Below are positions 1 through 64,000 of a stretch of 64,000 nucleotides of DNA, piece after piece (position 1 is the stretch's first letter; every line of letters begins with the position of its first letter). The notes beneath the pieces were generated by a model, which saw only the letters and a program-made list of their open reading frames with translations, searched no databases and was not told the origin of the DNA. The stretch is from Tuberibacillus sp. Marseille-P3662 (lineage in GTDB: Bacteria > Bacillota > Bacilli > Bacillales > Sporolactobacillaceae). The stretch spans positions 248,001 to 312,000 of the forward strand of contig NZ_FXBS01000005.1 in the NCBI RefSeq assembly GCF_900178005.1, given 5' to 3'. The translations under genes were made by a program, and so were the position numbers.

Positions 1-1
1 A

Positions 2-166
2 CAGAATTCACGCTTTCTTGAACTGATATCGACGATGTTATTTTTTGATGAATTAGATGAAGCGTCATTGGTTAACAAGGTGCAAGTTGTGAAGAAAAAG
101 CAAAATTATACGATGGAGGAAATTCAATCGGGATTGGATTATCTCAAACAATTAAAATCCCATTAA
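2..166 (+). CDS. C-terminal fragment of an unrecognised protein
   Basis: The reading frame is open from the left edge and ends at TAA 164-166, giving the last 54 residues of a protein whose start lies outside the window. The fragment is charged and looks helical, with the ending YLKQLKSH. I do not recognise the family and assign no function. The next gene starts 40 bases downstream with its own ribosome binding site, so the two could be co-transcribed. Confidence 0.55.
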   Translation, partial: QNSRFLELISTMLFFDELDEASLVNKVQVVKKKQNYTMEEIQSGLDYLKQLKSH

Positions 167-206
167 TGTTCCGACATTATGGACAGAAAATAAAGGGTGA
201 AGACAC

Positions 207-1073
207 TTGGAACCAATCATCGAAGAGGCACTCCACTGCTCGGGGGACGAGTCAGCGATACAATCGTCCCGAGCTGTCTCCGGAGGCTGTATTAACCAAA
301 CTTATTACGTCAAAACCAAAGCGGGCGAATACTTTGTCAAATTGAACGCTGATGTGCCGCAGGATTTTTTCCGTAGAGAAGCTGAAGGTTTGGAGCTAAT
401 AAGAGAGACGAACACAGTCATGGTTCCGAATGTTTTATATTACAATGAACCTGCTGACCATGAGATGGGCGTCCTTGTCCAAGAATGGCTCGGGGGCGGC
501 AGACAAATGGACACAAGTGCCCGGCTCGGCAGGGAAGTGGCAGCTTTGCATGCGACATATGGTTCAGCTTTTGGCCTGGCAAATGATAACTATGTCGGTG
601 AACTGCGGCAGCCAAACGGATGGTATGATTCATGGGTAGATTACTATAGAGAACAGCGCCTCCTGAAACAAGTGGAATATGGGGAGCAAGTAGGTCGCAT
701 GCCTTTAGAGCGACGTCGAAAAATGGAGTCGTTGATGGAGCGACTTAATCAGTGGATACCTTCCAATATTCGCCCGTCCTTATTGCACGGAGATTTGTGG
801 GGCGGCAATTTTATGGCCGGACCTGAAGGCGAACCGGTGTTAATTGATCCGGCTGTTTTATACGGACACCATGAATTCGATATGGCATTTACCGAAATGT
901 TCGGCGGTTTTTCTCAAGACTTTTTTGATCATTACTATGAGGTGTTCCCGCCGGAAGCTGAGTACCAAGAGCGTAAGCATTTATATCAACTGTTTTACTT
1001 GCTCGTTCACCTCAATACTTTTGGGGGAATGTACGCCCAGTCTGTCGATCGTGTCCTTGACCGGTTTGTCTAG
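207..1073 (+). CDS. Fructosamine kinase family protein
   Basis: A 288-residue protein with the kinase-like fold of the fructosamine/ketosamine-3-kinase family. Such enzymes phosphorylate sugar-amine adducts on proteins or small molecules so that they break down, a deglycation repair step in the cytoplasm. The catalytic loop HGDLWGGN lies near residues 193-200 and the metal-binding LIDPA near 210-214, with aminoglycoside-phosphotransferase-like spacing. Length is normal for the family. The start is a TTG at 207 behind AAAGGGTGA. A perfect seven-base-pair terminator follows, so this gene probably ends its transcription unit. The actual substrate cannot be read from the sequence. Confidence 0.85.
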   Translation: MEPIIEEALHCSGDESAIQSSRAVSGGCINQTYYVKTKAGEYFVKLNADVPQDFFRREAEGLELIRETNTVMVPNVLYYNEPADHEMGVLVQEWLGGGRQMDTSARLGREVAALHATYGSAFGLANDNYVGELRQPNGWYDSWVDYYREQRLLKQVEYGEQVGRMPLERRRKMESLMERLNQWIPSNIRPSLLHGDLWGGNFMAGPEGEPVLIDPAVLYGHHEFDMAFTEMFGGFSQDFFDHYYEVFPPEAEYQERKHLYQLFYLLVHLNTFGGMYAQSVDRVLDRFV

Positions 1074-1097
1074 TATTGGTGAGTGTTGTTCTGTAAG

Positions 1098-1128
1098 CCA
1101 ACCGTTATCTATCAGCGGTTGGTTTTTT
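1098..1128 (+). terminator. Rho-independent terminator after fructosamine kinase
   Basis: The arms CCAACCG (1098-1104) and CGGTTGG (1116-1122) pair perfectly around an 11-base loop and are followed by six T residues. It lies 25 bases after the stop codon at 1071-1073. Confidence 0.85.
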
Positions 1129-1182
1129 AATGTGGATCTAATCGTGAGAATTGATACGAAAATGATTCACGCAAAAAAGGAA

Positions 1183-1211
1183 TGAAAGGGGTTTCATATA
1201 ATATATATAAT
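1183..1211 (+). promoter_or_regulatory. cre-like CcpA site overlapping the cstA promoter
   Basis: TGAAAGGGGTTTCA at 1183-1196 is a palindrome that differs from the cre consensus TGWAANCGNTNWCA only at the central C. Two TATAAT hexamers follow at 1197-1202 and 1206-1211, so a bound regulator would cover the -35 region. The position fits catabolite repression of a carbon-starvation gene. CcpA binding is inferred. Confidence 0.5.
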
Positions 1212-1257
1212 AGTGTCTATTCTAAAAAGTTAAATAATAATTTAAAGGGGGGTTAAA

Positions 1258-3000
1258 ATGAGTGCGATTTGGTTGGTTGTCTTTGGATTCATTGCGTTCT
1301 TCTTAGGATATAAGTATTATTCCAACTTTGTTGCGCAGAAGGTATTGAAGCTTGATCGGAATTACGTCACACCGGCTCATGAATATAAAGACGGAGTGGA
1401 CTATGTTCCGACTAACAAATTTGTGTTATGGGGACATCACTTCAGTTCGGTGGCAGGTGCGGCACCAATCCTGGGTCCGGCGATTGCAGTTTTTTGGGGC
1501 TGGCTGCCAGCACTACTATGGGTCGTTCTCGGAACAATATTTGCTGCTGGTGTGCATGACTTTGGAACCTTGGTGCTATCCGTTAGGCATAAAGGGCGAT
1601 CGGTCGGGAATATTGCAGATCGGATTGTGGGCAGTCGGGCTAAAATTTTATTTTTATTTATCATTTTGATTCTCGTATTAATGGTGAATGCCGTATTCGC
1701 TTGGGCGATTGCTAATTTATTCGTCACGTATCCTGCAGCTGTCCTGCCGGTATTTATTGAAATCCCACTTGCGGTATGGATTGGTTATAAGGTGTATAAG
1801 AAGAGCGGGAATATGCTGCTACCCTCAGTTATTGCCCTGGCAATAATGTATGGCATAGCGGTGCTAACAAGCTATGTCCCTGCTTTAGAAATTGACTTTG
1901 TCTCATGGTTTGGCGGTGAAGGACATACTGTTGCTGGCTTGGGTGTAACCGGCTGGGCTTTCTTTATCTGGATTGTTATTCTTATGGTATATGCCTATAT
2001 TGCTTCCACGCTACCCGTATGGAAACTTCTGCAACCAAGAGACTATATTAACTCGCACCAACTCGTCGTCGGCTTGTTAGTCTTATTCCTAGGCTTGTTT
2101 TTGAGTAATCCCGAAGTCACGGCGCCAGCCATGAACACAGAAGCGAATGTACCGTGGTTTCCACTATTATTTATAACCATTGCTTGCGGTGCGATTTCAG
2201 GATTCCATGGACTCGTTGCCTCAGGAACGAGTTCAAAACAATTGGATCGGGAAACGGATGCGCGGTTTGTAGGTTATTTCGGTGCTGTCGGTGAAGGAAC
2301 GCTCGCGTTACTTTCCATTATTGCGGTTGTCACATTATTTAGTTCACAAGAAGCATTTATGGAAAACTATGCTACGTTTAGTTTGGCCCAAGGCGGTGGT
2401 CTCGGGAATTTCATCGCGGGTGCTGCCCAGTTGGCTCATGAAGGATTGGCCGTTCCGATGAATGTGGCAACGACCATTGTGTCAATTATTGTCATTAGTT
2501 TTGCGGCCACAAGCTTGGATACATCCGTTCGGTTGATGCGGTATATTATTAGTGAACTGGGTGTTGAATATAAAAAGCCAGTGCTCACGAAAATGCATGT
2601 AGCAACGTCCATCGGTGTGATTGCTTCAGCTGCTTTGGCGCTTTTACCACAAGGGCCAAAAGGCTTCGGTTCCGGCGGTTATCTCATTTGGCCGCTGTTT
2701 GGTACGAGTAATCAATTGCTCGCAGGGATTAGCCTGCTACTCGTCTCAATTTGGTTGAAAAATAAAGGGCGCAACTATGTGATTACCCTGATACCAATGT
2801 TTTTCCTCATGTTTATGACGATTTGGGCAATGGCCCAGAGTGTATTCTTTCAATGGTCCGGCTACGGTGATCATGAATTCCAAGGATTGCTGTTTATTTT
2901 GGGTCTCGTCATTTTCTGTTTCGCTATCTGGATTGTGATTGAGTCACTGCGAACGTTAAGTCAAAAAACACCGCCAACAGATCAGTCGTTAAAAGAGTGA
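1258..3000 (+). CDS. cstA: Carbon starvation protein / pyruvate transporter CstA
   Basis: A 580-residue polytopic membrane protein of the CstA family, whose members import pyruvate (and peptides, by older reports) when carbon is scarce. About sixteen hydrophobic segments cover the whole length. The conserved N-terminal region (KFVLWGHHFSSVAGAAPI, residues about 54-71) and the later GTSNQLLAG stretch are typical. Length agrees with the short CstA/BtsT form of Firmicutes. The start ATG 1258 follows AAAGGGGGG. A cre-like site and TATAAT boxes sit just upstream, and the gene is followed by the first copy of a dispersed repeat that may end its transcript. Confidence 0.92.
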   Translation: MSAIWLVVFGFIAFFLGYKYYSNFVAQKVLKLDRNYVTPAHEYKDGVDYVPTNKFVLWGHHFSSVAGAAPILGPAIAVFWGWLPALLWVVLGTIFAAGVHDFGTLVLSVRHKGRSVGNIADRIVGSRAKILFLFIILILVLMVNAVFAWAIANLFVTYPAAVLPVFIEIPLAVWIGYKVYKKSGNMLLPSVIALAIMYGIAVLTSYVPALEIDFVSWFGGEGHTVAGLGVTGWAFFIWIVILMVYAYIASTLPVWKLLQPRDYINSHQLVVGLLVLFLGLFLSNPEVTAPAMNTEANVPWFPLLFITIACGAISGFHGLVASGTSSKQLDRETDARFVGYFGAVGEGTLALLSIIAVVTLFSSQEAFMENYATFSLAQGGGLGNFIAGAAQLAHEGLAVPMNVATTIVSIIVISFAATSLDTSVRLMRYIISELGVEYKKPVLTKMHVATSIGVIASAALALLPQGPKGFGSGGYLIWPLFGTSNQLLAGISLLLVSIWLKNKGRNYVITLIPMFFLMFMTIWAMAQSVFFQWSGYGDHEFQGLLFILGLVIFCFAIWIVIESLRTLSQKTPPTDQSLKE

Positions 3001-3005
3001 CGGCA

Positions 3006-3197
3006 AGAGGCTGGGATAAATCTCAAACAGGGTACTCAGGAAGCCGAATGTTAGCTGAGGCCGTGCCCGCGGCAAGCGAAGGATTTTGACGAAGCAATGA
3101 CAGGAATGACTGCTTTCAACAAATCATCCGAACGGATTAATCAACAAGTTCGGATGATTCTGTGATTCATATCCTTTTGTTCCAGTCTCTTTTTTTA
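3006..3197 (+). repeat. Dispersed hairpin element, copy 1
   Basis: This segment shares long blocks with 19972-20125, including TTAGCTGAGGCCGTG, GATTTTGACGAAGCA, CCGAACGGATTAAT and ATATCCTTTTGTTCCAG. The ends are imperfect inverted repeats (AGAGGCTGGGATAA against the complement of TTGTTCCAGTCTCT) and a T-run follows. The centre holds a perfect 12-bp stem, 3122-3133 with 3148-3159. It may act as the cstA terminator as well as being a mobile or amplified element. I see no coding capacity. Confidence 0.8.
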
Positions 3198-3219
3198 GAT
3201 AGAAAGGGGAGGACAACTT

Positions 3220-3483
3220 ATGCCGCCAAAATTCTCATTGAAGCAACTGATTGCCTTTTATGATGAAGTGATCAGCTTACCACATAAAGCTGAAATTGAG
3301 CGCGAGTTAAGAGACGAGGACGATTTGTTTTTATTACTTTGTTTTAGTGAACTGCTTGGTCTGCCGAATCCGGTTCAATATTACACGCTTGAACTATACC
3401 CCTACATCGTTGAGCGATTTCATGAATGGCATATTCGTATGGGCATGGAAAAATCACCGTTTGACGGTATTCGTTGTTGCTAA
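3220..3483 (+). CDS. Small CC-ending protein (cory-CC-star type) next to ArsA ATPase
   Basis: An 87-residue acidic, probably helical protein that ends in Ile-Arg-Cys-Cys directly before the stop. I match it from memory to the small family called cory-CC-star, named for that Cys-Cys-stop ending and found beside ArsA-like ATPases. The function of the family is not known to me. The start ATG 3220 follows AAAGGGGAGG. The ATPase gene begins 17 bases after the stop, with its own Shine-Dalgarno starting in the stop codon, so the two are probably translated from one message. The C-terminal cysteine pair could bind a metal or form a disulfide; this is inference. Confidence 0.7.
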   Translation: MPPKFSLKQLIAFYDEVISLPHKAEIERELRDEDDLFLLLCFSELLGLPNPVQYYTLELYPYIVERFHEWHIRMGMEKSPFDGIRCC

Positions 3484-3500
3484 GAAGGGAAGGCAAAGAT

Positions 3501-4445
3501 ATGGCGCGTATGGAACAAAATATTATCTTTTTTGGTGGTAAGGGCGGTGTCGGGAAATCGACATGCTCATCCGCTTGGGCTTACCGTTTAGCTAGGCAAG
3601 GGTATAAGACCCTGCTGGTGTCGACGGATCCTGCTCACAACTTACATGATCTTTTTGGCAAGACCATCGATGCTGATCCGACGCCCTTGGGAGATCACTT
3701 ATATGGGTTGGAAATTGATGCTTCTAAGGAAGCGAAGCGTTATATTGAAGGGGTTAAAGCAAACCTTAACGGGCTCGTGAAAACGCATATGGTTGAAGAG
3801 GTTCATAGACAGATTGATATGGCGCAGGCAGCCCCGGGTACGGATGAATCAGCATTATTCGATAAAATAGTCAGCATTGTGCTTGATGAATACGAACACT
3901 TTGACAAGATCGTTTTTGATACCGCACCCACGGGTCATACGTTACGTTTACTCACACTGCCGGAATTAATGAATACGTGGATCGAAGGCATGATTAAGCG
4001 GCGCCGGAAAGTTCATCATGATTATTCGCAATGGCTGGGGGATAGCGACCGGCCTGATGACCCGATCTATGAGATTTTGAATCAACGGCGAAAACGATTT
4101 GCAGAAGTTCGAGATTTATTATTGAATGCAGGGGTGACAGGGTTTGTTTTTGTTGTCAATCCGGAAAAACTTCCGATTGTAGAGGCGGAGCAGGCTGTTC
4201 ATCAACTTGGACATTATGGATTAAAAGTTGGTACAATCATTGTAAATAAGTGCCTGCCTGATCAGGGGGAGGATGATTTTTGGCGCAGGCGTCAAGAGTT
4301 AGAACAAGGTTACCGGTCATGGGTGAGGACATCATTCGATGAACAAGAGGTTGTGGAGATTCCCTTGTTGTCAAGTGACATTACGGATCTTGATGAACTT
4401 GACCAAGTGGCTGATGAATTAGGTAAGGGAGATGGCGGGCTATGA
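3501..4445 (+). CDS. ArsA/TRC40-family ATPase
   Basis: A 314-residue cytoplasmic P-loop ATPase of the ArsA/GET3 group. The deviant Walker A GGKGGVGKST is at residues 12-21, the switch I segment STDPAHNL near 41-48 and the switch II/A-loop DTAPTGHTLR near 143-152. It is a single-domain form, unlike the duplicated plasmid ArsA. No ArsB, ArsR or other arsenic gene is nearby, so arsenite export is not supported; the partner is more likely the small Cys-Cys protein just upstream. I prefer ATG 3501 (Shine-Dalgarno AAGAAGGGAAGG at the right distance) to an in-frame ATG at 3474 inside the upstream gene. It overlaps the next gene by ATGA. Confidence 0.82.
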   Translation: MARMEQNIIFFGGKGGVGKSTCSSAWAYRLARQGYKTLLVSTDPAHNLHDLFGKTIDADPTPLGDHLYGLEIDASKEAKRYIEGVKANLNGLVKTHMVEEVHRQIDMAQAAPGTDESALFDKIVSIVLDEYEHFDKIVFDTAPTGHTLRLLTLPELMNTWIEGMIKRRRKVHHDYSQWLGDSDRPDDPIYEILNQRRKRFAEVRDLLLNAGVTGFVFVVNPEKLPIVEAEQAVHQLGHYGLKVGTIIVNKCLPDQGEDDFWRRRQELEQGYRSWVRTSFDEQEVVEIPLLSSDITDLDELDQVADELGKGDGGL

Positions 4446-5371
4446 ATATTGTTGTGATTGGAGCCGGTGCATTGGGTGCCTATTTTGGTACACGGCTGAT
4501 ATCTGCTGGGCACCGTGTGCAGTTTTTAGTCAGGGATAGGCGGGCAGCACAAATAAAGGAACAGGGGTTGAACATACATAGTGTATATGGTGATGAACGT
4601 TTGGAGCATCCTGACATCGTGAGCCGGACTGAAGAGGTTGAAGCTTGTGATTTGGTGATTCTAGCTGTTAAAGGTTACCATTTAGAAGCGGTGTTACCGA
4701 CAGTGCGGGCATTAACGGAAAAAGGGGCGTTTGTTCTGCCGCTGCTTAATGGCATCACTCATGTTCAGCACCTGGGACAGATTGTTGGCGAAGACAAAGT
4801 CTTGGGAGGTCTAGCTTATATCATTGCAACGCTGGATGAGAAGGGCCATGTTCATCATACCAGTGAGCAGCATGATATCATCTTTGGTCCTTTACACCCT
4901 AAGCAAAAGCCGATTTGTCGGGAATTGGAAGAAACAGCATCTAAAGTTAACTTTCGTTTATTATTTAAAGAAGACATCACATTCGAAATGTGGAAGAAAT
5001 ACGTTTTTATCACGACCTTCTCGGGTGTGACGACAGCAGCCCGGGTGTCGATTGGTCCAATTAGAAACACCCCGCAACTAGAAAAATTGGCACAGACGAT
5101 TTTAACAGAAATGACAGCTTTAGCAGCTTACTATTGTAGTGATGAGGCCGTTCGTGATATCAAAGCTCAAGCCGGGCAACAACTACAGACGTTTCCAGAT
5201 GAGGCGACGTCTTCCATGCATCAGGATCTTAGGAAAGGACAACCCTTAGAGTCTGATCATTTGTTGGGTGGCGCAGTAACTTTAGGTCAATCTCACGGTT
5301 TGGACTTACCGCATGTGGAAACGTTGCATGCACTGCTGACGCCATTTAAGGATGGCTGTTCAATTCAGTAA
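4442..5371 (+). CDS. Ketopantoate reductase-family dehydrogenase (PanE/ApbA-like)
   Basis: A 309-residue NAD(P)-dependent 2-dehydropantoate 2-reductase-like protein. Canonical PanE reduces ketopantoate to pantoate in coenzyme A synthesis. The Rossmann motif GAGALGAYFG is at residues 7-16, and the C-terminal helical domain carries the conserved MWKKYVF segment that holds the catalytic lysine of the family. Length is normal. The start overlaps the ATPase stop by four bases, so it is translationally coupled to the ArsA pair. Many genomes hold several PanE paralogues with unknown substrates, and no panB or panC is nearby, so the pantothenate role is only possible. Confidence 0.8.
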   Translation: MNIVVIGAGALGAYFGTRLISAGHRVQFLVRDRRAAQIKEQGLNIHSVYGDERLEHPDIVSRTEEVEACDLVILAVKGYHLEAVLPTVRALTEKGAFVLPLLNGITHVQHLGQIVGEDKVLGGLAYIIATLDEKGHVHHTSEQHDIIFGPLHPKQKPICRELEETASKVNFRLLFKEDITFEMWKKYVFITTFSGVTTAARVSIGPIRNTPQLEKLAQTILTEMTALAAYYCSDEAVRDIKAQAGQQLQTFPDEATSSMHQDLRKGQPLESDHLLGGAVTLGQSHGLDLPHVETLHALLTPFKDGCSIQ

Positions 5372-5399
5372 CAACATGGACAAATAGAGGATGTTTTTT

Positions 5400-5876
5400 G
5401 TGGATATTATCATTTGGGTCTTAATCATCGCAGCCTTTATCACGAGCTTTGTGAGTATTGTCTTCCCAGTCATTCCGGGTCCACTGGTGATTTGGATTGG
5501 TTATTTGCTTTATGCCTTTTTCATCGATGGAGGGGCGCTGTCCACGGTTTTCTGGATATCAATGGTGCTCTTAAGCGTTCTGCTCATTGTATCGGATATT
5601 ATTGCTAATAGCTACTTTGTTAAACGATACGGGGGAAGCAAATGGAGCGAGCGTATGGCGGGAATTGCCGTTATTGTCGGTTCGTTCATTTTTCCGCCAT
5701 TCGGGTTAATTATTGTCCCTTTTATCGTTGTCTTTATTACTGAACTCTTGCAAAAGAAGACAAGCGTGGATGCGCTCAGAGTTGCTTTTGGCTCACTTAT
5801 GGGTTTTCTAGGCGGAACGGTGGCCAAAATTGTGATCCAAGTAGTGATGATTATTTGGTTCTTTATTGATATTTAA
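5400..5876 (+). CDS. DUF456-family membrane protein
   Basis: A 158-residue hydrophobic protein of the DUF456 family (B. subtilis YqgC type), with about four to five membrane segments and the characteristic IPGPLVIWIGYLLYAF and GSFIFPPFGLI regions. Its function is unknown. I place the start at GTG 5400, because AGAGG at 5386-5390 is at a proper distance from it but touches the in-frame ATG at 5391. It lies 28 bases after the reductase gene and nine bases before the next small membrane gene, so the three probably form the tail of one operon. Confidence 0.75.
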   Translation: MDIIIWVLIIAAFITSFVSIVFPVIPGPLVIWIGYLLYAFFIDGGALSTVFWISMVLLSVLLIVSDIIANSYFVKRYGGSKWSERMAGIAVIVGSFIFPPFGLIIVPFIVVFITELLQKKTSVDALRVAFGSLMGFLGGTVAKIVIQVVMIIWFFIDI

Positions 5877-5894
5877 TGTGGGGGAATGGGTGAT

Positions 5895-6086
5895 ATGGTA
5901 AGAGGATTTTTCTTGTTTTTACTTCCGCTTGCGGGATTTGTCGGTATGTTCATCGGTCTTGTTTTGGGTCATGCTGAATTTTCGATGGGACCAACGGTAA
6001 CTTTGTTGATCTTAGCGGTTTGGTCGCTTGGCGGCGGTTTTATCCATTTTGGTCTCAAACATCGGAAACATCCGGCCTACCGCTAA
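5895..6086 (+). CDS. Small two-helix membrane protein
   Basis: A 63-residue protein with two hydrophobic segments (about residues 4-24 and 32-53) and a basic tail, HRKHPAYR. I do not recognise a named family. The start ATG 5895 is preferred over ATG 5886, because GGGGG at 5880-5884 then lies ten bases upstream. It follows the DUF456 gene closely on the same strand and precedes a strong bidirectional terminator, so it is probably the last gene of this operon. Confidence 0.6.
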   Translation: MVRGFFLFLLPLAGFVGMFIGLVLGHAEFSMGPTVTLLILAVWSLGGGFIHFGLKHRKHPAYR

Positions 6087-6200
6087 GGACTGTACATAGC
6101 ACTAGACTAATTTTGAATTTTTTTTGAACAAATTGTGATAAACTTGTGTACGTCCATTTAAAGACGTAAACTGTAAATGATACACACATATTATTTGGAC

Positions 6201-6238
6201 ATACAAAACCCGGAGTCTTTAGACTCCGGGTTTTGTAT
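6201..6238. terminator. Strong bidirectional terminator
   Basis: A perfect 17-bp stem (6201-6217 with 6222-6238) has loop TTTA and carries A and T runs on both sides of its GC-rich core. It lies between the rightward small membrane gene and the leftward penicillin-binding protein gene and can serve both. Confidence 0.9.
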
Positions 6239-6241
6239 CTT

Positions 6242-8332
6242 TTAAAAGAGATCTAAAAATTTGTCAAACCAGTTTTTGCCTTCTTTTTTGTCTTCATGCC
6301 GATCGTCCTTTGGTTCCTCACCAGGTTGCCGCATATGGTCACCATCGTGGAGATCGCAATACTCCTGTGGGGCGCTGCCTTTTACAAAATAGGTCAAGCG
6401 CGCATTTGGACAATCTAGTGTTGCTAATTTGCCGGTATCAGGATCAACATATTTAGCCACAACATCTTTAGGAGCGTCTTTAAAGCTATCTTCTGGTTGG
6501 CCCTCTAACGCTGATTCCATGTAAAAGGCGAAGATATCTTTGGAATAGGATGTTTCTGGATAGTGGTTGAGCGGTCGTCCATCAGAATAGCCAACCCAAA
6601 CGCCAGTGGTGAGCTCAGGTGTAAATCCAATCATCCAACTATTGGCATCAGTTGAACCGGTTTTCGCGGCAACTTTATGCGTTAAACTATCTTTAACGGA
6701 TGAGCCTGTGACTTTATTATAATCGTTCAGTTTAGGGTCAAAGATGCCCGTCATCATTTGCGCAAGGACATAGGATGTCGCTTGATCAAGGACCTGCTGT
6801 TTCTTAGGATGCCATTCGTAAATGACGTCGCCGTCGGAATTAACGACTTTTTTGATAAAGTGTGGTTTGACACGGGCGCCGTAATTGGCAATGGTGCTGT
6901 AAGCCCTTGTCATTTCTAAAAGATTGACGTTGCTTGTTCCTAAAGCTAATGATGGGATGGCTTTCAACGGGCTAGAAATCCCTGCTTTATTAGCGGTGTC
7001 CACCAATGTTTTTGGTCCTATGGCCAAATTGGTCTTGGCGGCATAGATATTATCTGACAAGGCAAGGGCCTGCATCATTGTGATTGGGCCATTCGCATAC
7101 TCATTATTGTAATTGTGCAGACGCCAGACATCCTGACCGCCGTTGACACGGAAAGATGTTTGCTGGCTAACCAGCGTTGTTGACGGTGTGTAATTCTGGG
7201 TCAGCGCTGAATAATAAAGAAAGGGTTTGAACGCTGAGCCAGGTTGTCTTTGAGCTTGGACCGCATGGTTGTATTTGACCTTTTTATAATTCCGTCCTCC
7301 AATCAGCGCTTTGACAGCCCCTGTTTCGGGCTTCATCGATATGAGGGCGGTTTGAATATCTGAATCGGAATGAATCACACTGTCAACCTGATGTTTCGCT
7401 TTCTTCTGCAGGTCAGTATCTAATGTCGTATAGACTTTTAAACCGCCGGTAACGAGCTGCTTTTCGTTAATGTTTAATTGATGCTTTAATTGATAAGTGA
7501 CGGTATCTTGAAAATACGGAGCGATATTGTCCGATGCCGGGTTATCTTGAATGTTAAGGTTCACGGTTTGCTGACTGACTTGCTCAGCCTTTTCCCGAGT
7601 GATATCACCCGCTTTTACCATGGCGCTTAAAATATCATGTTGCCTTTTTTGGTTGTTTTCTAAGTTCGTATCAGGGGCATAGATGCTTGGCCCTTTTGGA
7701 ATAGCGACGAGAGTAGTGGCTTCTGATAAGGATAATTCACTAGCATCCTTATTGAAGTAATACTGCGCGGCTGCTTGAATCCCATAGGCCCCATGCCCAT
7801 AATAGATGGTATTCAGATATCCCTCTAGAATCTTATCTTTACTGTAGTTCATTTCTAACCGGACCGTATAGAAGGCTTCTTTTAATTTACGAGACCATGA
7901 TTTATCATAATCCAGAAACAGATTCCGAGCGTATTGCATGGTTATGGTGCTCGCACCTTGGACCTTAGACAACGATTGGATGTCGGATAAAGCTGCACCG
8001 GCGATCCGTTTAAAGTCAAATCCATGATGTTCATAAAAGTGTTGGTCTTCAATCGAAACAGTGGCTTCAGTGACATTTTTGGAAATCTCATCGAGGTTAA
8101 TCCAATAACGATTTTGATTTTGATGTTCCATTTGTCCAATGACATCTTGACTATTGCTATAGAAAACGGTTGTTTGCGGCACCTTAAGCGGAGGCGGGCC
8201 GAGAATTTTTGCATACAACAAGACACCACAGGTAAAAATGGCGATCATAAGAATGATCACAATGGCAACCCGGACGGCCCATTTAAAAAGTAGCTTTGCG
8301 AGTTTTTTGCGTTGTTCAGTGACGATTTCCAT
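6242..8332 (-). CDS. Class A penicillin-binding protein (bifunctional transglycosylase/transpeptidase)
   Basis: A 696-residue bitopic membrane enzyme that polymerises glycan strands and crosslinks peptides in the cell wall. A cytoplasmic N-terminus and one membrane helix (about residues 16-40) are followed by the GT51 domain, with catalytic EDQHFYEHHGF (Glu95) and ITMQYARNLF. The transpeptidase domain has SAFK (Ser366), SDN (426-428) and KTGS (557-560). The tail is short and charged. The order and length resemble B. subtilis PbpF/PbpG more than PBP1, but I cannot tell which paralogue. The start ATG 8332 follows GGAGGTAAGTAGCC. All catalytic motifs are intact. Confidence 0.9.
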   Translation of the reverse strand: MEIVTEQRKKLAKLLFKWAVRVAIVIILMIAIFTCGVLLYAKILGPPPLKVPQTTVFYSNSQDVIGQMEHQNQNRYWINLDEISKNVTEATVSIEDQHFYEHHGFDFKRIAGAALSDIQSLSKVQGASTITMQYARNLFLDYDKSWSRKLKEAFYTVRLEMNYSKDKILEGYLNTIYYGHGAYGIQAAAQYYFNKDASELSLSEATTLVAIPKGPSIYAPDTNLENNQKRQHDILSAMVKAGDITREKAEQVSQQTVNLNIQDNPASDNIAPYFQDTVTYQLKHQLNINEKQLVTGGLKVYTTLDTDLQKKAKHQVDSVIHSDSDIQTALISMKPETGAVKALIGGRNYKKVKYNHAVQAQRQPGSAFKPFLYYSALTQNYTPSTTLVSQQTSFRVNGGQDVWRLHNYNNEYANGPITMMQALALSDNIYAAKTNLAIGPKTLVDTANKAGISSPLKAIPSLALGTSNVNLLEMTRAYSTIANYGARVKPHFIKKVVNSDGDVIYEWHPKKQQVLDQATSYVLAQMMTGIFDPKLNDYNKVTGSSVKDSLTHKVAAKTGSTDANSWMIGFTPELTTGVWVGYSDGRPLNHYPETSYSKDIFAFYMESALEGQPEDSFKDAPKDVVAKYVDPDTGKLATLDCPNARLTYFVKGSAPQEYCDLHDGDHMRQPGEEPKDDRHEDKKEGKNWFDKFLDLF

Positions 8333-8449
8333 GGCTACTTACCTCCAAATCATACTCATAATATAGTATGGATGAATGATTGTCTATTTAAACGAATGAT
8401 GCTTTTCATATATTGTGAGCTATTTGCGGATTTTTTACACTTAGGCTTT

Positions 8450-8686
8450 GTTAAACGTGATTGTTGATTTCCGCTCCAGGCGTTCACTTTCCGCGGGGCA
8501 ACGCTTCAGCCTCCTCGGAAGACAATCACTTCCTGCGGGGTCTTCAGCTGTTGCTTTTCCTGCAGGACTCTAGTAAAGGCTTCTTGAGTAAGTGGCATTG
8601 AGGAACACACTAAGTTTAAGTGTTCCGAACCTCGAACGCCTTCCTCTCCAATCAACGAAGGATAAAATACAATAATGACCTTTAAC
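8450..8686. repeat. MITE-like intergenic element with terminal inverted repeats
   Basis: The 17-base ends 8450-8466 and 8670-8686 are inverted repeats matching at 14 positions (GTTAAACGTGATTGTTG against GTTAAAGGTCATTATTG on the other strand). The interior is GC-rich with TTTCCGCTCC, CACTTTCCGCGGGG and AGCCTCCTC blocks, a pattern I recall from dispersed repeats in many Bacillaceae. No transposase is encoded, and the 60-codon reading frame inside is not credible. It fills most of the 470-base gap between the divergent PBP and ywiB genes. A related fragment is at 45160-45203. Confidence 0.7.
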
Positions 8687-8802
8687 ATAGCTTTGCACTT
8701 AAAAAAGTAGGCGTGTTTTAAGAGAGAAATCAGATCATACTTGAAGAAGCCATGATATTTTATATATACTAGAAAAGTTAAAGCGTTTTAAGGATGGTTA
8801 TA

Positions 8803-9240
8803 ATGGAAGACAAATACGATGTAGATATTAAACTCAATAGTACGATTGAACGCCCGGATATGCCGCGGGAAGCGACGGTTTCACATACACAGGGGCAATT
8901 ATTTATTAAAGATAAAACCTATTATTTAAGGTATACTGAAAATATGGAAGGGATCGGCGACGTTAGTAACACGATTAAAATGGATGATACGGAAGCTGTT
9001 GTGATTCGTAAAGGTCCGGTATCAATGCGCCAACATTTAGTCCCCGGTGAGGAGACCCAAGGTGTTTACCATAATCCATTTGGACAAATGACGATGGTGA
9101 CGAACACGAAGCAATGTGCCATCCTGTGGGATTCTGGAAAGGCAAAAGGCCACATTGATTTACGCTATCATTTAAAAATTCAAGGTGAGCCGGTGGGCGC
9201 GTTCAAATTGATTTTTGAAATACAGGAGGTTCATACATAA
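8803..9240 (+). CDS. ywiB: YwiB/DUF1934 beta-barrel protein
   Basis: A 145-residue protein of the DUF1934 (YwiB) family, small cytoplasmic proteins with a calycin-like beta-barrel and no established function. Recognisable features are the opening D-I-K-L-N-S-T-I and the ending G-A-F-K-L-I-F-E-I. The start ATG 8803 is chosen because AAGGATGG sits five to six bases before it, while the in-frame ATG 8794 is inside that signal. The argS start follows the stop immediately and its Shine-Dalgarno lies inside this gene, the same ywiB-argS arrangement as in B. subtilis. Confidence 0.85.
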   Translation: MEDKYDVDIKLNSTIERPDMPREATVSHTQGQLFIKDKTYYLRYTENMEGIGDVSNTIKMDDTEAVVIRKGPVSMRQHLVPGEETQGVYHNPFGQMTMVTNTKQCAILWDSGKAKGHIDLRYHLKIQGEPVGAFKLIFEIQEVHT

Positions 9241-10911
9241 ATGACGATTGCTGAACAAGTCAAAGAGCAGTTAAAAGACGAGATCGGACAAGCGGTGCTT
9301 AAGGCAGGTCTAGCTGATGAGACAAATATGCCTGATGTTATTTTAGAGGTCCCCAAGGATAAAGCCCATGGTGATTTTGCCACCAATATGGCTATGCAGT
9401 TGGCACGCATTGCGAAAAAAGCGCCGCGGCAGATTGCCGAAGATATGATCGAACACATTAATTATGAAAAAGCATATATCACGGAGGTAGAGATTGCCGG
9501 CCCTGGATTTATCAACTTTTTCTTAGATAATCGCTATCTAACCAATCTTATTCCAACCGTGATCACGGAGGGTGAAGCATTTGGTGCTTCGAATCATGGC
9601 CAAGGCAAACGTGTACAAAATGAATTTGTCTCAGCGAATCCGACAGGGAACTTGCATCTAGGTCATGCACGTGGGGCGGCTGTCGGTGATACCTTGTGTA
9701 ATTTGCTTGACAAAGCGGGTTATGACGTTGAGCGCGAATATTATATTAATGATGCCGGTAACCAAATTGAGAATCTGGCGTACTCCATTGCTGCGCGTTA
9801 TAATCAGTCTCTAGGCTATGATCATGACTTACCTGAAGATGGCTATCGCGGTAAAGATGTCATCGCCATTGGTGAAAAGCTTGCCAAAGAACATGGTGAG
9901 GGACTCAGATCAATGGACGAGCTCGAACGTGTGGCCTATTTCCGCAGGGTTGGTGTTGATCACTTACTTGAAAGTATTAAACGAGATATGGGAGCCTTTC
10001 GCGTGTCGTTCGATCGTTGGTTCTCGGAAGCCTCCCTTTATAAAAGCGGTGAAATTGAAGACGCCCTACAGCAATTAAAGAATGGTGGACATACCTATGA
10101 AGCTGACGGCGCTTTATGGTTCCAGTCAACCAAGTTCGGTGACGATAAGGACCGTGTGTTAATCAAGAGTGATGGGACTTATACCTATTTGACGCCTGAT
10201 ATTGCCTATCATCGCAATAAATTAGAACGGGGTTTTGATGAGCTGATTAACATCTGGGGCGCCGATCATCACGGCTATATTCCGCGTATGAAAGCCGCGC
10301 TTCAAGCCATGGGCTATGATTCTGATCGCTTGGAAATCCAAATCATCCAACTTGTGAACTTGTTTAAAGACGGCGAAAAAGTGAAAATGAGCAAGCGTTC
10401 CGGCAAAGCCGTGACGATGCATGAACTCATGGATGAAGTTGGCGTCGATGCGACGCGTTACTTTTTTGCAATGCGTTCTTCGGATACCCATTTGGATTTT
10501 GACATCGACTTAGCTCGCTCTCAGTCAAACGAAAACCCTGTGTATTATGTCCAATATGCTCACGCCCGGATTTGCAGCATGTTGCGACAAGCTGAAGACT
10601 ATCGGGTGTCAGACGTTCAGACGCTTGATTTCAGTCATATTGAATCAGAAAAGGAAATTGAGTTGCTGAAAAAAGTTGGCGAATTTCCTGAGACAGTGGT
10701 GGAAGCGGCCGATCGATTAGCTGTCCAAAGGATGACGAACTATGTGTTTGAACTCGCCTCCGCATTGCACAGCTTCTACAATGCTGAAAAAGTGATTGAT
10801 CAAAACAATATAGAGAAAACAAAAGCACGTGTCGCCCTTGTCGATGCCGTTCGCATCACGCTGAGCAACGCTTTGAACTTAATTGGTGTATCGGCACCGG
10901 AAAAAATGTAG
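9241..10911 (+). CDS. argS: Arginyl-tRNA synthetase
   Basis: A 556-residue class I aminoacyl-tRNA synthetase that charges tRNA-Arg. The N-terminal additional domain covers roughly residues 1-110. The HIGH-type signature is in [14 protein letters not shown] (about 131-145), the KMSKS-type loop is KMSKR (about 382-386), and the all-helical anticodon-binding domain ends the protein. Length is normal. AGGAGG at 9222-9227 lies within the end of ywiB and the genes abut, so translation is coupled. A strong terminator follows 19 bases after the stop. Confidence 0.97.
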
Positions 10912-10929
10912 AACAGGAACGCAAGAAGA

Positions 10930-10958
10930 AGCACCTCTCGGTTGAGAGGTGCTTTTTT
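10930..10958 (+). terminator. Rho-independent terminator after argS
   Basis: AGCACCTCTC (10930-10939) pairs perfectly with GAGAGGTGCT (10944-10953) around GGTT and is followed by a T-run. Confidence 0.92.
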
Positions 10959-10993
10959 GTTAGTCTGTGGCTGAATCCGATTAAGTGGTTAAA

Positions 10994-11759
10994 ATGGGAC
11001 AAGAGCGTTCTTTGGTTCGTGCATTGCGGGACAGAATCATTACAATGCGGGACGCTTTTGTTGCAGTATGGGACAATCACGGGACAGCGCGCCTTCTATG
11101 GGACAAGAGCGTTCCTTGGTTCGTGCATTGCGGGACAGAATCATTACAATGCGGGACGCTTTTGTTGCAGTATGGGACAATCACGGGACTACGCGCCTTC
11201 TATGGGACAAGAGCGTTCCTTGATTCAAGATTTGCGGGACAGAATCATTACAATGCGGGACGCTTTTGTTGCGAAACGGGACAATCACGGGACAGCGCGC
11301 CTTCTATGGGACAAGAGCGTTCCTTGGTTCATGCATTGCGGGACAGAATCATTACAATGCGGGACGCTTTTGTTGCAGTACGGGACAATCACGGGACAGC
11401 GCGCCTTCTATGGGACAAGAGCGTTCCTTGATTCAAGATTTGCGGGACAGAATCATTACAATGCGGGACGCTTTTGTTGCAGTACGGGACAATCACGGGA
11501 CTACGCGCCTTCTATGGGACAAGAGCGTTCCTTGGTTCATGCATTGCGGGACAGAATCATTACAATGCGGGACGCTTTTGTTGCAGTATGGGACAATCAT
11601 GGGACAGCGCACGCCCTATGGGACAAGAGCGTTCCTTGATTCAAGATTTGCGGGACAGAATTTTTACAATGCGGGACGCTTTTGTTGCAGTACGGGACAA
11701 TCATGGGACAGCGCACCATCAATGGAACACCACACCCTTAATGGTCCAATCACGGGATA
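10994..11759 (+). repeat. Tandem array of seven 104-bp units plus a degenerate eighth
   Basis: Units start at 10994, 11098, 11202, 11306, 11410, 11514 and 11618, each exactly 104 bases. A decayed copy from 11722 fades out near 11759. Each unit holds five same-strand GGGAC words at offsets 3, 35, 56, 77 and 88, so 35 exact copies in 728 bases. Two subtypes differ near offset 18-33 (TTGGTTCRTGCATTG or TTGATTCAAGATTTG) in the order A A B A B A B. All three forward frames are free of stops, but the length is not a multiple of three, so I treat it as non-coding. It fills most of the 990-base gap between argS and the hydrolase gene. Nothing else is recognised there. Confidence 0.95.
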
Positions 11760-11902
11760 GTGGCCATCATGGCCGGCAGTCCCAATTGCCCCATGCGCTT
11801 TCCAAGGAACAACTGACTCCAATCTTTTTTGTATGTTTTCATCGATTTTTAATCACAATAAGATGGAAGATGAGAAAGAACACACAGTTGGAGTGATTCA
11901 AT

Positions 11903-12691
11903 ATGCCGAAATTCATGACAACGGATGGCATTGATATATTTTATGAAACTTTTGGTAAGGGTCAGCCGATGATCTTCATTCATCCGCCGTTAATGGGTCA
12001 TGTGGTGATGCATTATCAGCGGGCCTTAAGTTCCCATTATCAGACCATTTTTTATGACTGCCGCGGGCATGGGCGTAGTACTCACAAGCCGGAGCATGTA
12101 CATTTGCGCAATCATACTGCGGACTTAAAACAGTTGATTGAATATCTAGGTCTCAAAAAGCCGATTCTCGTTGGCTATTCCAGTGGTGGAACTGTTGCAC
12201 AAGACTTTGCCCTTCATTATCCAGACAGGGTCGGAGGAATCGTTTTATCCGGCGGTTTTCCAAGTGTCGATACATGGAGTCTCAGGCAGGAATTTAACAT
12301 GGGCATTGGAGCGATCAAGGCAGGCAAACAGGCATTTTTATCAAAAGTGCTTGCTAAAACGCATAAAATCACAGATCGGGATGAGAAAACCTTTTTCACT
12401 TATGGACAAAAGGCAGATCCAAGGACAGTGCTGAATTTTTATATTGAAAGTTTATATTATGATTGTAAAAATCAACTAGCGGAACTTAAGGCTATTCCAT
12501 TTTTACTATTATATGGGCAAAAAAGTTATCACATCAAGCCGCATGCCCGGTATTACCAGGAGCAATTGCCTTATGCGCGCACAGCGATCATCCAAGGCGG
12601 GACTCACCAGCTACCTAGTCGCTTTCATGAACCCTTTAACCATGCCATCCACCGGTTTATGACCGAAACATTTCAACCGGAGCCAGTATAG
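11903..12691 (+). CDS. Alpha/beta hydrolase
   Basis: A 262-residue alpha/beta-hydrolase fold protein. The nucleophile elbow GYSSGG is near residues 91-96, a strand-loop FIHPPLMGH near 24-32 supplies the oxyanion region, and the probable catalytic His is in GGTHQLPSRF near the C-terminus. Relatives include esterases, C-C hydrolases and enol-lactone hydrolases, so the substrate cannot be stated. The start ATG 11903 follows GGAGTG. It stands alone between the 104-bp array and its own terminator. The stretch 11760-11890 shows no clear promoter that I trust. Confidence 0.85.
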   Translation: MPKFMTTDGIDIFYETFGKGQPMIFIHPPLMGHVVMHYQRALSSHYQTIFYDCRGHGRSTHKPEHVHLRNHTADLKQLIEYLGLKKPILVGYSSGGTVAQDFALHYPDRVGGIVLSGGFPSVDTWSLRQEFNMGIGAIKAGKQAFLSKVLAKTHKITDRDEKTFFTYGQKADPRTVLNFYIESLYYDCKNQLAELKAIPFLLLYGQKSYHIKPHARYYQEQLPYARTAIIQGGTHQLPSRFHEPFNHAIHRFMTETFQPEPV

Positions 12692-12692
12692 A

Positions 12693-12722
12693 AGCCATCA
12701 GTTTTATGCTGATGGTTTTTTT
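12693..12722 (+). terminator. Rho-independent terminator after the hydrolase
   Basis: CCATCAG (12695-12701) pairs with CTGATGG (12709-12715) around a seven-base loop, followed by a run of T. It begins two bases after the stop codon. Confidence 0.85.
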
Positions 12723-12804
12723 AATAAATGTTTGACACTTTCCCCCTTTAAAACCCGTTTCTCGACGGTTATAATTTTCATGAATACATCGGGAGGTTAT
12801 CTAT

Positions 12805-13659
12805 ATGTCGAGTAACATTCGTATGAGGTTATTAATTTCCTGCCAAGATCGTCCGGGGATTGTCGCTACTGTGTCGCAGTTTTTGTATGAGAATGGTGCC
12901 AATATCATTCAATCTGATCAACACACGACAGACCCTCAAGGTGGCATCTTCTTTATGCGCATTGAATTTGAATGTGAAGGTGGGGAAAGTCAAAATTTAG
13001 AGGCGGCATTTACCGAGATTGCCGAATCGTTTGATATGGATTGGCGGTTGTCCCATGTGAACACACTTAAGCGCATGGCCATATTTGTGTCCAAGCAGGA
13101 TCATTGTCTTCTAGAACTTTTGTGGCGCTGGAAGGCCGGCGATCTAAATGTTGATATTCCTGTGGTGATCAGCAATCATCCGGATTTACAAGCAACGGTG
13201 GAATCCTTTGATATTCCGTTTCATTACATACCCGTGAATAAACAAAATAAACGGGAGGCGGAGAAAGAGCAGCTTGAATGTCTTGAACAATACCATGTTG
13301 ATTTTGTCGTTCTAGCGCGTTATATGCAAATTTTGTCTCCTGATTTCGTTGCTCATTATCCCAAGCGGGTTATCAATATTCACCATTCGTTTTTGCCTGC
13401 CTTTGTCGGTGCCAACCCTTATGAACGAGCCTACCAACGCGGGGTGAAAATTATCGGGGCAACATCTCACTTTGTTACCGATAATCTTGATGAAGGTCCA
13501 ATCATTGCTCAAGGGACCAAAGAAATCAGCCATAAATATAACGTTGACGATTTGAAACGCATCGGCCGGACCATTGAGCGTGATGTTCTGGCACGTGCAA
13601 TACAATTGCATTTGGAAGATAAAATTATTGTGTATGGGAATAAAACGGTGATATTTTGA
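12805..13659 (+). CDS. purU: Formyltetrahydrofolate deformylase
   Basis: A 284-residue PurU. It hydrolyses 10-formyltetrahydrofolate to formate and tetrahydrofolate, balancing one-carbon pools and supplying formate for purine synthesis. An N-terminal ACT domain (residues about 6-85, opening with [10 protein letters not shown]) is followed by a formyltransferase-like catalytic domain with [14 protein letters not shown] and the [14 protein letters not shown] segment. Length is normal. The start ATG 12805 follows GGGAGG. A TATAAT at 12770-12775 is a likely -10. It is monocistronic, between two terminators. B. subtilis YkkE is the obvious relative. Confidence 0.93.
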
Positions 13660-13660
13660 A

Positions 13661-13689
13661 AAAAAGACGGGCTCTTTGCACGTCTTTTT
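13661..13689 (+). terminator. Rho-independent terminator after purU
   Basis: AAAAAGACG (13661-13669) and CGTCTTTTT (13681-13689) pair perfectly around an 11-base loop directly after the stop codon. The next 210 bases, to the following terminator, hold no feature I can support. Confidence 0.85.
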
Positions 13690-13901
13690 AAGAAGTGAAT
13701 GCGTTTCTATGTATCATCAAACTTTAGTGTTTGACATAATGCTACGAAACTGTGGTTATTTGTAAAATTGTAGCTAATCTTTCATTTAAATTGATATTGT
13801 TTCCTCCCTTTTTTGGTATAACATCATAATAGAGTATTATGCTTGCCGTAAAGCGGTACCCTGGTTTAAATATTGTGCTCTGACTTTTAGCGCAGAATCT
13901 A

Positions 13902-13937
13902 AAAAAGGCTTCCCCCTTATCTTGGGGAAGCCTTTTT
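13902..13937. terminator. Bidirectional terminator for the MFS operon
   Basis: A perfect 14-bp stem pairs AAAAAGGCTTCCCC (13902-13915) with GGGGAAGCCTTTTT (13924-13937). It ends the leftward MFS transcript and can also stop any read-through from purU. Confidence 0.9.
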
Positions 13938-13947
13938 CGAAAGACTA

Positions 13948-15426
13948 TTATGCGTTACCCTCACTTGTAATTGTTTCACCATCGCCGGTTTTCTTCGGTG
14001 TTTTGATAAAGAAAGCGAGTATGACACCGGCTGCGGCAAGTCCAGCCGCGATCATAAAGGCGACGTTCATGCCATGGATCATGGTGTTGGCCATCATTTC
14101 TTTGGCCTCAGCTGGCGATGTTCCTTTAGGAATGGTTAGTTCTTCCCGTCTGCTTTCAGCACTGTTGGTCATAAATGTGATTAATACAGCAGTTCCGATG
14201 GAACCCGCCACTTGCTGCATGGTATTGACGACGGCTGTTCCGTGCGGATGCATTTTTTCGGGAAGTTGATTCAAGCCTGCCGTCATAACCGGCATCATCG
14301 CCAATGCTAGTCCAAACATCCGGATAGCATAGACAATAATTAAAAATGTGAACGATGTTGATGGTGTCAGATCGGTAAAGAAGAATGTCATCACAGCGAC
14401 AATCGCTAAACCTGATGTTGCCAGTATCTTGGCCCCAATTTTATCAAATAAGACACCTGTAATAGGCGACATGAGTCCCATGACAATGGCTCCTGGAAGC
14501 AGCATTAAGCCGGATTCAAGGGCTGTAAAACCGCGCATGTTCTGCATGTACATAGGTAATAGTGTTTCAGCGCCGAGAAGCGCCATCATCACAATCATGG
14601 TAATGACCATGGCTAGTGTAAATGTATTATATTTAAGGACCCTAAATTCTAACATTGGATGTTTCATTTTTAATTGTCTCCAGATGAATACAGCAAGAAC
14701 AATGGCACCAACAATTAAAGTGACGAGAACCTCTGTTTCACCCCATCCTGATTTCCCGGCTTTACTGAATCCATATAGGAGTCCGCCGAAACCAATAGAT
14801 GATAAGATAATGGAGAGAATATCGATTTTAGGATTCGTTAATTTCGTGACGTTCTTCAATGCAAAGCTGGCAGCGATGATATCAATAATTGCAATCGGAA
14901 GGACGACGTAGAATAAGAGTCGCCATGAATAATGTTCAATAAGCCAGCCGGATAATGTCGGACCAATTGCTGGAGCAAAGGCGATGACCATACCGGCGGA
15001 ACCCATGGCTGCCCCACGTTTATCAGAGGGGAATATCGCTAAGAACACATTCATCATTAATGGCAGCATAATGCCTGAACCAGCAGCTTGAATAACCCTA
15101 GCAGTTAAAAGCACTGGAAATGTATTCGATACAGCTGCGACCAAGGTTCCAATTGCAAATACACTCATAGCCGTGAGAAATAATTTCCTCGTCGAAAATT
15201 TCTCAATTAAAAACGCCGATATCGGAATCATGACACCGTTGGTGAGTAGAAAGGCTGTTGTCAGCCACTGAACAGTATTATATTCGATACCATAAGTATC
15301 TTTAATGATCGGTAATGCCGTGTTTAGCAATGTTTCATTCAAAATAGCGATAAATGCACCCGAAAGCATAATAACCATAATCGGGCCCTTTTTAACGTTT
15401 TGTTGATTCTCTACTTCTTCACTCAT
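13948..15426 (-). CDS. MFS drug efflux transporter, DHA2 (14-TM) family
   Basis: A 492-residue proton-driven multidrug exporter of the DHA2/EmrB-LmrB type, with about fourteen membrane helices. Visible signatures are the early LNTALPIIKDTYG (the family's N-A-L-P motif after helix 1), the motif A region around LIEKFSTRKLF and motif C in helix 5 (MVIAFAPAIGPTLSGWL). The start ATG 15426 lies inside the end of the upstream TetR gene (8-base overlap), so both are translated from one message. B. subtilis ycnC-ycnB has the same pairing and similar sizes. The exported drug cannot be deduced. Confidence 0.88.
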   Translation of the reverse strand: MSEEVENQQNVKKGPIMVIMLSGAFIAILNETLLNTALPIIKDTYGIEYNTVQWLTTAFLLTNGVMIPISAFLIEKFSTRKLFLTAMSVFAIGTLVAAVSNTFPVLLTARVIQAAGSGIMLPLMMNVFLAIFPSDKRGAAMGSAGMVIAFAPAIGPTLSGWLIEHYSWRLLFYVVLPIAIIDIIAASFALKNVTKLTNPKIDILSIILSSIGFGGLLYGFSKAGKSGWGETEVLVTLIVGAIVLAVFIWRQLKMKHPMLEFRVLKYNTFTLAMVITMIVMMALLGAETLLPMYMQNMRGFTALESGLMLLPGAIVMGLMSPITGVLFDKIGAKILATSGLAIVAVMTFFFTDLTPSTSFTFLIIVYAIRMFGLALAMMPVMTAGLNQLPEKMHPHGTAVVNTMQQVAGSIGTAVLITFMTNSAESRREELTIPKGTSPAEAKEMMANTMIHGMNVAFMIAAGLAAAGVILAFFIKTPKKTGDGETITSEGNA

Positions 15427-16318
15427 GGGTTCTATCCTCCTCTAGTTCGTTACTCATTCTTATGCGTTTGACCCATTGCTGCAAGGGTTCCCACTGATTT
15501 AAATAGTTGAGCAATGCTTGGATGAGAAATCGTCTTGGCTCATCATCATTCATTTCTTTTTCTAATAATGTTGTCGTTGCGGTCAGTTCTTCACGCTCAT
15601 CTTCACGACATGATATAGACTGAATGGTGGTTTTTAATTGCGTAATAAGCTCTGTTAATGAGCTGATACGAGATCTTGAATCGTCTTGGTCATTAAATTG
15701 CTCGTAATCGCTCATCATTTTTCGTGTTAACAAAGGTTGAGAGTGGGTCATATCCAAAACAATCGCATCCATGCGTTCAATAAGAAAATGGATTAATGAT
15801 TCAATCGAGATCGGCTTTCGCTCGTTCATCAAGAGAAACAAGTATTCTTTTAAAATGCCTTGCAAAATGACGACGAGATCCCAAATATGAGGTTGAACGG
15901 ACTCGCCATAAGCTTCTAGTAAGCAATCTTTATGCCAATCCGCCATCGAATACTTAATGCGTTCCATCACGGGTTTTAGCTTTTCACTTTCCCCTGGAGG
16001 GAACGTTCTAAAAAGCATTGTCATAAAATCTTTATTTTCGATCATGCCATCTATTTCAACGGCTAATTTTTTAACTAATACCGATTTGGGTGTTTCAGAA
16101 GTATCAAATTCGATCGCCATCGCATTTTCAAATATCTTATTGTGGTTATACTCAAATGCTTGAATGAGTAAGGATTCCTTTGAATCAAAATATTTATAAA
16201 GGGCTCCTTTAGAAATATGGCAATCATCAGCGATTTCTTGAACTGATGTCTTAAAATAGCCTTGTTCTGAAAATCGCTTAATGGCAGTTTGCATGATCTC
16301 TTTTTCTTTATCAGTCAG
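15419..16318 (-). CDS. TetR-family repressor of the MFS operon, apparent CTG start
   Basis: A TetR/AcrR repressor. The N-terminal helix-turn-helix has the family pattern FSEQGYFKTSVQEIADDCHISKG-type spacing, continuing into LYKYFDSKESLL. The C-terminal part is long (protein about 299 residues against about 200 for most TetRs), as in B. subtilis YcnC. The first in-frame ATG is at 16294, but GAGGTGA (16332-16326) lies seven bases before an in-frame CTG at 16318. Starting there restores the usual opening TDKEKEIMQTAIKRF. I therefore propose a CTG initiation codon. It probably represses its own operon through three similar palindromes upstream. Confidence 0.8.
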   Translation of the reverse strand: MTDKEKEIMQTAIKRFSEQGYFKTSVQEIADDCHISKGALYKYFDSKESLLIQAFEYNHNKIFENAMAIEFDTSETPKSVLVKKLAVEIDGMIENKDFMTMLFRTFPPGESEKLKPVMERIKYSMADWHKDCLLEAYGESVQPHIWDLVVILQGILKEYLFLLMNERKPISIESLIHFLIERMDAIVLDMTHSQPLLTRKMMSDYEQFNDQDDSRSRISSLTELITQLKTTIQSISCREDEREELTATTTLLEKEMNDDEPRRFLIQALLNYLNQWEPLQQWVKRIRMSNELEEDRTHE

Positions 16319-16345
16319 GGTATATTCACCTCTTTTCTTCGGGTG

Positions 16346-16359
16346 TGACTATCGAGTCA
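16346..16359. promoter_or_regulatory. Candidate TetR operator, site 1
   Basis: TGACTATCGAGTCA has perfect five-base arms TGACT/AGTCA and lies between the promoter and the start codon. It is one of three similar sites in 145 bases upstream of the repressor gene. Confidence 0.6.
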
Positions 16360-16392
16360 TAATAAAACTGTTAAGTCATAAGCACAAAGGAA

Positions 16393-16422
16393 ATCATAAA
16401 TGACTATATGGTCAATTGTCAA
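16393..16422 (-). promoter_or_regulatory. Promoter of the TetR-MFS operon with operator site 2 in its spacer
   Basis: On the minus strand TTGACA (16422-16417) and TATGAT (16398-16393) are 18 bases apart. The palindrome TGACTATATGGTCA (16401-16414) fills the spacer, an ideal place for a repressor to block RNA polymerase. A third copy, TGACTATACGGTCG, is at 16477-16490. Repressor binding is inferred. Confidence 0.7.
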
Positions 16423-16476
16423 TAGATATTGACTAAATCATTGTAAAGATTGCTGATATAAAGCGGTTTCACAGTG

Positions 16477-16490
16477 TGACTATACGGTCG
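16477..16490. promoter_or_regulatory. Candidate TetR operator, site 3
   Basis: TGACTATACGGTCG matches the first nine bases of site 2 except one and keeps the GTC core. It lies upstream of the -35 box and is the weakest of the three sites. Confidence 0.45.
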
Positions 16491-16543
16491 AATTGTTCGT
16501 GAATCTGTAACAGACTCGCCCAAAGGAGTGATTTGTCCCATAG

Positions 16544-16573
16544 AAAAACGCTTGGATTCATCCAAGCGTTTTT
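16544..16573. terminator. Terminator for the MCP gene (bidirectional)
   Basis: A perfect 13-bp stem pairs AAAAACGCTTGGA (16544-16556) with TCCAAGCGTTTTT (16561-16573) around TTCA, 15 bases beyond the MCP stop. Confidence 0.92.
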
Positions 16574-16587
16574 GATCAGGTGGAGAT

Positions 16588-18315
16588 CTAGAGTTTAAAG
16601 TTTTGAACGGTGTTGTTTAAATCTTCCGCTAGTTTGGACAAAGCGTCGGCGCTTGATTTGATTTCTTCCATCGTGCTGTTGGTTTGTTGAACCGATGCTG
16701 AAGTTTGTTCAATGCCTGCGGATGTTTGTTCAGAAATGGCGGCAATGCTGTCGACAGAGTCATTAATATCTTGACCGTTTGTCGCTGCTGCCGAAAGATT
16801 GGTGGTCATGGATTGGATGCGCTCAGCCATTTTATTGAGATTATTGTGAATCGTACTAAAGGCGCTGCCCGTTTCCTCAATTTGTTCCGAACCTTTTTCG
16901 ACCTGTTGGTAGCCGTCCTTTAAGGACTCAGTCATCTCAGAGGCTTCTTTTTGTAAATCGGTAACGATACTTGTGATGTCTTTAACGGAATTAGAGACTT
17001 CCTCCGATAATTTTTGGATTTCACTAGCGACAACTGCAAAGCCGCGACCGTGTTCACCAGCTCTTGCGGCTTCAATTGAAGCATTAAGCGCAAGCAAGTT
17101 GGTTTGTTCAGAGATCTTCTGGATCACTTGAACAAGTTTGGAAATATCATTGGTTCGTTCATTAAAGCCAGTTAACTGATCGACGGACGCCTTAACCAAT
17201 TGATAAATCACTTGCATTTGTTTTTCGGAGTCATTCATTAAGGAAGACCCCTTTTCTGTCATTTCTAAAACTTCATCAGAATAAGACTGCATGAATTGGC
17301 TATTTTCATGTTCACTTTCGATTTTTTCCATGAAATCATTCATATTTTTGACCATGTCTTGGGTGGTGGCCGACTGCTCTTGAGTGCCTGATGATAATTC
17401 TTGCATGGTGGTCGCAATTTGGTTGCTGCCCGAACTGACTTCGCTGGCAGATTGTGCTAGTTCTTCACTGTTACCACTCACATCAGTCGATGCCTGATTG
17501 ATGCGATTCACGATGTCCCTTAGGCTTGTCAGCATTTGATTAATCGCTATTGATAATTCACCCAACTCATCTTTGCCCTGGACATCAATTTGTTCCGTCG
17601 CAAGGTTACCTGCGGCGATATCTTTAGATGTGCCAATAGCTTTATTTAGTGTCCTTTTAACTAGACGATTCACGAAAATGAGGACGGCAATACCGAAAAT
17701 AAGTGAAATGATGATCGAACTAAATAGGGCAATATATGTACCTGTGACATTTCCTGTGACTTGGTTAACAGCTTGATCCCGCTGTTGGTTAACGATCGTT
17801 CGAAGCTCTTCCAGTAAGTCAACCGTATTCCGGCGTATTTCATTGGCATCCATACGGAATGATGAGGCCTTGACCAGCTCACCGTCGTCAACAGCGGGAG
17901 CTATTTTTTCAAGAAAAAGCGTGTTTATTTTTTTGTCATTGGCTGTAATTTTCTTAAATAATTGACGTTGTTTCTTCGTATCCATTTTCGGCTTCACGCG
18001 TGCTTCCAGTTTGTTAAAGGTTTTGCGTTCGGCTTCAAAATCTTCAGTTAGTGATGCACTCGGACGTTTTAAATAATCAGAAATATGAGCGTCCTTTGAC
18101 CGGATGAGCGACCCCATGGACGTGACATCAATGGCTCTTTGCCCGCGCCGCTCTAATGCGGAGACACTTCCTTGAATATTAGCAAGAAACACAGAGATGA
18201 TGGCGCTTGAGACAGCGAATAACAAAATAGTTATCACAAAAGCGGATGCGTATTTTTGTCCGATCTTTAAATCCTTCCAACGGAACTTTTTAAATTTCTG
18301 CAAGAATTTAAGCAT
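16588..18315 (-). CDS. Methyl-accepting chemotaxis protein
   Basis: A 575-residue transmembrane chemoreceptor that controls CheA. After a basic N-terminus come TM1 (about 20-42), an extracellular four-helix-bundle sensor (about 43-190), TM2 (about 193-217), a HAMP domain and a long cytoplasmic coiled coil. The coiled coil carries the signalling tip around [20 protein letters not shown] (about residues 402-421). Glutamine/glutamate-rich heptads flank the tip as possible methylation sites. The ligand is unknown. The start ATG 18315 follows AGGGGGG. A perfect SigD promoter lies upstream and a strong terminator downstream, so it is monocistronic and part of the motility regulon. Confidence 0.93.
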
Positions 18316-18346
18316 GCTTGCCCCCCTAGAATCAATTTCTTTATAT

Positions 18347-18373
18347 ATATCGGCGCCGTTTTAGAAAAGTTTA
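18347..18373 (-). promoter_or_regulatory. SigD-type promoter of the MCP gene
   Basis: On the minus strand TAAA (18373-18370), exactly 15 bases, then GCCGATAT (18354-18347) match the SigD consensus TAAA-N15-GCCGATAT at every position. The -10 ends about 31 bases before the start codon. Confidence 0.9.
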
Positions 18374-18481
18374 GACATCAACTGACATAAATTATCAAAA
18401 ATCTGTGTTCTAGAGGGGACTATGATTCGGTATGTATGTTATATTAGTAAGAAATTATTTTAATAGGTTTGGGGTGATAGA

Positions 18482-19972
18482 ATGACGGATCAATCGATGG
18501 ATGAAGCGGTAGGAGAGAAAGAAGTAGGTCAGCTTAAGTTTCGTGGCGGGACGTTTATGGCCGCTTTACCGCTGGCCTTTTTTGTGGTTTGGGCAATTGT
18601 TCTGAGTGTTCAAGGCCTTATTACGGAACAGGCGCTGGTACTAGGTATTGTCATCGGTCTTGGTATTGGACTGCTTTTTTGCAAATCAAAATGGGCGGAT
18701 TATGCTCAGAGCTTGTTTTCAGGCATGGCTCAACCCGTTGGTGTGGTCGCGGTTATTGCTTGGTTTTGGGCAGGGATGTTTGCTAAGATGCTACAAACCG
18801 GAGGGCTTGTGGACGGACTGATTTGGTTTGGCTTTATTACTAACATGTCAGGTGGATTGTTTGTCGGTTTGACCTTTGTTTTGGCTGCCCTCTTTGCAAC
18901 AGCTGTTGGAACTGGTTATGGGACGGTCTCTGCATTTGGTATATTGATGTATCCTGCTGGTATCGCCCTTGGAGCTGACCCTGTCTTAATGTTAGCAGCG
19001 ATCCTAAGTGGAGCGGTGTTTGGTGATAACCTGGCACCCGTATCCGATACGACAATTGTGTCAGCAACCACCCAAGAAACGGATGTGCCTGGTGTCGTTC
19101 GGTCACGGTTTAAATACTCAATCATAGCTGCAGTGCCGTCATTGATTTTATTTGTTATTTTCGGCGGTGGCGGTTCAGCAGAAAACTTAGCGGCGGTTGC
19201 ACAATTGAAAAGTCAAGTGTCTCCGAACGGTTTATTGCTTTTAATTCCATTTATTCTTGTCATATTTCTAGCGCTAAAAGGTCATCATTTATTAACATCA
19301 TTGACATGGGGAATCATCGTCTCCTTTTTCTTTATCCTGTTCGCAGGTGTTCCTTTGAAAGAGGTTTTATATATTCACATGAATAACAGTGGTTCACCAG
19401 TTGTTGAAGGTGCTTTGATTGAAGGAATTACAGGCTACTTTAATATGGCGCTCTTAATTTTATTTATATTAGCGGCGGCTTACTTACTAGAAGCAGCGGG
19501 TACAATGGAGGCTATCAAAGCCTTCTTTATGAAAATGATTAATAATGTTGTTCGCCGGGCAGAACTGACTATTTTTGGTATTGTGGCATTCTTGAATGTG
19601 TTTATAACGATTAATACCGCATCAGAAATCGCGGCCGCACCTTTTGTTCGCCGGTTGGGCAAAGAATATAATATCCATCCGTACCGACGAGCTAATTTTC
19701 TTGATACCATTTCATCCTCACTTGGTTATATTTTTCCGTGGAGTGCTGGGGTGTTACTTGCTTGGAGTACGATAAAAACAGCAGCTCAGGATTTTGATTT
19801 CATCACCGTTGTTAATCCGTCTCAAGTATTCCCGTTTGTCTTTCAGGGCTGGGGGCTCATGATCGTCATGCTGATTGCGGCGTTGACAGGATGGGGACTT
19901 CGTTTCCAAGGCAAGAATGGTGAAGCGGTCAAACGTAAGGACTTACCCAATGAAGGCAAGGAACTATCATGA
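18482..19972 (+). CDS. NhaC-family Na+/H+ antiporter-type transporter
   Basis: A 496-residue polytopic membrane protein with about eleven to thirteen helices, of the NhaC/ion transporter superfamily. Family members exchange sodium or organic ions (malate, arginine/ornithine) against protons or each other. The segment SGAVFGDNLAPVSDTTIVSA near residues 179-198 is the hallmark conserved region. The exact substrate is not certain. The start ATG 18482 follows GGGGTGAT. The gene is transcribed away from the MCP gene, converges on the cardiolipin synthase gene, and is followed at once by copy 2 of the dispersed repeat. Confidence 0.82.
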   Translation: MTDQSMDEAVGEKEVGQLKFRGGTFMAALPLAFFVVWAIVLSVQGLITEQALVLGIVIGLGIGLLFCKSKWADYAQSLFSGMAQPVGVVAVIAWFWAGMFAKMLQTGGLVDGLIWFGFITNMSGGLFVGLTFVLAALFATAVGTGYGTVSAFGILMYPAGIALGADPVLMLAAILSGAVFGDNLAPVSDTTIVSATTQETDVPGVVRSRFKYSIIAAVPSLILFVIFGGGGSAENLAAVAQLKSQVSPNGLLLLIPFILVIFLALKGHHLLTSLTWGIIVSFFFILFAGVPLKEVLYIHMNNSGSPVVEGALIEGITGYFNMALLILFILAAAYLLEAAGTMEAIKAFFMKMINNVVRRAELTIFGIVAFLNVFITINTASEIAAAPFVRRLGKEYNIHPYRRANFLDTISSSLGYIFPWSAGVLLAWSTIKTAAQDFDFITVVNPSQVFPFVFQGWGLMIVMLIAALTGWGLRFQGKNGEAVKRKDLPNEGKELS

Positions 19973-20125
19973 TAGAGGCTGACCAAGTTAGCTGAGGCCG
20001 TGGCAAGCGAGGGATTTTGACGAAGCATAACAAAAATGACTATTTTAACCAATCCTCCGAACGGATTAATATACAAGTTCGGAGGATGCTGTGACTAATA
20101 TCCTTTTGTTCCAGCGACTCTATCT
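19972..20125 (+). repeat. Dispersed hairpin element, copy 2
   Basis: A shortened copy of 3006-3197 with the same orientation relative to the preceding transporter gene. The central stem AATCCTCCGAAC (20051-20062) with GTTCGGAGGAT (20077-20087) is kept although one base pair has changed from A-T to C-G. The ends are again imperfect inverted repeats (ATAGAGGCTG against the complement of GACTCTAT). It spans the gap between convergent genes and may serve as their terminator. Confidence 0.8.
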
Positions 20126-21335
20126 ATAAAAAAGGGGACAACAGCGCGGATGCTTGTGTTTTAAGCTTTTGTATCCACGTGCGTTGTTCGAGATTTTCTT
20201 GTGTTACTTCGACAGATTGGGCCAAATCCTTTTTGGTCATTAAGTCAATTTTTTTGATTAGATTCTTATCATAAATGAAGCCGTTGATCTCTACATTCCA
20301 AAATAGACTCCGCTTATCAAAATTAGAGGTGCCTAGATAGCAGTTTACCTTGTCAACAATGAATACTTTGGCGTGGTAAAAGCCTTGATAAAAGTGAAAG
20401 ATGCGTGCTCCTTTGTTCACGAGCGGTGTGAGATACTTATAAGAAGCAGGTTTGACGCATGGATGATCCTTCTTAAGCGGTAGCAGGATTGTTATCTGGA
20501 CGCCTTGTTTTAATTTCTCTAGCAATAGGTTGAGGAGTCTTTGGCTTGGGATGAAATAAGGTGAGCCGATGAAAATCGTTTCCTGTGCCCGGCTTAAATG
20601 GTCAATAAATTCATCCTCCAGATCCTTGCCATACGTCGATACCAAACGCATTTCCGATTGACCGGTTTTCTCCAATATATCCGGCCTTTTGGAGTTCAGT
20701 TTTTCATTCGTCGCGCCTTCCCAATCACGCGTGAATTGGTCGTATAAATCAATGATCCCTTCACCGGATAACTTCAAATGATAATCCCGCCAGTCTCCAA
20801 ACTTAGGTGCTTTTCCCAAATACTCATCACCCACGTTAAATCCGCCGTAATAACCAGTTTTACCGTCTAGAATTGCGATTTTACAATGGTTACGGCAATT
20901 TAAGTGATAAAAAAAGTAAGGGAATTTTGCTTTTGCGGTAAACGCAATCTCAATACCGGCAGCGGTTAATTCCTTTTGGGTTCTTTTAGAGAAGGCAAAG
21001 CTCCCCAGCTTATCCAAAAGTAACCGGACTCTAACCCCTTCCTGAGCTTTTCTTTTCATTAACTGGATCATCTCTTGACCTAATGAATCCTCTCGAAAAA
21101 TGAAAAATTCAATATGAACGTAGTCCTGCGATTGGCTGATATCTTCTTTAAACGTATCAAAAAAACGCCTTCCATCCATAAATAAATCAATATTACTATG
21201 GCGGCTGGGTGGCTTGAAAAAAGGTCTTGTATGTTGATGGGTTTTAAACCCGAGATACAAATCAAGCATGATACCGAATAAAGTTAATATAATGATTAAC
21301 AGAATCGCTAAAATGATGGTGAGAATCAACGGCAA
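20124..21335 (-). CDS. Cardiolipin synthase-like phospholipase D protein
   Basis: A 403-residue membrane-anchored enzyme with an N-terminal hydrophobic helix (about residues 3-28) and two phospholipase D motifs: HCKIAILDGKTGYYGGFN (about 158-175) and HAKVFIVDKVNCYLGTSNFD (about 318-337). Such enzymes join two phosphatidylglycerol molecules into cardiolipin. Size and position beside fadF match B. subtilis YwjE (ClsB), whose gene is also next to ywjF. It is transcribed away from the fad operon, and the two share an upstream region of about 200 bases. Confidence 0.87.
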   Translation of the reverse strand: MPLILTIILAILLIIILTLFGIMLDLYLGFKTHQHTRPFFKPPSRHSNIDLFMDGRRFFDTFKEDISQSQDYVHIEFFIFREDSLGQEMIQLMKRKAQEGVRVRLLLDKLGSFAFSKRTQKELTAAGIEIAFTAKAKFPYFFYHLNCRNHCKIAILDGKTGYYGGFNVGDEYLGKAPKFGDWRDYHLKLSGEGIIDLYDQFTRDWEGATNEKLNSKRPDILEKTGQSEMRLVSTYGKDLEDEFIDHLSRAQETIFIGSPYFIPSQRLLNLLLEKLKQGVQITILLPLKKDHPCVKPASYKYLTPLVNKGARIFHFYQGFYHAKVFIVDKVNCYLGTSNFDKRSLFWNVEINGFIYDKNLIKKIDLMTKKDLAQSVEVTQENLEQRTWIQKLKTQASALLSPFL

Positions 21336-21409
21336 ATCCTCCTTAGAGGAACAAAGTCTATTGATTAGTTTCCCCGATCAGAAAAATTTTATGAAATCAT
21401 GATTTTTTC

Positions 21410-21450
21410 TGACTGAATGCTCACTCATTTTTTAAAATGTATGTTATAAT
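21410..21450 (+). promoter_or_regulatory. FadR-type operator and -10 box of the fad operon
   Basis: TGACTGA-ATGC-TCACTCA (21410-21427) is a 7-4-7 palindrome agreeing with the Bacillus FadR box TGAATGA-N4-TCATTCA at most arm positions. TATAAT at 21445-21450 lies 17 bases downstream, so the operator covers the -35 region. The TetR gene at 28160 is the likely regulator. Confidence 0.7.
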
Positions 21451-21533
21451 AACTAACAGAATATTAATCCCATTCAGATATGTATGGGCTTGCAAAAAAG
21501 CAATTTTGACTTCTAGTGAAAGGGGATGAATGA

Positions 21534-23651
21534 ATGAACACCTTATTGTTGTTAAATTGGTTGCTGTTCCTAGGAATAACGGGTTATGGAATTTACTTAT
21601 TTACCCATGTTGTGAAAACACGTTATGAATTCATTAAACTGGGGCAAAAAGCTGAATGGGATCAAACGGTTAAAGAGCGGTTGAAAAACATAGGTATTTA
21701 CGTTTTCGGCCAAAAGAAATTACTTAAGGATAAGAAAAGCGGCAGTATTCATGTCATGATGTTCTATGGATTCTTATTAGTCCAATTTGGGGCTATAGAC
21801 TTGATTTGGAAAGGATTAGATCCAGGCGGTCATTTGCCGTTTGGTCCAATTTATCCAGGTTTTGTCTTTTTTCAAGAACTTGTGACGTTGATGATTCTCG
21901 TTGCGGTTGTTTGGGCATTTTATCGCCGCTATGTGGAAAAATTAGTGAGGTTGAAGCGGGGATTTAAAGCCGGTCTTGTATTACTATTTATTGCGGTTCT
22001 CATGTTTTCCGTGCTATTTTCCAATGGTATGGAGATGATCGTTTCAGGCCTTGAATATACTTGGACAGCACCAATGGCGTCTTGCGTTGCGTTTGTATTC
22101 CAATGGTTGCCGGTGTCGGTGGCACAGGGGCTCTTCTACGCTTTCTGGTGGGTTCACTTACTGACACTATTATCATTTATGATCTACGTCCCGCAATCAA
22201 AGCATGCGCACTTGATTTTCGGCCCGGCCAATGTCTATTTAGGCCGCACCCATGAAGTTGGGCGCCTTAAGTCGATTGATTTTGAGGATGAATCGCAGGA
22301 GACTTTTGGTGTCAACCACATTACGGAATTTCAGGAAAGTCAGTTGATCGACCTTTATGCTTGTGTGGAATGTGGCCGTTGTACCAACGTTTGTCCGGCA
22401 ACTGGAACTGGTAAAATGTTGTCACCGATGGATTTGATTGTTCGATTGCGTGATCATCTGACGGAATACGGGGCTTCAGTAACGTCACGATCTCCCTGGA
22501 TGCCTGCCTATGCTTTTGGTCATACCAAAGGTAATCAGTTGGCCGCAGGTGGAAGCGGTAACAATTCGAATGATGAGGTCGCTGCATCCGTTGAGGCACC
22601 GCCGGAGGGGATTATTGGCAATGTGATCACTGAGGAAGAGATCTGGGCGTGTACAACATGCCGAAATTGTGAGGATCAATGTCCGGTGATGAACGAGCAC
22701 GTGGATAAAATTATTGATTTGCGTCGTTATCTTGTCTTAACCGAAGGAAAAATGGATCAAGATACTCAGCGCGCGATGACGAATATCGAACGTCAAGGCA
22801 ATCCTTGGGGACTGAGTAAAAAGGAACGCGAAGACTGGCGCGACGGCCGTGACGACATTGAAGTCAAGACGGTTAAAGAAATGAAAAAGAATGAGGAATC
22901 ATTTGATTATCTTTTCTGGGTCGGTTCGATGGATTCTTACGATAATCGCAGCCAAAAAATTGCTCAGTCGTTTGCGAAGGTCATGAATGAAGCGGGGATC
23001 CGTTTCGCTATTTTGGGTAACAAAGAGAAAAATTCGGGGGATACGCCAAGACGGATGGGCAATGAATTTTTATTTCAAGAGCTTGCGGAGCAAAACATCC
23101 AGACGTTTGAGAAAAACGGCGTCAAGAAGATTGTCACCACAGACCCGCATGCTTATAACACATTTAAAAATGAATACCCTGAATTTGGTATGGAAGGCAT
23201 TGACGTTTACCATCATACGGAATTGATTGCTGAATGGATCAAAGACGGTTTGATCAAGCCGAAATATTCCGTTAATGAACGGATTACGTATCATGATTCT
23301 TGTTATCTAGGACGTTATAATGAAGTTTACGATCCGCCGCGTGACATTTTAAAGGCGATTCCGGGTGTCGAACTCGTGGAGATGGAACGAAATCGAGAAA
23401 CAGGCATGTGCTGCGGGGCCGGCGGCGGCCTTATGTGGACCGAAGAAGATACTGGCAGCCGCATTAACGTAGCACGCACGGAGCAGGCAATTGACGTCAA
23501 TCCAACAGTGATCAGCAGCGCTTGTCCTTATTGCTTAACGATGATGAGTGATGGAACGAAAGCAAAAGAAAAAGACGAGGAAATTAGCACATATGACGTG
23601 GCTGAGCTTGTTGACCGTTCTCTTAGTTCCCCTGAGAAGGCAGCCGTTTAA
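21534..23651 (+). CDS. fadF: FadF, membrane iron-sulfur oxidoreductase of beta-oxidation
   Basis: A 705-residue membrane protein. About five to six N-terminal helices are followed by a ferredoxin domain with two 4Fe-4S motifs, CVECGRCTNVCP (about 277-288) and CTTCRNCEDQCP (about 373-384), and by heterodisulfide-reductase-like CCG domains (MCCGAGGGLMW near 623-633). In B. subtilis FadF (YwjF) belongs to the fatty acid regulon. It is thought to pass electrons from acyl-CoA dehydrogenases, via electron-transferring flavoprotein, to the membrane quinone pool. It heads the degradation operon, under a FadR-type operator. The start ATG 21534 follows AAAGGGGA. Confidence 0.9.
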   Translation: MNTLLLLNWLLFLGITGYGIYLFTHVVKTRYEFIKLGQKAEWDQTVKERLKNIGIYVFGQKKLLKDKKSGSIHVMMFYGFLLVQFGAIDLIWKGLDPGGHLPFGPIYPGFVFFQELVTLMILVAVVWAFYRRYVEKLVRLKRGFKAGLVLLFIAVLMFSVLFSNGMEMIVSGLEYTWTAPMASCVAFVFQWLPVSVAQGLFYAFWWVHLLTLLSFMIYVPQSKHAHLIFGPANVYLGRTHEVGRLKSIDFEDESQETFGVNHITEFQESQLIDLYACVECGRCTNVCPATGTGKMLSPMDLIVRLRDHLTEYGASVTSRSPWMPAYAFGHTKGNQLAAGGSGNNSNDEVAASVEAPPEGIIGNVITEEEIWACTTCRNCEDQCPVMNEHVDKIIDLRRYLVLTEGKMDQDTQRAMTNIERQGNPWGLSKKEREDWRDGRDDIEVKTVKEMKKNEESFDYLFWVGSMDSYDNRSQKIAQSFAKVMNEAGIRFAILGNKEKNSGDTPRRMGNEFLFQELAEQNIQTFEKNGVKKIVTTDPHAYNTFKNEYPEFGMEGIDVYHHTELIAEWIKDGLIKPKYSVNERITYHDSCYLGRYNEVYDPPRDILKAIPGVELVEMERNRETGMCCGAGGGLMWTEEDTGSRINVARTEQAIDVNPTVISSACPYCLTMMSDGTKAKEKDEEISTYDVAELVDRSLSSPEKAAV

Positions 23652-23665
23652 TGCTCTAATCAGAT

Positions 23666-23686
23666 GCTCCCGCGAAGGGCGGGAGC
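23666..23686 (+). terminator. Hairpin between fadF and the thiolase gene
   Basis: GCTCCCGC (23666-23673) pairs with GCGGGAGC (23679-23686). No T-run follows, so it is more likely a partial terminator or an mRNA end stabiliser than a full stop. Confidence 0.45.
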
Positions 23687-23704
23687 CTGTTAACGGATGT
23701 TTTC

Positions 23705-23748
23705 TGAGCGAGCGTTCAATCAGATAATTATTTTTGCAAGCGTTTACT
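23705..23748 (+). promoter_or_regulatory. Second FadR-type box and cre site before the thiolase gene
   Basis: TGAGCGA-GCGT-TCAATCA (23705-23722) keeps the 7-4-7 layout of the FadR box with weaker arms. TTGCAAGCGTTTACT (23734-23748) fits the relaxed cre consensus WTGNAANCGNWNNCW at every position. Together they suggest repression when fatty acids are absent or glucose is present. Confidence 0.55.
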
Positions 23749-23767
23749 TATTTAGGAGGTTATATGA

Positions 23768-24946
23768 ATGACAAAGACAGTGATCGTTGGTGCTAAACGA
23801 TCGCCTTTTGGAAAATTAGGCGGAGCGTTGAGTTCAAAGTCCGCCGTCCAATTGGGCGGACAGGTGATTCAAGCAGCTTTAGAGCAATCACAGGTATCAG
23901 CACAGACAATAGATGAAGTTATTATGGGGATGGTCCTTCAAGGTGGGCAAGGGCAAATCCCTTCAAGGCAGGCTGCGCGCAGCGCGGGTCTTCCATGGGA
24001 GATTAAAACGGAGACCATTAATAAAGTTTGTGCATCGGGACTTCGCAGTGTTTCTCTAGGTGATCAAATTATTCGCGCCGGTGATGCGGGGACAATTGTC
24101 GCGGGCGGCATGGAATCTATGAGTCAAGCGCCTTATGTTCTGCCGAAAGCGCGCTGGGGATACCGTATGGGGGATGCATCGGTTATTGATCTTATGGTCC
24201 ACGACGGATTGACGTGTGCTTTTAATCAGGTTCACATGGGGATTTACGGAAGCGGCACAGCCGAGAAATACGCCATCACCCGCGAGGAACAAGATAGTTG
24301 GGCCTATCGCAGTCAGCAAAAGGCAGCGGAAGCGATTGATGCGGGACGCCTCACTGAAGAAATCACTCCGGTTGAAGTCCCGCAGCGTAAAGGTGAGCCT
24401 ATAATTGTCGATACGGATGAGGCCGTCCGCCGAAATACCACTTTAGAACAACTCTCTGCACTGAAACCGGCGTTTAGCCACGACGGCACCATTACGGCAG
24501 GCAATGCTCCCGGTGTTAACGATGGCGCTGGCGCCCTTGTGCTTATGGAAGGAGACGCGGCTCGCGAACAAGGTAAAGACGTCCTTGCCACAATTGTGGG
24601 TCATGCTGAGGTTGCGGTGGATGCCGAAGATTTCCCGGAAACACCTGGTCTTGTTATTAATGATTTGCTTACGAAAACAGGTCACAGCCTGGATGATATT
24701 GATCTATTTGAAATTAATGAAGCATTTGCTTCCGTCGCTCTAGCCAGCAAGGAAATTGCAAATCTCGATTCTGAAAAAATCAATGTGAATGGTGGCGCGG
24801 TAGCTATAGGTCACCCCATCGGCGCCAGTGGGGCGAGAATTTTAATGACACTGGTTTATGAATTGAAACGCCGCGGAGGTGGTCTAGGCATAGCCGCAAT
24901 TTGTTCAGGCGGCGGGCAAGGAGACGCTATTTTAGTCGAGGTTTAA
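23768..24946 (+). CDS. mmgA: Acetyl-CoA C-acetyltransferase (thiolase)
   Basis: A 392-residue thiolase that cleaves 3-ketoacyl-CoA to acetyl-CoA and a shortened acyl-CoA, or runs in reverse on acetyl-CoA. The nucleophilic Cys is in [10 protein letters not shown] (about residue 89), the [11 protein letters not shown] motif supplies the catalytic His, and CSGGGQGDA near the end holds the second Cys. Length is normal. The start ATG 23768 lies eight bases after AGGAGG. Local FadR-type and cre sites suggest it has its own promoter within the operon. The symbol follows the B. subtilis homologue. Confidence 0.9.
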
Positions 24947-24979
24947 AGGTAACTCGGAAAATTATGGAGGGAATCTTAT

Positions 24980-25834
24980 ATGACACAAATCAATCGCGTC
25001 ATGATAATCGGTGCTGGACAGATGGGAGCCGGCATTGCCCAAGTATTTGCGCAAGCAGGGTATCACGTCAGACTTTATGATAATCATACTGAAGCACTTA
25101 ATAAAGGCATGACCCATATTAAAAGCCGGTTAAACCGGTTGGTAGAGAAAGGCAAAGCGACAGATGAAGACGTTCAGAATGCCCTCAATTATTTGCAGCC
25201 AGCCCGATCATTAAATGATGCCGGTCAAGTTGATTTGGTTGTTGAGGCCGCCGTCGAAAATATGGCCATCAAAACGCAAATTTTCAAGGAACTTGATCAA
25301 ATCGCACCGGAGAAGGCTATATTGGCGACGAATACCAGTTCGTTACCTATCACTGAAGTCGCGGCGGCAACGAATCGTCCGGGTCAGGTCATCGGTATGC
25401 ATTTTATGAACCCTGTTCCTGTTATGAAATTAGTAGAAGTTATTAGAGGGTTAGCTACGACAGACGAAACGTTTGCGACGGTTAGACAAATAGCAGAATC
25501 TCTGGGGAAAACACCGGTGGATGTCAGCGACTCTCCCGGTTTTGCTTCCAACCGCATTCTCATGCCGATGATTAATGAAGCTGTTTTTGCCTTATATGAA
25601 GGGGTCGCATCACCCGAAGATCTTGATAAAGTCATGAAATTGGGGGCAAATCATCCGATGGGCCCGTTAACGTTGGCTGATTTTATTGGCCTTGATACCT
25701 GCCTTTATATTATGGAAGTCCTGCATGAAGGGTTAGGCGATGATAAATACCGTCCATGTCCATTGTTAAGAAAATACGTGAAAGCTGGATGGCTCGGTAA
25801 AAAGACGGGCAAAGGCTTTTACGATTACAAATAG
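24980..25834 (+). CDS. mmgB: 3-hydroxybutyryl-CoA / 3-hydroxyacyl-CoA dehydrogenase
   Basis: A 284-residue NAD-dependent dehydrogenase that oxidises (S)-3-hydroxyacyl-CoA to the 3-keto form, the step before the thiolase. The Rossmann motif [17 protein letters not shown] begins at residue 11. The substrate His/Glu region is [15 protein letters not shown] (about 141-155), and the C-terminal helical domain ends in [11 protein letters not shown]. Length is that of single-domain HBD enzymes. It follows the thiolase by 33 bases with GGAGGG before its ATG, and precedes the first acyl-CoA dehydrogenase by 11 bases. Confidence 0.92.
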
Positions 25835-25845
25835 GGTGATTTGAT

Positions 25846-26985
25846 ATGCATCTGAAATGGACCGATGAGGAACAAATGATGCGAAAAATGGTTCGTGATT
25901 TTACTCAAAAGGAAGTTGCGCCGCTTGCGGATAACATCGATGAAACGGATACCTACCCCGTATCCTTAATCAGAAAAATGGGCTCGCTCGGTCTAATGGG
26001 TATCCCAATACCGGAGGAACATGGCGGGGCAGGCATGGACTTCACATCATACATCATAGCCATTCATGAATTGTCTAAGGTTAGTGCAACGATGGGCGTA
26101 ATTCTATCAGTGCATACCTCAGTCGGAACGCACCCGATTTTATCCTATGGCAACGAACAACAAAAAAACGCTTATGTTCCAAAACTGGCGTCCGGTGAGT
26201 TAGTTGGTGCGTTTGGTTTAACAGAGCCGGGCGCCGGATCGGATGCTGCTGCGCTCAGCTGTCGAGCGAAGAGAGATGGTCATGACTACATTTTAAACGG
26301 ATCAAAGGTATTTATCACAAATGGTGAGGCGGCTGATACATTTGTTGTGTTCGCCACGCTTGATCCGGACCAAGGCAAAGACGCCATTACCGCTTTCATC
26401 GTTGAAAAAGGTATGTCCGGTTTCACTGTGACAGGGAAGGAAAGAAAGATGGGACTCAATGGCTCTGGTACCGTAGGTCTGCAATTTGATGATGCTAGGG
26501 TTCCAGCCGCAAATAGGCTAGGTCGTGAAGGGGAAGGCTTTCAAATTGCCATGTCCAATTTAAATATTGGACGTATCGGTATTGCAGCCCAAGCACTCGG
26601 CATTGCTGAAGGTGCCCTGGAATATGCGCGCGATTACGCTCAGAAACGCTGGCAGTTTGGCAAGTCTATTTCGAAGCAACAAGGGATCGGCTTTAAGTTA
26701 GCGGATATGTCCACCCAAATTGAGGCTGCGAGGTTACTTGTGTACCAAGCAGCAGCATTGGTTGAAAGCGATATCACATGTACGAAAGAGGCATCCATGG
26801 CAAAACTATTGGCTTCACAAACGGCAGTTAGTGTGACCACCGAAGCGATTCAAGTCTTAGGCGGTTATGGTTATACCAAAGATTACCCCGTGGAGCGATT
26901 TTTTCGGGATGCTAAAGTGACAGAAATCTATGAAGGTACGAGTGAAATTCAGCGGATTGTTATTGGTCGTGAGCTGACCAAGTAA
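25846..26985 (+). CDS. Acyl-CoA dehydrogenase, first copy
   Basis: A 379-residue FAD flavoenzyme that makes the alpha-beta double bond in acyl-CoA and passes electrons to ETF. The FAD/substrate motif [12 protein letters not shown] lies near residues 123-134. The C-terminal KVTEIYEGTSEIQRI contains the catalytic-base position of short-chain type enzymes (Glu near 362). It is closely related to the next gene and to B. subtilis MmgC/AcdA. The chain-length preference of each copy cannot be read with certainty. It is part of the fad operon, 11 bases after mmgB. Confidence 0.9.
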   Translation: MHLKWTDEEQMMRKMVRDFTQKEVAPLADNIDETDTYPVSLIRKMGSLGLMGIPIPEEHGGAGMDFTSYIIAIHELSKVSATMGVILSVHTSVGTHPILSYGNEQQKNAYVPKLASGELVGAFGLTEPGAGSDAAALSCRAKRDGHDYILNGSKVFITNGEAADTFVVFATLDPDQGKDAITAFIVEKGMSGFTVTGKERKMGLNGSGTVGLQFDDARVPAANRLGREGEGFQIAMSNLNIGRIGIAAQALGIAEGALEYARDYAQKRWQFGKSISKQQGIGFKLADMSTQIEAARLLVYQAAALVESDITCTKEASMAKLLASQTAVSVTTEAIQVLGGYGYTKDYPVERFFRDAKVTEIYEGTSEIQRIVIGRELTK

Positions 26986-27009
26986 ATATCGAAAAAGGAG
27001 ACAGAATAC

Positions 27010-28152
27010 ATGAACTTTCAACTTTCCGAAGAACACGAGATGCTGCGAAAAATGGTGCGTGATTTTGCCAAAAATGAGGTGGAGCCGACAGCTGCTGAAC
27101 GCGATGAAGAAGAGCGCTTTGACCGTGAGCTATTTGACAAAATGGCAGAGCTCGGTCTTACCGGGATTCCATGGTCTGAGGCTTACGGCGGCATTGGTTC
27201 TGATTATTTAAGCTATGTGATTGCCGTTGAAGAATTATCCAGAGTCTGTGCCTCCACCGGCGTAACCTTATCTGCCCACACGTCTTTAGCGAGTTGGCCA
27301 ATTTATCAGTTTGGTAACGAATGGCAAAAACAAACATACCTCAGAGCCTTGGCAACCGGCGAAAAACTTGGCGCCTATGGCTTGACCGAACCTGGGGCGG
27401 GTTCAGATGCCGGTGCAATGCAAACGACAGCCAAACAAGATGGCGATTATTATATTATTAATGGCAATAAAGTTTTTACGACAAATGCCGGTGAAGCCGA
27501 TATTTATGTCGTATTTGCTGTTACTGATCCGGAATCACAGCAACAAGGAACGAGTGCTTTTATTATTGAAAAAAACACACCAGGATTCTATATGGGTAAA
27601 AAGGAGAAAAAGCTAGGCATCCGTTCGTCCCCGACGATGGAACTTATTTTCGAAGATTGCCGGGTACCTAAGGAAAACCTTTTAGGCACAGAAGGTGATG
27701 GGTTTAAAATTGCGATGATGACATTAGATGGCGGACGCAATGGCATTGCCGCTCAAGCTGTCGGCATCGCTCAGGGAGCCCTAGATAAGGCCGTGGATTA
27801 TGCTAAAGAACGGAAACAATTCGGCAAATCCATTGGCAAACAACAAGGGATCGGCTTCAAACTTGCTGATATGGCAACAAAGGTTGAGGCCTCTCGCCTA
27901 TTAACCTATCAAGCGGCTTGGTTGGAAGGTGCGGGTGAGGCTTACGGTCAGGCTTCGGCTATGTCAAAGTTATTCGCCGGGGATACGGCCATGGAAGTGA
28001 CAACAGACGCAGTCCAAGTATTTGGCGGTTATGGTTATACAAAGGATTACCCTGTGGAGCGCTACATGCGTGATGCAAAAATTACACAAATCTATGAGGG
28101 GACGAATGAGATTCAACGTCTGGTTATTTCTAGATATCTTATGAAAGCGTAG
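27010..28152 (+). CDS. Acyl-CoA dehydrogenase, second copy
   Basis: A 380-residue paralogue of the preceding gene with the same landmarks: [13 protein letters not shown] near 122-134 and [16 protein letters not shown] at the end. Two adjacent genes of this type usually divide substrates, for example straight short-chain and branched-chain acyl-CoA. Given icmF downstream, one copy could act on isobutyryl-CoA or 2-methylbutyryl-CoA; this is inference. AAAAAGGAG precedes ATG 27010. The stop is eight bases before the regulator start. Confidence 0.9.
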
Positions 28153-28159
28153 GTTGTTC

Positions 28160-28786
28160 ATGATGGATAGTAAAAACGTCGATACATCCGTTAAAGATCG
28201 AAGACTTGTACAAAAACGTCGCGAGCAGATGATTAAAGCCGGGGTCAAATTATTTACCGATAAGGGGTTTCACCGGACGACAACGCGAGAAATTGCTCGC
28301 GAAGCCGGTTTTAGCATTGGCACATTATATGAATATATCCGTTCAAAAGAAGATGTTCTCTACCTTGTCTGTGATGATATTTATACACGAGTGAAACAAG
28401 GTTTAGAAAAACAGATCGACTTTAGTGGGGATCCGTGGTCAGCTTTGCGGCAAGCCATTCAAAATTACATTTACGTGATTGACGAACTTCAAGACGAGGT
28501 CCTCGTTATGTATCAGGAAACCAAGTCATTGTCCAAAGAGGCGTTACCTTATGTTCTTAATAAAGAACGTGAAATGGCGGTCATTTTTGAAAACATTTTA
28601 AAACGATGTGTTGACCTGGGCGTTCTCCATATCGACCAAGAATGGCGTGCCTTCCATGCCCAGCAAATTTTGGTTCAATGCCAGATGTGGACGTTTCGCC
28701 GATGGGCTGTTCAAACGCAATTTACACTTGAACAGTTTGCGACAAAGCAAGTTCATTCGCTGCTGCAGAGTATCAAACCGGCTTAA
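28160..28786 (+). CDS. fadR: TetR-family regulator, probable FadR
   Basis: A 208-residue TetR-family DNA-binding protein. The N-terminal helix-turn-helix reads [20 protein letters not shown] followed by [13 protein letters not shown]. The remaining domain probably binds acyl-CoA, as B. subtilis FadR does, releasing operators when long-chain acyl-CoA is present. Its place inside the operon and the 7-4-7 palindromes before fadF and the thiolase gene support autoregulation. The start is set at ATG 28160; ATG 28163 is equally possible, and a TTG at 28154 is too close to AGG. Confidence 0.82.
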
Positions 28787-28802
28787 AGGAGGAGAATCAT
28801 CA

Positions 28803-31800
28803 ATGTCACAACCACAAATGTACCAACCAAAAAACCATGTCAGATTTGTCACCGCGTCGAGTTTGTTTGATGGTCATGATGTTTCCATCAATATTATGAG
28901 GCGGATATTACAATCAGGGGGCGCTGAGGTCATTCATCTTGGACACAATCGATCTGTTGAGGAAGTTGTGAATGCGGCGATTCAGGAGGATGCACAAGGT
29001 ATAGCCATTTCATCTTACCAAGGCGGTCATGTGGAATATTTTAAATACATGTATGACTTGCTTCAGGAACGTGATGCCAAGCATATCCGCATCTATGGCG
29101 GCGGTGGCGGGGTGATTATTCCCGAGGAAATTAAAGAATTGCATGATTATGGTATTGCCTGGATTTTTTCACCAGAGGATGGGCGCAAATATGGTCTTCA
29201 AGGTATGATTAGTCTCATGTTAGAGGAATGTGACTTCCCAACTGTCACCCAAATTGAAAATGAATGGGAACAGGCACAAGAAGGCGATTATCGTGCCTTG
29301 TCACGCATCGTGACGATGGCTGAAAATGGCCTTAAGGCCCCCGAAGAAATGTCAGCTGCTTTAGAAACGGCTGGGCAGGGTCATCATAGCGATATTACTG
29401 CGCGGAAAACCCCCGTGATCGGGATTACGGGAACGGGGGGTGCCGGCAAAAGTTCATTAACGGATGAACTGGTTCGCCGGTTTATTAATCATTATCCCGA
29501 GAAAAAACTCGCGATTATTTCCGTCGATCCGACCAAACAAAAAACGGGTGGCGCTTTACTTGGCGATCGCATTCGCATGAACGCGATTCATCATCCAAAT
29601 GTGTATATGCGATCGTTGGCTACAAGAAAATCGAAAACGGAGCTGTCAGCTGCTGTTCGCGATGCCATTCAAATGGTCAAAGCAGCCCCCTTTGACATGA
29701 TTATTGTGGAAACAAGCGGGATCGGCCAAGGAGATGCGGAAATCACGGAAGTATCTGACGTCTCTATGTACGTCATGACAAGTGAATTTGGTGCACCCTC
29801 GCAACTTGAAAAAATTGATATGATTGATTTTGCAGATTTGATTGCAGTTAATAAATTTGACCAAAAAGGTTCCGAGGATGCCCAAAAAGAGGTGCAGAAA
29901 CAGTATCAACGCGGTCACTTATTGTTTGATCAAGATCCAAAGGAGATGCCCGTTTATGGAACGATTGCCAGCCAGTTTAATGATGCGGGAACGAATATTT
30001 TATTTAGCGCTTTAATGAAAGCGGTAACAAATAATGTCGAATTGGATTGGGAGGTGCCGGATGCTCAAGCATTAACGGTCAAACGACAAAACGTTGTCAT
30101 CCCGGCAGAACAAACGCACTATTTAAATGATATTGTTCGTACCGTTCGCAGCTATCACGAGTTGATTAAGCAAGAAGTGAAAGCAGCGCGGCGCTGTTTC
30201 CAAATTCAGGGCACCATCGAAGCGATGCAAAATATGAATCAGACCAATGATATTGACATAACTAAATTAGAGGATCTCAAGGCCAGTTGGTGGAACCAAT
30301 TGCATCCTGATTCAAAGACAATTCTAGAAGGCTGGGATGATCTCAAAGATAGATATAAGCAGAAGACATTTACCGTTAATATCCGTGGCAAAGAAATTGT
30401 CAATGAGTTAACCACTCAAAGTTTATCTGGCCTGGACATCCCCAAAATCGCTTTGCCAAAATATGAGGACTGGGGCGAGATTCTACAATGGGTCTATAAA
30501 GAAAATGTTCCGGGTTCATTCCCTTATACTGCGGGTGTATTTCCGTTAAAACGCAAAGGTGAAGATCCGAAACGGCAATTTGCTGGTGAAGGTACGCCAG
30601 AGCGGACTAACCGGCGTTTTCATTATCTTTCTAAGGATGACGATGCCAAACGATTAAGCACCGCTTTTGACTCTGTAACGTTATACGGTGAAGATCCCGA
30701 CCGCCGTCCTGATATCTACGGAAAAGTGGGTGAGAGCGGCGTCAGTATTTGTAATTTAGATGACATGAAGAAGCTTTATGCCGGTTTTGATTTATGTGCA
30801 CCATCAACCTCGGTATCGATGACGATTAATGGTCCGGCGCCGATCATACTCGCGATGTTTATGAATACCGCGATAGATCAACAGTTAGAAACATTCACAA
30901 CGGATAACGGTCGAAAACCTACGGAGGTTGAAGCGGCTGAAATTAAAGCGGCAACGCTGCAGGTCGTTCGTGGTACTGTCCAAGCGGATATTTTAAAAGA
31001 AGATCAGGGTCAAAATACATGCATTTTCTCTACTGAATTTGCTTTGCGTCTCATGGGTGATATCCAACAATATTTCACAGACCATCAAGTGCGCAATTAT
31101 TATTCGGTGTCAATCTCGGGTTATCATATTGCTGAAGCTGGTGCTAATCCGATTTCTCAGTTGGCCTTCACCCTCGCTAACGGATTCACCTATGTGGAGT
31201 ATTACTTAAGCCGGGGCATGGCTATTGACGATTTTGCACCCAATTTGTCTTTCTTCTTTTCTAATGGCCTCGACCCTGAGTACACAGTAATTGGGCGCGT
31301 GGCCCGCAGGATTTGGTCGGTTGTCATGAAAAATAAGTATGGGGCCAATGAACGTAGCCAGAAGTTAAAGTATCATATCCAAACGTCGGGACGTTCTCTG
31401 CATGCCCAAGAAATGGACTTTAATGATATTCGCACAACGCTGCAAGCCCTTATGGCAATTTATGATAATTGTAACTCGCTTCATACCAACTCCTATGATG
31501 AAGCAGTGACCACTCCTTCGGAAGAATCGGTGCGCCGGGCGATGGCGATCCAAATGATTATCTCTAAAGAAATGGGTTGGGCTAAAAATGAAAATCCCCT
31601 TCAAGGGTCTTTCATTATTGATGAATTAACGGATCTTGTTGAAGAAGCGGTGCTAGCCGAATTTGATAGAATCAACCAACGCGGTGGTGTGCTCGGAGCG
31701 ATGGAAGTTCAATATCAGCGCGGAAAGATTCAAGACGAATCGATGTATTATGAAATGCAAAAGCATAGCGGAGCATTGCCAATTGTTGGTGTTAACACTT

Positions 31801-32078
31801 ACCTTAACCCGAACCAAACAGATGATTCTGAAGCTAACCAAGACCTCCAGTTAGCTCGAGCATCAAAAGAGGAAAAGGAGCAACAAATCAGCCATCTTAA
31901 AACGTTTCAGCAAATTCACGAAGACGAGTCAGAGGCTGCTCTTCATCGATTAAAGCAAGTAGCGCTGACTGAAGGCAATATTTTTGCAGAACTGATGGAA
32001 ACGGTTAAAGTGGCTAGTCTTGGACAGATCACAAGGGCGCTCTATGACGTTGGAGGTCAATATCGCAGGAATATGTAA
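28803..32078 (+). CDS. icmF: Fused isobutyryl-CoA mutase IcmF
   Basis: A 1091-residue adenosylcobalamin enzyme that interconverts isobutyryl-CoA and n-butyryl-CoA; some members also act on isovaleryl/pivalyl-CoA. Domains in order: the B12-binding domain (about residues 14-145, with DGHDVSI supplying the cobalt-ligating His), a MeaB-like GTPase chaperone with Walker [10 protein letters not shown] (about 207-215), a linker, and the TIM-barrel mutase domain (from about 560; [14 protein letters not shown] is a signature). The fused order is diagnostic of IcmF. ATG 28803 lies ten bases after AAAGGAGG; the open frame upstream is inside the regulator gene. The product feeds the beta-oxidation enzymes encoded upstream. 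Confidence 0.95.
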
Positions 32079-32113
32079 CTGCATCGAGTGATATGTCTCG
32101 ACCCTTGTTTTTA

Positions 32114-32155
32114 TCCTTTAAGAATAAAAAACTGATTAAAGGACTTGATTTTTTT
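32114..32155 (+). terminator. Possible weak terminator after icmF
   Basis: TCCTTTAA (32114-32121) can pair with TTAAAGGA (32136-32143) around a 14-base loop, with a T-run from about 32149. The AT-rich stem makes it doubtful, but it is the only candidate after the operon. Confidence 0.4.
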
Positions 32156-32269
32156 AGTCAACATGTTTAAAAATAATGATGACACTTTTTATTAAGCATA
32201 GTTTGAAGTAATTTGTCTATAATGGTGGATATATTAAGAACAGTTTGGACTGAAAGGGTGCAATTGGCA

Positions 32270-32713
32270 ATGACGATGACAGCTAATGGACAGCCGATGA
32301 TTGAAAGAGTTCATGATCTGCTTGAAAAGGATGGGCAGCCGAAGAATTTTTATGATCTTGTTGCACAATTAGATATTGGTGGCGCGGATGATGACCGCGG
32401 TCGTGCTTTAACCCGGCTTTTTACTAATATGACTGTCGATGGTCGATTCATATGTATCGGTGACAATTATTGGAGTCTGAAAAAGTGGTATCCTGTTGAC
32501 CAGCGTGAAGAAGAAGTGGCTATCAAAATGAAATCAAAAGATAAGAAAGATAAGAAAGAGAAGAAAGGGAAAGCCGCTGATGATGTCGAGGTTGAGGATG
32601 AATTGGAAGGCTTGGATGAAGACCTTGATCTTGATCTTGACCTTGACTTAGATAAGGATGATGAAGCTGATAAGGGAGAACAACCGGCTCATGATGATAA
32701 CTATGACGACTAA
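32270..32713 (+). CDS. rpoE: RNA polymerase delta subunit
   Basis: A 147-residue delta subunit, the Firmicute RNA polymerase component that helps core recycling and promoter selectivity. The N-terminal HARE-HTH domain (about residues 8-75) contains LTRLFTNMTVDGRFICIGDNYWSL and KKWYPVDQ. A lysine-rich hinge and a disordered acidic tail with repeated Asp-Leu pairs follow. The tail is shorter than in B. subtilis. I choose ATG 32270, which lies nine bases after GAAAGGGTG; a longer frame from 32213 would add residues absent from the family. TATAAT at 32218-32223 is a probable -10. Position before pyrG is conserved. Confidence 0.92.
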   Translation: MTMTANGQPMIERVHDLLEKDGQPKNFYDLVAQLDIGGADDDRGRALTRLFTNMTVDGRFICIGDNYWSLKKWYPVDQREEEVAIKMKSKDKKDKKEKKGKAADDVEVEDELEGLDEDLDLDLDLDLDKDDEADKGEQPAHDDNYDD

Positions 32714-32721
32714 GAAAAGTT

Positions 32722-32836
32722 TTGCTTTTTAACAGCGTGTTTGGTACAATCATTTTTGGGCTATTAATTCGAATAATAAAGGATTCAAAGTCATAGTGAG
32801 GCCCTCCTATTTTTGGAGCGGCGTCACTTTTTTTTA
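32722..32836 (+). promoter_or_regulatory. pyrG promoter with GGGCT start and attenuator
   Basis: TTGCTT (32722-32727), 17 bases, and TACAAT (32745-32750) place the transcript start at the G of GGGCT (32758-32762). The terminator 32796-32836 pairs GTGA-GCC-CTCC with GGAG-GGC-TCAC and is followed by eight T. In B. subtilis, low CTP causes repeated G addition at such a start, and the G-tail pairs with the C-rich left arm to prevent termination. The same parts are present here. Confidence 0.85.
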
Positions 32837-32921
32837 TGGGAAAGTTTCTTCAGGAGCTCCCGATTGTCAGGTTAACGTTGAAACTTTCAATACAGACTAA
32901 CCCTATATAACTTTTTGATGA

Positions 32922-34541
<1,620 letters not shown>

Positions 34542-34638
34542 AGGTACGAGCGAGGAACACCATTAAGTATGATTCAAACGCTTGAGGTTTTTGGCACAGA
34601 GGTTTATAGGTGAAAAGGTGAAAAAGGGAAGCTGGTCA

Positions 34639-34670
34639 ATAGGGGGAGGCGATCCCCCCTATATTTTATA
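34639..34670 (+). terminator. Terminator after pyrG
   Basis: TAGGGGG (34640-34646) pairs with CCCCCTA (34555 plus 100, that is 34655-34661) around an eight-base loop, followed by TATTTTAT. It lies about 100 bases after the stop. Confidence 0.75.
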
Positions 34671-34721
34671 ATTCAGCACGCTTCGATAAATTCCTTCAAA
34701 TTCCCCAAAATTTTTACATAA

Positions 34722-35249
34722 TCAGTAAAAATCCTGTTCTGTTAGGATTTCGTATGTCGATAAATATAGTAAATGATACGCATAAAAAGCAGCTAATGTT
34801 GAAGGGTGTCCGACTTTTTGACCATCATCCATCGGAATCATTGATCGATTCGAGTCTGTATTGATGACGATGTCTGTCATAGACGCCCATTGTGGCACTG
34901 TTTGTGGGGTGATGATGACACATGATGTGCCTCTTGCCTGTAATTGTTTTGCGGTATCTGCAACATCTGCAGTTTGGCTAGTATCATCGATAATAAGGGC
35001 TCGATCCCTTTCCGTTGTCGCAACTAGCTCCTCATTTTGGAATAGAAATTGAGCTTCTGGAATGGCATTAGGGCCACAAACAGCTTCATAGGCAACCCCA
35101 ATCATCCGGCCCATACCCCAACAGTAGATCGTGCCATCAGCAATGGACGCTTGAGTCAGTAATCGCGCACCATCTTCAATGTCGAAGGCACTGTTTTCAT
35201 TGATGTTTTCGAAAATCCCTTGGAGTTGTGTTTGATAAATTTTGTGCAT
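34722..35249 (-). CDS. ywjG: DUF2529 protein (YwjG)
   Basis: A 175-residue protein of the DUF2529 family, the B. subtilis YwjG group, which sits at the same place between pyrG and spo0F. It has features of a sugar-isomerase (SIS)-like fold, with IYCWGMGRMIGVAYEAV and ALIIDDTSQTADVADTA regions, but no proven function. I choose ATG 35249, eight bases from AGGAGG; the in-frame GTG at 35258 overlaps that signal. It is the only minus-strand gene in the conserved block and is divergent from spo0F. Confidence 0.82.
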   Translation of the reverse strand: MHKIYQTQLQGIFENINENSAFDIEDGARLLTQASIADGTIYCWGMGRMIGVAYEAVCGPNAIPEAQFLFQNEELVATTERDRALIIDDTSQTADVADTAKQLQARGTSCVIITPQTVPQWASMTDIVINTDSNRSMIPMDDGQKVGHPSTLAAFYAYHLLYLSTYEILTEQDFY

Positions 35250-35322
35250 CTTAAGCACCTCCTACCCGATTATTTTCATCGTAACATATAGGAATCTGAT
35301 GGAGTGATATGTAGATTTTAGC

Positions 35323-35348
35323 AGGAGTTTAGAAATATGTGGCGAAAT
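35323..35348 (+). promoter_or_regulatory. Candidate SigH promoter of spo0F
   Basis: AGGAGTT (35323-35329), 14 bases, then GAAAT (35344-35348) resembles the SigH pattern AGGAWWT-N12-14-GAAT with one mismatch in the -10. B. subtilis spo0F is known to use SigH. No convincing 0A box is visible. Confidence 0.45.
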
Positions 35349-35416
35349 ATCCAATCTAGAAAAGAATGCAGGTAGATAGATCTTTATAACAGATGAAGTA
35401 GGAAAGGCGGATGATC

Positions 35417-35782
35417 ATGGCTCAGCAAAAATTACTGATAGTGGATGATCAATATGGGATTCGAATTTTACTTGATGAAATATTTCAAAAAGAGGGTTAT
35501 CAAACATTTCAAGCAGCTAATGGTGTTCAAGCCTTGGATATCGTTAAAAACGAGCAGCCCGGTCTCGTTGTTTTAGATATGAAAATTCCCGGTATGGATG
35601 GACTGGAAATTCTAAAGCGGGTTAAAAAGGATTACCCAGATATCAAGGTGATTATTATGACAGCCTATGGCGAATTGGATATGATTCAAGAAGCGATTGA
35701 CCATGGTGCTGTGACGCATTTTTCTAAACCATTCGATATTGAGGAAATATTATCGGCTGTTAAAGGTGAACTTCCGGTCTGA
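35417..35782 (+). CDS. spo0F: Sporulation response regulator Spo0F
   Basis: A 121-residue single-domain receiver. It accepts phosphate from sporulation sensor kinases and passes it to Spo0B, the second step of the phosphorelay to Spo0A. The acidic pocket Asp10-Asp11, phosphorylated Asp54 ([12 protein letters not shown]), the Thr in [14 protein letters not shown] and the Lys in HFSKPFD are all present at the expected places, and there is no output domain. ATG 35417 is nine bases after AAAGG and gives the right numbering; ATG 35411 is too close. The order ywjG-spo0F-fbaA is that of B. subtilis. Confidence 0.96.
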
Positions 35783-35969
35783 TCATAAAAAAGGTTTGGT
35801 GAATGGAAGATTTTAAGTTATTAAAGTCAACCATTTTCTGATTAATTTCATGTTATGATATAATTGATTTTGCCTAAGCCGATTAGGGTGAATGGGTTTG
35901 CTTGTCTTTTTAATGAAATGTGTGAGAGTAGCAAACTAAAGCTGATATGTCATAAAGGAGGACACACTT

Positions 35970-36833
35970 ATGCCATTAGTTTCAATGACGGAAATGCTTA
36001 AGAAGGCCAAATCTGAGCATTATGCCGTTGGTCAATTTAACATTAATAACCTCGAATATACGCAAGCGATTCTTCAGGCAGCTGAAGATGAACAATCGCC
36101 GGTCATTCTAGGAGTTTCTGAAGGGGCAGCCAAATATATTGGCGGTTTTCATGTAACTGTCCAATTGGTTAAAGCTCTTATGGAACAGTATGGCACTACT
36201 GTTCCCGTCGCCATCCATTTGGATCATGGATCTTCCTTCGACAAATGTGTACAAGCGATTCGGGCCGGATTCACTTCGGTCATGATTGACGGCTCTCATT
36301 ATCCTTTGGAAGAAAACATTGCTCTAACGAAAAAGGTCGTTGAGGCCGCACATCCTGCAGGGGTTTCCGTGGAAGCTGAACTAGGACGTATTGGTGGTCA
36401 AGAAGATGACGTTGTTGTTGAAGATGCTGAGGCTGCCTACGCGATTCCATCTGAGTGCAAGCAGCTGATTGATGAAACAGGTGTGGATTGTTTTGCTCCA
36501 GCACTTGGTTCGGTTCACGGTCCATATAAAGGCGAACCCAATCTCGGCTTTGATCGTATGGAAGAAATCAGCAAATTAACCGGCGTTCCGCTCGTGCTTC
36601 ATGGAGGCAGCGGCATACCGATTGCTGATGTACAAAAAGCGATTCGCTTTGGTCATGCCAAAGTTAATGTCAATACGGAAAGTCAAATCGCTTCTGCTCA
36701 AGTTGTGCGTCAAGTTTTAGATGAAAAACCCGAACTGTATGATACACGTAAGTACTTTGGTCCAGCACGTGATGCTATTAAAGAAACAGTTGTTGGCAAA
36801 ATGCGTGATTTTGGTTCGTCCAATAAGGCATAA
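35970..36833 (+). CDS. fbaA: Class II fructose-1,6-bisphosphate aldolase
   Basis: A 287-residue zinc-dependent aldolase that splits fructose-1,6-bisphosphate into dihydroxyacetone phosphate and glyceraldehyde-3-phosphate in glycolysis, and the reverse in gluconeogenesis. Landmarks are [11 protein letters not shown] (catalytic Asp and a zinc His near residues 80-90), the [11 protein letters not shown] segment and VLHGGSGIP (third zinc His). The N-terminal PLVSMTEML opening is typical. GGAGG precedes ATG 35970. The 187 bases upstream contain no recognised signal beyond AT-rich promoter-like DNA. Confidence 0.96.
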
Positions 36834-36908
36834 GTTTAAGCCAATTGGATAACGGTTAGGTTAAGTCACTTGATTCATCAATAACTTTTTAGGGGGGAGT
36901 TGCCTAAG

Positions 36909-37562
36909 ATGAAATATTTCATTGATACGGCAAATGTTGAGCAAATTTCGGAAATTAATGACTGGGGCATTATTGACGGTGTGACGACGAATCCGACACT
37001 TGTTGCTAAAGAAAACGCGGATTTTACTGAGCGATTAAAGGAGATCACAGCTATTGTATCGGGTTCGGTTAGCGCTGAAGTCGTCGCAACAGATGCTGAA
37101 GGCATGATTGCAGAAGGCAAACAACTTGCTGCCATCGCGCCGAATATTACGGTCAAAATTCCGATGACATCAGAAGGACTGAAAGCAGTTAGTCATTTGC
37201 ATGCAAATAACATTGATACCAATGTGACCCTTGTGTTTTCTGCCAACCAAGCTCTTCTAGCTGCAAGAGCCGGGGCAACTTATGTTTCGCCTTTTATCGG
37301 TCGGCTTGATGATATTGGGCAAAGTGGCACTGAGTTAGTGGGACAGATTGCTGAACTATTTGCGGTGCATGAGCTAGATACGCAAATTATAGCAGCTTCT
37401 GTTCGCCATCCCCAACATGTTATTGATGCCGCGTTATCCGGTGCTGATATTGCGACACTGCCTTATAAACTGTTCAGTCAGCTCGTCGGGCATCCATTGA
37501 CTGATAAGGGATTAGCGGCATTTCTGGAAGACTGGCATCAATATAAAGGGAACCAAAAGTAA
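36909..37562 (+). CDS. tal: Transaldolase / fructose-6-phosphate aldolase family (Tal, YwjH)
   Basis: A 217-residue protein of the short transaldolase subfamily (B. subtilis YwjH), which transfers a dihydroxyacetone unit in the non-oxidative pentose phosphate pathway. It opens [13 protein letters not shown], the Schiff-base Lys is in NITVKIPMT (about residue 83-84), and the conserved [11 protein letters not shown] and IIAASVRHP follow. ATG 36909 is nine bases after AGGGGGGAG, while a TTG at 36900 touches that signal. It follows fbaA by 75 bases without a terminator, so the two may be co-transcribed. Confidence 0.93.
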
Positions 37563-37674
37563 AAGATTTAATGCATAATGCATCTACTTTTACACATAAT
37601 ACGGTGTAAAATATGACATCAGGGTTTATGTATATGTACCATAACCGTGAGATGACAGAAAAGGGAGTCAACCC

Positions 37675-38961
37675 ATGGATAAGCTAATGATTGAAGGCGG
37701 TCAGCGCCTTAAAGGGACCATACAAGTCAGCGGAGCAAAGAATAGTGCAGTTGCGTTGATACCGGCAGCTATTTTGGCGAAAGACACTGTTACCATTGAC
37801 CAATTACCAAATATTTCAGACGTACAGACCCTGTCCGAATTGTTGGAGGAAATTGGTGGTACTGTCCAATTGGAAGGTGATGCATTGACTGTTGACTCAA
37901 GTCAAATGGTATCTATGCCGCTTCCAAATGGCCGGGTGAAAAAGCTAAGAGCTTCCTACTATTTAATGGGAGCTATGCTGGGCCGGTTTAAAAAAGCTGT
38001 TATTGGTTTGCCTGGAGGGTGTAATCTTGGCCCACGTCCCATTGATCAACACATTAAAGGTTTTGAGGCCCTAGGTGCCGAAATTACAAATGAGCAAGGG
38101 GCAATCTATTTGCGTGCTGAAGAACTGGTGGGTGCACGCATTTACCTTGATGTTGTCAGTGTCGGGGCAACGATTAATATTATGTTGGCGGCTGTAAGAG
38201 CCAAAGGCAAAACCGTCATTGAAAACGCGGCGAAGGAACCGGAAATTATTGATGTTGCAACGTTGTTGACGAGTATGGGAGCTAAAATTAAAGGTGCGGG
38301 AACGGACGTTATCCGCATTGAGGGTGTTCAAGAGTTACACGGCTGCCGTCATTCGATTATTCCTGATCGTATCGAGGCTGGAACATTTATGGCTGCGGCT
38401 GCTGCCATGGGTGACCAGGTTCTCATTGATAATGTCATTCCACAGCACGTTGAATCTTTGACGGCAAAACTTCGTGAAATGGGGATCCAGGTAGAGATCG
38501 GTGATGATCAAATGATGATTTCTAATTCAGGAGATCCGTTTAAGAAAATTGATGTCAAAACACTGGTATACCCAGGATTCCCGACGGATTTACAGCAACC
38601 TTTGACATCGCTGTTAACGCAGGCTGATGGCACAAGCATGGTCACCGATACGATCTATACATCCCGTTTCAAACATGTCGATGAACTGCGGCGAATGGGT
38701 GCGGATATCAAGGTTGAAGGAAGTTCGTCAATCATTCACGGTCCGGTGACCTTACAAGGTGCACGCGTCCGGGCAACAGATCTACGCGCAGGAGCGGCTT
38801 TAGTGATTGCGGGTTTAATGGCCGACGGTGTTACGGAAGTGACAGGCGTTGAGCATATTGACCGTGGTTACAGCCTTTTAGTAGAAAAGCTAAAAGGTAT
38901 TGGTGCCAAAATTTGGCGTAAAGACTTGGATACCCGAGAGCAAGAGCAGGTTATAACTTGA
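37675..38961 (+). CDS. murA2: UDP-N-acetylglucosamine 1-carboxyvinyltransferase 2
   Basis: A 428-residue MurA, the enzyme that adds enolpyruvate to UDP-GlcNAc in the first committed step of peptidoglycan synthesis. The catalytic, fosfomycin-reactive Cys lies in [15 protein letters not shown] (about residue 116). [14 protein letters not shown] near the start and FPTDLQQP are also typical. It is the second of two MurA genes in this window (the other at 60304). Its place between tal and glpX is that of B. subtilis murAB. ATG 37675 follows AAAGGGAG. Confidence 0.95.
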
Positions 38962-39044
38962 TATTCATCTTGGAAATCGTCTAATCAGGCGGTTTTCCAT
39001 TACAAATAAATGGAAGCGTTTTACATTGAGGGGGAGAACCGGAT

Positions 39045-40016
39045 ATGGAAAGAAGTCTATCAATGGAATTGGTCCGCGTAACTGAAGCAGCTGCCTTAGC
39101 TTCAGCGAGGTGGATGGGACGTGCCAAAAAGGAAGAAGCTGATGATGCGGCCACAACGGCCATGCGTAGTGTGTTTGATACTGTACCTATGGAGGGCACA
39201 GTTGTTATTGGCGAAGGCGAAAAAGATCAAGCTCCAATGCTCTATATCGGCGAAGATTTAGGAACGGGAGATGGACCAGGGGTTGATGTTGCCGTTGACC
39301 CTGTGGAAGGAACCAATATTGTTGCTAAAGGGACGTGGAACGCTTTAGCAGTCCTCGCGATTGCTGACCGGGGAAATCTATTACACGCCCCGGATATGTA
39401 TATGGACAAAATCGCCGTCGGGCCCGAGTCCGTCGGAAAAATAAATCTTGATGCGCCTGTGGTTGATAATCTAGAAGCTGTAGCGAAGGCAAGAAATAAA
39501 GATGTTGAAGATTTGGTGGTCGTCATCTTAGACAGGCCCCGACATGATCAATTGATCAAAGATGTCCGCAACGCAGGTGCCCGCATCAAATTAATACCAG
39601 AAGGCGATGTAGCCGCCGCCATTCACACAGCTTTTGATAACACTGGCGTTGATATGTTATTAGGGCAAGGTGGAGCCCCTGAAGGTGTTATTTCTGCGGT
39701 GGCGTTAAAGTGCCTAGGAGGAGAAATTCAAGGAAGGTTAATGCCGCGTAATGATGAAGAATTAAACCGCTGTTTGAACATGGGCATAAGTGATGTCAAT
39801 CAAGTCTTGCACATGGAAGACTTAGTTAGCGGTGATGATGCTATTTTTGCAGCTACCGGTGTGACCGATGGCGAGCTCCTTCGAGGTGTCCGTTATCAAG
39901 GTAATAAAGGTCGTACACAATCATTAGTCATGCGAGCCCGTTCAGGAACGGTTCGTTTTATCAACGGTGATCATAGTCTTATTAAAAAACCGAATCTCGT
40001 GATCAAAAATGAATAA
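39045..40016 (+). CDS. glpX: Class II fructose-1,6-bisphosphatase
   Basis: A 323-residue GlpX-type phosphatase that converts fructose-1,6-bisphosphate to fructose-6-phosphate for gluconeogenesis. The metal-binding DPVEGTN (about residues 85-91) and [13 protein letters not shown] region, with [14 protein letters not shown] further on, identify the family. ATG 39045 follows GAGGGGGAG. With fbaA and tal nearby, the block gathers enzymes acting on fructose phosphates. An imperfect hairpin at 38969-38999 between murA2 and glpX has no T-run. Confidence 0.94.
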
Positions 40017-40040
40017 GCACTAGCTTTTGCTAGTGCTTCT
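40017..40040 (+). terminator. Terminator-like hairpin after glpX
   Basis: GCACTAGC (40017-40024) pairs with GCTAGTGC (40029-40036) around TTTT, followed by the short T-rich TTCTTG. It begins at the stop codon. Confidence 0.7.
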
Positions 40041-40151
40041 TGAAAAGATGGGGAAACAAGCGTATAATTCACTGTTGTTGCTTGACAGTGTCCTTGCCTG
40101 TATATAAATTAGCGTTACCGGCAAAGCTATGAATAGTTACTGCAAATCAAG

Positions 40152-40202
40152 CACTTCTCTTAATTTCTTTCAACTCTTCCTAATTTATTTTTTCTTCTCT
40201 CA
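40152..40202 (+). promoter_or_regulatory. G-free pyrimidine tract in the rho leader (rut-like)
   Basis: Fifty-one consecutive bases of the coding strand contain no G and are mostly C and T. It lies about 50 bases before the rho start, in what would be the 5' untranslated RNA. Unstructured C-rich, G-poor RNA is what Rho binds, so autoregulation by premature termination is likely. The remaining leader from 40041 holds nothing else I can name. Confidence 0.6.
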
Positions 40203-40254
40203 GATTAGCTATTTACCAATGCCAATTACGAAAACTGAAAAGTGTGGTGTCATA

Positions 40255-41517
40255 ATGGAAGTCACATTGGCAGAACTTGAGAACATGAAGTTAAAAGAAC
40301 TTTATGATCTTGCCAAACAATATAAAGTTTCATATTATAGTAAATTAACAAAACGAGAACTGGTTTTCTCTATATTGAAAGCCCGTGCGGAAAATGACGG
40401 ATTGTCATTTATGGAAGGCGTTTTGGAAATCATCACTTCAGAAGGATTCGGTTTCTTACGACCGATTAATTATTCACCGAGTTCCGAGGATATTTACATA
40501 TCCGCTTCCCAGATCAGACGCTTTGACCTTAGGAGCGGTGATAAAGTTTCCGGGAAGGTGAGACCGCCTAAAGAGAATGAAAGGTATTTCGGTTTACTGC
40601 ATGTTGAGGCGGTTAACGGTGATGATCCTGAAACTGCTAAAGACCGTGTTTATTTTCCGGCATTAACCCCTCTATATCCGGAAAAGAAAATGTCGTTGGA
40701 AACGCATGCCAAAGGCATATCAACCCGTGTCATGGATATGATTTCCCCAGTTGGATATGGCCAGAGGGGACTTATCGTTGCTCCGCCTAAAGCGGGTAAA
40801 ACCATGTTGCTAAAGCAAATCGCAAATAGTATCACAACGAATCATCCCGATAGTGAACTCATTGTCCTTCTCATAGACGAGCGTCCTGAAGAAGTCACTG
40901 ATATTGAACGTTCAGTTGACGGGGATGTCGTCAGTTCAACTTTCGATGAGGTTCCCGATAATCATATAAAAGTCGCTGAACTTGTCCTTGAACGGGCGAT
41001 GCGATTAGTGGAACACAAAAAAGATGTTGTCATCCTACTGGATAGTATTACGCGCTTAGCAAGAGCCTATAACTTAGTCATACCACCAAGTGGACGAACC
41101 TTATCTGGAGGGATTGATCCCGCTGCGCTTCATAAGCCAAAACGATTCTTTGGTGCCGCTCGAAACATTGAAGAAGGCGGCAGTTTAACGATTTTGTCCA
41201 CCGCCTTGGTCGAAACAGGTTCAAGGATGGATGACGTCATTTTTGAAGAATTTAAAGGTACGGGGAACATGGAACTCCACCTTGACCGCAAACTGGCTGA
41301 GCGCCGCATCTTTCCAGCGATTGATATTCGCAAGTCCGGAACACGTAAAGAAGAGATGTTAATTGAAAAGGATCACTTAGATAAGTTATGGTCGATCCGC
41401 AAAACGATGGACGACTCATCCGACTTTGTTAATCACTTCTATCGTCGTTTGCGCCAAACGAAATCAAATGAAGAATTTTTCCGGCTGTTTGAGAAAGAGA
41501 AGAGTGGTCAATCTTAA
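40255..41517 (+). CDS. rho: Transcription termination factor Rho
   Basis: A 420-residue hexameric RNA helicase that ends transcription at C-rich RNA. An N-terminal SAP-like helical part ([17 protein letters not shown]), a cold-shock-like RNA-binding domain, and an ATPase domain with Walker [10 protein letters not shown] (about 176-184), Walker [13 protein letters not shown] and the Q/R-loop regions are present. ATG 40255 aligns with the B. subtilis N-terminus. A 42-residue in-frame extension upstream has a hydrophobic leader-like make-up and is rejected. The Shine-Dalgarno (GTGTGGTG) is weak, which may matter for autoregulation. Confidence 0.95.
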
Positions 41518-41545
41518 GGGAATTTTAAATGGAAAAAATTCGATT

Positions 41546-41574
41546 TGCATATCCCTCTTTAGGTTGATATAATA
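41546..41574 (+). promoter_or_regulatory. Probable SigA promoter of rpmE
   Basis: TTGCAT (41546-41551) and TATAAT (41569-41574) are separated by 17 bases, 65 bases before the start codon. Confidence 0.7.
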
Positions 41575-41638
41575 AATGCTGTTGCGATAGAGAAACTCTG
41601 GTTTGAGAGATAATCAGGGCATAAAGGAGATGGAAAGC

Positions 41639-41842
41639 ATGAAACAAGGAATTCATCCAGAATACCATAAAGTCACTGTTAAATGCTCTTGCGGCAATGA
41701 ATTCGAAACAGGCTCCGTTAAAGAAGGGCCTCTTAGTGTAGAGATTTGCTCGAATTGCCATCCGTTCTACACAGGTCGTCAAAGATTTGCTGATAGTGGT
41801 GGCCGTGTTGACCGCTTTAAGAAAAAATATAATCTTAAGTAA
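41639..41842 (+). CDS. rpmE: 50S ribosomal protein L31, zinc form
   Basis: A 67-residue ribosomal large-subunit protein. The Cys pairs CSC (about residues 16-18) and CSNC (about 37-40) form the zinc ribbon, so this is the zinc-containing RpmE and not the zinc-independent YtiA type. The [17 protein letters not shown] stretch is typical. The start is ATG 41639, nine bases after AAAGGAG, giving the standard MKQGIHPEY opening; longer frames are excluded. It has its own promoter and terminator. Confidence 0.97.
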
Positions 41843-41860
41843 TAATGATGAGATCCTGAG

Positions 41861-41890
41861 ACAGGCAAGTCTTCTTGCCTGTTTTCTTTA
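41861..41890 (+). terminator. Rho-independent terminator after rpmE
   Basis: ACAGGCAAG (41861-41869) pairs perfectly with CTTGCCTGT (41874-41882) around TCTT, followed by a T-rich tail. Confidence 0.9.
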
Positions 41891-41920
41891 TATTTTTCCG
41901 CTTAAAAGGAGCGCACGCCC

Positions 41921-42547
41921 ATGCAGTTAACCAATCAAAATGGCTGGCTTGAGTGTATTTGTGGCAGCATGTTTTCAGGAAAGTCTGAAGAGTTGATCCG
42001 CCGCGTCAGACGTGCGACGTTTGGCAAGCAGAAGGTCGAAGTATTTAAACCCGCTGTTGATAACCGTTATAGTGAGGAAGCCGTTGTTTCGCATGCGGGT
42101 CATTCCGTTGTTGCTAGACCTATTGACCAAGCGCAGCAAATCATGGCTCTTAAGGAAGCTGATACTCAAGTCATAGCTATTGATGAAGCCCAGTTTTTTG
42201 CTGCCGATGTTGTTACAACTGCTGAAGTGCTGGCAGATCAGGGTGTCCGGGTGATTGTGGCCGGGTTAGACTTAGACTTCCGTGGGGAGCCTTTTGGACC
42301 GATGCCGGAATTGATGGCGGCAAGTGAGACCATTAGCAAATTAAATGCCATTTGTATGGTTTGTGGTTCACCAGCGAGCCGCACACAGCGATTGATTGAC
42401 GGTCATCCGGCAAATTATCATGATCCGGTTATATTGGTGGGTGCTTCGGAATCTTATGAGCCGCGTTGCCGGCATTGTCATCAAGTTCCCAGCCACACGG
42501 TACCCAAGACGAGCACGCCAGAAACGGTGGAAGTAGGAGAAAATTAG
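41921..42547 (+). CDS. tdk: Thymidine kinase
   Basis: A 208-residue type II thymidine kinase that phosphorylates thymidine in nucleotide salvage. The P-loop GSMFSGKS is at residues 15-22, the Walker B-like AIDEAQFF near 86-93, and the structural zinc site uses CMVCGSPA and a later CRHCHQ pair. A basic/Ser/Thr tail follows. Length is slightly above the usual 190-200. ATG 41921 follows AAAAGGAG. The order rpmE-tdk-prfA is as in B. subtilis. Confidence 0.95.
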
Positions 42548-42602
42548 CAGGCAATAAACATCTTTTTATGGGAAAAGCTACCCGTGAGGAGGTGTTTTTC
42601 TT

Positions 42603-43061
42603 ATGAAAAAATCGCTTCTCATCGGAGCTTTGGCTTTAACGGTTACACAAACAGGTTGTGGGGTGCAGACGGCAGAGGAGAATGATGTGACGCCCTATGA
42701 CACCAGTGCTGAGAATAAGAATGCTGGTGACAACTATTTTGGACTTGGTCCTGTGAGTGATTATTTTTCAAACCGCAATCAAGATGCAGGCAACTCTTAT
42801 GACGGTAACCGGACACCAGAATACTCGAATATGGGGACCAAAAACTTTAATTATGGCCACGATCGGGACATGATTCGCCATACAATTAGCGAAAAAGACC
42901 ATTTTACGCCAGGTTCCGTTAGATTTGCCGGGGGTAAGGCGGTTGTAGGTGCTAAATATAAAGGGCCGGATGCCGCTTATGACAGGCAAGTTAAAGAACT
43001 TAAGGACACACTGCAAAGCCAAATGGTTCGATATAATATCGTGCTTCGTGTCAAAAGATAG
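42603..43061 (+). CDS. Putative lipoprotein of unknown function
   Basis: A 152-residue protein with a lipoprotein-type signal: a basic start KKSLLIGALALTVTQTGCG with Cys at residue 19. The -3 residue is Gln, not the usual Leu or Val, so lipidation is likely but not certain. The mature part is rich in Asn, Asp and Gly, with YxxGNR-like stretches, and ends in a compact domain (KELKDTLQSQMVRYNIVLRV). The whole is somewhat like sporulation lipoproteins of the YhcN/YlaJ group, which I cannot confirm. ATG 42603 follows GAGGAGG. Confidence 0.65.
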   Translation: MKKSLLIGALALTVTQTGCGVQTAEENDVTPYDTSAENKNAGDNYFGLGPVSDYFSNRNQDAGNSYDGNRTPEYSNMGTKNFNYGHDRDMIRHTISEKDHFTPGSVRFAGGKAVVGAKYKGPDAAYDRQVKELKDTLQSQMVRYNIVLRVKR

Positions 43062-43085
43062 GTGCGGGAGTTTCGCCTCCCGCAC
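43062..43085 (+). terminator. GC-rich hairpin after the lipoprotein gene
   Basis: GTGCGGGAG (43062-43070) pairs with CTCCCGCAC (43077-43085). No T-run follows, so termination may be incomplete or Rho-dependent. Confidence 0.55.
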
Positions 43086-43184
43086 AACAATACATATGAT
43101 ATAAGTGCCTGACTGTTTTTTTGACTAGGGGTGTCTACTGTACTATAATAGCTTTGTTATCGGAAAAGATCGAGGTGAAGCAAC

Positions 43185-44255
43185 GTGCTTGAACGTTTGC
43201 AATCAATTGAAGATCGTTATGAAAAATTGAATCAACAATTAATGGATCCTGAAGTCATTAATGACGCTAAGAAACTTCGTGAATATTCGAAAGAACAGGC
43301 TGATTTACAAGACATTGTACAGACATACCGTGACTATAAAGAGGTCATCGAAGAGTATGATGGCGCCAAAGCTATGGTTGCGGATGAAACCGATCCAGAT
43401 ATGAAGGAAATGGCGCGTACCGAAATGGAAGAATTGGGGGATCGTCAGCAAGAATTAGAGGAACAATTGAAGAAAATGATGATGCCAAAAGACCCCAATG
43501 ATGATAAGAATGTGATTGTAGAAATCCGAGGTGCCGCTGGCGGGGATGAAGCTGCTTTGTTCGCAGGTGATTTGTATAAGATGTATACGCACTATGCTGA
43601 AACCAACGGATGGAAAGTGGATGTCATTGAAACCAGTGAAAATGAAGTTGGCGGTTTTAAAGAAGTGATTTTTATGGTTAACGGTCAAGGCGCGTATTCC
43701 AAGCTCAAGTTTGAAAGTGGTGCTCATCGTGTTCAACGTGTGCCCGAAACGGAATCGGGCGGACGTATTCATACGTCCACAGCAACGGTTGTTGTGTTGC
43801 CGGAAGCTGAGGAAGTTGAAGTGGATATTCAAGACAAAGATATTCGTGTTGACACATTCGCTTCGAGCGGTCCCGGAGGTCAAAGTGTTAATACAACGAT
43901 GTCGGCGGTCAGGTTAACGCACGAGCCCACAGGTATTGTCGTCTCCTGTCAGGATGAAAAATCGCAAATTAAGAATAAAGAAAAAGCGATGAAAGTGTTG
44001 CGGGCGAGAATTTATGACAAGTATCAAAAAGAAGCTGAGCAGGAATATGATGAACATCGGAAGTCAGCAGTCGGTTCTGGTGATCGTTCTGAACGGATTA
44101 GAACTTACAATTTCCCACAAAGCCGGGTCACGGATCATCGGATTGGCTTAACGCTTCACAAACTAGATCAGATATTAGAAGGTAAGCTTGAAGAAATCCA
44201 TGAAGCGTTGATAGTTGAAGAACAAGCCAAGTTAATGGAAGAGGCCGAACAATGA
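43185..44255 (+). CDS. prfA: Peptide chain release factor 1
   Basis: A 356-residue RF1 that releases finished peptides at UAA and UAG codons. The GGQ motif lies in [12 protein letters not shown] (about residues 228-239) and the anticodon-like tripeptide region precedes it in the family fold. The start is GTG 43185 after GAGGTGAAG. The stop overlaps the prmC start (ATGATGA), so release factor and its methylase are translationally coupled. Confidence 0.96.
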
Positions 44256-45127
44256 TGAAGCGATCGATTCAAGAAGCCCTGAGATGGGCTTCTTCTTTTT
44301 TAAATCAATATGGACGCGATGCGAATGTTGGTGAAATTCTACTAAGGGATCGCCTGCAGGTGGATCGGACAGAGTTGCTCACACGCCTGCAAGATCCGCT
44401 GGATATAGCTGATGATGATTGGCTTGAGGAAAAAGTTCGCGATCATGTTATGAAAGGGATTCCAGTTCAGCATATCACGGGTTACGAATGGTTTTATGGC
44501 CGTCCGTTTACGGTCAGCCCGGATGTACTGATACCGCGCCCGGAAACAGAAGAATTGGTTGCAGGAACATTGCGACGGGCACAGCATATGTTTCCGCAAA
44601 GGTCGACCCACGTATGTGATATCGGGACAGGCAGCGGGATATTGGCGGTAACATTGGCTTTAGAACACCCGGAATGGTATGTGAGTGCCGTTGATATATC
44701 TCATGAGGCTCTAGATGTTGCCCGGAAAAATGCAGCGAATTTAGGCGCTAACATCGCGTTCTATCATGGCAATTTGTTGGAGCCCTTGTTGCTGACAGGA
44801 CACCAAGTGAACGTATTCATATGCAATCCACCGTATATCCCTGATCCTGATATGCTTAGTCTTGATGATGTTGTGAAAGATCATGACCCCGCCATTGCCC
44901 TAGCCGGCGGTGAAGATGGTCTCTCCATGTACCGCCGTATCATCGCTGATTTACCGAAAGTTTTGATGGATAAGGCGCTCGTTGCTTTTGAAATTGGCTC
45001 AGGACAAGGAATGAGTATTAAGAATATGCTTGTGGATGTATTTGGTGCTAACGCAAGGGTCGAGATTGAAACCGATATAAACCAGAAAGAGCGAATGGTA
45101 TTCGCGATTATCCACAATAACAAATAA
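44252..45127 (+). CDS. prmC: Release factor glutamine methyltransferase
   Basis: A 291-residue S-adenosylmethionine-dependent enzyme that methylates the Gln of the GGQ motif of release factors. The N-terminal helical substrate domain is followed by the Rossmann fold with the SAM-binding [15 protein letters not shown] (about 125-139) and the catalytic NPPYIPDPD (about 191-199). [10 protein letters not shown], which precedes the methylase core, is typical. It starts inside the prfA stop. No terminator is seen after it. Confidence 0.95.
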
Positions 45128-45159
45128 AATTTTTTGTTGACTTTTGAAAGGTCGAGCTT

Positions 45160-45203
45160 GAGGAGGCTCGCGGATTGCCCGCGGAAAGTGACCCTATTTC
45201 CGC
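45160..45203 (-). repeat. Remnant of the 8.5-kb MITE-like element
   Basis: On the minus strand the segment reads AGCGGAAAT, then CACTTTCCGCGGG (13 bases identical to 8485-8497), then GCAA and AGCCTCCTC, in the same order as the element at 8450-8686. The inverted ends are not recognisable, so it looks like a decayed or truncated copy between prmC and spoIIR. Confidence 0.6.
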
Positions 45204-45328
45204 TACACAATATACTGAAAGAACAACAATGTATACGAAAACAGCCAAATTTTAAAAGAATCATAGTATGAGATTTGTGAGATCCGTCTATAATGCTGAT
45301 AAAGAAAACGGCAAAGGGCGGGTGTCAC

Positions 45329-46021
45329 ATGAATATTAAGCGAACGTTATCCCTAAAACAAGTTAAAAATAAATCTATCTTTATCCTGGTCTTATCTACG
45401 ATTCTATTTATGATTCTCATGCAAACGCAGCAAAATCTATCGCAGGCATCAAACGATAAGAAGAAGATCCCTGACAATGCCATACGATTAAGGATCTTGG
45501 CTAATAGTAATTCAGCTGCTGATCAGCAAGTGAAGCGCGACATTCGTGATCAAGTCAATGCGAATGTGAAATCTTGGGTATATGATCTGACCTCAGCAAG
45601 TCAAGCCAAGCAAGAGATTAAGTCACACTTGGATGATGTTCGTTCGACAGTTCGGGAACAGCTTAAAGCTCAAGGGCTTGATCAAGATTTCACGGTACAA
45701 CTTGGTCCTGCTAAGTTTCCGACCAAAATGTACGGCGGTTATGTTTATCCGGCGGGTACTTATCAGGCTTTAGTGATTACTTTAGGCAGTGGTGAAGGTG
45801 CTAATTGGTGGTGTGTCTTGTTTCCACCGCTTTGCTTCTTGGATTTTGAACATGGCGATGCCGTGAAAGCCAAAGATTCACAACCTGCTCAATCAAATAG
45901 TCATCAAAGTGATGCTGGATCTTCTAAGGGCGGAGCGGAACAAGCCGAAAAACCTGAAGTGAAGTTCTTTATCGTGGACATCTTCACGGCTATCATCCAT
46001 TTTTTTAAAAACTTATTTTGA
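45329..46021 (+). CDS. spoIIR: Stage II sporulation protein R
   Basis: A 230-residue secreted signalling protein. SpoIIR is made in the forespore and activates the protease SpoIIGA in the mother cell, which processes pro-SigE. A signal/anchor helix (about residues 17-37) and the family domain beginning AIRLRILANSNSAADQQVKRD-type sequence, with the later GSGEGANWWCVLFPPLCF, are clear. A Ser/Gln-rich linker and hydrophobic tail end the protein. ATG 45329 follows GGGCGGGTG; an in-frame ATG at 45293 lacks a ribosome site. No SigF promoter could be fixed with confidence. Confidence 0.92.
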   Translation: MNIKRTLSLKQVKNKSIFILVLSTILFMILMQTQQNLSQASNDKKKIPDNAIRLRILANSNSAADQQVKRDIRDQVNANVKSWVYDLTSASQAKQEIKSHLDDVRSTVREQLKAQGLDQDFTVQLGPAKFPTKMYGGYVYPAGTYQALVITLGSGEGANWWCVLFPPLCFLDFEHGDAVKAKDSQPAQSNSHQSDAGSSKGGAEQAEKPEVKFFIVDIFTAIIHFFKNLF

Positions 46022-46099
46022 ATTTGTTCTTCTAAACCTCTCGTGACCATCATAAAACTATTAATAAAATGGTAGATTAAAATGAGGGAGAGGTTTTTT

Positions 46100-46540
46100 A
46101 TGAACGTTGTTGTTGAACCTGCGCAAAATAAGGATTATCCACATATTAAACAGTTTGCTGAGCAAGTAGGAGTTACCGTTCCCGAACAGGCCGATGAGAA
46201 CACATACTATTTGTTGATGAAATCAAAAACAGCTATTGTTGGCGTGGTCGGAATTGAACTATGTCACGAAGATGCGCTGCTTCGAACATTAGTTGTGGAT
46301 TCGTCAACTTGTAAAAGTGATGACTTGTTCTACTTTTTGACGGTTGCTTTAGGATTTGCCCGTGAACGACAAGCGAAATCAGTGTATTTTGTGACGCCGG
46401 CTGATCCTTCGCTGTTTGAACCGCTTGGATTTTCGGAACAATCTTTGGATGAACTACCGACGCACTTCATAGGTCATAAACATTTTGACAAGGTGAAGGA
46501 ATCGGAACAAAATAAACTATTGATGACGCCACTCCATTAA
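46100..46540 (+). CDS. ywlB: GNAT-like acetyltransferase (YwlB)
   Basis: A 146-residue protein of the GNAT N-acetyltransferase fold, equivalent by position (spoIIR-ywlB-ywlC) and size to B. subtilis YwlB. Visible parts are the beta-hairpin IVGVVGIELCHEDALLRTLVVD and the late PLGFSEQ segment, where these proteins often recognise a substrate. The acetyl-CoA loop is not the canonical R-x-x-G-x-G/A, so activity is uncertain. ATG 46100 is six bases after GGGAGAGG. Confidence 0.75.
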   Translation: MNVVVEPAQNKDYPHIKQFAEQVGVTVPEQADENTYYLLMKSKTAIVGVVGIELCHEDALLRTLVVDSSTCKSDDLFYFLTVALGFARERQAKSVYFVTPADPSLFEPLGFSEQSLDELPTHFIGHKHFDKVKESEQNKLLMTPLH

Positions 46541-46544
46541 CAAG

Positions 46545-46698
46545 TTATACACAGTTCGGATAACGTTTATCCACAATAATGTGTATAAATGTTGAGTTTT
46601 GGTGGATAAACAATTGATAAAAGGGGATATGAAGGCATGGTTAACACCATCCATTGGGCTGTTGATAAAAATGTTGATAATCTTGATAGTTATCCACA
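46545..46698. promoter_or_regulatory. DnaA-box cluster at the tsaC/ywlC promoter and start
   Basis: Perfect TTATNCACA boxes are at 46545-46553 (+), 46567-46575 (+), 46580-46588 (-) and 46690-46698 (+), with a one-mismatch box near 46602-46610 (-). A further perfect box is at 47525-47533 inside the gene. The cluster covers the intergenic region and the first codons of tsaC. I recall that B. subtilis ywlC also lies at one of the chromosomal DnaA-binding clusters. Confidence 0.85.
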
Positions 46699-47683
46699 TA
46701 TTCAACAAGCCGCAACTGAATTACAGAATACAAATGTGGTCGCTTTTCCAACAGAAACCGTCTATGGCTTAGGTGGAAGCGCACTGTCTGATAGAGCTAT
46801 TGAGCGTATTTACTCAGCGAAAGGACGTCCTAGTGACAATCCGTTAATTGTCCACATCGCTAATAATTCACAATTGGATGAGCTTGTCCCTTATATCCCT
46901 GAGCAGGCCCGTAAACTGATGGAAGCATTTTGGCCTGGTCCGCTGACAATTGTGCTGCCAACGACGGGCCGAGTATCAGATCGTGTGACGGCGGGGCTGA
47001 ATACTGTAGCGATACGGATGCCTGATCATCCAGTAGCTCTTGCGCTTATTAAAGCAGCTGGACTCCCGCTTGCCGCCCCGTCAGCCAATGCTTCTGGAAA
47101 ACCAAGTCCAACGACGGCAGCACATGTCTTAGATGACTTAGATGGTAAGATCGCGGGTGTTGTGGATGGTGGAGCAACGGGCATAGGTGTAGAATCAACC
47201 GTCATTGATTGTACGGTGTCTCCCGCTGTGCTCCTTCGGCCAGGCGGGATTACCCAGGAAACGATTGAGGAGACCATTGGTTCGATTACTGTTAATACCC
47301 CATCGTCACAACGCGCAGATCAACCGAAGTCACCGGGGATGAAATACACTCACTATTCACCAGATGCTCCGATGTATCTTGTGAACGGCGGATCTGATGT
47401 GATCAATCAGTATATTAAAGATGCCCGAAATGATGGGAAGAAAATCGGTGTGATAACAACCGAAGAAGATAAGGAAGCGTATCAGTCAGCCGATGTTATT
47501 GAAGTGGTGGGGTCACGCCGTGACTTATCCACAATTGCTACCGGTTTGTACCATGCTGTACGAGCATTTAATCAACATCATGTTGACGTGATTTTCTGTG
47601 AGACTTTTCCGGAGGAAGGTATAGGTGTCGCCATCATGAACCGACTTTCAAAGGCTTCCGGTGGGCGTACGCTTAGTCCTTAA
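46637..47683 (+). CDS. ywlC: Threonylcarbamoyl-AMP synthase (Sua5 type)
   Basis: A 348-residue Sua5-type enzyme that makes threonylcarbamoyl-adenylate from threonine, bicarbonate and ATP for the t6A modification at position 37 of ANN-decoding tRNAs. The YrdC/TsaC domain (about residues 15-205) has FPTETVYGLG, KGRPSDNPL and APSANASGKPSPT. A linker, PGMKYTHYSPDAP, leads to the C-terminal Sua5 domain. ATG 46637 follows AAAAGGGG. Five perfect DnaA boxes lie at its promoter, start and 3' part, suggesting control by or titration of DnaA. Confidence 0.94.
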   Translation: MVNTIHWAVDKNVDNLDSYPHIQQAATELQNTNVVAFPTETVYGLGGSALSDRAIERIYSAKGRPSDNPLIVHIANNSQLDELVPYIPEQARKLMEAFWPGPLTIVLPTTGRVSDRVTAGLNTVAIRMPDHPVALALIKAAGLPLAAPSANASGKPSPTTAAHVLDDLDGKIAGVVDGGATGIGVESTVIDCTVSPAVLLRPGGITQETIEETIGSITVNTPSSQRADQPKSPGMKYTHYSPDAPMYLVNGGSDVINQYIKDARNDGKKIGVITTEEDKEAYQSADVIEVVGSRRDLSTIATGLYHAVRAFNQHHVDVIFCETFPEEGIGVAIMNRLSKASGGRTLSP

Positions 47684-47852
47684 TTTTAGAATGTATTATA
47701 AACAAATAAAAAAATGTGAGGTACTGTAAGCCGTTGGCATACACGTGCTCCTGTGGAAAGCGCCGTGAATGACAAAAAAGCAGCTTGTACTTCTAAATCA
47801 CCAAAAGGGCGCATAGTTTTACCTTAACGGCATGGGTAAGGAGGCGTCTCTT

Positions 47853-48410
47853 TTGGATACATCAGCGGTTGTCGGTGAGTTACTTACGCTTTCAATAATG
47901 GCAATAGCATTAGGGATGGATGCCTTCTCAGTTGGTATGGGGATGGGCATGCTTGAATTACGCTTGAAACGAATCGCAAAAATTGGTTTGACTATTGGTG
48001 GTTTCCACGTCATTATGCCGCTGATAGGCATGTTTATTGGCAGGTTCCTATCGGATTATTTTGGCGATATAGCGGCAATGGCGGGCGGCGTTTTATTGTT
48101 GCTGTTAGGCGTCCAAATGATTTTTGCATCGCTAAAACAGGACGATGATCCGATGGTTCGGCCAATGGGTATTGGCTTAATCATTTTTGCACTTAGCGTC
48201 AGCTTAGACAGTTTCTCAGTCGGTCTCAGCTTAGGCATTTACGGTGCTAAAGTTTTATTAACCGTGCTGTTATTTGGCGGCTTTAGTATGGTGCTGACTT
48301 GGGCTGGGTTGTTGTTAGGACGGAAATTCCAGAAATTAATAGGTACTTATAGTGAAGCGTTGGGTGGCGTTATATTATTTGCTATCGGCTTAAAACTGCT
48401 TCTCAACTAA
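47853..48410 (+). CDS. mntP: Manganese efflux pump MntP
   Basis: A 185-residue membrane protein (former DUF204, B. subtilis YwlD) that exports Mn2+. Six helices come from two three-helix repeats, each with a metal-binding motif: [13 protein letters not shown] near the start and [14 protein letters not shown] after the middle. I choose TTG 47853, eight bases after AAGGAGG; the in-frame ATG at 47832 overlaps that signal. The 150-base leader contains an imperfect hairpin but no recognisable yybP-ykoY riboswitch. The order ywlC-ywlD-ywlE is as in B. subtilis. Confidence 0.9.
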
Positions 48411-48434
48411 TGAAAAACCATGATATACTATTTT

Positions 48435-48465
48435 AAAAAGCGCTCGTCTATATCGGGCGCTTTTT
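48435..48465 (+). terminator. Terminator between mntP and ywlE
   Basis: AAAAAGCGCTCG (48435-48446) pairs with CGGGCGCTTTTT (48454-48465) through one G-T pair and ends in T residues. The ywlE ribosome binding site is only a few bases further. Confidence 0.75.
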
Positions 48466-48482
48466 ATGGTTGGGGTGATCAC

Positions 48483-49106
48483 GTGAACGTTTTATTTGTT
48501 TGTACGGGAAATACGTGTCGCAGTCCGATGGCTGAACAATTACTCAGACAAAAAGGCCCGGGCCATATCCAGGTTCAATCAGCCGGTATTTATGCGATGA
48601 AAGGTCAATCCGCACATCCCAATGCTGTCAATGCTTTGGCAGACCGTGGAGTGGCTTGCGAGCATAGCTCACGGCCTTTGGATCGTGACTTGACAGACTG
48701 GGCTGACTACATATTGACAATGACTGAGGGCCACAAAATGCAAGTACTGCAGACATTTCCAACCGCACAGAATAAAGTCTTTACGCTAAAGGAATTCGTA
48801 AATGCTGAGACCGCATCAGCCGGTAATTGGGAAGACTTACAAAAGGCTATTGCCGAATATGAAACCAAACGAGCCGAGTGGTTGCATGTATGCCAGAATC
48901 CAGACTTATCTGCTGATGAACGGCAAAAAAAAGAACAACAGATGCATGAGGACTTGCAAGTTAATCTGGATGACATTCATACCCTTGAAAATGCGCAACC
49001 ATCCCTGGACATCAGCGATCCATTTGGTGCTTCCGAGGATGTATATAGTAAGGTGTGTTCGGAAATAGAAGCATTGATCGATCAGTTGTCGTCGAAATTA
49101 CGCTGA
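48483..49106 (+). CDS. ywlE: Protein-arginine phosphatase
   Basis: A 207-residue low-molecular-weight phosphatase. YwlE removes phosphate from phospho-arginine, countering the McsB kinase that marks proteins for ClpCP. The active loop CTGNTCRS is at residues 7-14, with nucleophile Cys7, Arg13 and the Thr11 known to favour phospho-arginine. The general acid is in ISDPFGASEDVY near residue 182. The protein is about 55 residues longer than B. subtilis YwlE because of a charged insertion (about residues 116-170) before the Asp-Pro loop. GTG 48483 follows GGGGTGAT. Confidence 0.88.
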   Translation: MNVLFVCTGNTCRSPMAEQLLRQKGPGHIQVQSAGIYAMKGQSAHPNAVNALADRGVACEHSSRPLDRDLTDWADYILTMTEGHKMQVLQTFPTAQNKVFTLKEFVNAETASAGNWEDLQKAIAEYETKRAEWLHVCQNPDLSADERQKKEQQMHEDLQVNLDDIHTLENAQPSLDISDPFGASEDVYSKVCSEIEALIDQLSSKLR

Positions 49107-49237
49107 TATTTCCGGGGAAATAGTCGAGTGATGTAGAATAATGAAAAAAGATATAATTAATTGACTGAAAATCATTACTTATTGATGTAAAAATGGTAGG
49201 ATTAATATGAAAATGGTTCGAAAGGGAGTTGCTATCA

Positions 49238-50488
49238 ATGGAGCATATCAAAACGCAAGACCCAGAATTATTTGATGCGATTCAAGGCGAACTGACGCGG
49301 CAAAAAAACAACATCGAACTAATCGCTTCTGAAAATTTTGTTAGCCGGGCGGTCTTGGAAGCTGCTGGATCCGTTTTAACAAACAAATACGCCGAAGGTT
49401 ATCCGGGGCGTCGTTACTACGGTGGTTGTGAGTATGTGGATGTGGCCGAAAATTTGGCACGTGATCGGGCCCAACAATTATTTGGTGCGGATCATGTGAA
49501 TGTTCAACCTCATTCCGGTGCCCAAGCAAATATGGCTGTCTATTTTGCTGTTCTAGAACACGGAGACACCGTTTTAGGCATGAATTTATCCCATGGCGGT
49601 CATCTCACTCACGGAAGTCCTGTGAATTTCAGCGGCAAACAATACAATTTTGTTGAGTACGGTGTTGATTCGGAAACAGAGAAAATCAACTATGACGATG
49701 TTCTTGAGAAGGCAAAAGAGCATCGCCCCAAGTTAATTGTTGCTGGGGCTAGTGCTTATCCACGTGATATTAATTTTGCCAAATTTAGAGAGATTGCCGA
49801 TGAAGTCGGTGCGTATCTCATGGTGGACATGGCGCATATTGCCGGACTCATTGCCATGGGTCTCCATTCCGATCCAGTTCCATATGCAGATTTTGTAACA
49901 ACTACGACACATAAAACGTTGCGCGGTCCGCGCGGCGGAATGATTTTATGTAAAGAGGCGTATGGGAAAAAGATTGATAAAGCTGTTTTCCCTGGACTAC
50001 AAGGGGGACCGCTTATGCATGTCATTGCAGCGAAGGCCGTTGCATTTGGTGAAGCGTTAGACCCTTCATTCAAAGATTACTCTCAAAGAATTATTAACAA
50101 TGCGAAAGCCTTTGGTGAACAATTGGAGGCTGAAGGTCTTAACTTAGTTTCCGGTGGAACAGATAATCACCTTGTTCTTATTGATCTGCAAAACCTTTCG
50201 ATCACCGGAAAAGAGGCTGAGAAGGCGTTAGATCGTGTAGGCATTACAACAAATAAAAATACCATTCCTTTCGATCCTGAAGGTCCGTTTGTAACAAGCG
50301 GTTTGCGTATGGGAACGGCAGCGGTCACCTCACGCAATTTTGATGAAGATGCTATGAGAGATGTGGCGACCATTATTGCCTCCGTATTAAAGAATATAAA
50401 TGATGATCAGGCACTTAAAGAAGCTGAGAGCCATGTTCAACAATTAACCAATCAGTTTCCTTTATACGGTGAACTATTGGTGAAGTAA
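49238..50488 (+). CDS. glyA: Serine hydroxymethyltransferase
   Basis: A 416-residue PLP enzyme that converts serine and tetrahydrofolate to glycine and methylene-tetrahydrofolate, the main one-carbon source. The PLP lysine is in [14 protein letters not shown] (about residue 225), and the folate/serine-binding regions [13 protein letters not shown] and [15 protein letters not shown] are typical. ATG 49238 is nine bases after AAAGGGAG. B. subtilis has rpiB and ywlG between ywlE and this gene; both are absent here. A perfect terminator follows. Confidence 0.97.
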
Positions 50489-50500
50489 TATTGACCATTC

Positions 50501-50525
50501 AAAAGACGGCGATGAGCCGTCTTTT
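50501..50525 (+). terminator. Rho-independent terminator after glyA
   Basis: AAAAGACGGC (50501-50510) pairs perfectly with GCCGTCTTTT (50516-50525) around GATGA. Confidence 0.88.
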
Positions 50526-50559
50526 GTTGTGTTGGGATCAACCATTTCTCGAATTGTTG

Positions 50560-50588
50560 TTGAAACGCTTGTTGATTTTCGGTACAAT
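50560..50588 (+). promoter_or_regulatory. SigA promoter of upp
   Basis: TTGAAA (50560-50565) and TACAAT (50583-50588) have a 17-base spacer and lie about 30 bases before the start codon. Confidence 0.75.
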
Positions 50589-50618
50589 ACGTCGGGAAGA
50601 ATCTCTGAGGAGGATTTG

Positions 50619-51248
50619 ATGGCACAAGTAAATGTTTTGGATCACCCATTAATTCAACATAAGCTAACATATATTAGGAAGCAGGATACGGGAACGAAAG
50701 AATTTCGTGAGTTAGTCGATGAAGTGGCCACTCTAATGGCCTTTGAAATTACCCGGCATTTGCCGCTTGAAGAGATAACTGTACAAACACCAGTTGCTGA
50801 TGCAAAATCTTATCAGTTATCGGGAAAAAAATTAGGTGTCGTCCCAATTTTGCGCGCTGGATTGGGTATGGTTGATGGAATATTGAATTTAATTCCCACA
50901 GCCAAAGTCGGTCACGTCGGTCTCTACCGTGACCCTGAGACACTTAGACCTGTAGAATATTATTCAAAAATGCCTTCCGATATTCATGAAAGAGAACTAA
51001 TTGTCGTTGATCCGATGTTAGCGACAGGCGGATCCGCAGCCGCCGCATTAACCCTTTTAAAAGAAAAAGGTGCACAAAATATTAAGTTAATGTGTTTGCT
51101 AGCTGCCCCTGAGGGTGTTAAAGAAGTTCAAGAGTATCATCCGGATATCGACATCTATCTCGGTGCCCTTGATGAAAAATTGGATGATAAAGGCTACATC
51201 ATCCCGGGACTTGGCGATGCTGGTGATCGGTTATTTGGAACTAAATAA
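50619..51248 (+). CDS. upp: Uracil phosphoribosyltransferase
   Basis: A 209-residue enzyme that joins uracil and PRPP to form UMP in pyrimidine salvage. The PRPP loop [15 protein letters not shown] (about residues 127-141), the [15 protein letters not shown] region and the C-terminal uracil-binding [17 protein letters not shown] are all present. ATG 50619 is five bases after GAGGAGG. It has its own promoter and terminator and sits between glyA and the atp operon as in B. subtilis. Confidence 0.97.
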
Positions 51249-51257
51249 ATAGATGGG

Positions 51258-51290
51258 GGGCTCAAGATTAATCTTGGGTCCTTCTTTTTA
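51258..51290 (+). terminator. Terminator after upp
   Basis: The dyad GGGCTCAAGATT/AATCTTGGGTCC (51258-51281) pairs throughout with two G-T pairs and is followed by TTCTTTTT. Confidence 0.8.
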
Positions 51291-51430
51291 TTCTATATCC
51301 CTTTGTCTGTTCTATTACTCTTTGATTTTCAAAAAGACGTCACAAAATCAGGATTCACTGATGTTAAAATTCCAGTAGAATATAAGTACAAGCAATATAG
51401 TTTCACCCTTCAAGGTTCCCGCTTTTTTCG

Positions 51431-51459
51431 TTGACAAGGTGTTACCCGCCTGATACTAT
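51431..51459 (+). promoter_or_regulatory. SigA promoter of the ATP synthase operon
   Basis: A consensus TTGACA (51431-51436) is 17 bases from TACTAT (51454-51459). It is the best promoter in the 480-base gap between upp and the first atp gene. Confidence 0.8.
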
Positions 51460-51730
51460 GTTATAGGATAGGGATGGGCCTTTTATATGCAATACAGGGT
51501 ATATATGGTAATTGTCTTAATTGCCATTAGCGTTGGTTTTCTCCGAATGGAATCATTCTAGCTTTTTCATTTTTCACACTTTTATATATCTACTATTTGT
51601 AAGCGAAAGACTTTCCAGCATTTGAAGTTCTGAAAAAGTGGATATTTGTTGACAACAAGATAGCGCTTTCGTTAAGCTGTATTAAGGTGAGAAATGTGTC
51701 TATTTTTGTCTTCGACAAGGGATGGTGCTA
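51460..51730 (+). other. Long untranslated leader of the atp operon
   Basis: Starting from the promoter above, the message would carry about 260 untranslated bases. It includes another TTGACA at 51649-51654 with a poor -10, and a cre-like AGATAGCGCTTTCG at 51658-51671. No open reading frame or known RNA motif was recognised. Confidence 0.5.
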
Positions 51731-51946
51731 TTGGCTAAACCGAATCAAACGTCTAAAAGAATAGCGATTTTTAGCGGTGCCGGACTTGACTTGGCCATGT
51801 GCATCCTTGTAGGAGTTTATTGTGGACATAAGCTAGATGAATGGTGGGGAACCCATCCTGTTTTTCTCCTTATAGGTCTCCTTCTAGGCATTGTATCCGG
51901 GTTCTATACACTTTATCTCATTCTTAAACCCTACATTGGAGACTGA
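51731..51946 (+). CDS. atpZ: AtpZ-like small membrane protein of the ATP synthase operon
   Basis: A 71-residue protein with two membrane helices (about residues 12-34 and 42-65), of the AtpZ/F0F1-ATPase gene 1 family. It helps ATP synthase function, with a proposed Mg2+/Ca2+ transport role together with AtpI in some bacilli. I choose TTG 51731, nine bases after AAGGG; the in-frame ATG 51722 touches that signal. It is directly followed by atpI. Confidence 0.75.
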   Translation: MAKPNQTSKRIAIFSGAGLDLAMCILVGVYCGHKLDEWWGTHPVFLLIGLLLGIVSGFYTLYLILKPYIGD

Positions 51947-51948
51947 CC

Positions 51949-52332
51949 ATGCACAACAGTTTTACAGTTTTTTTTAAGAAAGTTCTGCTATCCACAATTA
52001 TTTGTATGTTAGTACTTGTTTTATTGTGGAGTTTCCTCCCATATAAAAAAGTGATCCAAGGACTTTTTTTAGGAATAAGTTTTAGTTTAATAAACGCCTT
52101 GATAAGTTATATTAAAGCGGTACAAATTACATCCCGGGCAATAGATAAGGGAAAAAGACCAACGAGATCAAACGGGATGTTGTCAAGATTCACAATTGTT
52201 TTTATAGCTGTTTTTATTACCATTCAATATCAAGATTCTTTTTCACTGTTAGCAGTCGTTATAGGCTTGGTATTTATTCAATTGCTAGCACCGTTAATGG
52301 CTCTATTGGACAGCTTTAAAAGACAGCATTGA
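51949..52332 (+). CDS. atpI: ATP synthase subunit I
   Basis: A 127-residue membrane protein of the ATP synthase I family with four predicted helices. AtpI assists assembly of the c-ring in the membrane. The sequence is poorly conserved, as is usual for this family, and recognition rests on its hydrophobic pattern, size and place as the gene before atpB. GGAG at 51938-51941 precedes ATG 51949, two bases after the atpZ stop. Confidence 0.82.
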   Translation: MHNSFTVFFKKVLLSTIICMLVLVLLWSFLPYKKVIQGLFLGISFSLINALISYIKAVQITSRAIDKGKRPTRSNGMLSRFTIVFIAVFITIQYQDSFSLLAVVIGLVFIQLLAPLMALLDSFKRQH

Positions 52333-52363
52333 ATTAATCTTGTGAAAGGGGTGAAGTGAGTAT

Positions 52364-53128
52364 ATGGGCGAAGAATTTTCTCCCAGAAGTGAATTTCTAG
52401 GGATGACATTTGATTTGCCATTATGCCTAATGATCGTTATTACAGCATTACTGGTATTCCTGTTTATTGTCATCACCACAAAGAATATGACTTCTGGAGT
52501 ACCGAAAGGCAAACAAAACCTGTTTGAATGGGTAGTTGATTTTACTCGAGGTGTGGCCGAGCAATTCATGGAAAAGTCAAATGCAACAAAATTTTTAACC
52601 TTAGCCTTTACGTTGTTGCTGTATATTCTATTTTCCAACTTGTTGGAACTATTTTTCATGATTACACTTGAGTATCATCATACTATGCCTGGCTTGGGAA
52701 TTACCGAAGAGGTTCTTCGCGAGCATAATGGTGAAGTACCGGTAACATGGTGGAAATCACCGACGACCAGCATTAGTGTAACCTTTGCGTTAGCTTTGTC
52801 GGTATTGGTTTATTCACATTATCTCGGTATTAGGCGCAATCCTAAGGAGTATTTTAAAAACTACTTCCAGCCGTACAAACCTGTAGTTATTCTACATTTA
52901 ATGGAAGATTTAATTATTAAGCCGTTAACGCTACCGTTGCGACTTTTTGGTAACATTTTTGCTGGTGAAGTTCTTATTGTCATTTTATTAGAATCCAGCA
53001 TAGCTATATCGACAGTGCCATTGTTCTTATGGCTGGGTTACTCAGTCTTTGTGGCAGGTGTCCAAGCGTATATTTTTATTTCATTGTCATTGGTCTATAT
53101 CGCAGAAAAAGTGGAGCCAGGACACTAG
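52364..53128 (+). CDS. atpB: ATP synthase subunit a
   Basis: A 254-residue F0 membrane subunit that forms the proton half-channels against the c-ring. Five to six helices are present. The essential Arg is in KPLTLPLRLFGNIFAGEVL (about residue 192), and the last helices around GVQAYIFISLSLVYIAE match the family. AAAGGGGTGAAGTG precedes ATG 52364. Only 31 bases separate it from atpI. Confidence 0.95.
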   Translation: MGEEFSPRSEFLGMTFDLPLCLMIVITALLVFLFIVITTKNMTSGVPKGKQNLFEWVVDFTRGVAEQFMEKSNATKFLTLAFTLLLYILFSNLLELFFMITLEYHHTMPGLGITEEVLREHNGEVPVTWWKSPTTSISVTFALALSVLVYSHYLGIRRNPKEYFKNYFQPYKPVVILHLMEDLIIKPLTLPLRLFGNIFAGEVLIVILLESSIAISTVPLFLWLGYSVFVAGVQAYIFISLSLVYIAEKVEPGH

Positions 53129-53145
53129 GAAATGTAATTCTATGA

Positions 53146-53424
<279 letters not shown>

Positions 53425-53518
53425 TTCAACTCTGAAAATCAAAGGTGGGAGGTTTATACTTCTCCCGCCTAACTTTAACAACTGTTGGGTCTCCTAATCA
53501 GCGAAGGGAGTGAAACAT

Positions 53519-54007
53519 GTGGTTCACTTTGAAGTTGGGACTTTCTTGTTCCAAATCATCATATTTTTAATCTTATTATGGCTTGTTTCCAGATTTGCTA
53601 TGAAACCAGCGATGAAGGTTCTTAAAGACCGTCAAGACAATATTGAATCGCAAATAAAAGATGCAGAGAATGACCGGGAAGAAGCGGCTCAGCTTCTGCA
53701 AAAGCAAAAAGAACAATTAGATCAAGCGCGTTCAGATGCCAAAGAAATCATAGATCGTGCTAAGAAGCAGTCTGAAAGTGAAGCACAGCAAATTATTGAT
53801 GATGCTAAAGGCCGTGCGGACCGTATGGTTGAACAAGCCAAAGAAGAAATTGACCGTGAACGAGAGAGAGCTGTTGCTTCTCTTCGCGACGAAGTAGCCG
53901 ATCTTTCCGTTATATTAGCCTCTCGAGTACTTGAAAAAGAAGTTGATGCTAAAGACCATGAGAAAGAGATTGATGCATTTATCCGCGAGGCAGGCGATCG
54001 TATATGA
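53519..54007 (+). CDS. atpF: ATP synthase subunit b
   Basis: A 162-residue peripheral stalk subunit with one N-terminal membrane helix (about residues 6-26) and a long, highly charged coiled coil (about 35-140) that joins F0 to the delta subunit. I choose GTG 53519, eight bases after AGGGAG. The in-frame GTG 53510 overlaps that signal, and an ATG at 53517 is out of frame. The stop overlaps the atpH start by ATGA. Confidence 0.93.
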   Translation: MVHFEVGTFLFQIIIFLILLWLVSRFAMKPAMKVLKDRQDNIESQIKDAENDREEAAQLLQKQKEQLDQARSDAKEIIDRAKKQSESEAQQIIDDAKGRADRMVEQAKEEIDRERERAVASLRDEVADLSVILASRVLEKEVDAKDHEKEIDAFIREAGDRI

Positions 54008-54537
54008 GTGAAGCTGTAGCCAAGCGTTATGCCGAGGCTCTATTTGAAGTGGCTAAAGAGCGCCATTTAATTGACGAATTTGAGTCGCAGCTTAATGTTG
54101 TTAATGAAACGCTGAAGTCAAGTAACGATTTGCAAAAAGTGCTTTCTCATTCTCAGGTCGAAAGTAATAATAAAAAAGACATTATAGAAAAAGTCTTTTC
54201 ACAGGATCTTAGCCAAGAGGTCATTAACTTATTAAAAGTCCTTGTTGATCGTAGGCGTGAAAAAACGATTCACTATTTAATTAATGACTATGTGGATATG
54301 GCTAATGACTATCGTGGGATTGAGGACATGGTTGTTACAACCGCTCAACCTCTAACGGAAGATGAAAAACAAAAATTGGCTGAAGACCTTGGTCAAAAAT
54401 TGGATAAAAAACTCCGGCTAAATGCCAAAGTTGATCAGAATATTATTGGTGGTATCATTGTAAAGATTGGTAACACCGTATTTGATAGTTCATTATCCGG
54501 CAAGTTGAAACGTCTTAAGACGCAGCTTAAAAGCTGA
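54004..54537 (+). CDS. atpH: ATP synthase subunit delta
   Basis: A 177-residue F1 subunit that ties the alpha-beta head to subunit b. An N-terminal six-helix domain (about 1-105; VAKRYAEALFEVAKE is typical) and a C-terminal part ending IIGGIIVKIGNTVFDSSLSG match the OSCP/delta family. It starts in the four-base overlap with atpF, so translation is coupled. Confidence 0.95.
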   Translation: MSEAVAKRYAEALFEVAKERHLIDEFESQLNVVNETLKSSNDLQKVLSHSQVESNNKKDIIEKVFSQDLSQEVINLLKVLVDRRREKTIHYLINDYVDMANDYRGIEDMVVTTAQPLTEDEKQKLAEDLGQKLDKKLRLNAKVDQNIIGGIIVKIGNTVFDSSLSGKLKRLKTQLKS

Positions 54538-56076
<1,539 letters not shown>

Positions 56077-56077
56077 T

Positions 56078-56104
56078 GTGTTAGGCGAGTGCCTAACGCT
56101 TTTT
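56078..56104 (+). terminator. Terminator-like hairpin between atpA and atpG
   Basis: GTGTTAGGC (56078-56086) pairs with GCCTAACGC (56091-56099) over nine base pairs with one T-G pair around GAGT, followed by five T. It lies inside the operon, one base after the atpA stop, so it would attenuate or process the message rather than end it. Confidence 0.7.
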
Positions 56105-56124
56105 GCGGAAGGTGGTGAAGTGTA

Positions 56125-57000
56125 GTGGCATCGTTGCGTGACATTAAAGGAAGAATTTCTTCCACTAAGAATACGAAACAGATTACTCGGGCGATGCAGA
56201 TGGTTTCGGCGTCTAAATTGACGAAAGCACAAAACCAGGCTCAAGCTTATGAACCCTATACCGATAAGCTTCGAGAAGTCGTTGGGAATATCGCATCTGG
56301 CACTCAGTCAGGAAGTGGCGCCAAACATCCAATGTTAAAATCCCGCCCAGTGAAGAAGACTGGTTATTTGATTATAACGGGTCAACGCGGTCTTGCCGGA
56401 GGCTATAATAATAATGTTCTTAAACATTTGGACAGCCTCATTAAAGAACGCCATCGGTCAAATGATGAATTTACAGTATTGTCAATTGGTAAAATTGGTA
56501 CTGCCGCTGTCAAAAAACTAGGTTACCCTATTGCTGAAGAAATAGTAGATGTACCAGATGAACTTAGCTATGATGACATAAAGTCGGTGGCCAAAACGGC
56601 TGTTAATTTATTTATTGATGAAGAGATCGATGAATTATATATGATTTATAATCATTTTGTTAGCCCCATTCAACAAGATTTACGGGATACCAAATTATTG
56701 CCGTTAAATGACATTTTTGAGGACAGTGGCGAAACTCAGAGCGTCACTTACGAATACGAACCATCCGCTGAGGAAGTGTTAGCAACACTTTTACCTCAAT
56801 ATGCAGAGGGCTTGATCTTCGGAGCACTGTTAGATGCAAAGGCAGCTGAACATGCTGCTCGAATGACAGCCATGCGAAGTGCAACTGACAACGCCAATGA
56901 ACTCATTGATGATTTGACACTTAAATATAATCAAGCGCGTCAAGCCGCTATCACCCAAGAAATTAGTGAAATTGTCGGCGGCGTCGCTGCACTAGAATAG
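56125..57000 (+). CDS. atpG: ATP synthase subunit gamma
   Basis: A 291-residue rotor shaft of F1. The N-terminal [20 protein letters not shown] and C-terminal [20 protein letters not shown] helices form the coiled coil that turns inside the alpha-beta hexamer. The start is GTG 56125, nine bases after AAGGTGG. It follows the intra-operon hairpin. Confidence 0.95.
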
Positions 57001-57008
57001 TCTTATGA

Positions 57009-58886
<1,878 letters not shown>

Positions 58887-58898
58887 ATCGACTCATAC

Positions 58899-58937
58899 AA
58901 CCCGTTCTACTATCTATATGGTGGAACGGGTTTTTTT
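58899..58937 (+). terminator. Terminator of the atp operon
   Basis: AACCCGTTC (58899-58907) pairs perfectly with GAACGGGTT (58924-58932); the right arm runs into seven T. Confidence 0.9.
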
Positions 58938-59119
58938 ATAGCTTGGCTTAGTTTTTATTTTTGTCATAAAGGGTACGTATACAATTGAATTGAAAGCAAC
59001 ACATGGCAAATATTACAATAATTTTAGGTCGTAGGACTGCTACAAAATATGGTATGATAAAATTTAGCGGTAATTATAATCTGATGCCAAGTGTTGAATT
59101 GAGAAAGGAGTTCTACATA

Positions 59120-59350
59120 GTGTATGGGCTCAATGTCCAATCGGCATTAAATTTAGTGGTGCATCTCATCACGCTTATTTTAACCTGGTGGGCGTTGCAA
59201 AGTTTTAAAATTGATGTATACTTTAAACACCCACAAGGTCCGAAAGCTAAAGTTGCCATGCTGTTTATTGCTATTACAATCAGCTATAACGTTGGCAATT
59301 TTATTCTAAATTATGTCAATTGGTCCCTTAATCTACAAAATTTTATGTAA
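59120..59350 (+). CDS. ywzB: DUF1146 / YwzB small membrane protein
   Basis: A 76-residue protein with two hydrophobic helices (about residues 6-28 and 45-65) of the DUF1146 family, the B. subtilis YwzB group found after atpC. Function unknown. I choose GTG 59120, nine bases after AAAGGAG. A longer in-frame start at 59003 would add 39 residues that the family lacks and that have no ribosome site. The region 58938-59100 has promoter-like AT-rich DNA but no assignable boxes. Confidence 0.82.
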   Translation: MYGLNVQSALNLVVHLITLILTWWALQSFKIDVYFKHPQGPKAKVAMLFIAITISYNVGNFILNYVNWSLNLQNFM

Positions 59351-59461
59351 TGTAAGCAAATGATGAATAACAACTGTCGAACGATGTAGGGTTTTAACTG
59401 AATGTTCCATGTATGACCATTCTCTCCGGGGCAATACTGTAAATAAGGAGAGGATGGAACC

Positions 59462-60211
59462 GTGAAACCCATTAATTATACGATTGCTTTTGTTGTGATA
59501 CTGTTTTTTGGTGCTTATTCAAACTCGATAGCTAATGGAGATGCTGAAACGACCACACAGTTACCAAGGATGGCTGAAGTCTTAAAAGAACACCATGTCG
59601 GCATTGATCATTGGTCTGTCTACGCTAGGCAGAATTTGAAAAGTGTTTCAAATTCTTCAACTTTCAAACAGCAGCTGCAAACATTAAAGAAAAAGCTGCC
59701 GGATTTTGAATGGGATGACGTCAAAGTCAACCAAGCCGGTCAATATGAAGTTGAAGGGCATTCAAAGGTATCTGATCATGTCAGTGAGCAAGTACAATTG
59801 TTTATGTACCCACAGAAAAATCACAAAGCATCGTATGTTATTTATGAGCTTGAAGGACAAACATGGAATGGCAATACGTGGCAAACGTTTTCCCCGACCG
59901 TTGACAGTCGTATCAGCACAATCTTTAAAGAAACAACCGATACAAAACTTTACACAACCATCTCCGGGCAAAAACAGGCGGTATCATCAAAGTTATTGCC
60001 TGCGGCTCAGTCTTATGCTAAAGGACTTCATGCCCGGGTGGTAGAAAAAGTTAAAGAAAAAACATTTGTATCATTGTCTGCATATAATACAGCATGGAAC
60101 CAGTTGATTCGAACCAACGGTCAGAAAATGAACCTGCAGGTCGCACTTAGGACTGTAGGCTCGACCACAACAGTGACCTTAGGCACGCCAATAATTACGT
60201 CTGAATACTAA
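59462..60211 (+). CDS. ywmB: YwmB family protein
   Basis: A 249-residue exported or membrane-anchored protein with a signal-like N-terminus (about residues 5-24), of the YwmB/DUF1779 group that has a TATA-binding-protein-like fold. Its function is unknown. Its place between ywzB and murA1-spoIID matches B. subtilis, which supports the assignment more than any motif. The start is GTG 59462 after AGGAGAGGATGG. Confidence 0.78.
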   Translation: MKPINYTIAFVVILFFGAYSNSIANGDAETTTQLPRMAEVLKEHHVGIDHWSVYARQNLKSVSNSSTFKQQLQTLKKKLPDFEWDDVKVNQAGQYEVEGHSKVSDHVSEQVQLFMYPQKNHKASYVIYELEGQTWNGNTWQTFSPTVDSRISTIFKETTDTKLYTTISGQKQAVSSKLLPAAQSYAKGLHARVVEKVKEKTFVSLSAYNTAWNQLIRTNGQKMNLQVALRTVGSTTTVTLGTPIITSEY

Positions 60212-60218
60212 TAAAAAT

Positions 60219-60265
60219 AAAGGGTTGGGCATGTGAGGTGGCCAAACCGGCTGCAGCCACCCTTT
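60219..60265 (+). other. Alternative hairpins in the murA1 leader
   Basis: GGTGGC (60237-60242) can pair with GCCACC (60256-60261), or AAAGGGT (60219-60225) with ACCCTTT (60259-60265). The right arms overlap by three bases, so the two folds exclude each other. It may be a weak terminator after ywmB or a leader structure. Confidence 0.35.
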
Positions 60266-60303
60266 AAAAGGGAATAACGATAAACGACGCGGAGGGGAAT
60301 ACG

Positions 60304-61632
60304 TTGGAAAATATCATTGTGAGAGGCGGGAGGCGACTCCAAGGAACGGTGCAAGTCGATGGGGCAAAAAACGCTGTGCTTCCTGTCATTGCTGCATCGA
60401 TTTTAGCCAAAAAAGGCGTTAGTAAAATAAATAATGTACCAGCTTTAGCAGATGTTTTTACAATTAAAGAAGTTTTAAAACATCTTAATGCTGATGTGAC
60501 ATACGAGGATAATTCTGTGACTGTAGGCGCCCAGTCCACCTTATCTACAGAAGCACCTTTTGAATATGTAAGGAAAATGAGGGCGTCATTTCTGGTTATG
60601 GGGCCATTATTAGCCCGTGTCGGTCATGCACGCATTGCTCTACCAGGAGGTTGTGCGATCGGTTCACGTCCTATTGATCAACACTTGAAAGGCTTTGAAG
60701 CCATGGGCGCTAAAGTCACGATTGGCAATGGTTTTATTGAAGCTAAAGTGGACGATCGGTTAGAAGGAGCCAGCATTTATTTAGATTTTCCAAGTGTTGG
60801 AGCTACGGAAAACATTATGATGGCGGCTGTTTTGGCTGACGGAGAAACAGTAATTGAAAACTGTGCTTGTGAACCTGAGATCGAAAATTTGGCGGATTAT
60901 TTAAGTGCGATGGGAGCCAAAATTACAGGTGCGGGTTCAGGAACCATACGCATCACAGGTGTTCGTTCGCTCAAGGGTGTCACTCATGACATTATACCTG
61001 ATCGCGTTGAAGCCGGTACGTATATGATAGCAGCAGCTATTACAAAGGGTAACATTCTCATTGAAGGCGCTATTTCAAGGCATTTACGGCCTTTAATTGC
61101 CAAGTTAGAGGAAATGGGTGTTCATATTGAAAGGGAAGGTAATGGATTGCGCGTTAAAGGTCCGGATATACTAAATCCCGTAGATATTAAAACAATGCCG
61201 CATCCAGGTTTTCCAACCGATTTGCAATCGCAAATGATGGCTCTGTTGCTTAAATCTCAAGGAACAGCTGTTATTACGGAAACCGTATTTGAGAATCGCT
61301 TCATGCATGTTGAAGAGTTTCGCCGTATGAATGCCGACATCAAAATCGAGGGAAGATCTGCTATTATTAGCGGCCCTTGTCAGCTGCAAGGCGCAGAAGT
61401 GGCGGCGACCGATTTAAGAGCTGGAGCCGCTTTAGTGATTGCCGGATTAGTTTCTGACGGCACTACACGAGTGACAGAATTAACTCACATTGACCGTGGC
61501 TATGTTAATTTTACCGAAAAGTTTCTTTCGCTGGGTGCCGATATTGAACGTGTTCCCGCCCAAGAGAAACAAGAAGTCGAAACTGTCAAAAGCAAAGTAC
61601 CGAAACTGAATATGAAACCCAAATTTGCCTGA
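60304..61632 (+). CDS. murA1: UDP-N-acetylglucosamine 1-carboxyvinyltransferase 1
   Basis: A 442-residue MurA with the reactive Cys in [15 protein letters not shown] (about residue 117), [14 protein letters not shown] near the start and FPTDLQSQ later. It catalyses the same first committed step of peptidoglycan synthesis as MurA2 at 37675. By its place between ywmB and spoIID it corresponds to the essential B. subtilis MurAA. The start is TTG 60304, seven bases after GGAGGGG. The basic C-terminal tail ([12 protein letters not shown]) is longer than in MurA2. Confidence 0.95.
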
Positions 61633-61636
61633 CAAG

Positions 61637-61659
61637 GAGCCGCTCGCGGCTCTTTTTTT
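61637..61659 (+). terminator. Terminator after murA1
   Basis: GAGCCG (61637-61642) pairs with CGGCTC (61647-61652) around CTCG, followed by seven T. A second short dyad, GCTCAGG/CCTGAGC (61668-61685), lies beyond it. Confidence 0.85.
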
Positions 61660-61834
61660 ACTATACGGCTCAGGAACGCCTGAGCTGAAATCAACAGTCA
61701 CGTAACGGACTCGCGTGATCCGACCTCAAAAACACTCATAACCTATAGTATGTCCATTTTTTTAGAGCATATACATTTTATCAGTGAATGAATATGTGAC
61801 ACATTTTTGTAAGTTCTAAATGTCGGGAATCATC

Positions 61835-61842
61835 CATACACT
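61835..61842 (+). promoter_or_regulatory. SigE-type -10 element of spoIID
   Basis: CATACACT matches the SigE -10 consensus CATACAHT exactly and lies 31 bases before the start codon. A good -35 (KMATATT) is not visible at the expected distance. B. subtilis spoIID is SigE-dependent. Confidence 0.55.
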
Positions 61843-61873
61843 ATTAGAAAATCTAGTTATGGGAGGCCCGGGT

Positions 61874-62902
61874 ATGAACAAATCACTAGTTTATGCAGCA
61901 ACTTTTTTACTCGTCGCCGTTATCATCATTCCAACCCTCATCGTCGTTCCATTTGGCGGGCAAAATTCACAGCAGCAAGCTGAGGCTGAAGATCAGTCAA
62001 AACCAGCTTCCGCTGAAAAAGACCAATCGTCGGGACCAGCTATTGCGGTTTCTGTCTATCGCAGCCAATCCGATAAAGTTCAAACCATTGACTTTCAAGA
62101 TTATGTGGTCGGTGTTGTAGCATCGGAAATGCCAGCCGATTTCAATATTGAAGCATTAAAAGCACAGGCGCTCGCCGCTCGAACATATGTCGTTAAGCAT
62201 TTACTTAGAGGGCCAAAAGCGAATTTGCCAAAAGATGCGGAAGTCACTGATACAAAATATTATCAAGTCTATAAAAGCCACGATGATCTCAAAAAGGAAT
62301 GGGGCGATGATTATGATAGTAAGATCGCCAAAATTGAACAGGCCGTTTCGGAGACAGCGGGTGAAATCATCACATATGATGGTCAACCGATTGAATCGAT
62401 GTTCTTCTCAACCAGTAATGGTTACACAGAGGATTCAGAGGACTATTGGTCCAATAAGATTCCATATCTAAAAAGCGTTAAAAGTCCATGGGATAAAAAT
62501 TCCCCTAAATCCTTTGAAACCACTACCATACCTGTCTCAACATTTGAACAGGACTTAGGTGTGAACCTCGAGGAAGAGTCCGGTTCTATTGGTAAAGTTG
62601 TTAAGACAACGAACGGACACCGGGTCGGCAAAATCAAAATTGCGGGCCAGGCATTCACAGGTCGAGATGTTCGCGAAAAGTTAGGTTTACGCTCAACTGA
62701 CTTTGAATTAAAAAAGAAAGATGGCAAGATTTATGCAGAAACTCAAGGATTTGGTCATGGCGTCGGTATGAGTCAATACGGTGCAAACGGCATGGCAAAG
62801 CAGGGCAAATCATACAAGGATATTGTGACTTACTATTATAGTGATGTTGATATTGAAAAAATTAACCCAACCCTCAAAGGGAAGTTAGCCGCTAAAGATT
62901 AG
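61874..62902 (+). CDS. spoIID: Stage II sporulation protein D
   Basis: A 342-residue membrane-anchored lytic transglycosylase that degrades septal peptidoglycan during engulfment, with SpoIIM and SpoIIP in the mother cell. One N-terminal helix (about residues 5-25) is followed by the SpoIID domain. The domain has the catalytic Glu in VVASEMPADFNIEALKAQAL (about residue 86), the AARTYV stretch and the C-terminal GFGHGVGMSQYGANGMA motif. ATG 61874 is seven bases after GGGAGG; an in-frame ATG at 61820 lies upstream of the promoter and is rejected. Confidence 0.95.
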   Translation: MNKSLVYAATFLLVAVIIIPTLIVVPFGGQNSQQQAEAEDQSKPASAEKDQSSGPAIAVSVYRSQSDKVQTIDFQDYVVGVVASEMPADFNIEALKAQALAARTYVVKHLLRGPKANLPKDAEVTDTKYYQVYKSHDDLKKEWGDDYDSKIAKIEQAVSETAGEIITYDGQPIESMFFSTSNGYTEDSEDYWSNKIPYLKSVKSPWDKNSPKSFETTTIPVSTFEQDLGVNLEEESGSIGKVVKTTNGHRVGKIKIAGQAFTGRDVREKLGLRSTDFELKKKDGKIYAETQGFGHGVGMSQYGANGMAKQGKSYKDIVTYYYSDVDIEKINPTLKGKLAAKD

Positions 62903-62922
62903 AGCGGGATCCACTTCTTATG

Positions 62923-62958
62923 AAACCATTGGTGCTTAGAGCCAATGGTTTTATTTTA
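62923..62958 (+). terminator. Terminator after spoIID
   Basis: AAACCATTGG (62923-62932) pairs perfectly with CCAATGGTTT (62942-62951) around nine bases, followed by ATTTTAT. Confidence 0.85.
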
Positions 62959-63079
62959 TCCCATGTTTCAAAAATGGATTGTCACACCCGGCAACATGCC
63001 CCTATGGATATAAAAGAATCCAGTATCATCAATGTAGTAGATTTGTCGAAAAAAATTAGTAACTTTTTTGACTATTAGG

Positions 63080-63108
63080 GTATAGATTCTCGCAAATCTG
63101 ATGAGAAT
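63080..63108 (+). promoter_or_regulatory. Candidate SigF promoter of spoIIQ
   Basis: GTATA (63080-63084), exactly 15 bases, then GATGAGAAT (63100-63108) match the SigF pattern GTATA-N15-GGNNANANT with one mismatch. The ribosome site GAGGTGAT at 63117 would leave a very short leader. B. subtilis spoIIQ is SigF-controlled. Confidence 0.6.
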
Positions 63109-63127
63109 GGTTGCTGAGGTGATAAAG

Positions 63128-64000
63128 ATGACAGATCGAAACAATCGAAATCCGCAAGAAGAATCCCAAAACAAATTGCGGAAACTCACAAGAAGACGTT
63201 GGTTTTATCCAGCCATGTACTTAGGCGTTGCTGCTTTGGTCATGATTTCAGTTTTATGGATTCAACAGGGCGGTGGAGATACACAGAATGAGACGTCGCC
63301 AACGGGCGAAGAACAAGGCAATGTTGCCATTGATGAAGATAATGAAGAAGCTGTTCCCGTCAATGGTGCCAAAGAAGAGTTTGCTTTGCCGGTCGCAAAT
63401 AAGGATGCTGTCGAGGTGACGCAAAAATTCTATGACGTTAACGGAGACCCAGAGGACCAACAAGCCGCTATAGTAACCTATGATAATACCTACAAACAAA
63501 GTACAGGTGTCAATTATACTTCAAAGAACAATGAATCATTTGATGTTACGGCTGCTATGGGTGGTACGGTTGTCAAAGCTAAGAAAGATAATATCTTAGG
63601 TAAAGTCGTTCAGATTGATCATGGCAATAAGGTCACAACACAATATTCAAGTTTGAATGAATTGAAAGTGAAAGAAGGACAAAAAATTAAGCAAGGAGAC
63701 GTCCTTGGTGTCTCAGGACGCAGTAGTTTTAACAAAGATGCTGGTGTCCACGTGCACTTTGAAATTCGCAAAAAAGGTGTCGCAGTTGATCCATTGGCCT
63801 ATCTTGGCAAAGGGGTTGCCGCTCTAGATGAAGTTGCCAAAAACTCGGACAATAGCACTGAGCCTGTTACTGAAAGTGATGAAGGTTCAGCTCAAGATGA
63901 TTCCAATGGTCAAGAAAATAAATCAAGTCAAGATAATAGCACAAACCAAGAATCTCAGAATGAGCAGGACCAAGACATGGGAACGAATAGTCAGCAACAA
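63128..64000 (+). CDS. spoIIQ: SpoIIQ, forespore engulfment protein (C-terminus beyond the edge)
   Basis: At least 291 residues, open to the right edge. SpoIIQ is a forespore membrane protein that binds SpoIIIAH of the mother cell to form the channel and ratchet of engulfment. A cytoplasmic basic N-terminus, one membrane helix (about residues 30-49) and a LytM/M23-like domain are visible. The domain keeps HVHFEIRKKG near residue 218, but the first metal-binding His-x3-Asp site is replaced by TGVNYTSKNNESF, as in B. subtilis SpoIIQ, so it should not be a peptidase. An acidic Ser/Gln/Asn-rich tail follows. ATG 63128 is after GAGGTGAT. Confidence 0.92.
   Translation, partial: MTDRNNRNPQEESQNKLRKLTRRRWFYPAMYLGVAALVMISVLWIQQGGGDTQNETSPTGEEQGNVAIDEDNEEAVPVNGAKEEFALPVANKDAVEVTQKFYDVNGDPEDQQAAIVTYDNTYKQSTGVNYTSKNNESFDVTAAMGGTVVKAKKDNILGKVVQIDHGNKVTTQYSSLNELKVKEGQKIKQGDVLGVSGRSSFNKDAGVHVHFEIRKKGVAVDPLAYLGKGVAALDEVAKNSDNSTEPVTESDEGSAQDDSNGQENKSSQDNSTNQESQNEQDQDMGTNSQQQ

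What the first reader, a model, noticed from the sequence alone, without database searches (positions are those of the whole stretch)
3006..3197. Dispersed element with a compensatory base-pair change
The copies at 3006-3197 and 19972-20125 share several blocks separated by variable DNA. In the central stem one pair is A3126-T3155 in copy 1 and C20055-G20084 in copy 2, so the stem is kept while the sequence changed. That points to a structure under selection. Both copies lie just after a transporter gene in the same relative orientation and have inverted ends.
Basis: partly seen in the sequence, partly recalled or inferred. Interest (0 to 1): 0.6.

Follow-up and report, generated by a model that had tools for sequence, protein, structure and literature searches.

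The report
Mobile DNA that replaces transcription stop-signals
The repeat is one of many copies of a folded, modular, gene-free mobile element common in Bacillus-type bacteria; where it could be compared with a close relative, it had jumped in by replacing a gene's natural "stop transcription" hairpin.

Summary
The two window copies belong to a family of at least 53 copies in this genome. It is a modular, BOX-like element: terminal inverted repeats, a covarying core, 0-5 full tandem 78-bp units and a terminator-like hairpin. A covariance model of the core matches 187 of 249 genomes of the order but 3 of 299 across the phylum. Cross-genus covariation is strong: 12 of 36 pairs change on both sides, 0 of 500 shuffles reach this. 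Copies sit flush behind stop codons: 29 of 53 between convergent genes, 0 between divergent genes.

The decisive result comes from a genome of the same order (G163) with many closely similar copies. Fifteen of its loci were traced in two sister genomes. At nine, a sister has a plain 22-34 bp terminator-type stem-loop where G163 has the element, to within a few bases, without target duplication. So the element inserts by replacing terminator hairpins, as reported for IS1272, and probably supplies a terminator itself.

The mobilising enzyme was not found; an IS1182-type transposase is inferred. Rfam tsr24 is a sub-threshold relative. I classify this as a new variant of a known kind.

The parts
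3007..3189 (+). Copy 1 of the element, internally deleted; starts 6 bp after the stop codon (2998-3000) of the 580-aa transporter gene 1258-3000
   Evidence: locus L056
3007..3048 (+). Left box with left terminal inverted repeat GAGGCTGGGATAAA
3050..3095 (+). 3' half of the structured core (GCTGAGGCCGTGCCCGCGGCAAGCGAAGGATTTTGACGAAGC); its 5' partner is deleted in this copy
   Evidence: model R1, E 0.004 for the partial copy
3122..3159 (+).
3173..3189 (+). Right box with right terminal inverted repeat (CCTTTTGTTCCAGTCTC)
3190..3196 (+). T-tract (7 T) directly after the right end: host flank of the terminator type
19975..20118 (+). Copy 2, with larger internal deletion, between convergent genes (stop of + gene at 19972, end of - gene at 20124)
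   Evidence: locus L045
20052..20087 (+). Hairpin of copy 2 with the compensated pair C20055-G20084
8473..8583 (-). Related core without recognised terminal repeats ('core-only' copy), in a divergent intergenic region
   Evidence: R1, 57.3 bits, E 3.9e-12

Best explanation
The repeat is a non-autonomous mobile element (MITE-like, modular like pneumococcal BOX) of a family spread through the order. It inserts by removing the stem-loop of an existing intrinsic terminator at the base of the stem and taking its place between the old A- and T-tracts (shown by comparison for the related family of genome G163; inferred for the window's genome from the same ends, A/T flanks and position). Because its terminal repeats pair to form a new stem next to the surviving T-tract, and because it often carries its own bidirectional terminator-like hairpin, insertion is close to neutral and the element becomes the terminator of one or two genes (inferred). 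After insertion the host keeps the hairpin arms while the rest decays. Between hosts the whole fold is kept by compensating changes. A transposase of the IS1182/IS1272 type acting in trans is the most likely mobiliser (inferred, not found; that IS1272 belongs to the IS1182 family is recalled).
For: Replacement: G163 locus L176 has the element where G559, G560 and, read by eye, three more distant congeners have a plain hairpin. Fourteen further loci were searched in G559/G560 and all were found in both; 13 were printed, for G560 only. Eight of these show a single hairpin instead of the element between flanks that align to within 4 bases of the junction (the G559 matches span similar lengths); four have flanks that diverge near the junction with a hairpin in between; one has the element in the sister too. 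Eight of the nine replaced hairpins have 10-14 bp stems, G-T counted; the ninth, L178, has 8+4 pairs around a mismatch (fold). No duplication of 3-8 bases. Flanks in 39 copies of G163/G145: A 30, 33, 28 of 39 at -1 to -3; T 31, 34, 29 of 39 at +1 to +3. Position: 29 convergent, 24 tandem, 0 divergent of 53, against background 13/82/37 (Fisher 3.6e-10 and 9e-7); 20/19/0 of 39 in G163/G145. Left end within 25 bp of the stop codon in 28 of 29, right end within 30 bp in 32 of 41; in 17 of 29 convergent cases both gaps, counted from the first and last recognised base, are at most 30 bp, which leaves no room for another terminator (read). Constraint on hairpin arms. Core covariation. IS1272 replaces inverted repeats of 21-85 bp without duplications (PMC5678879, passages).
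Against: No autonomous partner with these ends was seen: read by eye, no facing ends 0.8-3 kb apart with at most 1 mismatch in the window's genome, nor among the perfect ends listed for G163 (list partly cut). Of six IS1182-type genes on plasmids, four had inverted ends within the stretch scanned: two begin GAGGCCACTG (one with AC before it), one GAGCCACTG, one GGAGACCTCC; the match to this element's end is 9-11 of 15 bases, near chance. Empty sites were shown for one lineage only, not for the window's genome, which has no congener here. A 2-bp identity of the two flanks occurs in 4 of 39 (shuffled mean 1.8, maximum 3). A simple terminator scan (loop of at most 8) does not call the hairpin in three loci, and the own-genome hairpin has a weak U-tract. 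Five of 53 own copies lack a recognised right end, and L080, L077 and L082 have lost all or part of the hairpin. In relatives 7 of 27 copies with a recognised right end lack a strong hairpin there, the G163 copy L140 among them; G163 copies have a strong hairpin near the left end instead. There is no transcript evidence.
Confidence: 0.78

Rival explanations
1. Ordinary MITE that lands anywhere and survives only behind genes, because elsewhere it harms expression (the explanation given in print for BOX and RUP).
For: [quoted passage not shown] Modular form and inverted ends fit.
Against: Insertion replaces a stem-loop at 9 loci; no duplication of 3-8 bases; ends flush with A- and T-tracts and stop codons. 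Selection alone does not remove a hairpin.
Confidence: 0.12
2. Vertically kept 3'-UTR RNA with a host function (terminator, mRNA stabiliser or small RNA) and little or no mobility.
For: Covarying core, G.U over A.C excess in the best cross-genus copies (30 to 5, with a selection caveat), conserved hairpin arms, weak match to S. aureus small RNA tsr24.
Against: At least 53 dispersed copies in the window's genome, insertion differences between sister species, many G163 copies 94-97% alike, own-genome stems other than the hairpin decay with little covariation and without G.U bias.
Confidence: 0.06
3. The compensating change is not selection but copying between the two arms of a palindrome (quasi-palindrome correction or conversion).
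For: Within this genome only two pairs of the hairpin change on both sides, one of them shared by 9 copies.
Against: Across genera changes are spread over five of six helices, including long-range ones with partners about 75-125 columns apart: 12 pairs, 0 of 500 shuffles. 26 of 36 pairs show two or more Watson-Crick types in 40 rows from 32 genomes.
Confidence: 0.04

Closest known systems
BOX elements of Streptococcus pneumoniae (PMC3049150)
   Same: Composite of a left module, a variable number of tandem middle modules and a right module; terminal inverted repeats paired in a predicted RNA fold; enriched between convergent genes; extra modules in a related species (passages).
   Different: No sequence relation tested; BOX was not reported, in the passages read, to replace terminators; its positional bias is weaker (16 of 86 convergent in its Table 1); middle unit here is 78 bp; host range is the order, not streptococci.
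IS1272 insertion by inverted-repeat replacement (PMC5678879)
   Same: Target is a 21-85 bp stem-loop, replaced without target duplication; four insertions very close to genes lay immediately downstream of them (passages).
   Different: IS1272 is a 1.9-kb transposase-coding element; this one codes for nothing and carries a conserved multi-helix core. Its end sequence was not seen, so the ends were not compared.
Rfam RF02577 tsr24 (S. aureus small RNA)
   Different: No match reaches the gathering score of 50 in 21 genomes searched or in the 14 distinct loci scanned.
bcr1 of the Bacillus cereus group; SPRITE, RUP
   Same: Short dispersed structured repeats; SPRITE is terminator-like and near convergent 3' ends (passages).
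   Different: No terminator replacement seen in the passages read; for bcr1 I saw listings and a table row only, and its target duplication is recalled from memory and not seen here.

Membership tests
BOX-like modular repeat | End modules plus variable number of tandem middle modules | tested here: met
   L box, 0-5 full 78-bp M units, R box
BOX-like modular repeat | Sequence homology to boxA/boxB/boxC | not tested
   No BOX sequence was fetched
MITE | Terminal inverted repeats, short, no coding capacity | tested here: met
   copies with both ends are 132-674 bp in the own genome and 175-286 bp in G163/G145
MITE | Target-site duplication | tested here: not met
   Searches (34 copies; 39 copies): k 3-8 not above the range of shuffles; k=2 4 of 39 against shuffled mean 1.8, maximum 3
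MITE | Parent IS with the same ends in the genome | tested here: inconclusive
   none seen; one broken DUF772 (IS1182-type) remnant with unlike ends
Inverted-repeat-replacing transposition (IS1272 mode) | Target stem-loop replaced, no duplication | tested here: met
   G163 against G560 at nine loci, G559 read at one of them; not testable for the window's genome
IS1182 family | Ends matching the family's inverted repeats | tested here: inconclusive
   two of six share the start GAGGC, then differ; overall match near chance
Rfam RF02577 tsr24 | Score at or above the gathering threshold | tested here: not met
   best 43.5 bits of 50
Intrinsic terminator | GC-rich stem, short loop, T-run, by simple scan | tested here: not met
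   three loci, scanner allows loops of at most 8; in relatives 20 of 27 copies with a right end fold to -15 kcal/mol or lower there, many with T-runs
Intrinsic terminator | Transcripts end at it | not testable with these tools
   No RNA data

The most novel reading that the evidence does not exclude
A structured RNA-bearing element spreads through most genera of an order by hunting terminator hairpins and standing in for them, and its covarying core acts as RNA (made from the element at the 3' end of host transcripts), either guiding or licensing its own transposition or insulating the host transcript end.
Probability: 0.25. Interest if true: 0.88.

Novelty: new variant of a known kind. Interest (0 to 1): 0.73.

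Why it matters
It explains how dense families of structured repeats can fill the 3' ends of genes without harm: the element takes the place of the terminator and seems to provide one. It ties together separately described things (BOX-like modular repeats, a staphylococcal small RNA, inverted-repeat-replacing IS) and makes a testable claim about what a transposase can use as target, a structure rather than a sequence. It also gives a natural source of terminator turnover between species, and a covariance model that marks these sites across the order.

Tried and rejected
Target duplications: none of 3-8 bases. Own-genome search for an autonomous IS with the same ends: by eye, no facing ends 0.8-3 kb apart; the DUF772 remnant L095 has no such end. 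The 1.6-kb extra DNA beside the element in G559 is an IS110-family IS, taken as a passenger: its end motif also borders 4 of 34 G163 copies. The plasmid collection gave no match to the window element at blastn sensitivity. Rfam at gathering: nothing in the window. Simple terminator scan: hairpin not called.

Strand test: in own-genome copies, outside the five pairs whose commonest form is G.U, there are 115 G.U and 133 A.C cells (my subtraction). The excess of G.U in the best cross-genus copies (30 to 5 by pair, type and genome; 12 to 5 by pair and type) may be inflated, because those copies were picked by a covariance model of that strand. Over the best 60 rows (57 distinct) the counts are 65 to 29.

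A competing pairing of the left-box CCGAAC with the hairpin's GTTCGG was considered; the left-box motif is not specially conserved in this genome.

Literature: searches by topic and by sequence gave no description of this family in the listings seen from the held library. PMC2267715 (passages) lists stem-loop families in B. halodurans and S. aureus (Bhal-1, Bhal-2, Sta-1 to 3) that I could not compare.

Rows dropped: five loci with only small fragments or no match (L090-L094, two of them overlapping) from the 58 own-genome stretches before the count of 53; five of the 53 without a recognised right end before the 48; L058 before the 44; L197, where the end patterns did not match, before the 39; L192, found, was not printed. 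In one search an end was accepted at 11 or more matching bases, which random stretches reach in 10 (left) and 22 (right) of 300.

Full report
What was claimed and whether it is there. The two copies are present. Copy 1 runs from 3007 to 3189, 6 bp after the stop codon of a 580-aa transporter gene, and is followed by seven T. Copy 2 runs from 19975 to 20118, between the stop codon at 19972 and the end of a convergent gene at 20124. The compensated pair is as stated. A blastn search of the window's own genome (3.68 Mb) with copy 1 gave 88 matched pieces, 40 of 69 candidate places being scored, and a search with the consensus left half gave 53 pieces, 40 of 62 scored. I fetched 58 stretches; 53 carry recognisable copies. 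More copies may exist.

Anatomy. Full copies have a left box of about 100 bp that begins GAGGCTGGGACAAA, zero to five full tandem 78-bp units, and a right box of about 184 bp that ends TTTTGTCCCAGCCTC. The end repeats are inverted to each other. The right box holds a long-range structured core, partnered by the left box, and a hairpin. Both window copies have lost the middle. Other copies carry an extra module between core and hairpin, or lack the middle hairpin of the core. The predicted fold of the consensus pairs the two ends, then the core, then the hairpin.

Family. The same full plan, with other sequences in the hairpins, is found in relatives; a core pattern matched Scopulibacillus, Pullulanibacillus, Thalassobacillus and Bacillus piscicola by name (18 stretches). 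A covariance model of the core (128 positions, 36 pairs) matches 187 of 249 genomes of the order at E <= 1e-4 (83 of 105 genera) and 3 of 299 drawn across the phylum at E <= 1e-5, of which one is the window's own genome, one is of the same order and one of the same class. In the window's genome the model gives 77 matches at E <= 0.01 among 150 scored of 830 candidates; about 40 of them lie outside the 53 places and were not examined. Rfam has no match at gathering in the window. Below gathering the S. aureus small RNA tsr24 (RF02577) matches the core at E 6.5e-6 in one relative and at 27.8 bits in an own copy.

Is the structure real? On 14 core sequences (13 distinct) from several genera, 97.9% of cells pair against 90.1% in shuffles; 12 pairs change on both sides against 4.9; no shuffle of 500 reaches any of the five measures; sliding the partners by 1-3 columns drops pairing to 32-41%. 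In 40 distinct rows scoring above 100 bits from 32 genomes, 26 of 36 pairs show two or more Watson-Crick types (rows aligned by the model itself). In contrast, copies inside the window's genome show little covariation overall (2981 paired cells against 2943 expected). They look like decaying insertions, with one exception. The arms of the hairpin are 97-98% identical to consensus, and about 99% once one covarying pair is left out, against 84-92% for the other parts and 88% for the loop. In nine copies that were found without using the hairpin the arms are at 96-97%, the loop at 90%, the other parts at 71-94% (per position). This is what one expects if the fold matters to the element's spread and the hairpin matters to the host afterwards (inference).

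Where it sits. Of 53 copies, 29 lie between convergent genes, 24 between tandem genes and none between divergent genes. In other intergenic gaps of at least 40 bp in the window and the fetched own-genome loci, the numbers are 13, 82 and 37 (Fisher 3.6e-10 for convergent, 9e-7 for divergent; genes are open reading frames called by script, at least 60 aa for the copies and 100 aa for the background, not annotation). The left end is within 25 bp of the upstream stop codon in 28 of 29 cases, and the right end within 30 bp of the facing stop codon in 32 of 41. Between tandem genes it points with the genes in 10 and against them in 14, so it follows 3' ends, not orientation. In 44 loci from relatives the 23 copies with both ends recognised are 15 convergent, 8 tandem, 0 divergent; 8 with one recognised end are 2, 6, 0; 13 without recognised ends are 4, 7, 2.

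How it gets there. Genome G163 of the same order has 73 forward and 73 reverse end motifs, many in pairs about 275 bp apart, and copies 94-97% alike. I examined 34 of its copies and 5 from G145: 20 convergent, 19 tandem, 0 divergent. The base before the left end is A in 30 of 39, then 33 and 28; the base after the right end is T in 31 of 39, then 34 and 29. The preference fades outward, as in natural A- and T-tracts. There is no duplication of 3-8 bases; a 2-base identity occurs in 4 of 39, a little above shuffles. For one copy (L176) two sister genomes with 92% identical flanks have 26 bp in its place, and these form a plain hairpin; three more distant congeners have other plain hairpins there, read by eye. 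I then joined 110+110 bp of flanks for 14 further copies and searched the two sisters; all 14 were found in both. Thirteen were printed, for G560 only. Eight show one hairpin within 22-34 bp where G163 has the element, with flanks aligned to within 4 bases of the junction; the G559 matches at these loci span similar lengths. Four have flanks that diverge near the junction, with a hairpin in between. At one the sister has the element too. With L176 this makes nine clear replacements; eight have stems of 10-14 bp and one, L178, has 8+4 pairs around a mismatch. For L176 a plain hairpin is in five other genomes, so the element is the newcomer; at the other eight loci this rests on G560, with G559 in agreement by length.

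Mechanism. This is the mode described for IS1272, which replaces inverted repeats of 21-85 bp without duplication and was found immediately downstream of genes in the four cases close to genes (PMC5678879, passages read). The element codes for nothing, so a transposase must act in trans. I found no partner with these ends. Of six IS1182-type genes on plasmid records, four had inverted ends in the stretch scanned, such as GAGGCCACTGAAAAA, which share only the first bases; the overall match is near chance. In three of them (L246, L247, L250) the sequences printed around the IS look like the two arms of a terminator-like inverted repeat (my reading). So the family of the mobiliser is a lead, not a result. 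After insertion, the paired ends plus the old T-tract, or the element's own hairpin, can end transcription (inference). In relatives 20 of 27 copies with a recognised right end fold to -15 kcal/mol or lower in front of it, many with A- and T-runs on the two sides; 7 do not, among them a G163 copy, and G163 copies have a strong hairpin near the left end instead. In the window's genome the U-tract is weaker, and a simple scan that allows only short loops does not call the hairpin. In 17 of 29 convergent cases there is no room for any other terminator (read).

What is known. BOX elements are the closest in plan (PMC3049150, passages). Ten literature searches showed, in the listings seen, no account of this family or of terminator replacement by a non-coding repeat in the held library; subscription journals are mostly not held. 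I therefore call it a new variant of a known kind.

Noticed in passing
window 10994-11729: Tandem array of a 104-bp unit, 7.1 copies, 91% matches, giving overlapping reading frames that look spurious; not followed.
   Followed up: no
window 8473-8583 (-): Core-only relative of the element in a divergent intergenic gap upstream of a 696-aa gene; about 40 of the 77 model matches in the genome lie outside the 53 collected copies and may be of this type.
   Followed up: partly
L244 906-2141: IS110-family transposase gene directly beside a copy of the element in G559; the same end motif borders 4 of 34 G163 copies, so an IS110 may use the element's end as a target.
   Followed up: partly
L247, L246, L250 (plasmids of Metabacillus, Priestia, Enterococcus): IS1182-family insertions appear to sit inside the loop of terminator-like inverted repeats, with the loop duplicated (by eye).
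   Followed up: partly
L017 4465-4531 (+): Rfam Bacillaceae-1 RNA (76.8 bits) near a 5S rRNA gene in the window's genome.
   Followed up: no
L134, L137: Copies whose hairpin has only the 3' arm (GTTCGG); the left-box CGAACAA could pair with it instead, enclosing the core.
   Followed up: partly
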